A stretch of DNA of 64,000 nt, taken from assembly GCF_910592395.1 (NCBI RefSeq), contig NC_088319.1:4838001-4902000 (forward strand), written 5' to 3'. Position numbers and translations under genes: made by a program. This stretch comes from Lineus longissimus. Taxonomy: Eukaryota; Nemertea; Pilidiophora; Heteronemertea; Lineidae. Below the pieces are notes generated by a model. It was not told where the DNA came from. It searched no databases and saw nothing but the letters and a program-made list of their open reading frames with translations. This document shows, piece by piece, positions 1 to 64,000 of the stretch. How positions within the stretch are numbered: position 1 is the first letter of the stretch; every line of letters begins with the position of its first letter.

Positions 1-657
1 AGAGTGGGGGAGGCCTCAATTTCACCTGTCGAATCGGTACGAAACCTTGGTGTTTACTTTGACAAAAACATGTCTATGGAAACCCATGTTAGTAGGGTCT
101 GCTCCAAGGCTTTCCTGGGTCTTTATAAGATCCGCCAAATTCGACGGTTCCTCAGTCCTGAGTCAACCACCACTCTTGTTCATGCCTTTGTCACTTCTCA
201 CATTGATTATTGTAATTCGCTTCTATATGGCATTTCTACACATCAACTCTCCAGACTGCAGCGTGCACTTAATGCTGCAGCTCGCGTTGTGTGTCTGGTG
301 CCGCGGTTTGATCGTATCACACCGGTTCTCATGCGACTCCATTGGCTTCCTGTTAAATACAGGATTGTTTTCAAAGTGCTTTTATTTACATATAAGGCAA
401 TACATGGAGTCGCACCTGCGTACCTGTGTGATATGGTCAGACTGAGGCACCATTCCACCTACCATCTCCGCTCTGTTATTGCTCCAACTTTGGTGGTCCC
501 TCGCACTAAGTGCAAAACCCTTGGTGACCGTTCTTTTTACAAGTCATCACCGGTTCTATGGAACCAGCTACCTTCCAACATCAGGCTTGCTGGTTCCATA
601 GACATTTTCAAAACTCTCCTGAAACAACACCTTTTCAGGGAGTGTTTTGCTTTGTAA
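1..657 (+). CDS. LINE reverse transcriptase, C-terminal fragment (open at window edge)
   Basis: The reading frame is open to the left edge and stops at TAA 655-657, giving about 217 residues. It matches the region C-terminal to the polymerase palm in CR1/L2/Jockey-type LINE ORF2 proteins. The segments LGVYFDKNMSM, SHIDYCNSLLYG, LQRALNAAARVV, LHWLPVKYRI and SSPVLWNQLPSNIR appear in family order. No catalytic FADD box is visible because it would lie left of the window. The frame has no stops, so the insertion is not old. A 3' hairpin and an ATTC repeat tail follow at once, marking the true LINE 3' end near 731. In the paralogous segment near 31.64 kb the flank starting CAAGTATACATC lacks this LINE, so it inserted after that duplication. 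The family is clear; the exact clade is inferred from a few motifs. Confidence 0.85.
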   Translation, partial: RVGEASISPVESVRNLGVYFDKNMSMETHVSRVCSKAFLGLYKIRQIRRFLSPESTTTLVHAFVTSHIDYCNSLLYGISTHQLSRLQRALNAAARVVCLVPRFDRITPVLMRLHWLPVKYRIVFKVLLFTYKAIHGVAPAYLCDMVRLRHHSTYHLRSVIAPTLVVPRTKCKTLGDRSFYKSSPVLWNQLPSNIRLAGSIDIFKTLLKQHLFRECFAL

Positions 658-731
658 AGCGCCTGAGAATTTAAGTTTTTCTTTTAATTCAGGCGCTATA
701 GAAATTCTTATATTCATTCATTCATTCATTC
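658..731 (+). other. LINE 3' end: stem-loop plus ATTC microsatellite tail
   Basis: The base after the stop begins an inverted repeat: AGCGCCTGA at 658-666 pairs with TCAGGCGCT at 689-697. Then come ATAGAAAT and four to five ATTC units. Short tandem tails instead of poly(A) are usual for L2/CR1-type LINEs, and the stem is probably the site recognised by the reverse transcriptase. A second LINE in this window (60698-60730, minus strand) ends in the same way. Confidence 0.75.
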
Positions 732-1011
732 AAGTATACATCACATATCAGATGTGGTTTTGGTTTGATCTGATTTTCAAGGTTGCAGAGGTCAAATGGC
801 GTAAACAGGCCGTTTGAGTGTAACTATGGTTCGCTTCTTTACCGCTTAAACTATAAACTTAAAATTTGGTACACATGACTCCCTACTTGCCGACATCTAT
901 ACATTCAATGATAACTTGCTGATTGTGATGATTACAACTAATTTAAATTGCGTTAAACTTGACAAGTTGTTGTCATTTCCTTCATATAACTTTGAAATAC
1001 AGAATTAATAA
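732..1011. repeat. M module, first part (downstream flank of a GPCR unit)
   Basis: Non-coding and about 90% alike (by eye) to 31645-31926, and also similar to 19650-19925 and 24160-24425. Recognisable pieces are 'gaggtcaaatggcgtaaa', 'ttggtacacatgactcc' and 'gattacaactaattt'. The module recurs downstream of each array GPCR, so it is part of the tandem duplication unit. I see no gene in it. Confidence 0.7.
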
Positions 1012-2062
1012 GCCCCCTTTTAGGAGGGGCTCTTAAGATACACGTGTGTGTGGGAGTATATACTGATTTGATGAGAAATAAAGAGAGTAACAATTGTATA
1101 TCCTACAAACAATTTTTTTTGGTATTTTTCTGAATTAACTCCGTTGAGTTTACCGATTTCTCCGCGATCTTCCGGTGGTGGTTGCTATCCCATTAGTTGA
1201 AATTAATTTAAATTAATTTAAATCTTCATGGGAATTCGCTACATCATATGCCTAAGAAATTGGCCAATTATATTAATATTTTTATTAGAGAAATATCCGT
1301 CCTAAATAATGACAGAAAAGGGTGGTTTATTTCAATTTTGTGTCGACATGATCGAGGTCACGTGACATAGAAACAAAACAATCGCACACACCCGTCCAAA
1401 AAAGGCACTTTAAGAAAAACTAATACGTTTTTCCAGCTTAAAACCACACTGACGACTAAGTTATATTGGTCTTCTGCCCAAATCTGAAGTATCAAAATGA
1501 ATCACAAACTAGAAAAAGTTGCGTGAAAAATTCGGGTGAGCGACATTCTGCACCCTAGCGGCCAATAAATAAACTACTTTCAGCCGTCTGCTCCGGTCTC
1601 GTTAGGGAGTTTTTCCCAAATGTACGCGATGATGACGTGCCCCATTAACAGGACGTAACATCTATTTTAAAATTTGTTTCCAAAGTGAATGCATGAGGAC
1701 AACCTATTTGTGTCGTATATCACTGGAAACGCCCGATTCCCGTGAATAAGGACAATCACAATGTATTACATTACCAAAACAAAAATGTGTCGGAAGGAAC
1801 TATATGGATGGTCCCATCGCACCCCCCCCCCCTCCAGCAGTATGACACAGAAGGGCTAGTTGACTGTCCACCGGGGGGTTTGGGGGGAGCTTCCACCAAC
1901 GCACTGGTAAAAACCTATGGCGACGGAGGGGGGTTTGGGGGGTGTCCCCCCATTGTAACAGCTGTAGTTGTTAGAGCTTGCACTTAACATATGCTCGTAG
2001 GGGGGTTCGGGGGAGCTCCCCCGACCTAAAGGGGGGCTCACTAAGTCCTTGACTTTACATAT
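1012..2062. mobile_element. Non-autonomous DNA element, copy 1 of a tandem dimer
   Basis: The segment starts GCCCCCTTTTAGGAGGGGCT and ends CTTTACATAT, flanked by TAA on both sides (1009-1011 and 2063-2065). A GC-rich inverted repeat lies at the 5' end and about 27 bases inside the 3' end (CCTAAAGGGGGGC). The empty site is seen at about 31918-31935, where the flanking sequence runs on with a single TAA. No transposase-like reading frame is present. A 3-base TAA duplication would suit PIF/Harbinger-like elements, but the superfamily is not established. Confidence 0.7.
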
Positions 2063-2065
2063 TAA

Positions 2066-3155
2066 GCCCCCCTCTTAGGAGGGGCTCTTAAGATACACGT
2101 GTGTGCGGGAGTACATAATGTAAATGAATGAAGAGAAATAAAGAGAGTAACTATTGTATATCCAACAAACAATTTTTTTTGGTTTTTCAAAATGGCGCTG
2201 AATAAATAAATCAGACCAGTTGTAGCGCTGAATTATAAATCAGACCAGTTGTAACAGGTTACGAGAACATCTAATTTAAATATTCATGGGAATTCGCTAC
2301 ATATGCCTAAGAAATTGGTCAATTACATTAATATTTTTATTAGAGAAATATCCGTCCTAAATAATGACAGAAAAGGGTGGTTTATTTCAATTTTGTGTCG
2401 ACATGGTCGAGGTCACGTGACATAAACAAAACAATCGCACAGACCCGTCCAAAAAAGGCACTTTAAGAAAAACAAATACGTTTTTCCTGCTTAAAACCAC
2501 ACTGACGACTAAGTTATTTTAGTCTACTACCCAAATCTGAAGTATCAAAATGAATTACAAACTAGAACTAGCTCTATTTAGCAAAAGTTGCGTGAAAAAT
2601 TCGGGTGAGCGACATTCTGAACCCTAGTGGCCAATAATTAAACTACTTTCAGCCGTCTGCTCCGGTCTCGTTAGGGAGTTTTTCCCAAATGTACGCGATG
2701 ATGACGTGCCCCAGGCCCCATTAACAGGACGTAACATCTATTTTAAAATGCGTTTCCAAAGTGAATGCATGAGGACAATCATTTTAAGTGTCGTATATCA
2801 CTGGAAACGCCCGATTCCCGTGAATAAGGACAATCACAATGTAGGCCTATTACATTACCAAAACAAAAATGTGTCGGAAGGAACTATATGGATGGTCCCA
2901 TCGCACCCCCCCCCTCCAGCAGTATGACACAGAAGGGCTAGTTGACTGTCCACCGGGGGGGGGGGGGGGGGTTGGGGGGAGCTTCCCCCCAACGCACTGG
3001 TAAAAACCTATGTCGACGGAGGGGGGTTTGGGGGTGTCCCCCCCATTGTAACAGCTGTAGTTGTTAGAGCTTGCACTTAACATATGCTCGTAGGGGGGTT
3101 CGGGGGAGCTCCCCCGACCTAAAGGGGGGCTCACTAAGTCCTTGACTTTACATAT
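2066..3155. mobile_element. Non-autonomous DNA element, copy 2 of a tandem dimer
   Basis: A second copy of 1012-2062 in the same orientation, separated from it only by TAA and followed by TAA (3156-3158). It is about 39 bases longer, partly from a longer G run near 2956-2970 and from small insertions containing AGGCC (near 2710 and 2842). No coding potential is seen. The head-to-tail pair sharing one TAA suggests transposition as a dimer or insertion of one copy at the edge of the other. Confidence 0.7.
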
Positions 3156-3158
3156 TAA

Positions 3159-3430
3159 ATTTTGACGTTATGTAATGCATTTTGTGTAACATAATTTTAA
3201 GTCATGGAGACGATTTAACATCCGGAGAAATATGTAACATTATCAGAAGCGGTGTTTTAACACATAGAATATCGTCACCATCATCATCATCGACATCATC
3301 AATCAGAGTTGATTTCAAAACTCAGAGGTCTTCATTTCATGAATAAATGAACTATTTGTATGTTAACTATTGATATGCATGTGAATAGTGTGTGGATGTG
3401 CGAATGATAATAAACAACTTGTGCTGTTGA
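3159..3430. repeat. M module, second part
   Basis: Continues the module split by the 1012-3155 dimer. It is close to 31930-32205 and carries a short (CAT/ATC) run near 3280-3300. 'aataaacaacttgtgctg' near its end is shared with 10860, 20145, 24670, 32180, 34275 and 39365. It is non-coding. Confidence 0.65.
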
Positions 3431-3433
3431 AAT

Positions 3434-4266
3434 TCACCAAGTGAGCTTATTGGCTCACCTGGGTTAGCTTATTTCGTCATGTCTTGTCCATCGTCCGTCG
3501 TCTTGTCCAACGTTCGTCAACATCGGTGGCCCGTTTGCTCACTGTTGAGTCTAGAAAGTTGAAGCTTAGTATGTGTATGTCTATAACAACATGACTTGAC
3601 ACAGAAAAATCATCGCCATTTGACATACTTTCCGGGTTCCAGGGGGTCATCTTTGAAAACCTTATTTTGTCAATAACTCATGAACGCTGATAGCTAGAAC
3701 CATGAAATTTTTACTTTCAATACTTCTGATGAGACTTCATGACACAATTTTTGATTTGACCTTCTTTTGAAGGTCACAGAGGGCAAACTCTAAAATTACA
3801 GGTTTCGTCATTAAATGTGCTAGACTCTTCAAATTTGATATGCAGACACCTATTGGACATGTGTACATATTTAAAGAAATCCGGTCAATGTGACCTACTT
3901 TTCAGGAGTAAGTAGGTCAGGTCACGAAACCCATGTCGGTCTTATATGGAGAAACCTACACTGTGTGATCTTTATGTGCATGATTGATTGATATGATCAA
4001 GCTCGACATGGTGCTTGTAAAATTTTTACCTTGACCTAGTTTCCAAGTTGGAAAAGGTCAAACTTTAAATTTTCAATAGGGGTGGTACGTTTCATCACTA
4101 TTGTCACAGATTCTTCAAATTTTATATGTAGACACATATAGGCATGTGTACAAGTTGACCCAAAACTGGCCTATTGTGACCTACTAATCAAGTCTCTAAA
4201 AGTAAATTTAATCTCCACGTCTCATTTCGTCTAGCACGCAATCATTCCCAGGTGAGCACAATGTCC
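3434..4266. repeat. Dispersed element bounded by GCTCACCTGGG / CCCAGGTGAGC
   Basis: The segment opens with GGCTCACCTGGG and closes with CCCAGGTGAGCA, a short terminal inverted repeat. Long non-coding stretches inside are shared with 32208-32892 (about 90% by eye, right part missing there), and the 3' 200 bases are shared with 43890-44105 inside a GPCR intron. No reading frame of note is seen, so it is probably a non-autonomous DNA element. Confidence 0.6.
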
Positions 4267-6317
4267 CTAGAACATTTCATATTTATTGTAGTTATTATCA
4301 AGTATAGATTAAATCTAATCTATAATTGTTGTTATACTTATATTGTATTGTGTTGTACATGTATTTCAAGTGGAGGCTCAAACATCTTACAAAAAATCAT
4401 TGGTGACTCATCCTAAAATGGAAAAAGTGGCTAAATTTGTTAGGTTATTTATGACAACATGAACATTTACATCTAACAGGGTTTTTATCGATTTCTGTTT
4501 TGCTACATGTTATTGAAAATGTTGTTGATTTTTATCTAGTTTGTCCATTGAAAAAATGTGCTCAAATTGTGCCATAGCTCCTGATTAATTTCTCTGCTAC
4601 ATATAGTAAGTTTTAGTGAAATCAAAGTAGCTTTTAGAAAAATAGAGTTGACTCATGGACTGACCTGGCACAAATTCATTGAATGATTGATAACTTCAGT
4701 CCTTGAACATCTTCAATTTGATAGGGCTGGTTAGTTGATATGTACAGTGGATATGACCAAGAAGGGAGAAGACCAGATAACTATGACACCATAGTATGCA
4801 TGTAATATGTATATTCTCTTGTCTATTTTTTCTTTTTTTGTACTGTGTTAGGAAGACTAGAATACATTGACAAATTGCTAATGAATGTACGGGATCACAA
4901 CACTCGCCTGTGTTTTGAAAAACGCATGTTCTGACAGCGATCTCAGGTCACACGTTGACCCAAGACGATTCACTACATTGAAATTGAATAATTATTTCAT
5001 CAGCTGAATGTAGTAGTCATTACAAACGCTCTGTTTTAAAGCCAACACTGACTTTAAATTCATCGATTTCTGTAAAATTATTTAGATATAGAAACAATGA
5101 CTACATCGGCATGAAAAGCAACATGTTTCATCCCTTAATTGTCAACAGTTTCATGGAGTTAGGAATGGCATTGATTTTAAAATGATTTTTGAAATACGTT
5201 TTTCTTCGCCACATATGGCTTCCATTCAATTGCCAAAGAGAGGAAAGGTGCCAAGACAGGTTTGTGTATTCTAGTGACTGACTGTATGCTACTGTTCTGA
5301 ACCATCAAATTCATGTTGATTCTTCACTAGTTGTCATACCAACAACCCCTATCACAATTGACATCCCTAAATTTGATTATCACATGAGCAATGCTCAGGT
5401 AAATTACATGCAGACGTTTGGGGATACACATGCAACCAGTTAGTAAGCTGCGTGAAATTGCGCCAGAGGCAGAGCATAGGTGGTACACAGCTTCGCGAAG
5501 CAGAGGGTATGTTAGTTGTAACTGAAACTATATTTGTTATGAATATTTGTATATTTATTGCAGATTATTTAGCTATTTGATCTCAAAATATGAGTACTCT
5601 AGATTCATTTAACCGTCTGTATGCCATTATATATTGACTTGTTTTTGCCAATGACTATTTGTGAAGTAAATGTAATTGATACTCTCAGCATTCATGTGTA
5701 AATACTGAAATGAGTTCTGAACGTCAAGTTTGTAATTAACATTATCAAACGTTTATCAGGTTTGCTTATTTATCTTTGGCGTCGTCATAATACTCTATCT
5801 CCGGAACTATAATACCGACAAAGAAAAGTCATCAGGCCCACCTTAATGGTGAATATTCATGACCCTAACAAAAGCTTATTATCATAGAGCAAGGCTTATC
5901 AGTCACACCTGGTCAAAAAGCAAAAGTTGAGGTCTAGGCCTAGGCTGGTCAGTGTTGATTACGACAGCCTTCTTACATCTTATTTCATGCATTAACCAAC
6001 CAGAAATAAGCAGGTCATAATTGTAACACATGATGGATATTAATTGACTGGTTCGTGGTGGAGTTACCTGGTGATATAGTTCCAGAGATAAAGTGTTTGT
6101 TTTATGATGTATTCCGTGGGAAAATTGTAGATGAGGTGAAAATCTTCGCTGATGACATACACGTTGAAGGAAAAGTTTATGAGCGCCATGTGGCATTTAG
6201 TTGAACTACCTTATTATACGCATGACTCATTGATGAAATTTCCTTCAGGCATGAATTGATTTGTATACATTATTCAGCATTGTTTGGCCACACGCCGCTA
6301 CGGGTGTGAGTAGGGAC
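4267..6317. other. No gene seen
   Basis: AT-rich sequence without a convincing exon, RNA gene or repeat on either strand. Open frames here are short and lack family motifs. In the array unit near 32.89 kb this stretch, with everything up to 9.55 kb, is absent. Confidence 0.5.
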
Positions 6318-6346
6318 ACACCCTCATTGAACTCTATTATCGAAGA

Positions 6347-6358
6347 GGGTATAAAAGC
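6347..6358 (+). promoter_or_regulatory. Probable TATA-box promoter in block A (copy 1)
   Basis: The sequence GGGTATAAAAGC lies within the 79-base block, with a pyrimidine-containing CTATTCGAGCAC about 25 bases downstream. An identical copy is at 7726-7737. A consensus TATA box kept in both copies suggests the element carries its own RNA polymerase II promoter. Confidence 0.4.
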
Positions 6359-6712
6359 ACCAGACCCTGGCCTATTCGAGCACTTGGCATTTGCGCCTCA
6401 TTGCGCTTGGTCGTTCCCCTTCAATTCATGGTAAGACTCTCGTATTCTCTATTATTCCGATTTCTGCAGGCTCGGTGTTTGAGCGGGCTACGCCTTTTTG
6501 GCCTATATTCTTTAGGCAGGCGTTGTGCAATCTTCCTGTGCATTTCGTTTCTAGTCTAGTCGGCGATGCCTATGTCGGTTCTTGTTGTCCAATTTGTCCA
6601 TTTGTATATTTTCTCGTCTTTCCCGATTTTATTCGTATTTTCGTGGCATGTATATTTTGAATGTCTCTATGTGTCTTTCTGCCATGCGAGCCTTTGTGCT
6701 GGGGCAGTGTGT

Positions 6713-6864
6713 AGACTTGCGAGCCTTGAGCTGGGGCAATAGCCTTGCGAGCCTTCGGGCTGGGGCAATAGCCTTGCGAGCCTTCGGGCTGGGGCAATAG
6801 CCTTGCGAGCCTACGGGCTGGGGCAATAGCCTTGCGAGCCTTCGGGCTGGGGCAATAGCCTTGC
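6713..6864. repeat. 29-base minisatellite
   Basis: About five copies of a unit reading CCTTGCGAGCCTTCGGGC then TGGGGCAATAG, with a diverged half unit at 6688-6712. It lies inside the first A...B element. The unit keeps frames open on both strands, which produces artefact reading frames here. Confidence 0.85.
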
Positions 6865-8105
6865 GACTAGGCTCCTTCTCTTGACCCGGGATAAACTGTC
6901 CTAGTGGAACCTCGGTTTCACGTGGGTCGGGAGTTGAGCCTTTTGTCCTTCTAAATCCTAAAGTTGAGCTTATATCATTTTGCAGGCCATTTTGGGGTTT
7001 GCTATCCCAGATTGGGAATATGAGGGTGGATTTTGATCCCCTTTCCATTTCTTCCCATACTCGAACCCCAGTTTGGACGACGGTAGAGGGACAAGAGGCT
7101 CAATTCCCGGCCCGCAACAATTGTCCGCGATTTGAAGATATTATGCTACGTGGTGAATCCTATGATATAGCTGCCTTGCCGTTGAGAAACCCGGATTTTT
7201 TCGTACCTGGTCAGTTGCATAATTTTATGGTTGAATGGGATGAAATCATTTGCATCGTTTTCATTCAGATTCTCATGCGTCTGTATTACATTATTGTTGC
7301 GTATACGTATTCAGGCTCATCGTCCTAAAGTCATTCGCAGATATTTATCACCCGCTAGCTAATTACTCTGCCATATGGTACCAACTACTGTATATACGGC
7401 TCTCTAGGTCAGTATTTACAATGCACCGGTAAAATCCTTCGCAGTGTATAGATTGAAATGTATGTTGTGAATGTCAATTGACAAGTTTTTGTGAATTAAA
7501 CGTGCTTTGTAGATATCTTCTTTCTTCTTTCTTCTTAGGAGGAATCTTTTCTTTCTCCTTTCTCTGTGTTTGGAGTTTTGGGGGTGTTTCGATCCGATGG
7601 CCGAGGATTCCACCTCGGATTTCGTGGCCGTTGCGGAGAAATGCTTTTTGCTCCCAATACTCCCTTGAGATGATAGTGGTCACTGAGGGTGCGTATACAC
7701 CCTCATTGAACTCTATTATCGAAGAGGGTATAAAAGCACCAGACCCTGGCCTATTCGAGCACTTGGCATTTGCGCTCGCATGTAATGAAGGAAGTTTCCA
7801 TTCTATCCCCAGAGTTTCCTATTTGGAATGGTGACAGGGTATATGAGATCGAGCCTAAATTGCTGGGCATCAATCCATCTCCCATACCGCTAGAGATATT
7901 AGGTGCTCTGGATTTGTTGCCCCTAAATCATTTAGTTTCTCATGTTTGTTTGAGCCAGCTAATTAAGTCCCATCTTATTGGTTTCCTTTACCCACCCGCC
8001 CCACCCTTGGTGCCGCTGTCTCTCGTATTTCTTCTTACACTGAAGAAATGCTTTTTGCTCCCAATACTCCCTTGAGATGATAGTGGTCACTGAGGGTGCG
8101 TATAC

Positions 8106-9556
8106 GACACGTGGGCCTTTCATTGTATTGGAACAACAATGTCACGGCAGCTAATTTCTGTTGTCATATCGTTTGGTACCAAAATTCTCCACCCGTTTGG
8201 TATTGTGAATATTGCCAAATTAGCTTACTAAAAGTAATAAAAATTATCACAGAAAAAAAATCCCGCATGATCGCATCCATTTTCAGTTGACCATGAAACC
8301 AGAAACATCACATTTAACATTTTTTTGGCCTTATAGAGGATTTTTGCTGAAACTTTTGCAACTTGCAGTTGAATCATCTCGCCTTGTCGTCTCTGTCATT
8401 TTCAGCAGAAAGTTGCTCGTAAAATAATTATTTCTAGCTAGAAATACTTTGCCTTACGTTGATCCCGTTTTGCATGAATGAAGCCAAAGCCGCCATTTCG
8501 GTAACTTTTCCTTACAAATTTCCATGAGGAATTGGTTCTCAAATAATTTCTTTGTGCGGTAATTTCCGTAAACTTCCTCTCCACGGTAGATAAGTTCCTA
8601 ATCTGTACTGTATGTACAATCATTGATTCTTGTCTTGTAAAAGAATTATTTGCCGATCAAAATACCAAACTTGGTCTCAGACTTTCGCTTCCTTTTTGGG
8701 GGAATTAACGTTAAAATAATTTTTGTCGGGAAAATTCGGGCTTTCCATTTATCTGGCAAATCATTCTTTGTGAGTTGATTTCCATCAACTTCCTCGTCAA
8801 GATCTATCTCGTGTGTATAATTTCTATGCGACAACTTGTAGAAGAATTATTAGTGAGTTTGAAATGTAAATTTTATACTTTTTTGGACAGAATTCCACAT
8901 CCTCAGAATCCAGATTTCGACGATGCCTATTGGTCAATCGCTGTCGTGACGTCATGTTTTTGACATCAAAAATATATAGAACGGCGTCATTTCTGGACAG
9001 TTTTTCAATAACAATTTGGCACTCAAACTTGTAAGGTTCAAATACTAAAAATCAAAGCGATACCCGCACAGGCTTGCCTGTGAGAAAGTCTAAGCTTCGG
9101 TGTTAGGGACATACATGGCACATGGAATTTTAGTCTGAATTTCAGAATCGTCATTCAATTTCGAAATTCCTTTTTCCATTCCTATATGTTAATGTTCGTT
9201 TGTCAGCCCCATGCTTCCCATTATGTCAGCGCGGGCAGACCCTTATGCATTAAGACCACGATCAAACACTAACATTTATTCATAATTCAATAATTACATG
9301 TACATGTACATCTAAATTTCTACAAGTGCTTCGTTATCAGACCATCCCTTGCTTCGCTTAGCCCAGGTGGTTGGTAATGTTGAATAATGGAGAGGATCGT
9401 CCTCTGTTTTAGGATTTTAGATACTCATTAGGAGTTCAACGTCAAATCTCTATTCGTTTGATTTAACTGAGAACTGAACTCACATATCGTCTGCTCATCC
9501 GTCTTGTCATTGTCATCATCAAAACTTTACATAATACCATGCTTCCATGTCATGAA
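8106..9556. other. No gene seen
   Basis: AT-rich non-coding sequence. I found no exon with family motifs, no tandem repeat and no clear inverted-repeat element. The stretch is missing from the parallel position in the array unit near 32.89 kb. Confidence 0.5.
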
Positions 9557-10936
9557 AGATATTGATTGTGCACATGATCACTTATTAAACAAAGCTCGGG
9601 ATATTTTATACATTTGACTTCGTTGATATTATTACCTACAAGCTTTGTGGCGTGCCCTTACGGACTAACATAAAGTCACGAGTCACGGAACTTGTTACGT
9701 GTTGTCACAAATGCGATAGTTGGTGAACATCTTTATCCATACTTAATGTATGCTCAGGACCATAAGGGAGCTTCCATTTCATTATGTGGAATGTTCCTAT
9801 CTCGCCTCGTGTTGAGGTGATCCCTTTGGCGCGTCTTTGTCCATGCCAAGTTTCCTCCTGCCACCCACCGAGAAGGAAGGACGATTCGAGGTTAAATTGG
9901 CGCGACCTTCTCCATGCCAAGTTTTATCCTGCCATCCACCAAGAAGGACGATCCTGGATTGAACTGACACGACTTAGTCCATGTCTTTGACGCAACTTTA
10001 TCCATGCCAAGTTTCATCTAACAGTCAATCAGGACGGAAGGACGACTTTAAAATGATATGGCGGGGCTTTTTCCGTGCCACCCCTTCTGTTCACAACCGA
10101 GTCTATTAGCCAGTCAGTCTAGGGGTAGAGTATTCAGTCCTGTACCAATGTGATGCACCAACGAAATCGAAGGAATACCTCGATAGGGACCCGGTATGAT
10201 TTCGCCCTTAAAAGACCCAAAAGTGACAGATTTGGCCACCAGGGTGCAAAAAACTGAAAAGGCGAAATGTGCAATATATCTGCTCATTGGCTCACCGTAG
10301 GAGTCTTGTGGGAGTTTTCTCGAATTACCACAGCACATACAACCATTTGCCGTATTAGTCCGGTAGTACTTCCATGGAAATGAGGTGATAAACAAGATAA
10401 ATACAAAACAAATAGTCTCAAAAGATTTATTTGAATTTTTCAGGGACAGGATTGACGAACACAAAGAAAGTTTGTCCGTTTTTCAAAAACAGCAACATGG
10501 CAAGCATTTCGTCCTCTGAGGAGTCCATGACCACACCCGTGAAATGCCAAATGACAAATGAACGAGTAAAATGTTAATCCGGTGTAACGTTGGGAAAATG
10601 AGGAATGAAAAGTGAGCAGTGAATGATGAGGCGTGAGGCATCACGCGTGAAGAGTGAAAAGTCAATCGTTCATTCCTATGTAACGTCTGCCTAAAGAACG
10701 TTTCTTAAACGCTCAACCTATGAATTTGAATTTGGTACACATGACTCCCTATGTCATATAACATCATAATTTAGAGTTTATTTGTTAATCCTCGAAGATC
10801 ATAATGTCATAAATGAACTACTTATATGCTTGTGAATAGTGTGTTGATGTGCAAATGATAATAAACAACTTGTGCTGTTGAAATTCACCAAATAACGATG
10901 AACTGGTGATATGTCATCATAGTTTATAACTTAATA
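9557..10936. repeat. Segment duplicated at about 32893-34370 (flank of G1)
   Basis: Collinear and roughly 93% alike (by eye) with 32893-34370. It holds a degenerate 71-base tandem repeat (9835-10080: 'catgccaagttt' ... 'gaaggacga'), which has one extra unit in the other copy. The reading frames here are not kept free of gaps between copies, so I treat the segment as non-coding. It is the downstream flank of receptor G1, cut from it by the pogo element that starts at 10937. Confidence 0.7.
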
Positions 10937-13900
10937 CTCTAATCTCCCACTTACCTGTCCCATTTCCAAACCCTATCGCAAGTGACTAAGTCCGAATATT
11001 GCTAATTTTGGTTGGGGCAGAGCTCAATTTATGGAACAGCCTGGAGTAGTGACATGACAATGGACACTGTAAGGCTTTATGACAATCTTGCCTAGTCACG
11101 TAGTCGTTTACGTGTACTGCGGCTGGGCGACCGGGGCAATTAGGGTCACGGTTTCGTAACAGCTCAAGATCACTGTGGCGATTCGTTCACCATTTAACAC
11201 ACTGTATTTACACAATGGGAGCTACTACAACCGATCAATTGCCCAATGGAATAAGGGTGATTATAGAAGAGTCCTGGCTATTCTGCAGTTAAGCAGTGAA
11301 GTGGTCTAGGAACACCCACAAGGAGTCTTTAAACTGTGATCGGGCCTGATTGTTGATTTCATCACCTGTAGTTAAAAAGAGTGGCCTCGTCTTTGACATG
11401 GAAGGGTAAAGTCACTAGATTGGAACTGGGACGAAAGAACAGGGTGATCTACTGCCTGATAATGGGCATTAAAGAAAAAATTGAACAGAAGATTAACATT
11501 CTGATAAGGTTTTATTCATCATGAAAGTCAACATCAGCGTCATCAGGGTCAAACTCAAGCTCATCATTAACCTCTTCAAGTTCCCCATCTGCTGGATGCG
11601 GGATCACTGGGTCGTCATTCCCGTCCGGAAGAAGTCCACTTAGTCTCCACCCACTGACTATCACTTGGAATGCCACTCTTTCCCAGGCGAGACTGATCAT
11701 ACGTACTACTTCCTGGCGGGAAATCTGATCACAGTGTCCATCATCTTCGGTATGTCCAATCTTCCAGGCTTTCCACACCAATCTGAGATGACATTTAAAA
11801 CTGCGATTTACAGTTAAGTCCAAAGGTTGCAAAATTGAAGTGCATCGTCCAGGAATGAACGAATCCTGTCCATTTTGCCGCGGAATTTCCTCCGTAAACA
11901 GATGATGTCTATGGGCAGGGTAGCGATCCAAGATGAGGAGAAAGGTTGCTCCGGCAATAAATGGCACAACAATGGCTTGCAACCATTCGATCAATGACTG
12001 ATGTCTTGCCCAGCCATTCGGAGTACCTGTAACCTAAGATTAAAACGTTTCGTTTAGAAATAAAGAATAAATCGGTGCAATTCATGAAAATGTATGACTC
12101 ATTCTCCGATTGTATTGTTGCTCAGCCAGCTGATAGCTTTGGGAAATGGTTTCAAAGATCAACGTACTGCAATGATTCTAAAAATAGAACAGGATTCGTA
12201 AAAAGACCATTAAACACGAGGAGCAGGCAGATCATAGAGCTAGCTCCATTGGCAGTTGAAGATGATATGGTCATCTAACAGCTAATAAACCAGGATTAGT
12301 TAATGAAAAGGTTTACTTACTCGCACGTTCTGGGGAGCATGGGCTCGCAGTTCTGCAATAACTTCGCCTTCAGCATCCAAGCCCCTAAAGTTGACCTCAG
12401 CTGGTAGTTTTCGTCCATCGCTGGAGACGGCCAAGGTTACCGTGCATCCAATCTTCCCGTTCCCTCTTGAGGATCTGATGTCGATCGAATGTGATCCTGT
12501 TGTAGCCATTGTGGTTTTCGGCATCATGTCAAAGTTGACAAATGTTTCATCCATGTTGATGATCACATGGAAATTTCCATTTTGGATGATTTGAGACGTT
12601 TCCCTACGATAGACGGCCGCTATTTCCATAGCGTTGTCGGGGAGGGTTCGCGTGTCCTTATTCTTTCTTCGATGGCTTATTCTTTTTCTGAAAGGAAAAG
12701 GAGACCACTTTTAGCTTTGAAAAACGTAGCTTACTCCCCCATTACTGTCCATTTCTTGGTCATTGGGCCCATTATTCCATTATGGCAGAACAAAAGTTGT
12801 GAGAGAACCCAACCCAAGTGAGATACCAATTTACGAAATGGCTTCGTTGTTTTTACCTTTCTTTGAATCGGGTCAGCCAGTGATCTGACGCTCGGAAATC
12901 CTGATTGCGAGGCCTTTGCGCTCTCGTCTGCTGCCTTTGTTCCTCCGTCAGATTAGTCCACCATTGTCTGTATTCTCTGGCTGCTTGTGACTGGAGATCG
13001 ATCCCGGATACTGGAATTCCATGCTGGCGGCGTTGAATAAACCAGTCGTTGAGCTGATTTTCCATGTCTGCCCAAAACGCTGAAAAGGACAAACGGTAGG
13101 CCTATCAAGCAGACGGTGAAGGGATGAATCGGAGGGGGAGAAGAGTAGAGTATGCCTGAAATCTAAGAAGAGTCCCTGAATAATGTCGAACTATGGATAA
13201 AACCTCATTTCACAGTGAAAGCCTGAACTCACTGTCGCGCTTTTGCGCCGCGTTTTCACCGAGGCGCGGAAATCAATTGTTATTCATTAGGTGAACAAAG
13301 GATTCCCCGCCCGGCGGTGAAAATGCGGCGGAAAAACGCGTCAGTGAGTACAGGCCTTAATCTTATGGGCCTACTTCACTTAAAATTGTACATCTTTCGT
13401 AAATTCCTGACAAAAATGAGTTACCTTGTTCATCATTGCCATGCTGCCGAATCCTCCGCCGTCTCCTCTCAATTTGGGTGCACCTGTCGCGGCGTTCCGA
13501 CATCTCTTCATACTGGTCTAGCCATCTTGAGAATGTCCTTGGATGGATGCGGTGATGTACGGCAAAAGAACGACAAGACCGGGCATGCGCAATGCCCATC
13601 GCATGGTGCAGCCTAAAAGTATCAACGTAGTCCAAACGCTGATTCAAGCTGTAGCCATGAAGATGTCTCCTTTCTTGGCCTTCGTTAGCCGCACCATTAT
13701 TACCTCCGTCGTCACCACCATCACCATGCCCACCATTACCGCCACCATCACCGTCGTCACCGTTATCCATCGAATTCACGACCCAAAATCCAATGGCAAA
13801 GCAAAAAATCCAAAACAAACGCATCTCGTCGATTAACAAATCGAACCTCTGACAAAAACATCAATGAGTACACAAGAACTGTCCAACTTCTCTTATACTG

Positions 13901-14134
13901 TTTTGGAGAATACGTAATTGTTATGTCACTGAGGTCATCCGTAACCTCACCCGATTAGGCCTAGTGTAATTCTTTGCCAGGCTCTGGGGTGTGACAAGGA
14001 AGTCGACAGAACAATTATAATATTGATCCAGGGCATTCTGTTTCCGACCATACCCCACCCCATTTTATTGGACTTAGGATTTTCTGATGATTTTTCCGGG
14101 TTCAGGAATGGGACAGGTAAGTGGGAGATTAGAG
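10937..14134 (-). mobile_element. Complete pogo-type (Tc1/mariner superfamily) transposon
   Basis: The element is 3198 bases long with terminal inverted repeats of 28 identical bases (CTCTAATCTCCCACTTACCT...), flanked by TA at 10935-10936 and 14135-14136. The paralogous unit at about 34348-34362 has the uninterrupted site with one TA, so the ends are certain to the base. TA duplication and the transposase type (CENP-B-like DNA binding plus DDD catalytic core) place it in the pogo group. Inside is one minus-strand gene whose four exons join in frame without a stop. The element lies in the downstream flank of receptor G1. Intact ends plus an intact gene make it a candidate active, or very recently active, element. 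Confidence 0.92.
11512..13839 (-). CDS. Pogo-type transposase, four exons, apparently intact
   Basis: Exons run 13839-13425, 13079-12857, 12687-12321 and 12033-11512. Every intron is GT-AG (donors AAG/GTAACT, AAG/GTAAAA, CGA/GTAAGT; acceptors TTTTCAG, CTTTCAG, TCTTAG), and phases 1, 2 and 0 join cleanly to 508 residues. The N-terminal part has an acidic Gly/Asp-rich stretch, then a helix-turn-helix (FAVHHRIHPRTFSRWL). The CENP-B-type domain ends in WLTRFKER-KRIS, formed across the exon 2/3 junction. The catalytic core shows IINMDET (first D), LLILDRYPAHR (second D) and CTSILQPLD (third D), 35 residues after the second, giving DD35D. An acidic tail follows. The first Met may be further in (MRLFW or MDNGDD); the very N-terminus is the least certain part. 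The protein would bind the element ends and cut and rejoin DNA in the nucleus. Confidence 0.88.
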
Positions 14135-14167
14135 TATATTGGAGTATTTGGATATATCTTGTCATCG

Positions 14168-16613
14168 TCAATTACCATGATAAAACAGCTTCAATCGTAA
14201 CTGCTTCATTTGATCAAAGAAAACAGCACGAAATTGTGACCCACTTACGCAATAGAGGATGAAGTTGATAGCATGATTGCTATAAGTCATAGTTCTAGAG
14301 GAAAGGCGGAGAAGATAACCCAATGCTGCTTGTTGCTCTGATTCACTCGGATCTGGGAAAAAAATGGGTTGAAATGCATAGAAAACTTGGTTTGGCAATG
14401 CTAGAATGACGAACACGAGACTGACCACAACCAACATGGCGGTTATCCCTGTTAGATCTTTTTGAGCTTGCAGTGAGTGCTCTGGGTAGCCAAAGTGTAA
14501 CTGATATCCAAAGTGACCCAGTTGCTGGCAGATTATAGCCTCGGTTTAGTATACCTGGTTAGCATAAACTTGGCCGCCCACTGACATAGATTCATGCATA
14601 ATATGTCCTAGTTTACCTATATTAGGAATGTAAACAATAATAGTGCCATGCATGGAAAGTGGAGTTTGTCCACCTGAAATGTGCATTGAATTCACTATTG
14701 CAGTACAATAAATAAAATCACCCTCTCAACATCCCTAATCCATTGAATCAAGAATATCCAAATATCCAAACAATTATTTCATTCCATATTCCTTTTTTGG
14801 TCGAAAAATATAAGTCAAAGTAAGGGTCACTGAATGAATATAGGCCTACAAAGGTGAAACATTGATAATCCAAAAGAAGTAAGAATATAATCCACCAAAG
14901 GAACAACAAAATAAGTTTAACCTGTTCAGAAGAACTGGAACCAGGAAAGATGTAACAAAATTGACAAGGCAGGAAGCACTTGATCTTCACCACCACGTGT
15001 TTCATCATGGTTACTGTGGTCAATATGCTAATGAGCGGCTGATAATGAGCTGGACAAGCAACATCAAAAATGTGATAGCCACTTCGTTGATGACCAGAAA
15101 GGGTGTAAATTGTACTCATCCACTACAGTAAGACATGGTCAACACCATGGAATTGACCTTCTGCACTTGAAGTATCAGAAACAAAATCTATCCCTATTAC
15201 AAGATCAAAGGAATATGCCGCCTTGCAAACAAGCAGCCTGCTGAGTTTGAGAGATTATAGCAGACAAGTGTATAAACAAATTAACCCAAATGTGTGTAAT
15301 TAATCAAGCAGAAAGGTCCCTGTACCAGGCTGTATCATGATACCATACACAAGTTGACCACCAAGAATGTTATTGACAGTTTAGTTGAGGGGGAGGGGGC
15401 TGTGCTGGGTGGACTCCAGCCATTCATAAGCCTCATACATCAAGGGGTGTGCATATTCATTGAGAAAAGTGGTTGAATTCCACAGCCAAGATGTCAATCA
15501 AAGGTCTCCCATCAATGGTCTCTTGTTTTAGACATAGAAACTTTTTTTATCCCAATTAGAAGTTGGGGGTGGGGTGTGTGTTGGACAGTACTCACAATGA
15601 AATGCATTTTATGCTCTCAAAAGTGAAAAATGGAATACATGTTGCATTAGGATTGTAGTGTGGTATGTATCTAACAATATTAAGCATGTTTATTGAGGTA
15701 AAAAAAGATTTGGGCTGTGTCAGAGTCATTTCAAATAATGACCCCAGCTATCAAAGCACTATCTGAGATCAGTGCATTGAAACTGGAATGCACTAGATAG
15801 TACACAAACTAGGTCAATCCAGAACGAGGCTGACTTTGGCCTATTTTGTATAAGTTTTGACCCAGGTTGTACACTGTTGGGTATTCTGCATCTTCATTCT
15901 TCGTCTCATGTTTATGAGCAGCTTAAACATTATGAAGACATTACAGATTGTTATGACAATGAAAGGTATAGCTGCATACATGATGACACGTATAATACCC
16001 CATGCTGTGTAATAGAATGTAAAATAAGGTGCATACATTCGGCCTGCATCACACCAGGTAACTATACCAGGGTATGTGCTAACTTTAAAGAAGATGAGAC
16101 AGTGACTGTTTAGAGCAAAGAGTGAAATAAACAGTCCGCCAACACAAAGTATGTTCGCCTCTTTGAACAGATGAACTGTGCCTTTAAAGGGAATGTGACA
16201 CAAATGCAGCGCTCAAGTGTTAGTAGGAGGACGCTCCATGATGAGAACATCAGGGTGAACTCCACCAGAAAAATACTGACTTTACACATAGCATCTGAGA
16301 TTCTCCGTAATCTGATGTCATAGGCCAGGAAGAGCACATATTCTAGACATCCTACATAAAGTACTAACAAGTCACTCAGAGATAGGACTATCAGCAAGAT
16401 ACGTGTAGAAATGTGCCCGATTCTTCCACTGGAGACAACCATGATAGTTGCAATGTTGAAGATAGTTCCCATTGCAATGATGACTGGGGCAACATATGCA
16501 ACAAAAGCAAAAGCTATGAATGCCTCCCAGTGACCTCGGTCCATTAATGTATCTAGGGAATAATACTCAACTTGTTTTTTGTTCGTCAAAACGGATTGCA
16601 GTGTTTGTGTCAT
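14168..16613 (-). pseudogene. G1: class A GPCR pseudogene of the tandem array
   Basis: Starts at ATG 16613 and aligns over its whole length with the intact receptors G2, G4, G5 and G6. Transmembrane helices 1-4 read normally to about 16140, where a one-base loss in the stretch encoding helix 4 (cagtccgccaac against cagccccgccagc) shifts the frame. The frame then resumes as 16203-15880 with helices 4-5. Intracellular loop 3 is split by a 1406-base insertion (14471-15876). Helices 6-7 and the tail follow at 14467-14168, keeping the SNHAINFILYCVSGSQFR signature. Both lesions would kill the receptor. The rest is barely decayed, so inactivation is recent. Its downstream flank is interrupted by the pogo element at 14134. 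Confidence 0.9.
14471..15876. mobile_element. 1.4 kb insertion in G1, CAGTG...CACTG ends, TTG duplication
   Basis: Comparison with G2-G6 shows the reading 'gagcttgggtattc' interrupted: TTG (14468-14470), the insert, then TTG again (15877-15879). The insert begins CAGTGAGTGCTCTGGG, and its reversed end reads CAGTGTACAACCTGGG, an imperfect 16-base terminal repeat. The 3-base duplication and CAGTG/CACTG ends resemble CACTA-type elements, but the interior holds only short frames (longest about 120 codons, no motif), so it is non-autonomous or decayed. Confidence 0.8.
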
Positions 16614-16753
16614 GGTTGATAGCACCGCAATCTAATGACGCGTATTGTGAGTGAAAGTTCTCCGTTTTGATAGTAAGTGCCGTTGTCCCTTTTTATCAGA
16701 AAGGTAATAAATGTAATCGCCCTCGTCCTGAAATTCGAAGCAGGCAATTCAAT
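16614..16753. promoter_or_regulatory. Immediate 5' flank of G1 with likely 5'UTR splice acceptor
   Basis: In all six units the sequence just upstream of the receptor ATG on the minus strand reads '...agattgcag' followed by 11-12 bases and ATG. This looks like a 3' splice site, suggesting that an untranslated first exon lies further upstream. It is seen in every copy, but splicing is an inference. Confidence 0.4.
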
Positions 16754-17582
16754 GGGTGATTTCAAAGTTGGTTTTGGTTTTAGTGTTGGGTGTTAGTGTC
16801 AGTTTTATTCTTAATTTCTACCCCTAAAAACCTATGTCTGGATAAGACCAATTCGAGGTTTTAGTTTAACACCAACACCTGGTTTTATCTCAACACCTAA
16901 AACCTGGGCTGAAACTAAGAAGAGGTTTTATTCTGCAGGTAAAACTAACACCAAGATGGACAGAGATAAAACCTTGGAAAAACCAAACATACATGTGTTT
17001 CGGGTGTTTCCCTATTGTAACCGCTTCCGATCTATATAAATTTGGTCTTCTTCTTTCACGTCCATCATCATTCCTATTCCAAAATACCAGCAACTACTTC
17101 TTGAAATGGTACGAACAACATGATTTTTTTTTCTGAACACCAACACCAACTTTGAAATCCACTCGGTGTTAATGCCTAAGGTGATAGTTTTATTGGTAAT
17201 ACAAAATGCACTACAAATCTTCCAAATATAACACCGAGCTGGGATTAAGATCAGACCTTGGTGTTCCAATTGGTTTCAGTGTGAAACTAAAACCTAATTT
17301 GAAATAGGATAATGCTAAAACTGAGTGTCAAAACTAACACCAGAACTGATTTCATTTCTGGTGTTGTGGAGAGTTTTAGTTTTAGTCCCGGTGTTAGTTT
17401 TTGACACTAAAACCATCCCTTAGTTTTAAGCTTAAACCGGACATAATGCTAAAACGAACAAACACCGACTTTGAAAAAGGATGAAACTAAAACCCACTTC
17501 ATTTCAATGCTGGTTTAATCAAGGGTTTTAGTGTTCCATTTAGTTTTAAAACTAAATCTAAAAACTGACTTTGAAATCACCC
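16754..17582. mobile_element. 829-base element with GGGTGATTTCAAAG ends and AAT duplication
   Basis: Starts GGGTGATTTCAAAG and ends CTTTGAAATCACCC, flanked by AAT (16751-16753 and 17583-17585). The empty site is at about 21446-21452 ('gcaattcaatgtccagag'). The interior is crowded with short A/T-rich blocks in both orientations (GTTTTAGT, AAACTAA, AACACC/GGTGTT) rather than unique sequence. No coding frame is seen. A 3-base duplication would suit a Harbinger-like MITE, but this is not proven. Confidence 0.8.
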
Positions 17583-17669
17583 AATGTCCAGAGAATTAAT
17601 TGCTGTTTCTTCGACTGCCACGATAAACGGAGGCCTGAGGATTCATGTAATGGGTTGACAGCCAATGGG

Positions 17670-18247
17670 GATGAAAGGGTAGATGTCGTTCTGGGTGCCG
17701 ACAAATGGTACCCAGGTTCGAGATCGACTGGACAATAAGCACCCTGGGTGCCATTACACTAGACAAACAGCACCCAGCCTCTTCTTCTACACTTTTTCTA
17801 TACCTACAACCGAGGTTGGCCCCACGCACACGGAGGTAACGTGTCACGATACCGACGCAGCCATATCGACTGATTGTCAAGAAAAATACGCAGCAAATCC
17901 ATTCATTTTGTCATCACACAATTTTTTATTCTCTGAATATATCCCTCCTACATACATTTTCTGAATAAATCATCCGAAATGTGCTTTCAAAGACCTATAA
18001 GCCTAAACGCGTTTTTTTCTGGTTATCTGTTCTTTTTATTTCGCGCACTGCTGATGCCGCAAATACCACGGCGCGAGATAAAACGAGATTGCAAGAAACG
18101 TCCTCGTCCCTAAGATCCGTAAGCCAGGCAAAAAGAAGCTGGGTGCTGTTTGTCTAGTGTAATGGCACCCAGGGTGCTTAATGTCCTGTCGATCTCTAAC
18201 CTGGGTACCATTTGTCGGCACCCAGGACGACATCCACCCTTTCAGCG
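17670..18247. mobile_element. 578-base MITE with about 112-base inverted repeats, 8-base duplication
   Basis: The left arm (17670-17785) and right arm (18135-18247) are inverted copies carrying 'agggtrgatgtcgt', 'gggtgccgacaaatgg' and 'cagcacccagc'. The element is flanked by CCAATGGG at 17662-17669 and 18248-18255. The empty site is seen near 21533 and 35645 ('gacagccaatgggtgccg'). An 8-base duplication is typical of hAT-like (or P-like) elements. There is no transposase inside; frames in the arms are artefacts of the repeat. Confidence 0.88.
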
Positions 18248-18255
18248 CCAATGGG

Positions 18256-19374
18256 TGCCGCAATAGTCACATCAATTTCTGAAACTGCGTTGCATTTACA
18301 AGGTGTTGACTGTTTGCTCCTGTTTTCCTGGGTTTCCAGTTACAGTACTGTAGGCATTCGGAAAACACTTTTGTGGGCGTTGGGACATTCCTGACAACTG
18401 TTTGCCTGGTGCTGTGACGTAGATTTCCTCATAGACTTGCCTGAAACCTGCTATCAGTGATGTCGGATCGGTGTACATTTAATAGGTATGTGAACCTGAT
18501 AGTGTGCAATTATGGTGAATTATATATTACAGCATATCAACATTATTATCCCACACTTGCTTGGTTGCATGGATGGGAAACTTTTTTTTCATATTCCTGA
18601 TTGAATTTTTGTGGCATGTTTCCAAGTAGTAGCAGGTAGCAAAGAACTCAAGGGGCACTTTATTTGCTTCAAAGCCAAGCACTAAGAATTCAAGTATGAA
18701 TCAACTCTCAGATAACCAAGGTTGTGTTGTATAATGGTCCCCAAGATGTGGGTAATTTTGATGAGATGAACATCGTTCTTGGGCTTGCCTATTCACTGTG
18801 ATCAAGATGTGATGAGAACGGTTGTCTTATTTCTCCCGCTATGATATTCTTTTCCAACAGCAGCATCTTGGAAAACTTCCTTAAAAATTTGTCTGTAATG
18901 TAGACTGCGGCAATTCAACCCTGAATACTGCATGCATTATTCCCCTGGTTTCGTTTCTGCAAGTATCATTTCCCTCTCTGCATCACTTAAATAATGATTT
19001 AGAAACAAATTTGTTATCTGTGATCTGACGAAAGTCAACTCTGCCTGCACCTGTATAATAACTGTTTGAGTTGTGTCTGTCATTACATCTGTCCCTCAGT
19101 CAAGAATATCCATCAACCAGTCCACAGGGGCAAATATGAAACCACTCTTTGACTGATACTTGGTGTGATGTTAGCTTAAGGTATTGCAAATACTGTGTTT
19201 TGCATCTAACCCATTTTGGTGTCTATGTAGCCATCTTGAAAATATGCAGCAATAATGACGATTTTTTTATGATGGGTATGTCATCACATATTACCCAGGT
19301 TTTATTCTTATCCCAACACATTCAGTAGGTATGTAGGTGTTCATTAGGATGTACATGTTGGTTTCTCTTTTTGG
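18256..19374. repeat. Upstream flank of G1, shared with G4
   Basis: Non-coding; aligns with 27760-28475 and then 30990-31365, the upstream flank of G4 on either side of its TTAA element. A 60-codon frame on the minus strand (18478-18296) is partly kept in other units but is broken by frameshifts in several, so I do not call it a gene. Confidence 0.65.
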
Positions 19375-20248
19375 CTCACCGTAGGGGAGTCTTTACAAAA
19401 CCGCAGAGTCCGTCGTCCTTCGTCGTCTGTATCCTGTTTCAGTGGCATGTTTCGTAACCGCTAGAGTATGAACTTTAAACTCTGTATACAGGACCCTCCA
19501 GGTCAGGTGACCTCTCACACAGAAGTTCGTTTCAATCTGAGTCTTGACTTGGTCATCAGGGGGCTAACAGTGAAACATAAAAAGTGTGATATCTCTCTTA
19601 TAAGTGACTCTTTTTCGATACAATTTTCAGGGTTGGTTCTCCTAGCAAGGATACATCATATATCAGACGGGGTTTTGGTTTGATCTGATTTTCAAGGTTG
19701 CAGAGGTCAAATGGCGTTAACAGGCCGTTTGAGTGAAACTATGGCTCGTTTCTTTACCGCTTCAACTATGAACTTGAAATTTGGTACACATGACTCCCTA
19801 CTTGCCGACATCTATACATTCAATGATTGCTTGCTGATTGTGATGATTACAACTGATTTAAATTGCGTTTAACTTGACAAGTTGTTGTCTTTTCCTTCAT
19901 ATGATTTTGAAATACAGAATTAATCAATTTTTACGTTATGTAATGCATTATGTGTAACATAGTTTTAAGTCATGGAGACGATTTCACATCAGGAGCAATA
20001 TGTAACATAATCAGAAGCGGTGCATTAACACATAAAATATCATCATCAATCAGAGTTGATTTCAACCCGCACAGGTCTTTATTTCATGCATAAATGAACT
20101 ATTTGTATACATGTGAATAGAGTGCTGATGTGAAAATGATAATAAACAACTTGTGTTGTTGAAATACACCAAATGACGATAAACTGGTGATATGTCATCA
20201 TGATTTATAACTTGAAATGTTGAATTATTTGGATATATCTTGGCATGG
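19375..20248. repeat. M module: GGCTCACCGTAGGGGAGTC block and downstream flank of G2
   Basis: Begins TTTTTGGCTCACCGTAGGGG, also found at 31372 and 56479, and runs into the G2 stop region. It is collinear with 31370-32205 plus 34100-34378. Pieces include 'caggtcaggtgacctct' and 'aatggcgttaacaggcc'. No gene is seen. Confidence 0.65.
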
Positions 20249-21286
20249 TCAATTACCATGATAAAACAGCTTCAATCGTAACTGATTCATTTGATCAAAG
20301 AAAACAGCACGAAATTGTGACCCACTTACGCAATAGAGGATGAAGTTGATAGCATGATTGATATAAGTCATAGTTCTAGAGGAAAGGCGGAGAAGATAAC
20401 CCAACGCTGCTTGTTGCTCTGATTCACTCAGATCTGGGAAAAAGATGGGTTCAAATGCATAGAAAACTTGGTTGGGCAATGCAAGAATGACAAATACGAG
20501 ACTGACCACAACCAACATGACTGTTATCCCTGTAAGATCTTTTTGAGCTTGGGTATTCTGCATCTTCATTCTCTGTCTCATGTTTATTAGCAGCTTAAAC
20601 ATTATGAAGACATTGCATATTGTTATGACAATGAAAGGTATAGCTGCATACATGATGACACGTATAATACCCCATGCCGTGTAATAAAATGTAAAATAGG
20701 GTGCATCGACTCTGCCTGCATCACACCAGACTCCATCACCGGGGTAGATGCCAACTTTCATGAAGATGAGACAGTGGCTGTTCAGAGCAAATAGTGAAAT
20801 AAACAGCCCCGCCAGCACAAAGTATGTCCGCCTCTTTGAACAGATGAACTGTGCCTTTAACGGGAATGTAACACAAATGCAGCGCTCAAGTGTTAGTAGG
20901 AGGACGCTCCATGATGAGAACATCAGTGTGAACTCCATCAGAAAAATACTGACTTTACAAATAGCATCTGAGATTCTCCGTAATCTGATGTCATATGCCT
21001 GGAAGAGCACATGATCTAGACATCCTATATAAAGTACTAACAAGTCACTCAGGGAAAGGACTATCAGCAAGATACGTGTAGAAACATGCCCGATTCTTCC
21101 ACTGGAGACAACCATGATGGTTGCAATGTTGAAGATAGTTCCCATTGTTATGATGACTGGGCCAACGTATGCAACAAAAGCAAAAGCTACGAATGCCTCC
21201 CAGTGACCTCGGTCCATTAATGCCTCAAGGGAATAGTACTCACCCTGTTGTTTTTTTGTCACAGCGGATTGCAGTGTTTGTGTCAT
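20249..21286 (-). CDS. G2: class A (rhodopsin-like) GPCR, intact single exon
   Basis: 345 residues with seven predicted membrane helices. Landmarks are helix 1 with GTIFNIATIMVV, helix 2 with LSLSDLLVLY, helix 3 starting at the conserved Cys (AICKVSIFL) and ending LTLERCICV (ERC in place of DRY), loop 2 Cys in VWCDAGR for the disulfide, helix 5 MYAAIPFIVITICNVF, helix 6 VVSLVFVILALPNQVF, and helix 7 with NHAINFILYCVSGSQFR (NHAIN-type variant of NPxxY). The helix 7 ending resembles invertebrate peptide receptors of the FMRFamide-receptor kind, so the ligand is probably a peptide. That is family inference only. The start ATG lies 11 bases after a likely splice acceptor. Confidence 0.9.
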   Translation of the reverse strand: MTQTLQSAVTKKQQGEYYSLEALMDRGHWEAFVAFAFVAYVGPVIITMGTIFNIATIMVVSSGRIGHVSTRILLIVLSLSDLLVLYIGCLDHVLFQAYDIRLRRISDAICKVSIFLMEFTLMFSSWSVLLLTLERCICVTFPLKAQFICSKRRTYFVLAGLFISLFALNSHCLIFMKVGIYPGDGVWCDAGRVDAPYFTFYYTAWGIIRVIMYAAIPFIVITICNVFIMFKLLINMRQRMKMQNTQAQKDLTGITVMLVVVSLVFVILALPNQVFYAFEPIFFPDLSESEQQAALGYLLRLSSRTMTYINHAINFILYCVSGSQFRAVFFDQMNQLRLKLFYHGN

Positions 21287-22379
21287 AGTTGATAGTTCTG
21301 CAATCTAAACACACGTATTTTTAATGAAAGTTGTCCGTTTTGATAGTAAGTGTTGTTGTCCCTTTTTAATAGAAATGTAATAAATATAATCACCAGGCTC
21401 CAATTCGTTGCAGTAGTGAGGTTATGCTCCTGAGACAGGCAATTCAATGTCCAGAGAACTAATTGCTGTTTCATCGGCTGCCACCGAGACACGATAAACG
21501 GAGGCCTGAGGATTCATGTAATGGGTTGACAGCCAATGGGTGCCGAAATAGTCACAGCCATTTCTGAAACTGCTTTGCATTGACAAGGTGATGACCGTTT
21601 GCCCTATGTTTTGATATGTTTCCATTTACAGTACTGTTGGCATTCTGAAAACACTTTTGTGGGCGTTGGGACATTCCTGACAACTGTTTGCTTGGTGCTC
21701 TGATGTAGATTTCCTCATAGACTTGCCTGAAATTTGCCATCAGTGGTCTCGGATCGGTGTTCGTTTAATTGGTATATGAACCTGATCGCGTGCAATTATG
21801 ATGAATTATATATTACAGCATACGAAATATTAGCAACATCATCTCGTAATTGCTTTGTGGCATGGATCAGGATTGGACATTTTTTCATATTCCTGATTGA
21901 CTTTTTGTTGCATGTTTTCAAGTAGTAGCAGGCAGCAAAGAACTCAAAAGGCACTTTGTTTCCTTAAATGACAAGCACTCTGAATTCAAGTCTGAATGAA
22001 CCCTCAGATAACCAAGGTTGGTTTGTACACTGGTCCCTAAGATGTGTGTAACTTTCTATGAGATGAACATCTTTCTTGGACTTGCCTCTTCACTGTCATT
22101 AAAGTGTGATGAGAAATGTTGTCTAATCTCTCCCACAATGATATCCTCTTGCAATAGCAGAATCTTGGAAATCATCCTTAAAAATGTGTCTGCAATGTAG
22201 ACTGCGGCAATTCAACCCTGACTACTGCACGTATCATTCTCCTGGTTTTGTTTCTGCGTGACTGTATTATGTCCCATCTGTGCATCAGTTCATCACTAGA
22301 ATGATGATTGAGAAATAAATTTGTTAACTATTGTCTGACGAAGTCTTAGTATCTTGTATTCAATGATATTTTTATGGTA
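21287..22379. repeat. Upstream flank of G2, near-copy of the G5 flank
   Basis: Very close (about 95% by eye) to 35417-36480. It carries the likely 5'UTR splice acceptor beside the ATG. A minus-strand frame (21740-21422) matches an uninterrupted 105-codon frame in the G5 flank but is frameshifted here near 21605, arguing against a conserved protein. No other gene is seen. Confidence 0.65.
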
Positions 22380-23100
22380 GGTACTCCAAGCTAGGATACA
22401 TCGCATATCCTACAGGTTTTTGACTGGACCTACTTTTCCAGGTCACTGAGGTGTAATGGCGTAAATAGGCCGTTTGAGTGTAGCCATGGCTCGTTTCTTA
22501 ACCCCAAGCTGTGAACTTGATATATCCACCGATAAACCACTGATAACTTTAATTCTCCGATAGGCTGAGTTGTTCGAAGCCCTGTTAGGATTTACACTAC
22601 GAACACCAACTCTCGTTTTTCTCTCTGAAAACTCTCAAAATCTGTATCGGTCACGAAATCTCTCGTAAAACACTCGTAAAGTGCAGGGACGCCTAATTGG
22701 ATTACACACCCAGTGGCGATCCCTCTCGTAGAGTCTCGAGTTCTTGAATTCCGTGACCTTTCGTAAGTTTTTCGATACCTTTCGACAGTATAATCTATTA
22801 AACGGTTATTTTCATGTTGGTTTGCAGGGGGTGCGATAAGTCCGACCATTATGATTAGCGGGCTCAATATTTATGATAGTTGTCAGTTCCACGACTCGTT
22901 TCTTAACTCCAAGCTGTGAACTTGAAATTCAGTGCACATGACTCCCTATGTCATATAACCTCAGACATCGAATTTCGGTCCGATCTGATTCTCGACTTAG
23001 CCACCAGGGAGTTAAAACCAAAAATGGTAAAAATTGTAATATCTCGCATATTAGTGACTTGTTTCTATAATATTTTTATGGTTGGTACTCCAAGTAAGCA
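22380..23100. repeat. M module variant downstream of G3, left part
   Basis: Collinear with 36480-36890. It includes a 22520-22890 segment bounded by two copies of 'cgtttcttaaccccaagctg' (22490 and 22895), which looks like an internal insertion or duplication; about 235 bases of it are deleted in the G6 unit. It is non-coding as far as I can see; a 91-codon minus frame (22867-22592) has no recognisable motif. Confidence 0.55.
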
Positions 23101-23106
23101 TACATC

Positions 23107-24152
23107 TATGGCAAGCGGAGTGTCCAGTAATTAAAAAAACCTAGATTTATTCAAAAAACCTGGTTTTTTACCTAATAAACTAAGTTTATTTGGAAAAAAT
23201 ATAGGTTTTTTTAAAACAACCTTGTTTATTAGCTAATAAACCGAGTTTCTTTAATAAAACCAAGTTTTTTACCTAATAAACCTTGTTTCTATCCACAAAT
23301 GTTAAGTTGAACAAATAAACTTGGTTTTATTCCCTAAAATATAAGTTTTTCATCCAGTGGTAATAAACTTAATTTTATAGCAAAGAATCTTGGTTTATTA
23401 ACAATAACTGGACAAATGGCCAATAAACCTACCTTTTTACGTAAAAAACTTGGTTTTATACAAAACAACTTAGTTTTTTGCAATAAAACCTGGTTTTATT
23501 GTAAAAATGCAGGTTGTTTTGAATAACTGGACAAACGGCGTGCAAAAACCTACTTTCTATCGAGAAACTTGTATTTTCTACCTCGCCCGTGTACACAAAT
23601 CTGCTATCGGGACGAGGATGGGCAACCTCGGCACCACGTGGTACTAATGCTGCACTGCACTGCACTCTGTAAACTAGTTAGTGAGGCCCTAACTTCATCC
23701 CAGATCACTCAATGTAGGTAGGATCGAGGTTTAAAAATGTAAGTTTTCTAATAAACCAGGTTTTTAAAAAAAACTAGGTTTATTAGTAATAAACTTAGTT
23801 TTTTTAAATAAACTAGGTTGTTTTGGTAATAAACCTTGTTTTATTGAATAAATGGACATTTCTGTACAGAAACTTACATTTTATGCAATTATGTGGTAAA
23901 AAACCAAGTTTTTTAGGTAATAAACCAGGTTTTTTAGCATAAAATGTTAGTTTCTGTTAAAAAACCTACTTTATGAGGAAAGAAAGTAAAAAACTTGGTT
24001 TTATTAAAGAAACTCGGTTTATTAGCTAATAAACAAGGTTGTTTTAAAAAAACCTATATTTTTTCCAAATAAACTTAGTTTATTAGGTAAAAAACCAGGT
24101 TTTTTTGAATAAATCTAGGTTTATTTAATAACTGGACACTCCGCTTGCCATA
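23107..24152. mobile_element. Foldback element built of phased mini-palindromes, TATGGC ends
   Basis: The element is 1046 bases long. It begins TATGGCAAGCGGAGTGTCCA and ends with the exact inverse, flanked by TACATC (23101-23106 and 24153-24158). The empty site is at 38856-38861. About 170 bases at each end are near-identical inverted arms. The arms consist of A/T-rich units with a core such as CCTGG, CTAAG, CCTTG, CCGAG or CCAAG set between AAA and TTT, spaced alternately about 19 and 21 bases. The same motif continues, diverged, towards the middle. A central unique part (about 23560-23720) is not built this way. There is no coding frame. Six-base duplications are uncommon among DNA transposons. 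Confidence 0.88.
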
Positions 24153-24158
24153 TACATC

Positions 24159-24781
24159 ACATATTTTACGGGTTTTTGATTGGACCTCCTTTTAAAGGTC
24201 ACAGAGGTCAAATGGCGTAAATAAGACATTTGAGTGTAACTATGGCACGTTTCTTAACCGCTAAAGCTATGAAGTTGAAAATTGGTACACATGACTCCTT
24301 ACTAGCGGACATCAATTCATTCAATGATTGCATGTGGATTGCGAGTATTACAACTAATTTTAATTGCATTACACTTAACTACTTGTTGTCAATTCCTTCA
24401 TAAGACTTTTAAATACAAAATTAATCAATTTTGACGTTATATAATGCATTATGCGTAACAGAGTTTTAAGTCATGGAGACGAGAAATATGGAACACTATT
24501 AGAAGTGGTGTATTAACACATACAATAGATCAACATCATCGTCGTCGTCGTCGTCCTCGTCGTCGTCGTCGTCATAAATCAGAGTTGATTTCGACACTCA
24601 GAGGTCTTCATTTCATGAATAAATGACCTATTGATATGCATGTGAATAGTGTGTGGATATGCGGAATGATAATAGTAAACAACTTGTGCTATCGAAATTA
24701 ACTAAATGAGGATGAACTGGTGCCATGTCATCATAGTTTATCATTTCATATGTTGAAGTATTTGGTCATATCGTGTCATGG
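24159..24781. repeat. M module downstream of G3, right part, with CGT triplet run
   Basis: Close to 38862-39472. A trinucleotide run at 24538-24572 reads (CGT)n here, while the same place in the G6 unit (39238-39268) reads (CAT)n. It is non-coding. Confidence 0.7.
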
Positions 24782-25811
24782 TTAATTACTATGACAGAAC
24801 AGCTTCAATCGTAATTGCTTCATTTGATCAAAGAAAACGGCACAAAATTGTGACCAACTTACACAATAGAGTATGAAGTTGATAGCATGATTGCTATAAG
24901 TCATAGTTCTAGAGGAATAGCGGAGAAGAGTTCCCAATGCTGCCTGTTGCTCTGATTCGCTCAGATCTGGGTAATAGGTGGGTTGAATTGCATAGAAAAC
25001 TTGGTTTGGCAGTGCAAGAATGACAAACACGAGACTGACAACAACCAACATGACTGTTATCCCTGTAAGATCTTTTTGAGCTTGGGTATTCTGCATCTTC
25101 ATTCTCCGTCCCTTGTTTATTAGCAGCTTAAATATTATGAAGACATTACAGATTGTAATGACAATGAAAGGTATAGCTGCATACATGATTACACGTATAA
25201 TACCCCAGGCTGTGTAATAAAATGTAAAATAGGGTGCATCTGCCTGCATCACACCAGACTCCTTCACCTGGGTAGATGCCAATTTTCATGAAGATGAGAC
25301 AATGGCTGTTCAGAGCAAAGAGTGAAATAAACAGCCCCGCTAGGACAAAATATGTTCGCCTCTTGGAACAGATGAACTGTGCCTTTAACGGGAATGTGAC
25401 ACAAATGCAGCGCTCAAGTGTTAGTAGGAGGACGCTCCATGATGAGAACGTCAGTGTGAACTCCATGAGAAAAATACTGACTTTACACATTGCATCTGAA
25501 ATTTCTCGTCATTTTGTGTCATAATGGTAGAGCACAAAATCTAGACATCTTATGTAAAGTACTGACAAGTCACTTAGGGATAGGACTATCAGCAAGATAC
25601 GTGTAGAAACATGCCCGATTCTTCCACTGGGGACAACCATGATGGTTGCAATGTTGAAGATAGTTCCCATTGCGATGATGACTGGGCCAACGTATGCAAC
25701 AAAAGCAAAAGCTATGAATGCCTCCCAGTGACCTCGGTCCATTAATGTCTCAAGGGAATAGTACTCACCTTGTTGTTTGTTCGTAAAAACGGATTGCAGT
25801 GTTTGTGTCAT
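24782..25811 (-). pseudogene. G3: class A GPCR pseudogene of the tandem array
   Basis: Full-length homologue of G6. Helices 1-2 read from ATG 25811 to HYDTK, where the Leu codon TTA of G6 is TGA here (about 25510). The frame then continues through Cys-helix 3 to loop 2. There, near 25240, five bases present in G6 (between GGTGCATC and the GCCTGCATC stretch) are missing, shifting the frame inside the ECWCDAGR region. Helices 5-7 follow in the new frame to 24782 with the NHAINFILYC signature. Two independent lesions and little other decay point to recent loss. It shares YHYDTK and the KGRRMKMQN loop with G6, its closest relative. Confidence 0.9.
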
Positions 25812-26448
25812 AGTTGATAGTACTGCAATCTAAAGACGCGTACTTTAAGCGAAAGTTGTCCGTTTTGATAGTAAGTGCCGTTGTCCCTTTGTAATGGAAA
25901 TGTAATAAATATAATCACCAGGCCTCAAATTCGTTGCAGTAGTGAGGTCATGCTCCTGAGGCAGGCAATTCAATATCCAGAGAACTAATTGCTGTTTCAT
26001 CGGCTGCCACCGAGACACGATAAACGGAGGCCTGAGGATTCATCTAATGGGTTGACAGCCAATGGGTGCCGAAATAGTTACAGCCATTTCTGAAACTGCG
26101 TTGGATTTACAAGGTGTTGACCGTTTGCTCCTGTTTTGATATGTTTCCAGTTACAGTACTGTTGGTATTCTGAAAACACTTTTGTGGGCGTTGAGACATT
26201 CCTGACAACTGTTTGCGTGGTGCTGTGATGAATATTTCCTCATAGACTTGCCTGAAACCTGCCATCAGTGGTCTCTGATCGGTGTTCATTTATTTGGTAT
26301 AAGAACCTGATAGTGTGCAATTATGGTGAATTATATATTGATTTTATATTACAGCACACGAACTGAACTATCTATGAGGATAGATGGTGCCATGTCATCA
26401 TAGTTTATAATTTCACATGTTGAAGTATTTGGTTATATCGTGTCATGG
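25812..26448. repeat. Upstream flank of G3 fused to a shortened downstream flank of G4
   Basis: From 25812 to about 26365 it follows the upstream flanks of the other units. At 'cacacgaactgaactatctatgagg' it jumps into the last 80 bases of a downstream module (compare 39393-39472). The M module between G3 and G4 is therefore missing, leaving only about 640 bases between these receptors. Confidence 0.7.
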
Positions 26449-27486
26449 TCAATTACCATGATGGAACAGCTTCAATCGTAACTGCTTCATTTGATCAAAG
26501 AAAACGGCCCGAAATTGTGACCCACTTACGCAATAGAGGATGAAGTTGATAGCATGATTGGTATAAGTCATAGTTCTAGAGGAATAGCGGAGAAGAGTTC
26601 CCAATGCTGCCTGTTGCTCTGATTCACTCAGATCTGGGAAAAAAATGGGTTCAATTGCATAGAAAACTTGGTTGGGCAGTGCAAGAATGACAAACACGAG
26701 ACTGACCACAACCAACATGACTGTTATCCCTGTTAGATCTTTTTGAGCTTGGGTATTCTGCATCTTCATTCTCTGTCTCATGTTTATGAGCAGCTTAAAC
26801 ATTATGAAGACATTGCATATTGTTATGACAATGAAAGGTATAGCTGCATACATGATGACACGTATAATACCCCATGCCGTGTAATAAAATGTAAAATAAG
26901 GTGCATCCATTCGGCCTGCATCACACCAGACTTCTTCACCAGGGTAGATGTCAACTTTCATGAAGATGAGACAGTGACTGTTCAGAGCAAAGAGTGAAAT
27001 AAACAGCCCCACCAGGACAAAGTATGTCCGCCTCTTTGAACAGATGAACTGTGCCTTTAACGGGAATGTGACACAAATGCAGCGCTCAAGTGTTAGCAGG
27101 AGGACGCTCCATGATGAGAACATCAGTGTGAACTCCATCAGAAAAATACTGACTTTACACATAGCATCTGAGATTCTCCGTAATCTGATGTCATAGGACT
27201 GGGAGAGCACCGTATCGAGACATCCTACATAAAGTACTAACAAGTCACTCAGGGAAAGGACTATCAGCAAGATACGTGTAGAAACGTGCCCGATTCTTCC
27301 ACTGGAGACAACCATGACGGTTGCAATGTTGAAGATAGTTCCCATTGCGATGATGACTGGGCCAGCGTATGCAACAAAAGCAAAAGCTACGAATGCCTCC
27401 CAGTGACCTCGGTCCATTAACACCTCAAGGGAATAGTACTCACCCTGTTGTTTTTTTGTCACAACGGATTGCAGTGTTTGTGTCAT
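26449..27486 (-). CDS. G4: class A GPCR, intact single exon
   Basis: 345 residues with all landmarks of the array family: helix 2 LSLSDL, Cys before helix 3, LTLERCICV, loop 2 WCDAGR, helix 6 LALPNQVF, helix 7 NHAINFILYCVSGSQFR and tail FHHGN. Loop 1 reads GCLDTVLSQSYD and loop 2 DIYPGEEVWC, both differing from the sister genes, while the membrane cores are almost invariant. It is expected in the plasma membrane coupled to a G protein; the ligand is unknown, a peptide being most likely. The upstream neighbour on the same strand is the G4 flank holding the TTAA element. Confidence 0.9.
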   Translation of the reverse strand: MTQTLQSVVTKKQQGEYYSLEVLMDRGHWEAFVAFAFVAYAGPVIIAMGTIFNIATVMVVSSGRIGHVSTRILLIVLSLSDLLVLYVGCLDTVLSQSYDIRLRRISDAMCKVSIFLMEFTLMFSSWSVLLLTLERCICVTFPLKAQFICSKRRTYFVLVGLFISLFALNSHCLIFMKVDIYPGEEVWCDAGRMDAPYFTFYYTAWGIIRVIMYAAIPFIVITICNVFIMFKLLINMRQRMKMQNTQAQKDLTGITVMLVVVSLVFVILALPNQVFYAIEPIFFPDLSESEQQAALGTLLRYSSRTMTYTNHAINFILYCVSGSQFRAVFFDQMKQLRLKLFHHGN

Positions 27487-28475
27487 AGTTGATAGTTCTG
27501 CAATCTAAACACACGTGTCTTGAGTGAAAGTTGTTCGTTTTGATAGTAAGTGCCGTTGTCCCTTTTTAATAGATAGGTAATAAATGTAATCACCAGGCCA
27601 CAAATTCGTTGCAGTAGTGAGGTCATGCTCCTGAGGCAGGCAATTCAATGTCAAGAGAACCTATTGCTCTTTGATCGACTGCCACCGAGACACGATAAAC
27701 GGAGGCCTGAGGATTCATGTAATGGATTGACAGCCATGAATGGGTGCCGAAATAGTCACAGCCATATCTGAAACTGCGTTGCATTTACAAGGTGTTGATC
27801 GTTTACTCCTGTTTTGATATGATTTCAGCTACAGTTGTTTTTGGCATTCTGAAAACACTTTTGTGGGCGTTGGGAGATTCCTGACAACTGATTGCCTGCA
27901 GTGATAAAGAGTTCCTGATAGACTTGCCTTAAACCTGCCATCAGTGATGTCGGATCAGTGTACATTTAATCGGTATGTGAACCTGATATTGTGCAATTAT
28001 GGTGAATTATATGTTACAGCATATCAACATAATCCCACACTAGCTTGGTTGCATGGATGGGAAACTCTTTTTCATATTCCTGATTGATGTTTTGTGGCAA
28101 GTTTTCAAGTACATGTAGTTGCAGGCAGCAAAGAACTCAAAGGGCACTTTATTTGCTTCAAAGCCAAGCACTCAGAATTCAAGCATGAATCAACCCTCAG
28201 ATAACCAAGGTTGATTTGTACAATGGTCCCCACGATGTGGATAATGTTGATGAGATGAACATCGTTCGAGGGCTTGCCTCTTCACAGTGATTAAGATATG
28301 ATGAGAACTGTTGTCTTATTTCTCCCGCGATGATATCCTCTTCCAACAGCAGAATCTCGGAAAACATCCTTAAAAATTTGTCTGTAATGCAGACTGCGGC
28401 AATTCAACCCTGAATACTGCATGCATTATTCCCCTGGTTTCGTTTCTGAAAGTATTATTTCCCTCTGTGCATCAC
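27487..28475. repeat. Upstream flank of G4
   Basis: Paralogous to 18256-19010 and 21287-22320, non-coding. It ends at the TTAA target of the element beginning at 28480 and resumes at 30990. Confidence 0.65.
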
Positions 28476-28714
28476 TTAAAGGTCATATATCAAGGTTTGA
28501 AAACATGCTTGATACTCATGAAATATGTTGAGGGTTAAAAAAACAAGATCCCAGACATTAAAAAAATTCTAATAATAAAGTCATTATTTAGTTATTTCAA
28601 TTTTCAATTTGAAACTATTTGAATTTCCCACCACACACAACTTTAGATTAGTTCCACATGTGGCCGCTAGGGATTTTTTGATGACGTAGGTCAGGTCAGT
28701 CAGAACAAAGCAAG

Positions 28715-29761
28715 ATGGCTTCCGCATACAGTTCAGAGAGTGAGAGCAGTGAATTTGAGGATGTTTTGGTCGATACAGAAGGATATTTAAACGTTGAGCC
28801 ATACATGTTCGAGCCATTGATATCACTAGATCATAATGAGAGTGATCATTCGGACGAAAGTGATGAGGAAGTGGAGGATGAACGCCCTGAACGTGCAGGC
28901 AACAGAAAATGGCAAGTTTTGTTTACATTCTCACTCTGTTCTCTATGCACACAGCACTACATCATGACATGCATCCACTACTACTATACACAATTGGACT
29001 TTATCTGATGCTCTGGCACTTCTTGGATGGCTTTGTATTGGTTCAATGGTTGTATGTATTTGAACAGTCTCTGAAGGACATTTGCCATCTGCCATGTCAT
29101 GGACTCGGCCTCATCATCACTGAGACTGAGGGAAGCCAAGGAGGGCAACTGGCAACTGGTCTAGTGTTAATCATCATTTTTTGTAAATATGTAAACGTTT
29201 ATCACTTCAGGTGTGACTGTGGAAACTGCACAGCTCAAATCACTGGAACAGAGTCGATGTGCTGCAGTGACTATTCCCCAGTTCTGGCCAAGAAGGAAAG
29301 TTATGAGCCAGATGGAGTTGCCTGCATAACTCTGCATCCCGGATTCGCAAGCAACTGCCTTGACCGATATGTCCTGGAAAGTGCCATGTATGAATTTATC
29401 TAAGATCAAGGGCCAATAGGAAATGATCAGCCAATGCACAAGTAAGTTGAAATAAGTAAAATAACAGAAACTTGTACATGTACACTTCCTATTTATTTAC
29501 AAAACAGAAACAACTGCCTTCAGCACAAAGGATTCATGACCATACTACATTGTATGCATTATGTTTCATCTGAACTCAAATTTTCTCTCAAACTGTCTTT
29601 TCAGGTTACGGAGATACCTTGCATACCGCAGATTTGTGCGCTGGTGCTGGCAACGTTTGGGCAAAAAGCAAAGACTTCCTCTTCCAGTCTGTGCTCGTGA
29701 CAAGATTCGCTCTACCTGGCCCTCAGAGGAGTACACTGGCTTACGTTATCCAAAGAGTTGA
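28715..29761 (+). pseudogene. P2X7-ballast-like zinc-binding protein gene, one premature stop
   Basis: Exons 28715-28911, 29211-29441 and 29605-29761. Intron 1 is GC-AG (donor TG/GCAAGT), intron 2 is GT-AG (CAA/GTAAGT), and phases 2 and 2 join correctly. Residues 1-60 are Ser/Glu/Asp-rich. The join forms RKWCDCGNC, then MCCSDYS, CITLHPGFASNCL, RRYLAYRRFVRWCW and finally PSEEYTGLRYPKS. The Cys/His set and the closing YTGxxYP match the zinc-binding ballast domain at the C-terminus of vertebrate P2X7 and of many invertebrate stand-alone proteins. No channel part is present. In exon 2 a TAA (29401-29403) interrupts YEFI-DQGPIGNDQPMHK, most simply a Gln codon CAA changed to TAA. Without it the product would be 194 residues. 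Function is unknown. Confidence 0.8.
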
Positions 29762-30093
29762 GCGTCCGATTAAATCGAGTCTTCCGGCTATCCACGACCT
29801 CAAGTTTGGTTTGACGTTTCGTGTATTTCGTACAGACTGGCTTGGGTGTAGACTTGATGCGATCTTCTCTATTGGCCAATGCAGTGCTGTACGAGGGCAT
29901 TTTCTCTCGAAGTCTCAATACCTCATTCAGTAGAAGTTGGATGTATTCTGAAAAGGAACGAATATTTTAATTTTTTTTTAACAATAAATATTTTGTATTT
30001 ATAGGATGTCCTGTTTGTTTTTGGTGACACAAGATCATCTCCACAGAATACCTCTGGAAATGGAAATGGTGTTCACAGTCAAGTGGAACCTCT

Positions 30094-30238
30094 CTAAAGG
30101 GACCATCTCAAAATTGACTGATGCCAAAATAGAAGAACAGTGTTAGTCTCTCTGTGAACACTGAGCACCTAGAAAACTCCCCCCAGACAAACACTGTTCC
30201 TCTTTTTTTGCATCAGTAAATTTTGAGATGGTCCCTAA
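30094..30238. repeat. Foldback insert inside the TTAA element
   Basis: CTAAAGGGACCATCTCAAAA... (30094-30144) pairs with its inverse at 30189-30238 (...TTTTGAGATGGTCCCT), with a loop of about 45 bases. Such a 50-base-arm hairpin in the 3' part of the element is either a nested MITE or a structured RNA end. Confidence 0.65.
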
Positions 30239-30989
30239 GGACACCCATGGGACTGACAAGTGCTCTCCTTAATAGAGTACACTCCCACCGCAGTGGTATG
30301 TCCCGCCCCTGGTTTCATATACCGTGCCAACCACTGCTAGGCGAGAGTCTTTATCAGCGGCTAGGAAGACGACTGCAACAACACTACTTTGGCACTCTGC
30401 CAAGCAATCGGATGTTGTCACCCTTTCTATATATGGCCATTTTCAAGGAGCATCCTCAACCTACATGTATGATATAGAAGTACTTTTTTGAAAAGGTTCC
30501 TACCATAAGTCACTGGTACTTTCACTTCCCTTGCCACAGGTTCACCCGTTTGCACTTCCGAATCCACAGCTTCCTCCTCTCTCGTTCAACTGGCTTTGGA
30601 AATTCATGAAAATGGGTCCCATCCGTCATTCGATTGTTCTTTGTGCTAGCCTTGACACAATTCGGAGCCACACAATACACCATAGTGAATGAAACACATT
30701 ACTTCCAGGTGTGCATAATTAATTAAGGCCCTCCTGCTTTTATGATTGCATGACATGTACAGATGACCTGATCTACATCACAACTTTTGCTGAACCCGCC
30801 GCCTGGCTCTAACAAGCCAGTTGCTAGCCTGATCAGGTAATCAAGTTGTCAAACACATAATTGGCTATATCTTCAAAATGGATGGAGCTAATTGCATTTG
30901 GTTTTCTGTATTGTATAAAGTGTAAGGTACACTTTTGAAATCGTCTTACAGCAGAAAATGGCAAAAAAACCTTGATATATGACCTTTAA

Positions 30990-32207
30990 ATAATGATTTA
31001 GAAACAAATTTGTTATCTGTGATCTGACGAAAGTCAACTCTGCCTGCACCTGTAGAATAACTGTTTGAGTTGTGTCTGTCATTACATCTGTCCCTCAGTC
31101 AAGAAGATCCAACAACCAGTTCACAGGGGCGAATATGAAACCACTATTCGACTGATACTTGGTGTGATGTTTGGTTAAGGTATTGCAAATACTGTGTTTT
31201 GCAACCTAACCCATTTTGGTGTCTAGGTAGCCATCTTGAAAATATGCAGCAATAATGACGAATTTTTTATGATGGGTATGTCATCACATATTACCCAGGT
31301 TTTATTGTTATACCCAACACATTCAGTAGGTATGTAGGTGTTCATTAGGTATGTACATGTAGGTTTCCCTTTTTGGCTCACCGTAGGGGAGTCTTTACAA
31401 AACCGCAGAGTCCGTCGTCCTTCGTCGTCTGTATCCTGTTTCAGTGGCATGTTTCGTAACCGCTAGAGTATGAACTTTAAACTCTGTATACAGAACCCTC
31501 CAGGTCAGGTGACCTCTGCACTGAAGTTCGTTTCGATCTGAGTCTTGACTTGGCCACCAGGGGGCCAACAATGAAACATAAAAAGTGTGATATCTCTCTT
31601 ATAAGTGACTCTTTTTCGATAACATTTTCATGGTTCTTTCTCCTAGCAAGTATACATCACATATCAGATGTGGTTTTGGTTTGATCTGATTTTCAAGGTT
31701 GCAGAGGTCAAATGGCGTAAACAGGTCGTTCGAGTGTAACTATGGTTCGTTTCTTTACCGCTTAAACTATGAACTTGAAATTTGGTACACATGACTCCCT
31801 ACTTGTCGACATCTATACATTCAATGATAACTTGCTGATTGTGATGATTACAACTAATTTAAATTGCGTTAAACTTGACAAGTTGTTGTAATTTCCTTCA
31901 TATGATTTTGAAATACAGAATTAATAAATTTTGACGTTATGTAATGCATTTTGTGTAACATAATTTTAAGTCATGGAGACGATTTAACATCAGGAGAAAT
32001 ATGTAACATTATCAGAAGCGGTGTTTTAACACATAGAATATCGTCACCATCATCATCATCGACATCATCAATCAGAGTTGATTTCAAAACTCAGAGGTCT
32101 TCATTTCATGAATAAATGAACTATTTGTATGTTAACTATTGATATGCATGTGAATAGTGTGTGGATGTGCGAATGATAATAAACAACTTGTGCTGTTGAA
32201 ATTCACC
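30990..32207. repeat. Upstream flank of G4 (rest) and M module downstream of G5
   Basis: 30990-31365 continues the G4 flank (compare 18997-19370). 31366-32207 is the GGCTCACCGTAGGGG-type M module, and preserves the empty site of the dimer seen at 1012-3155. No gene is seen. Confidence 0.7.
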
Positions 32208-32892
32208 CAGTAAGCTAATTAGCTCACCTGGGTTAGCTTATTTCGTGATGTCTTGTCCATCGTCCGTCGTCTTGTCCAACGTTCGTCAACAATGGTGGCC
32301 CGTTGCTCACTGTGGAGTCTAGAAAGTTGAAGCTTAGTATGTGTATGTCTATAACAACATGACTTGACACAGAAAAATCATCGCCATTTGACCTACTTTC
32401 CGGGTTCCAGGGGGCCATCTTTGAAAACCTTATTTTGTCAATAACTCATGAACGCTGATAGCTAGAACCATGAAATTTTTACTTTCAATACTTCTGATGA
32501 GACTTCATGACACAATTTTTGATTTGACCTTCTTTTGAAGGTCACAGAGGGCAAACTCTAAAATTACAGGTTTCGTCATTAAATGTCCTAGACTCTTCAA
32601 ATTTGATATGCAGACACCTATTGGACATGTGTACATATTTAAAAAATCCGGTCAATGTGACCTACTTTTCAGGAGTAAGTAGGTCAAGTCACAAAACCCA
32701 TATCGGTCTTATATAGAGAAACCTTCACTGTGTGATCTTTATGTGCATCATTGATTGAAATGATCAAGCTCGACATGGTGCTTATAAAATTTTTACCTTG
32801 ACCTAGTTTCCAAGTTGAAAAAGGTCAAACTTTAAACTTTCAATAGGGGTGGTACGTTTCACCACTATTTGTCACAGATTCTTCAAATTTGA
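32208..32892. repeat. Truncated copy of the GCTCACCTGGG element
   Basis: Close to 3434-4137 but lacking the last 130 bases and the right terminus. It ends at a junction (about 32893, 'gatatgtcatgaacg') with sequence that in the G1 flank lies 5.4 kb further on. It is non-coding. Confidence 0.65.
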
Positions 32893-34378
32893 TATGTCAT
32901 GAACGATATTGATTGTGCACATGAGCACTTATTAAACAAAGCTTGGGATATTTTATACATTTGACTTCGTTGATATTATTACCTACAAGCTTTGTGGCGT
33001 GCCCTTACGGACTAACATTAGTCACGAGTCACGGAACTTGTTACTTGTTGTCACAAATGTGATAGTTGGTGAACATCTTTATCCATACTTAATGGAAGCT
33101 CCCTTATGGTCCTGAGCATACATTTCATTATTTGGAATGTTCCTATCTCGCCTCGTGTTGAGGCGATCCCTTTGGCGCGCCTTTGTCCATGCCAAGTTTC
33201 CTCCTGCCACCCACGGAGAAGGAAGGACGATTCCAAGTTGAACTGGCGCGACTTTGTCCATGCCAAGTTTCATCCCGTCATCCACCGAGAAGGAAGGACG
33301 ATTCGAGGTTGAACTGGCGCGACCTTCTCCATGCCAAGTTTTATCCTGCCATCCACCAAGAAGGACGATCCTGGATTGAACTGACACAACTTAGTCCATG
33401 TCTTTGACGCAACTTTATTCATGCCAAGTTTCATCTAACAATCAATCAGGACGGAAGGACGACTTTAAAATGATATGGCGGGGCTTTTTCCGTGCCACCC
33501 CCTTCTGTTCACAACAGAGTCTATTAGCCAGTCAGTCTCAGGGTAGAGTATTCAGTCCTGTACCAATGTGATGCACCAACGAAATCGAAGGAATACCTCG
33601 ATAGGGATCCGGTATGATTTCGCCCTTAAAAGACCCAAAAGTAACAGATTTGGCCACCAGGGTGCAAAAAACTGAAAAGGCGAAATGTGCAATATATCTG
33701 CTCATTGGCTCACCGTAGGAGTCTTGTGGGAGTTTTCTCGAATTACCACAGCACATACAACCATTTTCCGTATTAGTCCGATGGCACTTCCATGGAAATG
33801 AGGTGATAACAAGATAAATACAAAAAAATAGTCTCAAAAGATTTATTTGAATTTTTCAGGGACAGGATTGACGAACACAAAGAAAGTTTGTCCGTTTTTC
33901 AAAAACAGCAACATGGCAAGCATTTCGTCCTCTGAGGAGTCCATGACCATACCCGCGAAATGCCAAGTGACAAATGAACGAGTAAAATGTTAATCCGGTG
34001 TATCGTTGGGAAAATGAGGAATGAAAAGTGAGGAGTGAATGATGAGGCGTGAGGCGTCACGCGTGAAGAGTGAAAAGTGAATCGTTCATTCCTATATAAC
34101 ATCTGCCTAAGGAACGTTTTTTAACCGCTCAACCTATGAATTTGAAATTTGGTACACATGACTCCCTAAGTCATATAACATCATAATTTAGAGTTTATTT
34201 GTTAATCCTCGCAGATCATAATGTCATAAATGAACTACTGATATGCTTGTGAATAGTGTGTTGATGTGCAAATGATAATTAACAACTTGTGCTGTTGAAA
34301 TTCACCAAATAACGCGGTGATATGTCATCATAGTTTATAACTTAATATATTGGAGTATTTGGATATATCTTGTCATGG
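32893..34378. repeat. Segment duplicated from 9557-10936, downstream flank of G5
   Basis: Collinear with 9557-10936, including the 71-base tandem repeat (33180-33480, one unit more). It then continues past the point where the pogo element sits in the G1 unit: 'cttaatatattggag' at 34350 is the empty site. Reading frames here are not conserved. Confidence 0.75.
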
Positions 34379-35416
34379 TCAATAACCATGATAAAACAGC
34401 TTCAATCGTAACTGCTTCATTTGATCAAAGAAAACAGCCCGAAATTGTGACCCACTTACGCAATAGAGGATGAAGTTGATAGCATGATTGCTATAAGTCA
34501 TAGTTCGAGAGGAAAGGCGGAGAAGATAACCCAACGCTGCTTGTTGCTCTGATTCACTCAGATCTGGGAAAAAAATAGGTTCAAATGCATAGAAAACTTG
34601 ATTGGGCAGTGCAAGAATGACAAACACGAGACTAACCACAACCAACATAACTGTTATCCCTGTGAGATCTTTCTGATCTTGGGTTTTCTGCATCTTCATT
34701 CTCCGTCTCATGTTTATTAACAGCTTAAACATTATGAAGACATTACAGATTGTTATGACAATGAAAGGTATAGCTGCATACATAATGACACGTATAATAA
34801 CCCAGGCTGTGTAATAAAATGTAAAATAAGGTGTATCCATGCGGCCTGCATCACACCAGACTCCTTCACCAGGGTAGATGTCAACTTTCATGAAGATGAG
34901 ACAGTGGCTGTTCAGAGCAAAGAGTGAAATCAACAGCCCCGCCAGGACAAAGTATGTCCGCCTCTTTGAACAGATGAACTGTGCCTTTAACGGGAATGTG
35001 ACACAAATGCAGCGCTCAAGTGTTAGTAGGAGGACGCTCCATGATGAGACCATCAGTGTGAACTCCATCAGAAAAATATTGACTTTACACATAGCATCTG
35101 AGATTCTCCGTAATCTGATGTCATAGGCCTGTGAGAGCACCTGATCGAGACATCCTACATAAAGTACTAACAAGTCACTCAGGGAAAGGACTATCAGCAA
35201 GATACGCGTAGAAACGTGCCCGATTCTTCCACTGGAGACAACCATGATGGTTGCATTGTTGAAGATAGTTCCCATTGCGATGATGACTGGGCCAACGTAT
35301 GCAACAAAAGCAAAAGCTACGAATGCCTCCCAGTGACCTCGGTCCATTAATGCCTCAAGGGAATAGTACTCACCCTGTTGTTTTTTTGTCACAACGGATT
35401 GCAGTGTTTGTGTCAT
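34379..35416 (-). CDS. G5: class A GPCR, intact single exon
   Basis: 345 residues; same architecture as G2. Differences from its sisters lie mainly in loops: GCLDQVLSQAYD in loop 1, DIYPGEGVWCDAGRMDTPY in loop 2, KTQDQKDLTG in intracellular loop 3, and YHGY at the tail. Helix 1 has GTIFNNATI, an Asn for Ile next to the conserved Asn. Helix 3 ends LTLERCICV and helix 7 carries NHAINFILYCVSGSQFR. It is open from ATG to stop and likely functional. Its upstream flank is nearly identical to that of G2, marking G5 and G2 as products of one block duplication. Confidence 0.9.
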   Translation of the reverse strand: MTQTLQSVVTKKQQGEYYSLEALMDRGHWEAFVAFAFVAYVGPVIIAMGTIFNNATIMVVSSGRIGHVSTRILLIVLSLSDLLVLYVGCLDQVLSQAYDIRLRRISDAMCKVNIFLMEFTLMVSSWSVLLLTLERCICVTFPLKAQFICSKRRTYFVLAGLLISLFALNSHCLIFMKVDIYPGEGVWCDAGRMDTPYFTFYYTAWVIIRVIMYAAIPFIVITICNVFIMFKLLINMRRRMKMQKTQDQKDLTGITVMLVVVSLVFVILALPNQVFYAFEPIFFPDLSESEQQAALGYLLRLSSRTMTYSNHAINFILYCVSGSQFRAVFFDQMKQLRLKLFYHGY

Positions 35417-36480
35417 AGTTGATAGTTCTGTAATCTAAACACACGTAGTTTTAATGAAAGTTGTCCGTTTTGATAGTAAGTGCCGTTGTCCCTTTATAAT
35501 AGAAATGTAATAAATATCGTTGCAGTAGTGAGATCATGCTCCTAGAGCAAACAATTCAATTTCCAGAGAACTAACTGCTGTTTCATCGACTGCCACCGAG
35601 ACACGATAAACGGAGGCCTGAGGATTCATGTAATGGGTTGACAGCCAATGGGTGCCGAAATAGTCACAGCCATTTCTGAAACAGCGTTGCATTGACAAGG
35701 TGTTGACCGTTTGCTCCTGTTTTGAAATGTTTCCATTTACAGTACTGTTGGCATTCTGAAAACACTTTTGTGGGCGTTGGGACATTCCTGACAACTGTTT
35801 GCCTGGTGCTCTGATGTAGATTTCCTCATAGACTTGCCTGAAATTTGCCATCAGTGGTCTCGGATCGGTGTTCGTTTAATTGGTATATGAACCTGATAGC
35901 GTGCAATTATGATGAATTATATATTACAGCATACGAACTATTAGCAACATCATCTCGCAATTGCTTTGTGGCATGGATCAGGATGGGACATTTTTTCATA
36001 TTCCTGATTGACTTTTTGTTGCATGTTTTCAAGTAGTAGCAGGCAGCAAAGAACTCAAAGGCACTTTGTTTCCTTCAATGACAAGCACTCTGAATTCAAG
36101 TCTGAATAAACCCTCAGATAACCAAGGTTGGTTTGTACACTGGTCCCTAAGATGTGTGTAACTTTCTATGAGATGAACATCTTTCTTGGACTTGCCTCTT
36201 CACTGTCATTAAAGTGTGATGAGAAATGTTGTCTAATCTCTCCCACAATGATATCCTTTTGCAATAGCAGAATCTTGGAAATCATCCTTACAAATTTGTC
36301 TGCAATATAGACTGCGGCAATTCAACCCTGACCACTGCACGTATTATTCTCCTGGTTTTGTTTCTGCGTGACTGTATTATGTCCCATCTGTGCATCAGTT
36401 CATCACTAAAATGATGATTGAGAAATAAATTTGTTAACTATTGTCTGACGAAGTCTTACTGACTTGTATTCAATGATATT
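35417..36480. repeat. Upstream flank of G5
   Basis: Near-identical to 21287-22380. A 105-codon minus-strand frame (35851-35534) with six to seven Cys/His is open here but shifted in the G2 copy and cut in others. It could be a decayed upstream exon, but I do not annotate it as a gene. Confidence 0.6.
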
Positions 36481-36890
36481 TTTATGGTAGGTACTCCAAG
36501 CTAGGATACATCGCATATCCTACAGGTTTTTGATTGGACCTACTTATCCAGGTCACTGAGGTGTAATGGCGTAAATAGGCCGTTTGAGTGTAGCCATGGC
36601 TCGCGATCTCTCTCGTAGAGTCTCGAGTTCTTGAATTCCGTGACCTTTCGTAAGTTTTTCGATACCTTTCGACAGTATAATCTATTAAACGGTTATTTTC
36701 ATGTTGGTTTGCAGGGGGTGCGATAAGTCCGACCATTATGATTAGCGGGCTCAATATTTATGATAGTTGTCAGTTCCACGGCTCGTTTCTTAACCCCAAG
36801 CTGTGAACTTGAAATTCAGTGCACATGATGTCATATAACCTCAGACATCGAATTTCGGTCCGATCTGATTCTCGACTTAGCCACCAGGGA
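36481..36890. repeat. M module variant downstream of G6, left part
   Basis: Collinear with 22381-22999 minus a deletion of about 235 bases after 'gccatggctcg' (36603). It ends at the Harbinger insertion point 'ccaccaggga'. Confidence 0.6.
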
Positions 36891-38761
36891 CCTGTTTCAT
36901 AAAGCTTAATGGAGTTCCTTTAGGCCTAAAGGCACGTTAACGACGTTCCTTAGGACCTAGCCGTTTCATAAAGCTTCCATTAACTATCTAGGTTAATGGT
37001 GGCTTTAACGAGTGTTTCAGGTAGTGCCATTAACCTTCCTTTAGTTAACAGAGTTCCTTTAACTCTGAAGGAGGTTCGGGGCTCCCTCAAGCTTCCTTTA
37101 CGAGTTTTTTCTGCCTTCGGACGTCGAGCAGAGTTGACGTGCCATCATGCTGCGCTTAATACGAGAGCGTGAGAGACGCGCTATTCGGCGGGAGAGGATA
37201 TTCCGTGATCGATTTGACCCGATTGATTCGATGCGGGAGGATTTATTTATGAAACGATACAGATTTCCAAAAAACATTTGCATCGATTTTTGTAGAGAGC
37301 TTTCGGCGGAGCTTCAGCATCCGACAGAGAGGAACCACGCCCTTACTGTGTCAATGCAAGTACGCACTGCGTTGCGTTTTTTTGCCAGTGGCAATAACCA
37401 ATCGAGTGTTTGGGACAATCATCACATTAGTGTGTCAAGCGCTTCGCGATGCATAAATTCAGTTTCCTCTGCTTTGGCGGCTCGTATCGATCAACACGTG
37501 TACTTCCCGAACAATCTAAAGCATGTGAAGGCGAAGTTTTTCGAAAAAACGGAATTTCCCGGCGTGATTGAGTCGATTGATGGGACCCACGTCCGCATCA
37601 GCAGACCAAGCATCAACGAAAATATATACGTGAATCGAAAGGGGTTTCACAGCATCAATGCGATGCTTGTGTGTGACTGGGACATGATAATAAATAACTG
37701 TGTAGCCCGTTTTCCTGGTGGAACACACGACTCCTACGTCCTTCACAGTTCAGCACTAGGCCGAGAATTCGAGAGAAATCCACCAAATAGTTGGCTGTTG
37801 GGAGATTCTGGGTATCCTTCCAAGAGATGGATTATGACACCTCTTGGTAATGCTCAAACACGACAGGAAAAACATTATCAACGGAGGCAATGTAAAGCTA
37901 GGAGCATCATTGAGCGTTGCAATGTATTGTTGAAGGAACGCTTCAGATGCCTCAGGAAGGAGCTACATTACACTCCTGCAAAAGCATCTATGGTAATTCA
38001 GTCTTACTGTGCTCTTCACAATGTTTCCGTCAGATACAAGTTGCCAGTCTTACATGATCCGGATAGTACAGACGATGATTCCTCTGATAGTGATGCTGGG
38101 GATGACGAGTTTCCTCCAAGGTACAATGACATGAACGGAAACCAAATAAGAGAGGAATTGGTTGCAACATTATAGACTGATTCATGGGGATAAGGGACCA
38201 TCTCAAAGTAAAAGTAAAGCCAAAAATATTCGTTTATTTATCAATGACCCCCCCCCCCCTTTAAAAGTTTGGTTGTCATTTGCCAAAATGCTTGTCAAAC
38301 ACGCTGCACGAAGGGCCTATATCCAACATAATTACATCACATAACGAACCGGTGTAGAAGTTTAAAATGTCCTGGGATAAAATGTCCGGGAACAAAGGAT
38401 TCTATTATGCGCTGAGCTATTGACGGTCATTGCCTCTATAGAACCATATGCCATAATCTGTCAGAATACAATAGGCCCGGACACTTTTTCTAGGGGGGAC
38501 ACTTTTTACTTTTACACCGGCAGAGTGCCTCTGAGCAGATATTACCGCATTTCAATTGAATTCCGACTAAGCGTTCGAGTAAATTTTAATGGGCGCTTGG
38601 TGGGTGAACCGTAGATTCACCTGCTAAAGAAGGGCAGGCTAAAGGTACCTTCAAGCCGGTTTGTGAAACGCTCTGATTTTGTTCCTTTAAATTTTAAATG
38701 ACTCCTTCCTTTATGGTTCCTTAAAGGAACTCCTTTAAAAAGTTTTATGGAACAGGCCCCT
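36891..38761 (+). mobile_element. PIF/Harbinger transposon with intact transposase
   Basis: The ends read (AGGG)ACCTGTTTCATAAAGCTT on the left and, inverted, AGGGGCCTGTTCCATAAAACTT on the right. The outside sequence 'gccaccaggga' / 'gggagttaaaac' joins into the uninterrupted 'ccaccagggagttaaaac' near 23000 in the G3 unit. A 3-4 base GGG(A) duplication is therefore shared by both flanks, in line with the 3-base duplications of Harbinger. Subterminal repeats of 'gttcctttaa' / 'ttaaaggaac' lie at both ends. Only the transposase gene is present; the second, Myb-like protein of autonomous Harbingers is not seen. Confidence 0.88.
37147..38175 (+). CDS. Harbinger (HARBI1-like) DDE transposase
   Basis: 342 residues from ATG 37147 (context gccatcATGC) to TAG, about the family's usual length (roughly 350). 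A basic N-terminus (RERERRAIRRER) is followed by a helical domain. The DDE nuclease core shows ESIDGTHVRI (first D), NRKGFHSINAMLVCD, WLLGDSGYP (second D) and RSIIERCNVLLKERF (the catalytic E). It ends in an acidic tail (DPDSTDDDSSDSDAGDDE). No stops or frameshifts are seen. It would cut and join the element ends. Because matching terminal repeats flank it, this is a transposon gene, not domesticated HARBI1. An upstream ATG is not in frame, so the start is fairly safe. Confidence 0.92.
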   Translation: MLRLIRERERRAIRRERIFRDRFDPIDSMREDLFMKRYRFPKNICIDFCRELSAELQHPTERNHALTVSMQVRTALRFFASGNNQSSVWDNHHISVSSASRCINSVSSALAARIDQHVYFPNNLKHVKAKFFEKTEFPGVIESIDGTHVRISRPSINENIYVNRKGFHSINAMLVCDWDMIINNCVARFPGGTHDSYVLHSSALGREFERNPPNSWLLGDSGYPSKRWIMTPLGNAQTRQEKHYQRRQCKARSIIERCNVLLKERFRCLRKELHYTPAKASMVIQSYCALHNVSVRYKLPVLHDPDSTDDDSSDSDAGDDEFPPRYNDMNGNQIREELVATL

Positions 38762-39472
38762 GGGAGTTAAAACCAAAAATGGTAAAAAGTGTAATATCTC
38801 GCATATTAGTGACTTGTTTTTAAAATATTTTTATGGTTGGTACTCCAAGTAAGCATACATCACATATTTTACGGGTTTTTGATTGGACCTCCTTTTAAAG
38901 GTCACAGAGGTCAAATGGCGTAAATAAGACATTTGAGTGTAACTATGACACGTTTCTTAACCGCTAAAGCTATGAAGTTGAAAATTGGTACACACGACTC
39001 CTTACTAGCGGACATCAATTCATTCAATGATTGCATGTGGATTGCGAGTATTACAACTAATTTTAATTGCATTACACTTAACTACTTGTTGTCAATTCCT
39101 TCATAAGACTTTTAAATACAAAATTAATCATTTTTTGACGTTATATAATGCATTATGCGTAACAGAGTTTTAAGTCATGGAGACGAGAAATATGGAACAC
39201 TATTAGAAGTGGTGTATTAACACATACAATAGACCAACATCATCATCATCATCATCATCATCATCATAAATCAGAGTTGATTTCGACACTCAGAGGTCTT
39301 CATTTCATGAATAAATGATCTATTGATATGCTTGTGAATAGTGTGTGGATGTGCGGAATGATAATAGTAAACAACTTGTGCTATCGAAATTAACTAAATG
39401 AGGATAGATGGTGCCATGTCATCATAGTTTATAATTTCATATGTTGAAGTATTTGGTTATATCGTGTCATGG
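38762..39472. repeat. M module downstream of G6, right part, with CAT triplet run
   Basis: Matches 23004-23100 and 24153-24781 without the foldback element, so it holds that element's empty site. A (CAT)n run lies at 39238-39268. It is non-coding. Confidence 0.7.
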
Positions 39473-40507
39473 TTAATTACTGTGACAGAACAGCTTCAAT
39501 CGTAATTGTTTCATTTGATCAAAGAAAACGGCACGAAATTGTGACCCACTTACACAATAGAGGATGAAGTTGATAGCATGACTGCTATAAGTCATAGTTC
39601 TAGAGGAATAGCGGAGAAGAGTTCCCAATGCTGCCTGTTGCTCTGATTCGCTCAGATCTGGGAAATAGGTGGGTTGAATTGCAGAGAAAACTTGGTTTGG
39701 CAATGCAAGAATAACAAACACGAGACTGACCACAACCAACATGGCGGTTATCCCTGTAAGATCTTTTTGAGCTTTGGTATTCTGCATCTTCATTCTACGT
39801 CCCTTGTTTATTAGCAGCTTAAATATTATGAAGACATTACAGATTGTAATGACAATGAAAGGTATAGCTGCATACATGATTACACGTATAATACCCCAGG
39901 CTGTGTAATAAAATGTAAAATAAGGTGCATCCATTCGGCCTGCATCACACCAGACTCCTTCACCAGGGTAGATGCCAACCTTCATGAAGATGAGACAGTG
40001 ACTGTTCAGAGCAAAGAGTGAAATAAACAGCCCAGCCAGGACAAAGAATGTTCGCCTCTTGGAACAGATAAACTGTGCTTTTAACGGGAATGTGACACAA
40101 ATGCAGCGCTCAAGTGTTAGTAGGAGGACGCTCCATGATGAGAACATAAGTGTGAACTCCATGAGAAAAATACTGACTTTACACATAGCATCTGAAATTT
40201 CTCGTAATTTGGTGTCATAATGGTAGAGCACAAGATCTAGACATCCTATGTAAAGTACTGACAAGTCACTCAGGGATAGGACTATCAGCAAGATACGTGT
40301 AGAAACGTGCCCGATTCTTCCACTGGAGACAACCATGATGGTTGCAATGTTGAAGATAGTTCCCATTGCGATGATGACTGGGCCAACGTATGCAACAAAA
40401 GCAAAAGCTATGAATGCCTCCCAGTGACTTCGGTCCATTAATGTCTCAAGGGAATAGTACTCACCTTGGTGTTTGTTCGTCAAAACGGATTGCAGTGTTT
40501 GTGTCAT
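39473..40507 (-). CDS. G6: class A GPCR, intact single exon
   Basis: 344 residues, one shorter than G2/G4/G5 in loop 1 (CLDLVLYHYDTKLREISD). The third intracellular loop has INKGRRMKMQNTK, and the third extracellular loop IQPTYFPDLSE. Class A landmarks are complete: LSLSDL, Cys before helix 3, LTLERCICV, WCDAGR, LALPNQVF, SHAINFILYCVSGSQFR. It is the intact sister of pseudogene G3. It is the outermost copy; beyond its upstream flank (to about 41480) the repeated unit ends. Likely a peptide receptor by helix 7 resemblance, not proven. Confidence 0.9.
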   Translation of the reverse strand: MTQTLQSVLTNKHQGEYYSLETLMDRSHWEAFIAFAFVAYVGPVIIAMGTIFNIATIMVVSSGRIGHVSTRILLIVLSLSDLSVLYIGCLDLVLYHYDTKLREISDAMCKVSIFLMEFTLMFSSWSVLLLTLERCICVTFPLKAQFICSKRRTFFVLAGLFISLFALNSHCLIFMKVGIYPGEGVWCDAGRMDAPYFTFYYTAWGIIRVIMYAAIPFIVITICNVFIIFKLLINKGRRMKMQNTKAQKDLTGITAMLVVVSLVFVILALPNQVFSAIQPTYFPDLSESEQQAALGTLLRYSSRTMTYSSHAINFILYCVSGSQFRAVFFDQMKQLRLKLFCHSN

Positions 40508-41480
40508 AGTTGATAGGACTGCAATCTAAAGACGCGTACTTTGAGTGAAAGTTCTCCGTTTTGATAGTAAGTGCCGTTGTCCCTTTTTAATAGAAAGGTA
40601 ATAAATATAATCACCAGGCATCAAATTCGTTGCAGTAGTGAGGTCATGCTCCTGAGGCAGGTAATTCAATGTCCAGAGAACTAATTGCTGTTTCTTCGAC
40701 TGCCACCGAGACACGATAAACGGAGGCCTGAGGATTCATGTACCGGGTTGACAGCCAGCCAATGGGTGCCGAAATAGTCACAGCCATTTCTGAAACTGCG
40801 TTGCATTTACAAGGTGTTGACCGTTTACTCCTGTTTTGATGGGTTTCCAGTTACAGCACTGTTGGCATTCTGAAAACACTTTTGTGGGCGTTGGGAGATT
40901 CCTGACAACTGTTTCCTGGTGCTGTGATGTGGACTTCCTGATAGACTTTCCGGAAACCAGCCATCAGTCGTCTCGGATGAGTGTTCATTTAATTGGTATA
41001 CGAACCTGATAGTGTGTAATTATGGGGAATTATATATTACAGCATACGAACTATTAGCAACATCATCTCACAGTTGCTTTGTGGCGTGATTCCTGATTGA
41101 ATTTTTTGTTGTATGTTTTCAAGTAGTAGGAGGCAGCAAAGAACTCAGATGGCTCTTTGTTTGCTTCAAATCCAAACACTCTGAATTCAAGTCTGAATCA
41201 ACCCTCTGATAACCAATATTGGTTTGTACACTGGACCCTAAGATGGGGTAATTTTTTATGAGATGAACATCGTTCTTGGGTTGTAATTAAGATGTGATGA
41301 GAATTGTTGTCTTATTTCTCCTGTGGTGATATCCTCTTGCAATAGCAGAATCAGGGAAATCATCCTTAAATATTTGTTTGATTAGTCGACAAACTGTCGC
41401 AATTTAACCCTGAGTACTGCATAATCCCAAGTACTGCGTCTGTGTGTATTATGTCCCTCTGTGTATCACTCAAAATTCGA
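40508..41480. repeat. Upstream flank of G6, last of the array
   Basis: Similar to 25812-26340 and 27487-28475 but more diverged after 40920. Similarity to the array fades near 41480, which I take as the array boundary. It is non-coding. Confidence 0.55.
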
Positions 41481-43179
41481 TTTAGTACTATAGAATAAAA
41501 GGTTGGAAGCGAAAATTCTTGGCTCGTGACATGCCTCTATCTAATGAATGGTTCACTGCAGGGCCAAGGCATGCTGTCGTTACGGGGGCTAGCAGGCACA
41601 ACCGGGGCTCAATAAGTTTGACACCAACTGCATGTATGTATATGTACATCCAACATAGCATTGGAAAGTAGGGCAAGTCTCCGTGAAACGATCCCGCAGC
41701 CACACAAATTTCCACGACATATACTTGTATTTCCCCTCCCCCTAAATGTTGCCATGTATAGACAGTCAAGTCATGTTATTCTTAAATGGGAACCCGGACA
41801 TCGGGGGCATAGCTAGCTTTTTGGGAGGGGGAGGGAGTACACTTTGTTTACATTTTTTGACAAAATCACGGTCTCAACCACATTGTTTTGTGACATCTGA
41901 AGGAGCAAATTGTCACATGGTCCACTCGTTTGTATAGCTAAATCTTTTTACTATATTTACAGTTTATCGCTAATTATCTGGGAAAAACTCTGTGTAATAC
42001 GATGAGGAAAACTTAGAGCAGCATGCGACTGAAAAACTCCACCCAATCCCGTTTCATTTGTTATAAAACGATATATAACTTGAGACACCTTTGTCCTATT
42101 GTGATACACGAACTGCCAAAGCTGGCATTATCCATTCACGACGAAAGGTTTCATTTATCCATTGTTAAATACAACATATTCGTGGTTCTTAATCAGACAA
42201 AAAAGTCAAAGCATCCATGGTGTTTTCAAAATACATCAGAAGTATGACATCAGTACATGCCAAGGTCGATAACATTTTGACATAAGATTCTAAGTTGAGA
42301 TCTTATTAAGTTTCGTATACATGTCCATGTGCAATATTCACAAGATTCCTGTGAGATTCTTAGTTAAGATATTAACTAAGAATTGTACAAGAATGTTGTC
42401 ACACATCTACATGTACCAAAAACCGAATACGATCTTAATCAAGAATCTTATCAGAATCATATCTGGATGTTTTTGTTTCCGAGTGTGTCCCCTTATTTTT
42501 GAACGCGGAAAGGTAGAGTGACACGTTTTCCTGCATTTCCCCCAATGGAAATGTCACAGTCTCTCTCGATGTCTATCGTAAAGGAAATACTAAAATATTT
42601 TGAACAACAACAGACGCTACACCGACCTTACATTGGTGAAACTAGAACTTATAATTAAGGTGACGTAAATAGAGCAATTTCAGTCGTCTTGCCACCCAAC
42701 GCTCTGCTTCTTGCAATTCAGTGGAAAAGAAACAGAACGCAGACCTTTCGTCCTACGCCAATGGCGTGTGTAACATAGAATGTTATGACCATTGTGTTGA
42801 ACGAAGGACTGCTTTTCATACATCATAAACCTACGTATTGCTGTGGTTTACAAGGTAAGGATATTATTCTCAATCTCAATTTCAAACTTCCAGCCAGCAT
42901 GGTTAATGAGTTTGACCTCCTCGGGATATTCGCCATCCCTAGCGCAGACTGGATCGTTTTTACCTCTACGACCTCTGAATATCCTAATATTTGATGCCGA
43001 GTCTTTTGATCTGGCGTTCTAGACAGCCAGGTCCGAGCCAAGGAGTATTTTCTAGCTCAGTTTTTTCAGTTGTTTGCCATCCTAAAACCATGCTCGTCAT
43101 CCTGGATATAATATTTATTATTGTTTTATACTTAGACGTCAAAAAAAGTGCCGTGCGGCAAATTGTCAGGTTTGTCATA
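41481..43179. other. No gene seen; short palindromes near 42.3 kb
   Basis: Apart from ATTCTTAGTTAA-GATA-TTAACTAAGAAT-type arms at 42356-42383 and related 'agattctta' pieces from 42285 to 42460, I see no repeat, exon or RNA gene. The stretch just upstream of 43180 probably holds the promoter or 5'UTR of the next gene. Confidence 0.45.
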
Positions 43180-44801
43180 ATGGTGAGTCTACGTCCCGAA
43201 TCAGATGATCCTGGCCAGTATCCAACCGAAAGTCCTGCCAACTATCCGCTGATGAACTTTCTGATATCTTTTACTCTCAAATCGTGGTCAGTAGTCATCA
43301 TATTTGGCCTTCCTGGGAACTTCCTGTCGCTCCTGGTGACTACAAAGATGGACAACCGGAAAATAAGCTGCTGTATCTACATGGCCGGCCTTAGTGTCGC
43401 AGATACGATGGTGTTGTTGTCGTGGATGATACACGAGATATTAGTTAACGACCATGGACTTCTAAAAGATCACAAGATCTTCATATGGTTAGTGATATAA
43501 CCGTGTAGTATCACTTTCTGTTTATGTCACGAATATCTTATCCCCTTTTGCACGTACACATGCACACTTAATATACTTCGTAATTACAGATCCCTGCAAT
43601 CTGGTTGTGACACTACACAAGCCTCAAAATGGCATTGATATATATACATGTAGGTTTCGGACGGGCATTTCCCAGGAAATCGCTCGTGGCAGTATAGACA
43701 GAATCTTTGTGAGACGTATACCTCTCGAGAAATGGCATTTTTAACAGAGGTATAGGAATGGGATTCTGGCAAAGGCTGTTTTGTGAGAGGTCACATTCCA
43801 TATAAACACGTCGTCTTCTAAACAAGTCAACGAACAGGCTTTTTTCCTGCCAAGGTTTGGTCTACTAAAATTGGTGCGCCAGTTTTTATTCAAATTCGTC
43901 ACCTCATAAGACACCTATTGGCCATCTGTACAAGTTGACCCAATTTAGTTCAATTATGGCTTGGTTATCAAGTTCACAGAGGTCATGCTCCTAAAAATGT
44001 CATTGATAGCGCCACATTAGTCTTTTTCTAAAGTCAATTTAACCACCATGTCTCATTTTATCTACCACTTAATGATTCCCAGGTGAGCACAATGTCCCCA
44101 GGACATTTCATTCAAATCTGAATTTCAGCTTGATTTACTACCTAACCGGTACATTTGCAATTATATCGGGCCTTTTTCTGGCGGAAATGAGCATTGACCG
44201 CGCGATCGCAGTTGTTTACCCAATGAGAGTGACTACAATCTGCACGGCTTCACTTGCGATCAAGGTCACTATCATCACAGCTTTGATTCAGCTGATTTTC
44301 AACATTAGCCGCTTTTTTACTTACAAGTTACCGGATCCACCGAATGGATATCTTATCCGCGACGTCCCAGGTGCCCAATGGGTGGAAAAAGTGTTAGACC
44401 TTTACCAGCTTATCATTGGAACAGTACTACCGTCTTTGATCATAATCGTCGCCAACAGTGTGATAATCTACGGCGTTCGTAAAGCAGCCTCGTCGCGAAA
44501 GAAACTAGAATCAAAGCAACATGCCATCAAGAAAAATGAAGCAAATTTGATTGTACTACTCATGATGACGTCATTTGCTTACGTTATCTTCACCATTCCG
44601 AAGCGAGTCAATGAGAACCTGACCTGGATAATAGATTTTAATGACGCCTATTGGTCAACACGGTACTGGACGCAGTTTCACATATTTAACAGGATGTCGA
44701 TGATGAATTTCGCCGTTAATTTCTATCTGTATTTCCTCGGCGGCGGGGCGAAGTTTCGACGAGACGTGAAACAAATTTTCACCAGATGTTGTCAGCGGTG
44801 A
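43180..44801 (+). CDS. Class A GPCR, two exons, probable neuropeptide receptor
   Basis: Exons 43180-43487 and 44129-44801 (GT-AG; donor ATG/GTTAGT, acceptor TTTCAG) join in phase 2 to 326 residues. Helix 1 has FGLPGNFLSLLV, helix 2 GLSVADTMVLLSW. The split codon TG|C restores a Cys directly before helix 3 (FICLIYYLTGTF), the position of the conserved disulfide Cys. Helix 3 ends MSIDRAIAV (DRA in place of DRY), helix 6 has FAYVIFTIP, and helix 7 NFAVNFYLYFLGGGAKFR. No clear loop 2 Cys is visible. Further ATGs upstream are in frame (42991), but the start after GTCATA gives a normal N-terminus. It is not a member of the G1-G6 family: strand, intron and sequence differ. The intron contains a 3' fragment of the GCTCACCTGGG element. 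Confidence 0.82.
43890..44110. repeat. 3' fragment of the GCTCACCTGGG element in the GPCR intron
   Basis: 'cctattggccatctgtacaa' through 'ttcccaggtgagcacaatg' matches 4125-4266. It ends just before the splice acceptor at 44128. Confidence 0.6.
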
Positions 44802-46879
44802 ATTTTTGATCAATAGTTAATCGAATTAGGTTGATACTTATTACTGGCTTGATGCAAGTTCAGACTTCGTGTCATATTGAACATACTCTTGGCGGTTAGT
44901 GTGATACAGTCAAAAATGTGCAAAGGTTTTAAGACCAGCTCTGAAAAAAATCAATTTAAATTTTAAAGAGCTCAATGATTATCGCGCAGATGTTGTTTAT
45001 CGGGTTTCAGTCCCATAGACTTGTTTTACGTGTCACAATATAAGTGACTCAGGAAGGGAAATTGATGTCTAGGGATCCGAAACCCTGTCACTTTCCCCTA
45101 CCAATTGATAGATTTTACGAAAAGAATCTGTTATTTGGATAACGAAATACGAAAATTAAAATTGGCAATTGCAGGCTCTGGTGAAAGACTTTTAAACCTA
45201 TCAACAAATGGTCAACATAGTAGTTGACGAGAGAGAGTAAGCCAAACTGCACTCATTTTGCCAGACTTTTTGCAGTTGCTATAAAAAAGACTGCTATAAT
45301 GCTTTCAAGAATTCCATGTCCGTTGTATGCTAAATAGCGACCTTGGCCATTTGAAGAGTTTCAATTCGGTGACAGAAAACCCTCGGAGAGTTTGGCATTC
45401 TCAAATCCTATTGGCTATTGTTGGCTAATCATCCAGCCACAACAGTTCCTGCCATTCGGAGTGGTCGTGGCTGGAAAGACTAATGATAAAGATGACGAAA
45501 TGGATTGCATGTGGATATACTTCAGAGGTGACAGGCGCGGATGTTAATTTCGAATATTGGTCTTACCACTGTGCAATTCTGACAGCTGATTGGCATTGTG
45601 TTTTCAAGCTGCAAAGCACTTCTTCACAATGGCCAGTCAGATATGTCAAAAAGCCGTCGTAAATGCCCGGAAATTCAAGTTTTTGCTACAAGTCGAAGCA
45701 AACACTTCTTAGCATTTAGTTTGCCTTGAAAGCAGGTATTATGGCAAGCGAGGTGAAAATTCCAATAAGCCCGAAGAGAATTAAAAAAACCTTTAAGCTT
45801 ACATGTTGATGATTACATTTCGTTGTCGTCGATGATGCTTACAATGCCAATCAGTGAAATGGAGTGATTTCTTTCTTACTGGTATCGGGAGGATTTTCCA
45901 TAACGCTGCGCTAAGATCATAACGCCGACTTCATCGAACAGAAATTCTGGAAATCTGTAAAGTCCTGGTTATGATATTAACGACATTGTTAGAAAAAAGT
46001 CGTCAGAGAGAGTTAATTATTCATGTTTTTCTTCCAACGGGGAAAAAATCTTTGCTTTTAATGATTGACTGCATTTCGACATAATGTGACCTAACCCCAG
46101 CATAAAGAGTCACTATGCCCACATTTTCAATATTATTATGATCATGTATTCAATAGGTGGTGCCACCTATTTGCAGTGTTTTCGGGCTGACACGTTAGTG
46201 GAGGTGCCATGCCACTGCAGCAACACTTAAATTATTAAATTATTATCGGTTCAATAGATGGCGGCATCGCAGAATCAAGTGACAGTCTAAGGGGAGGTGG
46301 AGTTTCTAGCCCATTTAAAAAATGTAACACAACTATCGGCGTTCAAATTCCGTAAGAAATCACAGAAATGGTATCATGGCATTGGAACAGTCAGGAAGGG
46401 GAAGGATTTCCATACAAACACAGAATCGCCATCAAGGTATACATTAAATGTCTTGTAATAATGTTATGAGCGGATCCTGCACGTTTAGAGTAGTGGTGGC
46501 CAAGCAGGGACGGAACGACGTCAGATATAATTAGAGTTTTGGTCATGCGCAAGGAGGATGGCTAATGGCGGGAGAATTACTACCCCATTTACGCGGAGGG
46601 GGGGGGGGGGGGGGGTGCTTGAAGCCAGTCAGTGAATGGTGGAAATTATATCAAGAATATGTACATGCATTTCATTTCGAAAATGATACACTTCTAAATA
46701 CATTTTGAGGATGAGAAAAAACGATGGTTCGGGTGAGTACGCTGACCCTTGAACACCCTCCCCCTGTACGCGACCAGTACTCTCAGCTGTGGACCCCGCT
46801 TTAGTGCGTGCGTACTTTATGGACGGTCCCTAGCTAGACCTAACTTCTGCATTACTTGAGCATGTCGATGTTTATTATA
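44802..46879. other. No gene seen
   Basis: Intergenic sequence with a G homopolymer at about 46599-46616. I found no exon, RNA gene or clear repeat on either strand. The stretch separates two convergent genes, so 3'UTRs of both may lie here. Confidence 0.45.
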
Positions 46880-47968
46880 TTACTTGCTGTACAACTTGAT
46901 ATCCGTAGCATAGGTATGTGGAGTATCTTCAGCACATGCCTGTTGATAGGCAATTAAGTTTCCATCCCTGTCCAAGTGAAACTGGTGCAATACAGAGAAG
47001 ACAAGAACTTTGAGATCGGCAATTCTATATCGTTTTCTTTGATTTAACAGAGAATGATCAAACGATAATACCTCTACCCCTCGAAGAATTATGAAACCCG
47101 TGTTTAACTGAAAGCTCCAGAAAACGTTGGTGATGCAGTCCTTTCTTTGTAGTCCGATAATAGTAACTGTTTGTTTGTACTTTTTCTTCTTAATGTCATA
47201 CCGACTAAGGTTAGTTATTCTAATTATCCACCGACACCGGCGACGCCTGTAGCGCGCGTTGCACGCGACCGAAAAAGCTAGAAGTTCACCAGAACTGGTA
47301 AACGATATATAGAGTGCCCTATCGTATTTTTTTGACGTGTAAGTGTTTTTCGTGCAGCTGATTACCAATCGTATGTACGATTTTGAACTCCCGATGGCCA
47401 ATTTCAAGGTACAAAATCGAACCTTGGATGGAACCCTTTTGCTTCCTCTGCAACAGATAGCCGTTTGATTTCCATATGTCTTAGTCTTAACATTGAACTG
47501 CTTAAATCCTTGGCACAGTGGTTTCAGTGATGAAATAGAACCAACTACTTCACCCCTTATGTTGATGAGGACTAGACGTTTGACATCATTGTGAGAAATA
47601 ATTGTTAGATTGCGATATTCACCGCAAATATTTACCTGGCCTTCCAGAGAAAACTTTGATATACTCTCAAAGGACATGTTCGGCGCTATTCGTAAGATTT
47701 CGATTCGTTTTCTACGGTATCTACCTTTATTATCCGTGTATGAATCGATTGCCCAAACAGTACTCTGACCGCTGTGAAATACAATTCCATCCATTCTGTC
47801 CATCCGTATTGGTCTGGCAATTATCACTTTACTCCTTAGTCGAAATCCAAGGTGCCCTCTTGATACCTGAATGAATGACTCCACAGCGTGTCTATCAAAC
47901 ATTTCAACACATACAGAATAATCACTGGCTCTCGATCGATAAGAGCCCAGGTTGATATTAAAGGTGAC
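46880..47968 (-). CDS. Last exon of an unrecognised gene (partial protein)
   Basis: The frame is open for 362 codons from a good splice acceptor (GCGTTTCAG/GTCACC, exon start 47968) to a stop at 46880. The residues upstream of the acceptor on the same frame look like intron. The protein is rich in beta-strand-like alternation, with repeated segments of about 40-45 residues (VWAIDSYTDNKGR, ISSLKPLCQGF, LDRDGNLIAYQQA). This pattern suggests a beta-propeller or NHL-like C-terminal part as in TRIM-type proteins, but I do not recognise a specific family. Earlier exons should lie to the right of 47968. A LINE remnant and a transposon occupy that side, so the gene may be truncated. Confidence 0.5.
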   Translation of the reverse strand, partial: VTFNINLGSYRSRASDYSVCVEMFDRHAVESFIQVSRGHLGFRLRSKVIIARPIRMDRMDGIVFHSGQSTVWAIDSYTDNKGRYRRKRIEILRIAPNMSFESISKFSLEGQVNICGEYRNLTIISHNDVKRLVLINIRGEVVGSISSLKPLCQGFKQFNVKTKTYGNQTAICCRGSKRVPSKVRFCTLKLAIGSSKSYIRLVISCTKNTYTSKKYDRALYISFTSSGELLAFSVACNARYRRRRCRWIIRITNLSRYDIKKKKYKQTVTIIGLQRKDCITNVFWSFQLNTGFIILRGVEVLSFDHSLLNQRKRYRIADLKVLVFSVLHQFHLDRDGNLIAYQQACAEDTPHTYATDIKLYSK

Positions 47969-48061
47969 CTGAAACGCTTTTATAAAAATTTTAACACGGG
48001 GTATGAAAAATAGGGCATAACATGACAAACACAAGTGTGAAAACCCCCAAAAATCAAACTA

Positions 48062-49140
48062 GTCATCTTAAAGTTATAGCAGTATATAATTCAAACATTC
48101 CAGGTGGTGCAGGAAGAACAAATTGACGATGTACATTATTGTGCTGTACTGAAATAAAGTTTTGATAGTTTCATGCTTATATTCTAATTACCTTGTCATA
48201 TGTATGACCTTTCGGTGAACATGTTGATGTACAATTTTAAAATATATATGTATATATGTGTTTATTCGTCGAGAATCAATTCTGACACATACGACTGTGG
48301 TGCATTCACAGAGTTGTGCTGGGTGCTAGGTGCTGGTTTACAATGATCTATTTACATTGAATGAAAACGAGTCAAAAGAATTCTTAACTAGTGCACAAAA
48401 ATCGATCATTTCAGTTAATTCCCTGTAGCTACAGACCTCATCTCCTACGTCCCGCATAACCATCACTTCTCTTATTTGTTCCGCTAACCTGTTTCGCCCG
48501 TTCCTATCATTCACTCTATAAAAACTCCTCAACATCTCCCCCAAGCTCACCACATGGTTCCTATCCAGACCGCATTTTCCATACAACAAATTGACACTTC
48601 TCCCCAGTGAAGAGTCACTACCCTTACAAACAAGCACAAGCTGACAAATACTTTCTTTGATACAGACATGCCACCCAGAAAATTGATTAACCGTTTTTCT
48701 AATTGAGTTTCAATACCGAAGTCGTGAACTATGTACGGTAGTAAAACATTGTGAGTCCTGTAGGGTAAATATAAAACCCGTCGTAAACACTTCCGCCACG
48801 CAACAAAGAGTTCCTCCATATAAGGCTTCGATAAGTCCAGAAGCTGGTAACCATACATAGACATACAAAAACATTTGAAAAGTGCGTACCTCACATGAGT
48901 AAAGGCAAATTTGAACTGTGCCATTAACACGTTCGTTCTTTTATACAGGTCATTTATCAGAAGCTCTACTCTTCTCCGATCAACACGAGGACCAAGAATT
49001 ATACCAATTATACCAAATATATCTTAGCAAATATAGGCATGAAACTATAAAAACTTTATTTCAGTACAGCACATTTCGCATCATCAGTTTGTTCTTCCTG
49101 CACCTCCCGGAATGTTTGAATTTTATACCTACCATTACTT
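48062..49140. repeat. Inverted LINE 3' ends flanking a LINE fragment
   Basis: About 110-130 bases at 48070-48190 recur inverted at 49030-49140, sharing 'gtgcaggaagaacaaa' and 'gtgctgtactgaaataaag'. AATAAA-like signals and the position next to LINE coding remains suggest two LINE tails inserted in opposite directions, or an inverted duplication. Confidence 0.6.
48338..48936 (-). pseudogene. LINE reverse transcriptase C-terminal remnant
   Basis: Frame 48930-48547 contains SMYGYQLLDLSKPYMEELFVAWRKCLRRVL-type sequence with LPYIVHDFGIETQLEKRLINF, characteristic of the region after the polymerase domain in non-LTR retrotransposons. The end of the protein continues in another frame (48637-48338), so at least one frameshift is present near 48.6 kb. 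It differs from the LINEs at 1-731 and 60.7-61.4 kb. It is truncated at the 5' side. Confidence 0.75.
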
Positions 49141-49151
49141 GAAGAAGGGTT

Positions 49152-50432
49152 ATGGCATGTTTTTTGTAGCAAAATTCGATTTGAGCAACATTGCAATTAA
49201 AATTCGATTTTTGTGCCTATCTATTCGATTTTAATCAACTTTGTTCGATTCTTCCCTCAATCATTTGATTTTTTTGCATATTCATTCGATTTTTTTCAAA
49301 CATTTATCAACAAAAAATACTGTTCTTGTTGTATATCAAATCAAACACTATACATTCATAATCGAATATAACTTAGAAAAAATCAAAAGGTGAAAGAAAT
49401 AGATCAAAATCAGATTCAAATATATCGCATTAACTGGTCAAAAAACGAAGCATTTTCGATTTTAATTACACCAAATCTTTCAATTTAATCAAAGTATATT
49501 CAATTTCAGAATCAAATAAGAAGTATATACGATTTTGAAATCGAATACTCATTCGATTTAAATCGAATAGGTCATTCGATTTAAAATCGAATAGACCATT
49601 CGATTTAAAATTGAATATGTCATTCGATTTTTGTAGATTTCTATTCGATTTTGATTGGTCAATCGTAGTCACGTGACAAACTAGCAACCAATCAGAATCG
49701 AATGGAATAGGAGCAGAATCGAATAGACCATTCGATTTAAAACCGAATAGGTCATTCGATTTTTGTAGATTTCTATTCGATTTTGATTGGTCAATCGTAG
49801 TCACGTGACAAACTAGCAACCAATTAGAATCGAATGGAATAGGAGCAGAATCGAATAGACCATTCGATTTAAAACCGAATAGGTCATTCGATTTTTGTAG
49901 ATTTCTATTCGATTTTGATTGGTCAATCATAGTCACGTGACAAACTAGCAACCAATTAGAATCGATTGGAATAGGAGCAGAATCGAATGAGACCATTTGA
50001 TTTAGAAATCGAATACTCATTCGATTTAAATCGAATAGGTCATTCGATTTAAATCAAATTGACCATTTGATTTTTAAATCGAATATTGCTTTTCATTTGA
50101 TATGGAATCGAATGAACATTCATTCTTAAAATCAAATTATCAATCAATTTTTTGTAAGAACTATTTGATTATATCGAAATGTACTTTAATCTATATGACG
50201 AATTATGCGATTAATATTGAATAGGTGATTTGTAAGAATCGAATGAGATTGTTTGATCTCGGTCTTGATATTTTAAACTCTTTCCAATACATTTTTGATA
50301 AAACAACCTATCATTCGATTCGATTGACAATTTATTTGATTTATTTTTCACTAAAGAAACTATTCATTCGATTTCTGACTGAAATATTGAATGAATCAGT
50401 GAATCGCAGAGTGCTACACATAACAGGCCATA
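49152..50432. mobile_element. Second palindrome-array element, TATGGC ends, AAGGGT duplication
   Basis: The element is 1281 bases long. The left end is TATGGCATGTTTTTTGTAGC, the right end inverted TATGGCCTGTTATGTGTAGC, with AAGGGT at 49146-49151 and 50433-50438. The interior is saturated with ATTCGATT / AATCGAAT; perfect 18-base palindromes ATTCGATTTAAATCGAAT lie at 49551-49568 and 50019-50036, with similar units every 23-24 bases. A 132-base tandem repeat (three copies, about 49600-49995) is built from the same motif. No transposase is present. The terminus and the length of the duplication match the element at 23107-24152, although the internal motif is different. Confidence 0.85.
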
Positions 50433-50438
50433 AAGGGT

Positions 50439-50587
50439 AGTTCGATATTTATGCGGTTTTCACCACTGTGCTTGTTATCTTATGCCCTATTATTATTTCC
50501 CGAAGTTAAAAAGTGTGTTGCAGGTGACCTTCAACTCTAGAGTTTAAGGGGGACGCCCTTTTTATATACTAGCCATTAGTTCAATTA
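50439..50587. other. Short spacer between two elements
   Basis: No gene or repeat seen. It ends with the TA target of the pogo element starting at 50588. Confidence 0.5.
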
Positions 50588-53234
50588 CTGTAGTTTCATG
50601 AAAATAACACCACTTCATTAACAGATGGTGTCGCCGCCCCTAATTCATAGGGTGGCGAACAGAGCTGTTGAGAAGGCCGATCATTGGCTGGGATTCCAGA
50701 GAGGGTTGTCCAGGCCTCATATCCAATATGCTTCAGTTTTGAGCCCAATCCTTATTGTTTGGGTTGTTGAAACCGATTCGTAGGTCTCCTATGAATGGGA
50801 TAATGGGATCGGGTCTTCGGCCATTGTACTGAGTGTCCCAGAACATTTTCAACTAATCGTCATTAGTAGTGTAAAGGGTGTCCCAGTGCTAATGGCTGAT
50901 AGTGTACAGGGTGTCCATGAAAAAAGTCCAACTGACATATTGGCTTCTGCAGGTTTTAGGGACTGACCTGCCCTTTCAAAGTGAGGCACTGCTCAGGGAG
51001 GTAATGGAGCATGTCTTCGGGTCTTATCATCCCTTACCAGCTTCGGGCTTTCAAAGATACTTTGCAGTGCGAAATTGGTAAGAATGATAAGTTGTCCGTC
51101 ACATATCTGGAGACAAAACCGAACATCCCTCTAAATGTACAGTCTTGTCCGAAGTGATCAGTGAAGGAATAAAAAAGAACGATGCAAATCCCGATTCAAT
51201 TTTTTTTCAAAGCTAAAGATACACATTATTAGATTGTCCAGCTTTCAGAATCGTACCCACAATCATTCACAAAACCCACAGTCAATTCAAGTCCATCACA
51301 ATGTCCTCCTCGACTACATTCACGAACTCTGGTCCATCCACGGCAGTCTCCTCTTCTTCCTCCAAGATAGCATGTGGTCCAGCTTCGATTGGCCTTGGTT
51401 GAAACGATGCTTCAAATCAGTTGACGATAACGTCCTCATGAACACCATCCCAGGCATCTCTGATGATGTTGGTCACGTCTCTCTCAGGCCGATGTGAGGG
51501 CAGTCTCCTCTTTCGTCCGTGTGGTCCTTCTTCCTCGATTTCCATTGTCGCCGTACGTGACATTTGAAGGACTTCATGACTGCAACGTCTAACGGTTGTA
51601 CGAGGGATGTGCAACCAGCAGGTACGTAATCCAGGCTGCCTCTCATGTCGCGGACTCTCGTCCGGAAGTTCTCTGTCCGGTGGACCTGATAATGATCGAC
51701 GATTAACAGGAACTGGTCGGTCTCGTTGTCGGTGATGTAGGGTGATAGGACTTCATCTAACCACTTGTGCGCCGTTTCCTCCCTCATCCAAACAGTTTCC
51801 GATAGGGTAATCTTTATATCTGCTGGTGGGTTGTCTTGGAGGGCTGCAAACATCCGGACGAAACCTCTTCTGGGGAAGGTGATGTGCGCCGGCAACTTTG
51901 CTCCAAAGGCTGCGATGCAGAGGGTGACGGTGCATCCCAACTTAGTATTGGACCTGGATGATCAGACGTCTATGGCCTTTTCCCCCGTGGTGTTGGCCGT
52001 GTACATGGTTCTCATATCAAACAGGACAAAGGTTTGGTCCATGTTAAAGAAGAACCGCATCTGTATATCAAGACGATCGATGCTCCCAGTAACCGCATCT
52101 CGGAAGGTCTGGATCCTTGCAGAAGCATCAGCGGGACGGTGGTTGTATTCTTGGTCACCTTCCGTAGGGACACGTGGCGTCTCTTCATCAAGCACTCCAC
52201 CCAGCCTATGGATGCGTTGAAATCCCATAGCTGAGGGCGACAATGCTGAATCCCTTCTCTGACATCTTGGGCTAACTCATTCCACTAGCTTTGCCACACT
52301 ACCAACGCCTTATCTTGAATGTCGAGAACGGAGACTGCGAGGCGATGCTCTCTCATCTGCTGCAGCCATTGGTAAAGCTGGTCCTCAACCTGTGGCCATA
52401 ACGGATCACGGGGCTCCATCACCGTCTTCTTCCGGCCATGCCCTTCTTCTTGCTTCTGCTCGAGGTCCTCGAGATTCCACCTTCTAAACGTCTCCCAGGG
52501 GATGTTATAGTGGGCGGCGAACTCTCTCATACTGCGCACCGTACCGTTCACCAGTGCCTCCTTCTGGTCTCTCAGGTAGGCAAGTTTTTCTGTCACGGTG
52601 CAGCGCCGGCGTCGTTTTCTCAGCAGCTCTACAGCATCCATTGTCGCACAGGTTGTCTGCAATGTGGGTACCCTCAGTGGGGCTTCATTTATAGGCCTAA
52701 GAGGCCCTAGAATTCCTCAAGAAAACCACAAATCCTAGAAACTTCGATTCTGTTTTCTCCCACGTAGGCCTAGGGAGTCGAAATAAAAAAAGAGGGTTGG
52801 AGAAAAACAGAGGATGAGCTCCTCGTTTTTCTTCGGAATTTCGTGACTACTATCATTGCCTGAATATCACTTTGCTTTACTAATAAAGCATTTGTAGATT
52901 TTTCTTCAGAGTTTCAATAAGGACTTTTTTTGTTTTGGGGGGGTTTGGGTCAATCTAAAAGGTGCTTCAGTTTTATGAGACAACCTGTATAAACGGTCGG
53001 CGAGTGGCCTTACCATTTACGTCATTCCACATGCGCACTCATCGACCAGTAGGCCCACAACACTTCGAATCAATAGGGCTGTGGTAATAAGTGGTTTAGC
53101 GTAACCGTGACAGCTCGGCTGAGCCATCACAAGGGCCAGCGAAGTCACTCATTGGTTACCTCTGGTGAATAGACTCGAGAGAAGAGGCCGGGCCTTGAAT
53201 ATCCCGAAGTGGTGTTATTTTCATGAAACTACAG
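50588..53234 (-). mobile_element. Second pogo-type transposon, complete ends, dead gene
   Basis: The element is 2647 bases long with perfect 29-base terminal inverted repeats (CTGTAGTTTCATGAAAATAA...), flanked by TA at 50586-50587 and 53235-53236. The ends differ from those of the 10937-14134 element, so it is another family of the same group. The transposase gene inside has stops and frameshifts. It is therefore no longer autonomous, although its ends could still be moved by a related enzyme. Confidence 0.92.
51417..52641 (-). pseudogene. Pogo-type transposase pseudogene (intronless)
   Basis: Homologous to the 508-residue transposase at 11512-13839 but without its introns. From about 52641 (MDAVELLRKR) the N-terminal helix-turn-helix reads FAAHYNIPWETFRRW. 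A TAG interrupts after LVVWQS (52285). The same frame runs on through the CENP-B-like end (LMKRRHVSLRK), then a frameshift near 52150 leads into FFFNMDQTFV (first D). A TGA (51962-51964) replaces the Arg of the IDIRSSR motif, most simply CGA to TGA. LLIVDHYQVHR (second D) and CTSLVQPLD (third D) are spaced DD35D. A second frameshift near 51520 moves the C-terminus to another frame ending at 51417. At least two stops and two frameshifts make it inactive. Confidence 0.88.
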
Positions 53235-53236
53235 TA

Positions 53237-53360
53237 TATCTATTTCCTATTTTCTAACGCCAGGCGACGCATTATCATGAAAATGACGACCATCAAATTA
53301 AACGAACGGTGTAAACCTTTATGAGCTCGTTTTGATAAAGCGATTTAATTGGCAGCTACC
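53237..53360. other. Spacer between pogo element and satellite
   Basis: About 120 bases of non-repeated sequence; nothing recognised. Confidence 0.5.
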
Positions 53361-54099
53361 TGAAATGTGGTGCCGATTCTCAAAGGTGATATCATACCAA
53401 CATATCACTGATTAACCTGCAATGTGGTGCCGATTCTCAAAGGTGATATCATACCAACATATCATTGATTAACCTAAAATGTGGTGCCGATTCTCAAAGG
53501 TGATATCATCCCAACATATCATTGATTAACCTGAAATGTGGTGCCGATTCTCAAAGGTGATATCATCCCAACATATCATTGATTAACCTGAAATGTGGTG
53601 CTGATTCTCAAAGGTGATATCATCCCAACATATCATTGATTAACCTGAAATGGAATGCTGATTCTCAAAGGTGATATGATCCCAACATATCATTGATCAA
53701 CCTGAAATGTGGTGCCGATTCTCAAAGGTGATATCATACCAACATATCACTGATTAACCTGCAATGTGGTGCCGATTCTCAAAGGTGATATCATCCCAAC
53801 ATATCATTGATTAACCTGAAATGTGGTGCCGATTCTCAAAGGTGATATCATCCCAACATATCATTGATTAACCTGAAATGTGGTGCCGATTCTCAAAGGT
53901 GATATCATCCCAACATATCATTGATTAACCTGAAATGTGGTGCTGATTCTCAAAGGTGATATCATCCCAACATATCATTGATTAACCTGAAATGGAATGC
54001 TGATTCTCAAAGGTGATATGATCCCAACATATCATTGATCAACCTGAAATGTGGTGCCGATTCTCAAAGGTGATATCATCCCAACATATCATTGATCAA
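53361..54099. repeat. 57-base satellite, about 13 copies, 342-base higher-order unit
   Basis: The monomer reads GAAATGTGGTGCCGATTCTC, AAAGGTGATATCATCCCAAC, ATATCATTGATTAACCT (57 bases). Marker variants recur every sixth monomer: 'tggaatgctg' at 53651 and 53993, and 'catcactgattaacctgc' in monomers 1 and 7. The array has thus grown by copying six-monomer blocks of 342 bases. Confidence 0.93.
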
Positions 54100-54246
54100 G
54101 ATTCTGTTTCTTATTTATCTTCCTACAGTTTCATAAGAGCCTTGCAGAATTTCCGTTGAAATCTGAAGATAAAATTTCAAACAAGAAACTTACATGTAAG
54201 AATATCTTAGCAATTGTATGAGGTCATGGACTAGACCATTAACCAT

Positions 54247-55134
54247 GATCTCTAATCAGTGTGGGGATTCAGACGGTGTTAGCAAGGCACTGTCCACTAT
54301 GGTTACCAAAGCGCTAGCAGACAACATCAAATTTTAAACACAAGCAGATTCAACAGCGAATATTTCCTGTTCTTTGGCACTGGACGTGGGTCGCTGGTTG
54401 GTATTTCTAGACGATAACTTGAACACACCTAGTTTTTTTTTATGATATGTAGCTGTCCTGAATAAGTAGATAAATCAGTGTTTTTCACCCAAATACATAA
54501 TTTAGGGCACAGATTGCGCTTGACTTTGTTGCAAAGCATATTGCTCGTGCTGGGTTGTGTAGCATGTACACCAGAATAGAGAGATGTGATAACAAGCTCT
54601 TGACTCGAAAGTGTTTCGTAAAGTGACTAAAATTCAAAAATAGAAGACAGGATGTCTTCTATGGTACCTGTGTGCACTTTCATGACTGTCCATAATGGTT
54701 CCACATGTAGTGAATGGGATGATTATTGCCAGAGTCAGTCCCATTCAATAAATGTGACACCATAGCGGACAGTCATGACAGTGCCCAAGGGTAACCACAG
54801 CGAACAGTTGCATTGCCATCGTGCTTCTTATCACATCTGCCTATTCTTATGTGCGTGCTACAAACCACAACACGTGCAATAATTTGCAATTTGTACCCTG
54901 AAATAGGCGCAGGGTTTCAAGAACACTGATTTCACCACTTATTCAGGACGGCTACTGTACATCAATAACAAATCCGCGTCGAGTGCCATAGAAAACTGAC
55001 AGGAAATATTCGCTGTTGAATCTGCCTGTGTGCTTTCTTTTTTTTTGCTGTCGTCTGCTAGCGCTTTGGTGACCATAGTGGACAGTGCCTTGCTAACACT
55101 GTCCGAATCCCCAATCCCCACACTACTAATGATC
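54247..55134. repeat. Imperfect palindrome of about 890 bases
   Basis: The left arm from 'gatctctaatcagtgtgggg' (54247) is the inverse of the right arm ending 'ccccacactactaatgatctc' (55134). The arms meet around a short spacer near 54724-54742. Shared blocks include 'ttagcaaggcactgtccact', 'gattcaacagcgaatatttc' and 'catgactgtcc'. Indels make the arms unequal (about 477 and 392 bases). It is non-coding; the 60-codon frame in the right arm is disrupted in the left. Confidence 0.82.
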
Positions 55135-55227
55135 TCAGTGGTTTTGTCCTAGGAATGTACCCTTGGATAATCATGGTATATCATGTGCATGAAATGCACG
55201 ATAATTCCATTCCAGAATTAAACTTAC

Positions 55228-55572
55228 CTTTGGTCCATACTTGTAATATACATGGACACCTTTTCTCGGAACCAAAGCATCGCTGATCGCGTCTTTATAG
55301 CTTAGCTGACACGCACCTTTTGAGAAATGATAACTAAGTGTCCTGCACCACTCGGAGATGACACAATAATTGCAACATTCCATTAGTGAAGTCACTGTGT
55401 GCTCTGAAAGATTACCACGATCCACGATCGCATTATTTTCCGGGCCACGAATAAAAGTCGATGCGCCTGACGATGTTGATAAACATGCGTGCAGTTGAAT
55501 ATAAATGACAATTAAAAGATGCCAGCAGAGTTTAGCAAGTACTTTCATAGTCGTCATCGCTGTTCCCAGCAA
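55228..55572 (-). CDS. First coding exon of a secreted PAN/Apple-like protein
   Basis: The exon ends at a consensus donor (CCAAAG/GTAAGT, 55228). A hydrophobic N-terminal segment (VLAKLCWHLLIVIYIQL) followed by HACLS is a good signal peptide. Next comes a region of about 75 residues with the Cys pattern MECCNYCVISEWC ... GACQLSY and a VYYKYGPK ending, as in PAN/Apple modules of extracellular proteins. Possible starts are ATG 55572, 55557 or 55548; I cannot choose. The following exons should lie to the left of 55228, where there are only a palindrome, satellite and a transposon within 5 kb. The gene is therefore either long-introned or truncated. Confidence 0.6.
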
Positions 55573-56478
55573 AATGTAGATTCGTTGGTATATTTGTACT
55601 TAGTGAAGAGTAACCTTATGATCAAGGGCGATCATGGACAGCGATCACACTGCAATCAGCATTTAATTTGAGTGTTTTGTCCATCTTTATTTCTCGGTCA
55701 AGTTTCTCCACGAAAAACCCGGCTGACACGTCCTATGTATCGAGGAAATGTTTTCAAGCTATGAACTGTACATACGTAGGAACGGAATTTCGTATAACCT
55801 ATATGTAAAACAGTCGGAAAAATGGCATGAAGCGAGCACTTGGCTAAATCCCTCGAGTTCTCAAAATAGTGCTCGGTAAAAGCCTTCGTGTAGTAGAAAA
55901 AGCGCTCTTGAATACGCGGACACTCATTGAGTACTTTAGGCACTTTTAAGACTCGTTTGTATCACTGCTTAATTGAAAGGCCAATGAAGATGCCAATTCA
56001 AAACAGTGGACAGTTTTTGTCAATGCAAATGATACAGCATACATGTAGTGACACCAAATCATTGGTCACTTTCTTCCATCCTCCCTCTAACTTAATTGTG
56101 TTTTTGTTACACTGATGGAAAATATTTGGCATTAATTAAGTTTCATACTAGAAAAACTAGCGTCACAACTAAAACCCGAGTGTTCAACTTGATTACTGGG
56201 AATTGAATAAGAATAACAATGAACGACATATCAGCTATTCGATTAAATTATTTAGTATTCAATGTCCTGTTTGTCGCATTTTGTAATGTTTCACACAATG
56301 GAACAGAAATGAAAATCAATTTACTCGGATAATACAGTAAAAAACAATCGATATTGCTTCTAAAGGTGTGGCCTTCATCATGACATGTCTAAGTACACAA
56401 AAATGTAAAAAAGTGCCAAGTGCGATTTTTACATTAGAATATCAGTTCACGTGGAACACATTTGAAATGCACTAGCTT
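55573..56478. other. No gene seen
   Basis: Probably the promoter side of the PAN-like gene; no exon, RNA or repeat recognised. A minus-strand 81-codon frame (55943-55698) has no motif. Confidence 0.45.
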
Positions 56479-56720
56479 TTTGGCTCACCGTAGGGGAGTC
56501 TATAGAATACCGCAGTATCCGTCCGAATTTTGGTCTGGTCTGATTCTCGACTTGGCCACCAGGGGGCCAAAACTAAAAATGGGCAAAAGTGCAATATCTC
56601 GCTAATAGTGACTTGTTTTCGATGATACCTTTATGATAGGTACTCCAAGTAATGATACATCACATGTCATACAGACTTTGTTTTGACCTATATACTATAC
56701 CAGTAGCATGCTTCTTAACC
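56479..56720. repeat. Isolated copy of the GGCTCACCGTAGGGGAGTC repeat
   Basis: 'ttggctcaccgtaggggagt' then 'ccaccagggggcc' and 'gtactccaagtaa' match 19375-19640 and 31370-31650. It lies outside the GPCR array, so this block is a dispersed repeat and not only a duplication product. Confidence 0.65.
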
Positions 56721-57247
56721 ACCTCTATTAAAGACAACACTTCTCTATCTGAAGGATATCCCAGATAGAGACACTAGAGTCACTCATGAAGAGACTATCT
56801 ATGGATTATATTTATCCAGTCGAGTTTCGACTTGTTTTTTCTGTGATAATCTACAAGTTTAGGTCAACGATTTCCGATCATCTCTTACTCTACTATATTG
56901 TAAAATTTCTTAACTGTACATGTACATGTCACATTTCAGGAAAACTGTGTTAAACGTGTGAACCAGGCATGCAATGTTCACACATGTGCAACATCCCAAA
57001 GCGCACAAAGCTCTAGTCAACATTGTGTGGGACAGTCCAACCGTACTGCTTATAAAAACCCGGTTAACCAGTTTAAGATACTGTACATGTAAAGAAGTAT
57101 CCAGAATTCATTTTAAAAATGTGTTCCATTTCGATATTGAACCCGGTGTAAAAGGAATCTTGAACCCGGTGTAAAAGGAATGGAGGTCCTAGGAATGCAG
57201 GACCCCATACAATAGCTGTGTATTGTCAATGAATGTGGTTTAAGGAA

Positions 57248-57411
57248 TTAATACCGAGCTGGCGGTCATTGGTTGTATAATCAAGACCGCTCGGGTAGAC
57301 CGAAAATGCAGTCCAAAACCCGAGGCGCTTCGCCGAGGGTTTTGGACGTAATTTGAGGTCTACCCGAGCGGTCTTGATTATACAACCAATGACCGACAGC
57401 GAGGTATTAAT
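57248..57411. repeat. Hairpin element with 56-base arms
   Basis: 'attaataccgagctggcggt' ... 'gctcgggtagacc' (57248-57303) is inverted at 57353-57411 around a loop holding a smaller hairpin ('aaacccgaggcg cttcgccgagggttt'). A diverged half copy is at 57735-57785. It is probably a small palindromic MITE. Confidence 0.72.
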
Positions 57412-58234
57412 TTCTATTCTAAAAGGTTTCAAAATTAAACAAATTAAATACGATTTGAAAGGTATATATGTTCCGTTTTCGTCAAAGAATGATCCAGCCT
57501 GGTGTCCGGAACTCCGCCATATTGTTGCTTGTGAAGATGACGTCACGCAGCAAGGGAATTCCCAGTAATCCTGACTGACGACCTCGAAAGAGTCCTCGGG
57601 TATCCTCCCTACTTCACAAATCCCAATATCGGGGAATACTTCAAAATCTCGTGTTCTTGACATTGTTTTGTGGGGCTGAGTCGTTGCTTCTTGGTGAAAA
57701 TAATTCGTCTGCTAAAATTCAGAATTTTATACCTACCCAGGCGGTCATTGGTTACGATACCAAGACCGCTCCGATCAAAACGAGGCGTAATGTATTTTGT
57801 ATTGGAAACAATGATATACTGTGACTAAGGCCTTTTAGAATAATGGTTTGGTTAGGGTTAGCTACATAATCTTCAACAAAGGAACTCGGCGACTCTATTC
57901 ACTTCAACAAAAGGACCGGACTTAGATTCCGGGGGACTTGCATTTCTTTTACACCGGTTCACAAGGAAAAAACAGTCCTTATCATTTGCTTTTGCTAAAC
58001 GTAGTACATGAAGATGTACAAGTAACTCATTGTAATGTATACATATACTTCTATTTTCAGACACACTTGCATGCTAGCATGCTGGAGTTTTTCAATTCAC
58101 ACCTACTCGTTTATTGCTCGAAGCGACAAGCATACATGGAAGCAACCTTACAACTGTTTTAATATTTCTATACACAAATATGTTTCAAACAGGGTTCATC
58201 GCTACATGACCCCGACTGTTTCATTTGATTTTCC
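57412..58234. other. No gene seen; probable 3' region of the acetyltransferase gene
   Basis: No exon recognised. Two 15-base inverted blocks 'ttctattctaaaagg' / 'ccttttagaataatgg' (57413, 57829) suggest that the hairpin element is part of a larger repeat of about 430 bases. Confidence 0.4.
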
Positions 58235-59921
58235 TCAAATGAAACATGTCTCGCATCCAATAGTCCCAAATATTTTCTCAGGATTAATCTTTGACAGGTC
58301 ATACTTTGAAAACTGTCTGTACAGGGGAGCCATAGAAACTTTTAAGTCACACTCCTTTGCAAGATCAGTCATGGCCGCGTTAAGGTCTGGAGCAGTGAAC
58401 GTAACAACCGGCGTCTCCTCAGGAAGAGCCTCTATAAGCTTCTTCAGAAGGGCCACGGCTATGTTCGGCGAGTCGCAATAAAGTGGTGCAATGCGGTAAC
58501 CATGCATCGCAGGTTGGATGACTCCATAACCGATCACTCGACCATTGTCCCGAGCAACGTAACACATTGTACTTGGTTTCTCAAGCCACAACCTGATGAA
58601 CCTCGCCCTGGATCCTACCGTGTTCAGCGTAGTGTCATAATCGACAATATCTCGAAGAAAGGTTTCTTCATACGGGATAATGTCAAGTCCCTTGGATAAC
58701 TCTTTTGCCTTTATCTTAGAAGAGTCTATTTCGCCGTCGTATGGCACAATCCTCCACTTGCTAGTTTCCGTGAAGCCTAGCCTCTTGTATGCTTCAAATC
58801 TGTCCGCCACAGCAGTCAATCCCACGTTCCTGTTCCCCGCAAACGCCAAGTGGCGTTTAAATAGTGCGGGACCTAGGAAATATATGAAAGATAATAGACT
58901 AATTATAGACAGAGCTTAAGAGGTTATCTGAAGTTTGGAAGTGGGAATAACTGACCTGCATAGCTAATATCGTTGTAAGGTTGTTTTTGCAGAGTGACCG
59001 GGTATGATTATCACGAAGATGTGTGACAAAATTCCTGTATGTGAGTAAAATTAGAATTGCTGTGTTTGATAGTTATTGCATGTCACTGCGATGAATGATT
59101 CCTGTCACAGGCACTCGTAATGAACACAGCAAACAAGAAATTTTGTATATGCAATAATTCGTCGATGATTTCACAAAGTGACCAGTCTGCAATTTTTCTG
59201 AAATTGAGATAACAGCTTTATCAAATCTCTGCGCTGAGAAGAAGGCGACGACGAAAAAGAAGCTTTTAGCCCCTCACCTATTCCCTGTTCCCTCAAGTCC
59301 TTCTTCACCAACAACATCCCACCAAATGTCAGCGTGTCGCCCCAGTGTACACACATCAAGAAACCTGAAAAGGATGCATTCCATCAAAACGGCGAATAGT
59401 CTTTGTATGCTCATGACCTCTGAGAGGATTATGGGGCATTTGTGTCTTGACCCTGGCCATCTATCTGTCTGGTGTCTGGCGACATGCTGTAAATTTGTGG
59501 TTCGCAAAGCCATGGAACTTACAGGCTGATCCGGTAGGGGCATTTTGGGGGTCGTGGGAAGGACCCTCATACCCCCTTTATAAACTTGTGTTTGCATGCA
59601 CGATTTTGAAATTTCATTTTGACCCTGGCCCCATCAACTTTCAGATTGTTCCTACACACCTGATATATCCATGCATATATACTGGGTTTTTTTAAAATTT
59701 ATATATATTTTCAATATATCTCATAGTCCTTCTTTCTAATTGTACCTCCATATTGACAATTCAGAGTCTGATTTCTATTTACCAATGTTTTCTCCATTCA
59801 GCTCTGCTTTAAAGCATCCCTCAGGAGACATCCTGTACTGTACAAGGAGGTCGTGTTGGGAGGTGTTCCAACCCTCTGCAACCCCATAGTTATTCAAATC
59901 TGGGACGTCATCTTCTGTCAT
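58235..59921 (-). CDS. GNAT-family N-acetyltransferase, at least three exons
   Basis: Exons 59950-59783, 59364-59278 and 58872-58235 have GT-AG introns (ATTG/GTAAAT, ATAG/GTGAGG; acceptors CCTTTTCAG, TTCCTAG), both in phase 1. From ATG 59921 the product is 287 residues. The N-terminal GNAT fold shows RQMTEDDVPDLNNYGVAEGW, then GFLMCVHWGDTL, GGMLLVKKDLREQGIGPALF, the acetyl-CoA loop and helix (REQGIG in place of RxxGxG), and NVGLTAVADRFEAYKRLGF. The second half (MCYVARDNGRVIGYGVIQPA, ALLKKLIEAL) is the YitH-type second acetyltransferase domain of this two-domain group. An upstream exon ending CTCG/GTAAGA (about 60174) would join in phase and could add residues, but no ATG is visible in it. The substrate is unknown. 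It is the clearest ordinary housekeeping-type gene here. Confidence 0.87.
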
Positions 59922-59950
59922 CTGTCGCACAATAACACCAGCTGGTAAAG

Positions 59951-60660
59951 CTGAAGTGAGGAACGATTTTATAAAGTGGGAGAATGGTCTTATTCATGAT
60001 GCTGAATAAGCTAGAAGTCATCACTGTCTCGTTTCAGGATAGTCACCCTGGATCTGGTATGAACAGTAGACGAAACTCGAAATTCAACTTCGAGTTTAGA
60101 GTTTCAAGTATTTTAAGTTGAAATAGCAGAGGGAAAGACGTCATCAAGGATCAGCCGCTCGAGCAGTTTTCTTACCGAGGATCACGACTATGGTAAGTAA
60201 CACTCTGGCCCAGCTCGGCACCTGCACAATCTAATGCAAGATGGCAAAACACGGCTATAGGCCTATAATAGGTGCATTTATAGGCTACATGCCTGTACTT
60301 CATGGGCCATAATGACACCCGTAGATGGTCCACCGACAACATCCTTAACTGCTAACCACAAAAATATGTGATGATGTGGAGTAGAAAAACGCATTTCGAA
60401 AATTATTTTCAAATCAGTGCCATCACTACTCCTCAAAACAACTATCGAAAAGTAAACGACGAAACATATCGCTTTTCATATCATTGTTGTCTGTGACACT
60501 ACATCTAAATAGTTTTATATATATCAGAGAATTCAAAGCTGGCGTTTGCTTTATATGTTCAGCTGACCGAAGAATTGTTCAAGTTCCAATTGAGTGGAAT
60601 TGGCTTGGGTGAACGCGTGACCCGAGAGAGCTCGTGCGCGTCATTCGAAACGGGCGGTGG
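59951..60660. other. 5' region of the acetyltransferase gene
   Basis: Contains a possible untranslated exon ending at a donor near 60174 (minus strand, ATCCTCG/GTAAGA). Nothing else is recognised. Confidence 0.4.
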
Positions 60661-60667
60661 CTTAGAA

Positions 60668-60730
60668 TAATAAATAATAATAATAAAAAATTTATATAGC
60701 GCCGCTTAAAAATAAATTGTCAGCGGCGCT
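60668..60730 (-). other. LINE 3' end: ATT/TAA tail and stem-loop
   Basis: Read on the minus strand: AAGCGCCGCT...AGCGGCGCTATATAAAT followed by a (TTA)n-type tail (60668-60690). The layout equals the LINE end at 658-731, with different but compensating inner stem bases. Confidence 0.75.
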
Positions 60731-60781
60731 TTACAGAGATAGAACCATTTTGTACATGCATAAAAAGGTGAGATAAAACAA

Positions 60782-61412
60782 TTACCCAAAAGCTTCAATA
60801 AAAAGGTGAGTCTTGAGTGATCTTTTAAAATATTTAAAATAATCGATGGCCCGCATCGTTGTTGGCAAAGCATTCCAGAGTCGTGGGGCGCAGACCGCGA
60901 AGGCTCTATCCCCGGCCGTGACCTTTTGGGCCCGCTTCCACTCCAGAGTTGGAGCCGAGTTTGCCCTGATCCTGAGACTTGGCCTCTGGAGTGGGAGCTG
61001 GAGATAGTCGGGGCCTGCGCCCTGCACGGCTCTGAAAGTAAAAGTTAAAATTTTAAACTTTATACGTTGTTGGACGGGCAGCCAGTGCAGATGGTGTAGC
61101 ACTGGAGTGGTCATATTTCCTGCTGCCCGTCAACAACCTCGCTGCTTGGTTTTGTAGCTTTTGTAGTCTATTTATTTCATAGGTTGGGAGATCATGATAA
61201 AGTGAATTACCGAAGTCTAGTCGGGATGTGATAAAAGCATGCACAAGATTGCCTAAGAGATCAACATGAAGGTATTGTTTTACAGAGGCAATCTTGCGCA
61301 AGTAAAAGAAGCCCGACGAGACAACCTGGCTTTGATGTTGAAACCATACGTTCCCTAGTTGCCCGAATCTATTTGAAAGACTCTGGCGGCACCTACCTTT
61401 TTCTGCTGACAT
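60782..61412 (-). pseudogene. LINE reverse transcriptase C-terminal fragment, frameshifted
   Basis: Frame 61412-61053 carries FFYLRKIASVKQYL, HAFITSRLDFGNSLYHDL and LQKLQNQAARLLTG. The protein then continues in a second frame from 61114 with VLHHLHWLPVQQRIKFKIL and PRLWNALPTTMRA to a stop at 60782. One frameshift near 61110 separates them. It is the same clade type as the fragment at 1-657 by shared motifs, but clearly another family. It is truncated at its 5' end. Confidence 0.85.
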
Positions 61413-61639
61413 ATTCGAAAATGTAAATTTTTTGAAAAAGAGTTGTGGAACGTCAACGAGCTCGAGCTCGGATGAGCCGATGCAACCAATCAGGGAAAAG
61501 TTGATCGGTCACGTGCCGCGCCTAAGCTGAGGTGATGACTTGATTGATGATGTACAAGTTGGAACATACAAGGGGCGGCGGCCTTTTCTAATAAGCACCC
61601 TTTAGCTCCAAAAAAGACAAATTCCATATCTATTGATAT
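61413..61639. other. No gene seen
   Basis: Spacer between the LINE fragment and the next inverted-repeat element; nothing recognised beyond GAGCTCGAGCTC near 61460. Confidence 0.45.
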
Positions 61640-61959
61640 GGTGATCACTAAATCCTAAAGGCTAGAGGGAGGGAATTATAATATGATCTCCACCGCCCGA
61701 CCCGATGACGTCATTACCGGAATTCCGGGTGGGAAATACCCCAAGTATTTATATCACAATGGCGGCAACTTCAGTTCTGTTTGACCATTTCATAACAAGC
61801 AATTTCGGCATTGTGAAGTCAGACAAGAGAGCCCTGGAAGTAATCGATGAGCTAGAAGTTGTTGCAACTACACGAAAAAATTCATTTGGTATCTCAAAAA
61901 GAACGCAGTTGGGGTAGGATGAAAAACCTCCCTCTGGCATTTAGGATTTAGTGATCACC
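61640..61959. mobile_element. 320-base inverted-repeat element with a short reading frame
   Basis: GGTGATCACTAAATCCTAAA at 61640-61659 is exactly inverted at 61940-61959, and similarity extends over 'agagggagg'. Inside, after a TATA-like TATTTATAT, an ATG in the context CACAATGGCGGC (61759) opens a 52-codon frame to TAG 61917, with a possible donor at GGG/GTAGGA. A clear target duplication is not found. It could be a MITE that captured a gene start, or a small gene between inverted repeats. Confidence 0.5.
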
Positions 61960-62033
61960 GTATGATATCCATTCACACATCTGGTAAATCGCAGCACTGC
62001 CATTTCATACAAGGATAGTCGGAATTACATGTG

Positions 62034-63543
62034 GATCAAAAATTCCCTGTATGCCGAGGCAAGCACTTCTACCTACTGTAGCAATTAAAAAGATACCGAA
62101 CCAATACCATATGCCGATATAAGCACTGTTATATATATATGCTGTACCATAATTACATTTTTCGAAGCAATCCCACATGCTGATGCAAGCAATCCTACTT
62201 GCTGTTCCATAATTACAAAGATACCTCAGGAATCCCACATGCTGATGCAAGCAATCCTTCTTGCTGTACCATGATTACAAAGATACCTCAAGAATCCTAC
62301 ATGCTGATGCAAGCAATCCTTCTTGCGGTACAATAATTACAAAGATACCTCAGGAATCCCACATGCTGATGCAAGCAATCCTTCTTGCTGTACCATAATT
62401 ACAAAGATACCTCAGGAATCCCACATGCTGATGCAAGCAATCCTACTTGCTGTTCCATAATTACAAAGATACCTCAGGAATCCCACATGCTGATGCAATC
62501 AATCCTACTTGCTGCACCATAATTACAAAGATACCTCAGGAATCCCACATGCTGATGCAAGCAATCCTACTTGCTGTACCATAATTACAAAGATACATCA
62601 GGAATCCCACATGCTGATGCAAGCAATCCTTCTTGCTGTACCATAATTACAAAGATACCTCAGGAATCCCACATACTGATGCAAGCAATCCTTCTTGCTG
62701 TACCATAATTACAAAGATACCTCAGGAATCCCACATGCTGATGCAAGCAATCCTTCTTGCTGTACCATAATTACAAAGATACCTCAGGAATCCCACATGA
62801 TGATGCAAGCAATCCTACTTGCTGTACCATAATTGCAAAGATACCTCAGGAATCCTACATGCTGATGCAAGCAATCCTTCTTGCTGTACCATAATTACAA
62901 AGATACCTCAGGAATCCCACATGCTGATGCAAGCAATCCTTCTTGCTGTTCCCTAATTACAAAATACCTCAGGAATCCCACATGCTGATGCAAGCAATCC
63001 TTCTTGCTGTACCATAATTACAAAGATACCTCAGGAATCCCACATGCTGATGCAAGCAATCCTTCTTGCTGTACCATAATTACAAAGATACCTCAGGAAT
63101 CCCACATGCTGATGCAAGCAATCCTTCTTGCTGTACCATAATTACAAAGATACCTCAGGAATCCCACATGCTGATGCAAGCAATCCTTCTTGCTGTACCA
63201 TAATTACAAAGATACCTCAGGAATCCCACATGCTGATGCAAGCAATCCTTCTTGCTGTTCCCTAATTACAAAATACCTCAGGAATCCCACATGCTGATGC
63301 AAGCAATCTTTCTTGCTGTACCATAATTACAAAGATACCTCAGGAATCCCACATGCTGATGCAAGCAATCCTTCTTGCTATACCATAATTACAAAGATAC
63401 CTCAGGAATCCCACATGCTGATGCAAGCAATCCTTCTTGCTGTTCCCTAATTACAAAATACCTCAGGAATCCCACATGCTGATGCAAGCAATCCTTCTTG
63501 CTTTACCATAATTACAAAGATACCTCAGGAATCCCACATGCTG
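62034..63543. repeat. 62-base satellite, about 22 good and 2 decayed copies
   Basis: The monomer reads GATACCTCAGGAATCCCACA, TGCTGATGCAAGCAATCCTT, CTTGCTGTACCATAATTACA, AA. Copies are almost identical from 62160 to 63543 and strongly decayed at the left edge (62034-62150), as expected when exchange is frequent in the middle and rare at the border. A sub-variant ('gttccctaattacaaaatac', one base shorter) occurs near 62946, 63256 and 63441, showing block copying. Confidence 0.93.
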
Positions 63544-64000
63544 CAGGTGCTGCACTCTTACATGCCTAAACCTCACAACATGATATGGACTCAGTAATCT
63601 CGCATGCCTATGCGTAAACCCGAGCGGGTAAAACGTCTACTCATACTGGCTGCCAGCATGGCCCATACCGTGGCCAAAATCGTGTAGACATCAAGAAAAG
63701 CAGGCTAAATATACAACCCGGCCCTACAAAATAGACTCACTCCGTAAACGTCGAGAAATAGACCGCTACAAATCGGCAATATTACTTACATTTTAGAAAA
63801 TGTAAGAGCGACATGGAAACGCATCCTATCGTCCATGCAACAAGCAAATCTATGTTTGACCTCATTCGTCACGTGGATTGTCACTTAAGGTGCCCTCTGA
63901 CCCCACAATAGAAAAAACCACCTCACACTGTCAAACGCTTACAGCCGCTATTGTTTTTTCTTTTGCAGAATGTAAGGAAACACTTGACCGTTCCCTCACA
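63544..64000. other. No gene seen
   Basis: Unique sequence to the window edge. A perfect 22-base palindrome CTTACATTTTAGAAAATGTA(AG) starts at 63785; its role is unknown. Confidence 0.45.

Follow-up and report, generated by a model that had tools for sequence, protein, structure and literature searches.

Does a gene resembling the zinc-binding ballast domain in the tail of the P2X7 receptor, found between TTAA-flanked inverted repeats in the genome of Lineus longissimus, belong to the transposable element that surrounds it, or is it a host gene that the element has picked up? The locus lies within 64,000 nt of assembly GCF_910592395.1 (NC_088319.1, positions 4,838,001-4,902,000, forward strand), referred to below as the window, and positions are counted from its first nucleotide. 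A first-pass annotation, made from the sequence, had described a Kolobok/piggyBac-like element with the ballast domain as its cargo. We examined the ends of the element, the site into which it was inserted and the coding capacity of the 2,506 bp between its termini (28480-30985); the features are collected in Table 1.

Table 1. Features of the TTAA element and of the tandem units around it, in window coordinates
Feature	Position	Strand	Basis
Paralogous unit with empty site (single TTAA at 18987-18990)	18711-19300	+	alignment
Similar long ORFs of the tandem units	20252-21304, 26452-27504, 34382-35434, 39476-40525	-	350-351 aa
Left TTAA target-site duplication	28476-28479		sequence; unoccupied paralogous site has one TTAA
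Left terminal inverted repeat, AGGTCATATATCAAGGTTT	28480-28498	+	19/19 match to right end
KolX-like exon 1 (N-terminus, acidic and rich in serine); a GC-AG intron follows	28715-28911	+	frame and motif
KolX-like exon 2 (ballast zinc-site segments WCDCGNC, CC and CIT; TAA in frame at 29401-29403)	29211-29441	+	Pfam/frame
KolX-like exon 3 (LRRYLAYRRFVRWCW ... LPVCARDKIR ... YTGLRYP; stop TGA at 29759)	29605-29761	+	ORF alone matches P2RX7_C
AATAAA, possible polyadenylation signal of the KolX-like gene	29983-29988	+	match only
Foldback, 139 bp, 52-nt arms, 90% complementary	30098-30236		inverted-repeat structure
THAP, first half (profile positions 1-43 of 87)	30525-30683	-	Pfam PF05485, E 5.1e-7, 30.8 bits, cut-off 23.9
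Right terminal inverted repeat	30967-30985	-	exact reverse complement of left AGGTCATATATCAAGGTTT
Right TTAA target-site duplication	30986-30989		sequence

Ends of the element and the empty site

The 19-base inverted ends with TTAA on both sides, as annotated earlier, were recovered exactly. Among 27,557 TTAA-bounded pairs lying 100-15,000 bases apart in the window, only two had inverted ends matching at 19 of 19 positions, namely the element itself and a pair at 23211/24044; the best pair in 200 first-order Markov surrogates reached 16/19, and none reached 19/19. Taken by itself, the number of 16-base ends with up to three mismatches was not significant (2 found, 0.47 expected, 2 reached in 7 of 100 shuffles), and both of these matches were exact and TTAA-bounded. 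The case for an element is therefore made by the exact ends, the TTAA and the empty site described below, rather than by the count of the 16-base end. The foldback within the element is possibly a nested small element.

The window contains diverged tandem units that carry a long ORF in a single frame, of 350-351 aa in four of them, and the TTAA element occupies one copy of the unit. The ORF at 20252-21304, the one of the four that was scanned, matched Pfam 7tm_1 (E 1.4e-21). When the flanks of the element were joined on one TTAA and compared with the paralogous unit at 18711-19300, 591 bp could be aligned with 93.9% identity and one gap, and the alignment of the flanks with this unit breaks exactly at TTAA, so that the empty site reported in the first-pass annotation is indeed present. 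The element is also missing from the units near 22.3 and 36.4 kb, which span the site with identities of 82.1% and 81.5%, respectively, 15 gap positions each, an altered TTAA and an alignment extending about 46 bp beyond the junction. A further unit (41208-41422) is uninformative on the site, since it matches the left flank only and ends before it.

The empty sites in the other units suggest that the element most likely inserted at a TTAA into one tandem GPCR-gene unit after the units had duplicated and separated. Precise excision from the other units would have the same appearance, but would require more events and is less likely. The second 19/19 pair in the window might be held to favour an artefact, in which a host pseudogene lies by chance between TTAA-bounded inverted repeats; that reading is, in our view, already refuted by the empty site, with its break exactly at TTAA. 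The surrogates, of which 0 of 200 gave 19/19, also speak against it, and we regard its probability as negligible.

No second copy of the element occurs within the 64-kb window. Comparison of the KolX piece with viral contigs gave five stretches fitting the pattern and with prokaryote contigs 16, none of which was confirmed in either set; the KolX piece had no relative among phages and the left end no match among viral contigs. As these are not collections of animal genomes, such results are no evidence of absence. The scans of the window for tRNA genes and Rfam families gave nothing.

Several other repeats and transposon-related sequences were observed in the window. The pair at 23211/24044 lies within AT-rich palindromic repeats (23131-24125) that contain several TTAA-bounded inverted pairs and are possibly a foldback or a small TTAA element. 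An ORF of 345 aa at 37138-38172 (+) matched DDE_Tnp_4 (E 2.8e-33) and is a Harbinger-like transposase, and a DDE_1 transposase fragment (E 1.9e-14) was found at 11515-12033 (-). Two minisatellites were located at 53358-54096 (57-bp unit, 13 copies) and 62169-63543 (62-bp unit, 22.2 copies).

A KolX-like gene with a ballast domain

The three exons on the plus strand join in one frame, with a predicted GC-AG intron 1 and GT-AG intron 2. Splice sites were deduced from frame and motif, and the GC donor of intron 1 from the WCDC frame that results from it. All four motifs listed in the first-pass annotation of a spliced gene (WCDCGNC, CITLHPGF, RWCW and YTGLRYP) are present in these exons, and its assignment of the gene as P2X7-ballast-like was borne out by the Pfam profile P2RX7_C (PF20478), which the spliced frame, with X in place of the stop, matched over residues 49-190 (E 1.9e-12, 47.9 bits, cut-off 23.5). 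The ORF of exon 3, with nothing joined to it, scored 26.7 bits against the same cut-off, and the ORF of exon 2 by itself had no P2RX7_C match in the Pfam scan. Comparison with PDB sequences gave two distinct P2X7 sequences at E 6e-4 and 7.2e-4, with no single stretch below 0.001 (best 0.0012). Judged from its sequence, the predicted protein has the P2X7 ballast domain.

The gene encodes nine cysteines, seven of which follow the order of the ZCD clusters (codons 67, 69 and 72; 83, 84 and 104; 172). Five of them (codons 67, 69, 72, 104 and 172) are matched to P2X7 cysteines in the PDB comparison. The CC pair at codons 83-84 is in the right order, but is unaligned with the CC pair of P2X7 and sits 19 residues before the next cysteine, a spacing greater than in the consensus given by Rump et al., LCCRx3GxCIT (PMC7016195). 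The seven cysteines appear to be the ZCD set, in which we infer a place for the pair at 83-84. Apart from the longer CC-to-C spacing, the gene departs from that consensus in having one cysteine in the last cluster, which reads LPVCA and not PSC(C/S), in a first cluster without the leading P, and in other positions (PMC7016195). It has in common with the P2X7 ballast (PF20478; PMC7016195) the order of the cysteine clusters, the LRRYLAYRRF/RW core and the IR...P...YTG end. Unlike P2X7, it has no channel part, and one of its introns lies directly before WCDC and the other between MHK and LRRY, whereas the P2X7 domain is described as lying in one exon (13).

Absent from the first-pass annotation was the in-frame TAA in exon 2, which is codon 130 once the exons are joined and removes the last zinc cysteine together with the whole of exon 3. 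Because of this stop, the KolX-like copy is probably a dead gene (pseudogene), and it probably yields no full ballast domain, a single nonsense codon breaking the frame.

Probable assignment to Kolobok

Kolobok elements are described as having a TTAA target and 5'-RR/YY-3' ends, the latter distinguishing them from piggyBac (PMC9587614), and their transposases as usually containing THAP, DDE and H2CH parts (PMC6004289). The present element has a 4-bp TTAA on each side, where the empty site has just one, and its termini, AG...CT, fit 5'-RR/YY-3'. The first three bases of the end also fit the AGGRR of Xenopus T2/Kolobok; bases 4-5 (TC) do not.

All 41 ORFs of at least 40 aa overlapping 28400-31100 were compared singly with Pfam, and THAP and P2RX7_C were the only families that passed their own cut-offs. 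The THAP half-domain, near the right end of the element, had escaped the first-pass annotation and would be a remnant of the DNA-binding exon of a transposase. No DDE/DDD transposase domain above cut-off, and thus no Kolobok DDD/E transposase with C/DxxH, and no piggyBac transposase domain was found in any of the 41 ORFs. For want of a DDE match, we file the element as a non-autonomous Kolobok-derived copy and not as a complete Kolobok. THAP domains also occur in P elements and in host genes, for which reason half a THAP domain is insufficient proof of Kolobok.

Pfam matches below cut-off were taken as chance, namely DUF7611, ZSWIM1-3 RNaseH-like (E 0.14), ERbeta_N (E 0.0025), DUF6533 (E 0.015), IFT57, DUF642, SRP54 and Orthopox_F6. 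The ZSWIM1-3 match, to an RNase-H-like fold, may be a trace of the transposase.

The KolX proteins of the Kol0 lineage are reported to have clear similarity to the P2X7 ballast and its fold (Kojima and Bao 2022, PMC9587614); in the present gene this feature is represented by the P2RX7_C match, at the level of sequence. On this match, the ends and the THAP half-domain, we consider it highly probable that the element is a cut-and-paste DNA transposon, namely a non-autonomous Kolobok of Kol0 type that has suffered an internal deletion and carries its own accessory gene, KolX. The Kol0 type depends on KolX, and the likeness is to the published description of Kol0, not to a named Kol0 or KolX sequence. 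Of the Kolobok/piggyBac-like element proposed in the first-pass annotation, the Kolobok part is thus retained, on the AG...CT termini and the THAP half-domain, and the piggyBac part is not, given the ends and the cysteines. Some piggyBac families do encode a KolX-like protein, and the element could be of that kind; those proteins are, however, described as being without most of the seven cysteines (PMC9587614), whereas here seven are found in cluster order and five align with P2X7, the termini show the published difference from piggyBac (PMC9587614), and a THAP half-domain lies inside the element. A piggyBac origin is therefore very improbable.

Alternatively, a TTAA element may have captured a host ballast-domain gene, which would then be true cargo. 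The introns and the possible poly(A) signal are host-gene-like, and stand-alone ballast genes are known from many animals, some with a conserved linkage to two markers (PMC7016195). Such a capture is unneeded, since Kol0-type Kolobok elements are described as having KolX for their second protein (PMC9587614), and we think it unlikely. The earlier view of the domain as transposon cargo thus holds in that a TTAA element carries a ballast gene, and is probably wrong in so far as cargo meant a captured host gene.

For the preferred reading, a non-autonomous Kolobok, the following history is suggested. The plus-strand gene would be the element's own accessory gene KolX, an ownership suggested by the literature, and the half THAP on the minus strand a leftover of its transposase gene, which implies that the two genes of the parent of this copy faced each other. 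The simplest reading is an internal deletion from which KolX and the first THAP exon were spared. The insertion would have been the work of a Kolobok transposase that another copy supplied. At a guess, KolX serves as a zinc-stabilised helper of the transposase and not as part of a channel.

Relation to known Kolobok elements and ballast genes

That the ballast domain has been spread by a Kolobok/piggyBac-like element, and that P2X7 may owe its tail to it, was proposed in the first-pass annotation; the substance of this stands, but it was published in 2022 (PMC9587614). According to Kojima and Bao, a P2X4-like gene and KolX fused to give P2X7, and the ballast-like proteins found in diverse animals belong to Kolobok families, which had previously gone unremarked; the inference on the origin of the P2X7 tail is therefore not new. 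The TTAA target, the 5'-RR/YY-3' ends and the ballast-domain accessory protein are common to Kol0, as described there, and to the present copy, which differs in being 2.5 kb long, in its lack of a DDE transposase and in the nonsense codon in KolX. With the Xenopus XKol/T2 Kolobok elements (PMC6004289) it has in common the TTAA, the AG-starting ends (several of them AGG) and a THAP domain, there within the transposase; the ten full-length elements tabulated in that paper measure 6.8-13.9 kb, against 2.5 kb here. The word 'purinoceptor' does not occur in PMC6004289. Zebrafish nanor, proposed as a domesticated KolX (PMC9587614), is likened to the present gene by its description, both having a ballast domain that stands alone behind a short N-terminal region; nanor is, in contrast, a host gene.

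The ballast domain was described across animals by Rump et al. in 2020 (PMC7016195), in a paper whose main text contains neither 'transpos' nor 'mobile'. One Ixodes protein reported there combines the ballast with THAP (printed TAHP) and may be a Kolobok trace. The same paper counts fewer than 10 ballast genes in each species and finds a linkage of ballast genes to two markers that is conserved among invertebrates. Both results suggest that some ballast genes are stable host genes and argue against a purely mobile history. A literature search pairing 'P2X purinoceptor 7-like' with 'transpos' found nothing.

It is conceivable, though doubtful, that KolX-only elements that have lost their transposase spread ballast genes genome-wide with help in trans; if so, a KolX-only family would be raw material for stand-alone ballast genes. 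With its empty site, the element described here is an independent instance of the connection already published between Kolobok and the P2X7 ballast, and for stand-alone ballast genes of invertebrates a transposon origin should be considered first, and kinship with the receptor after it.
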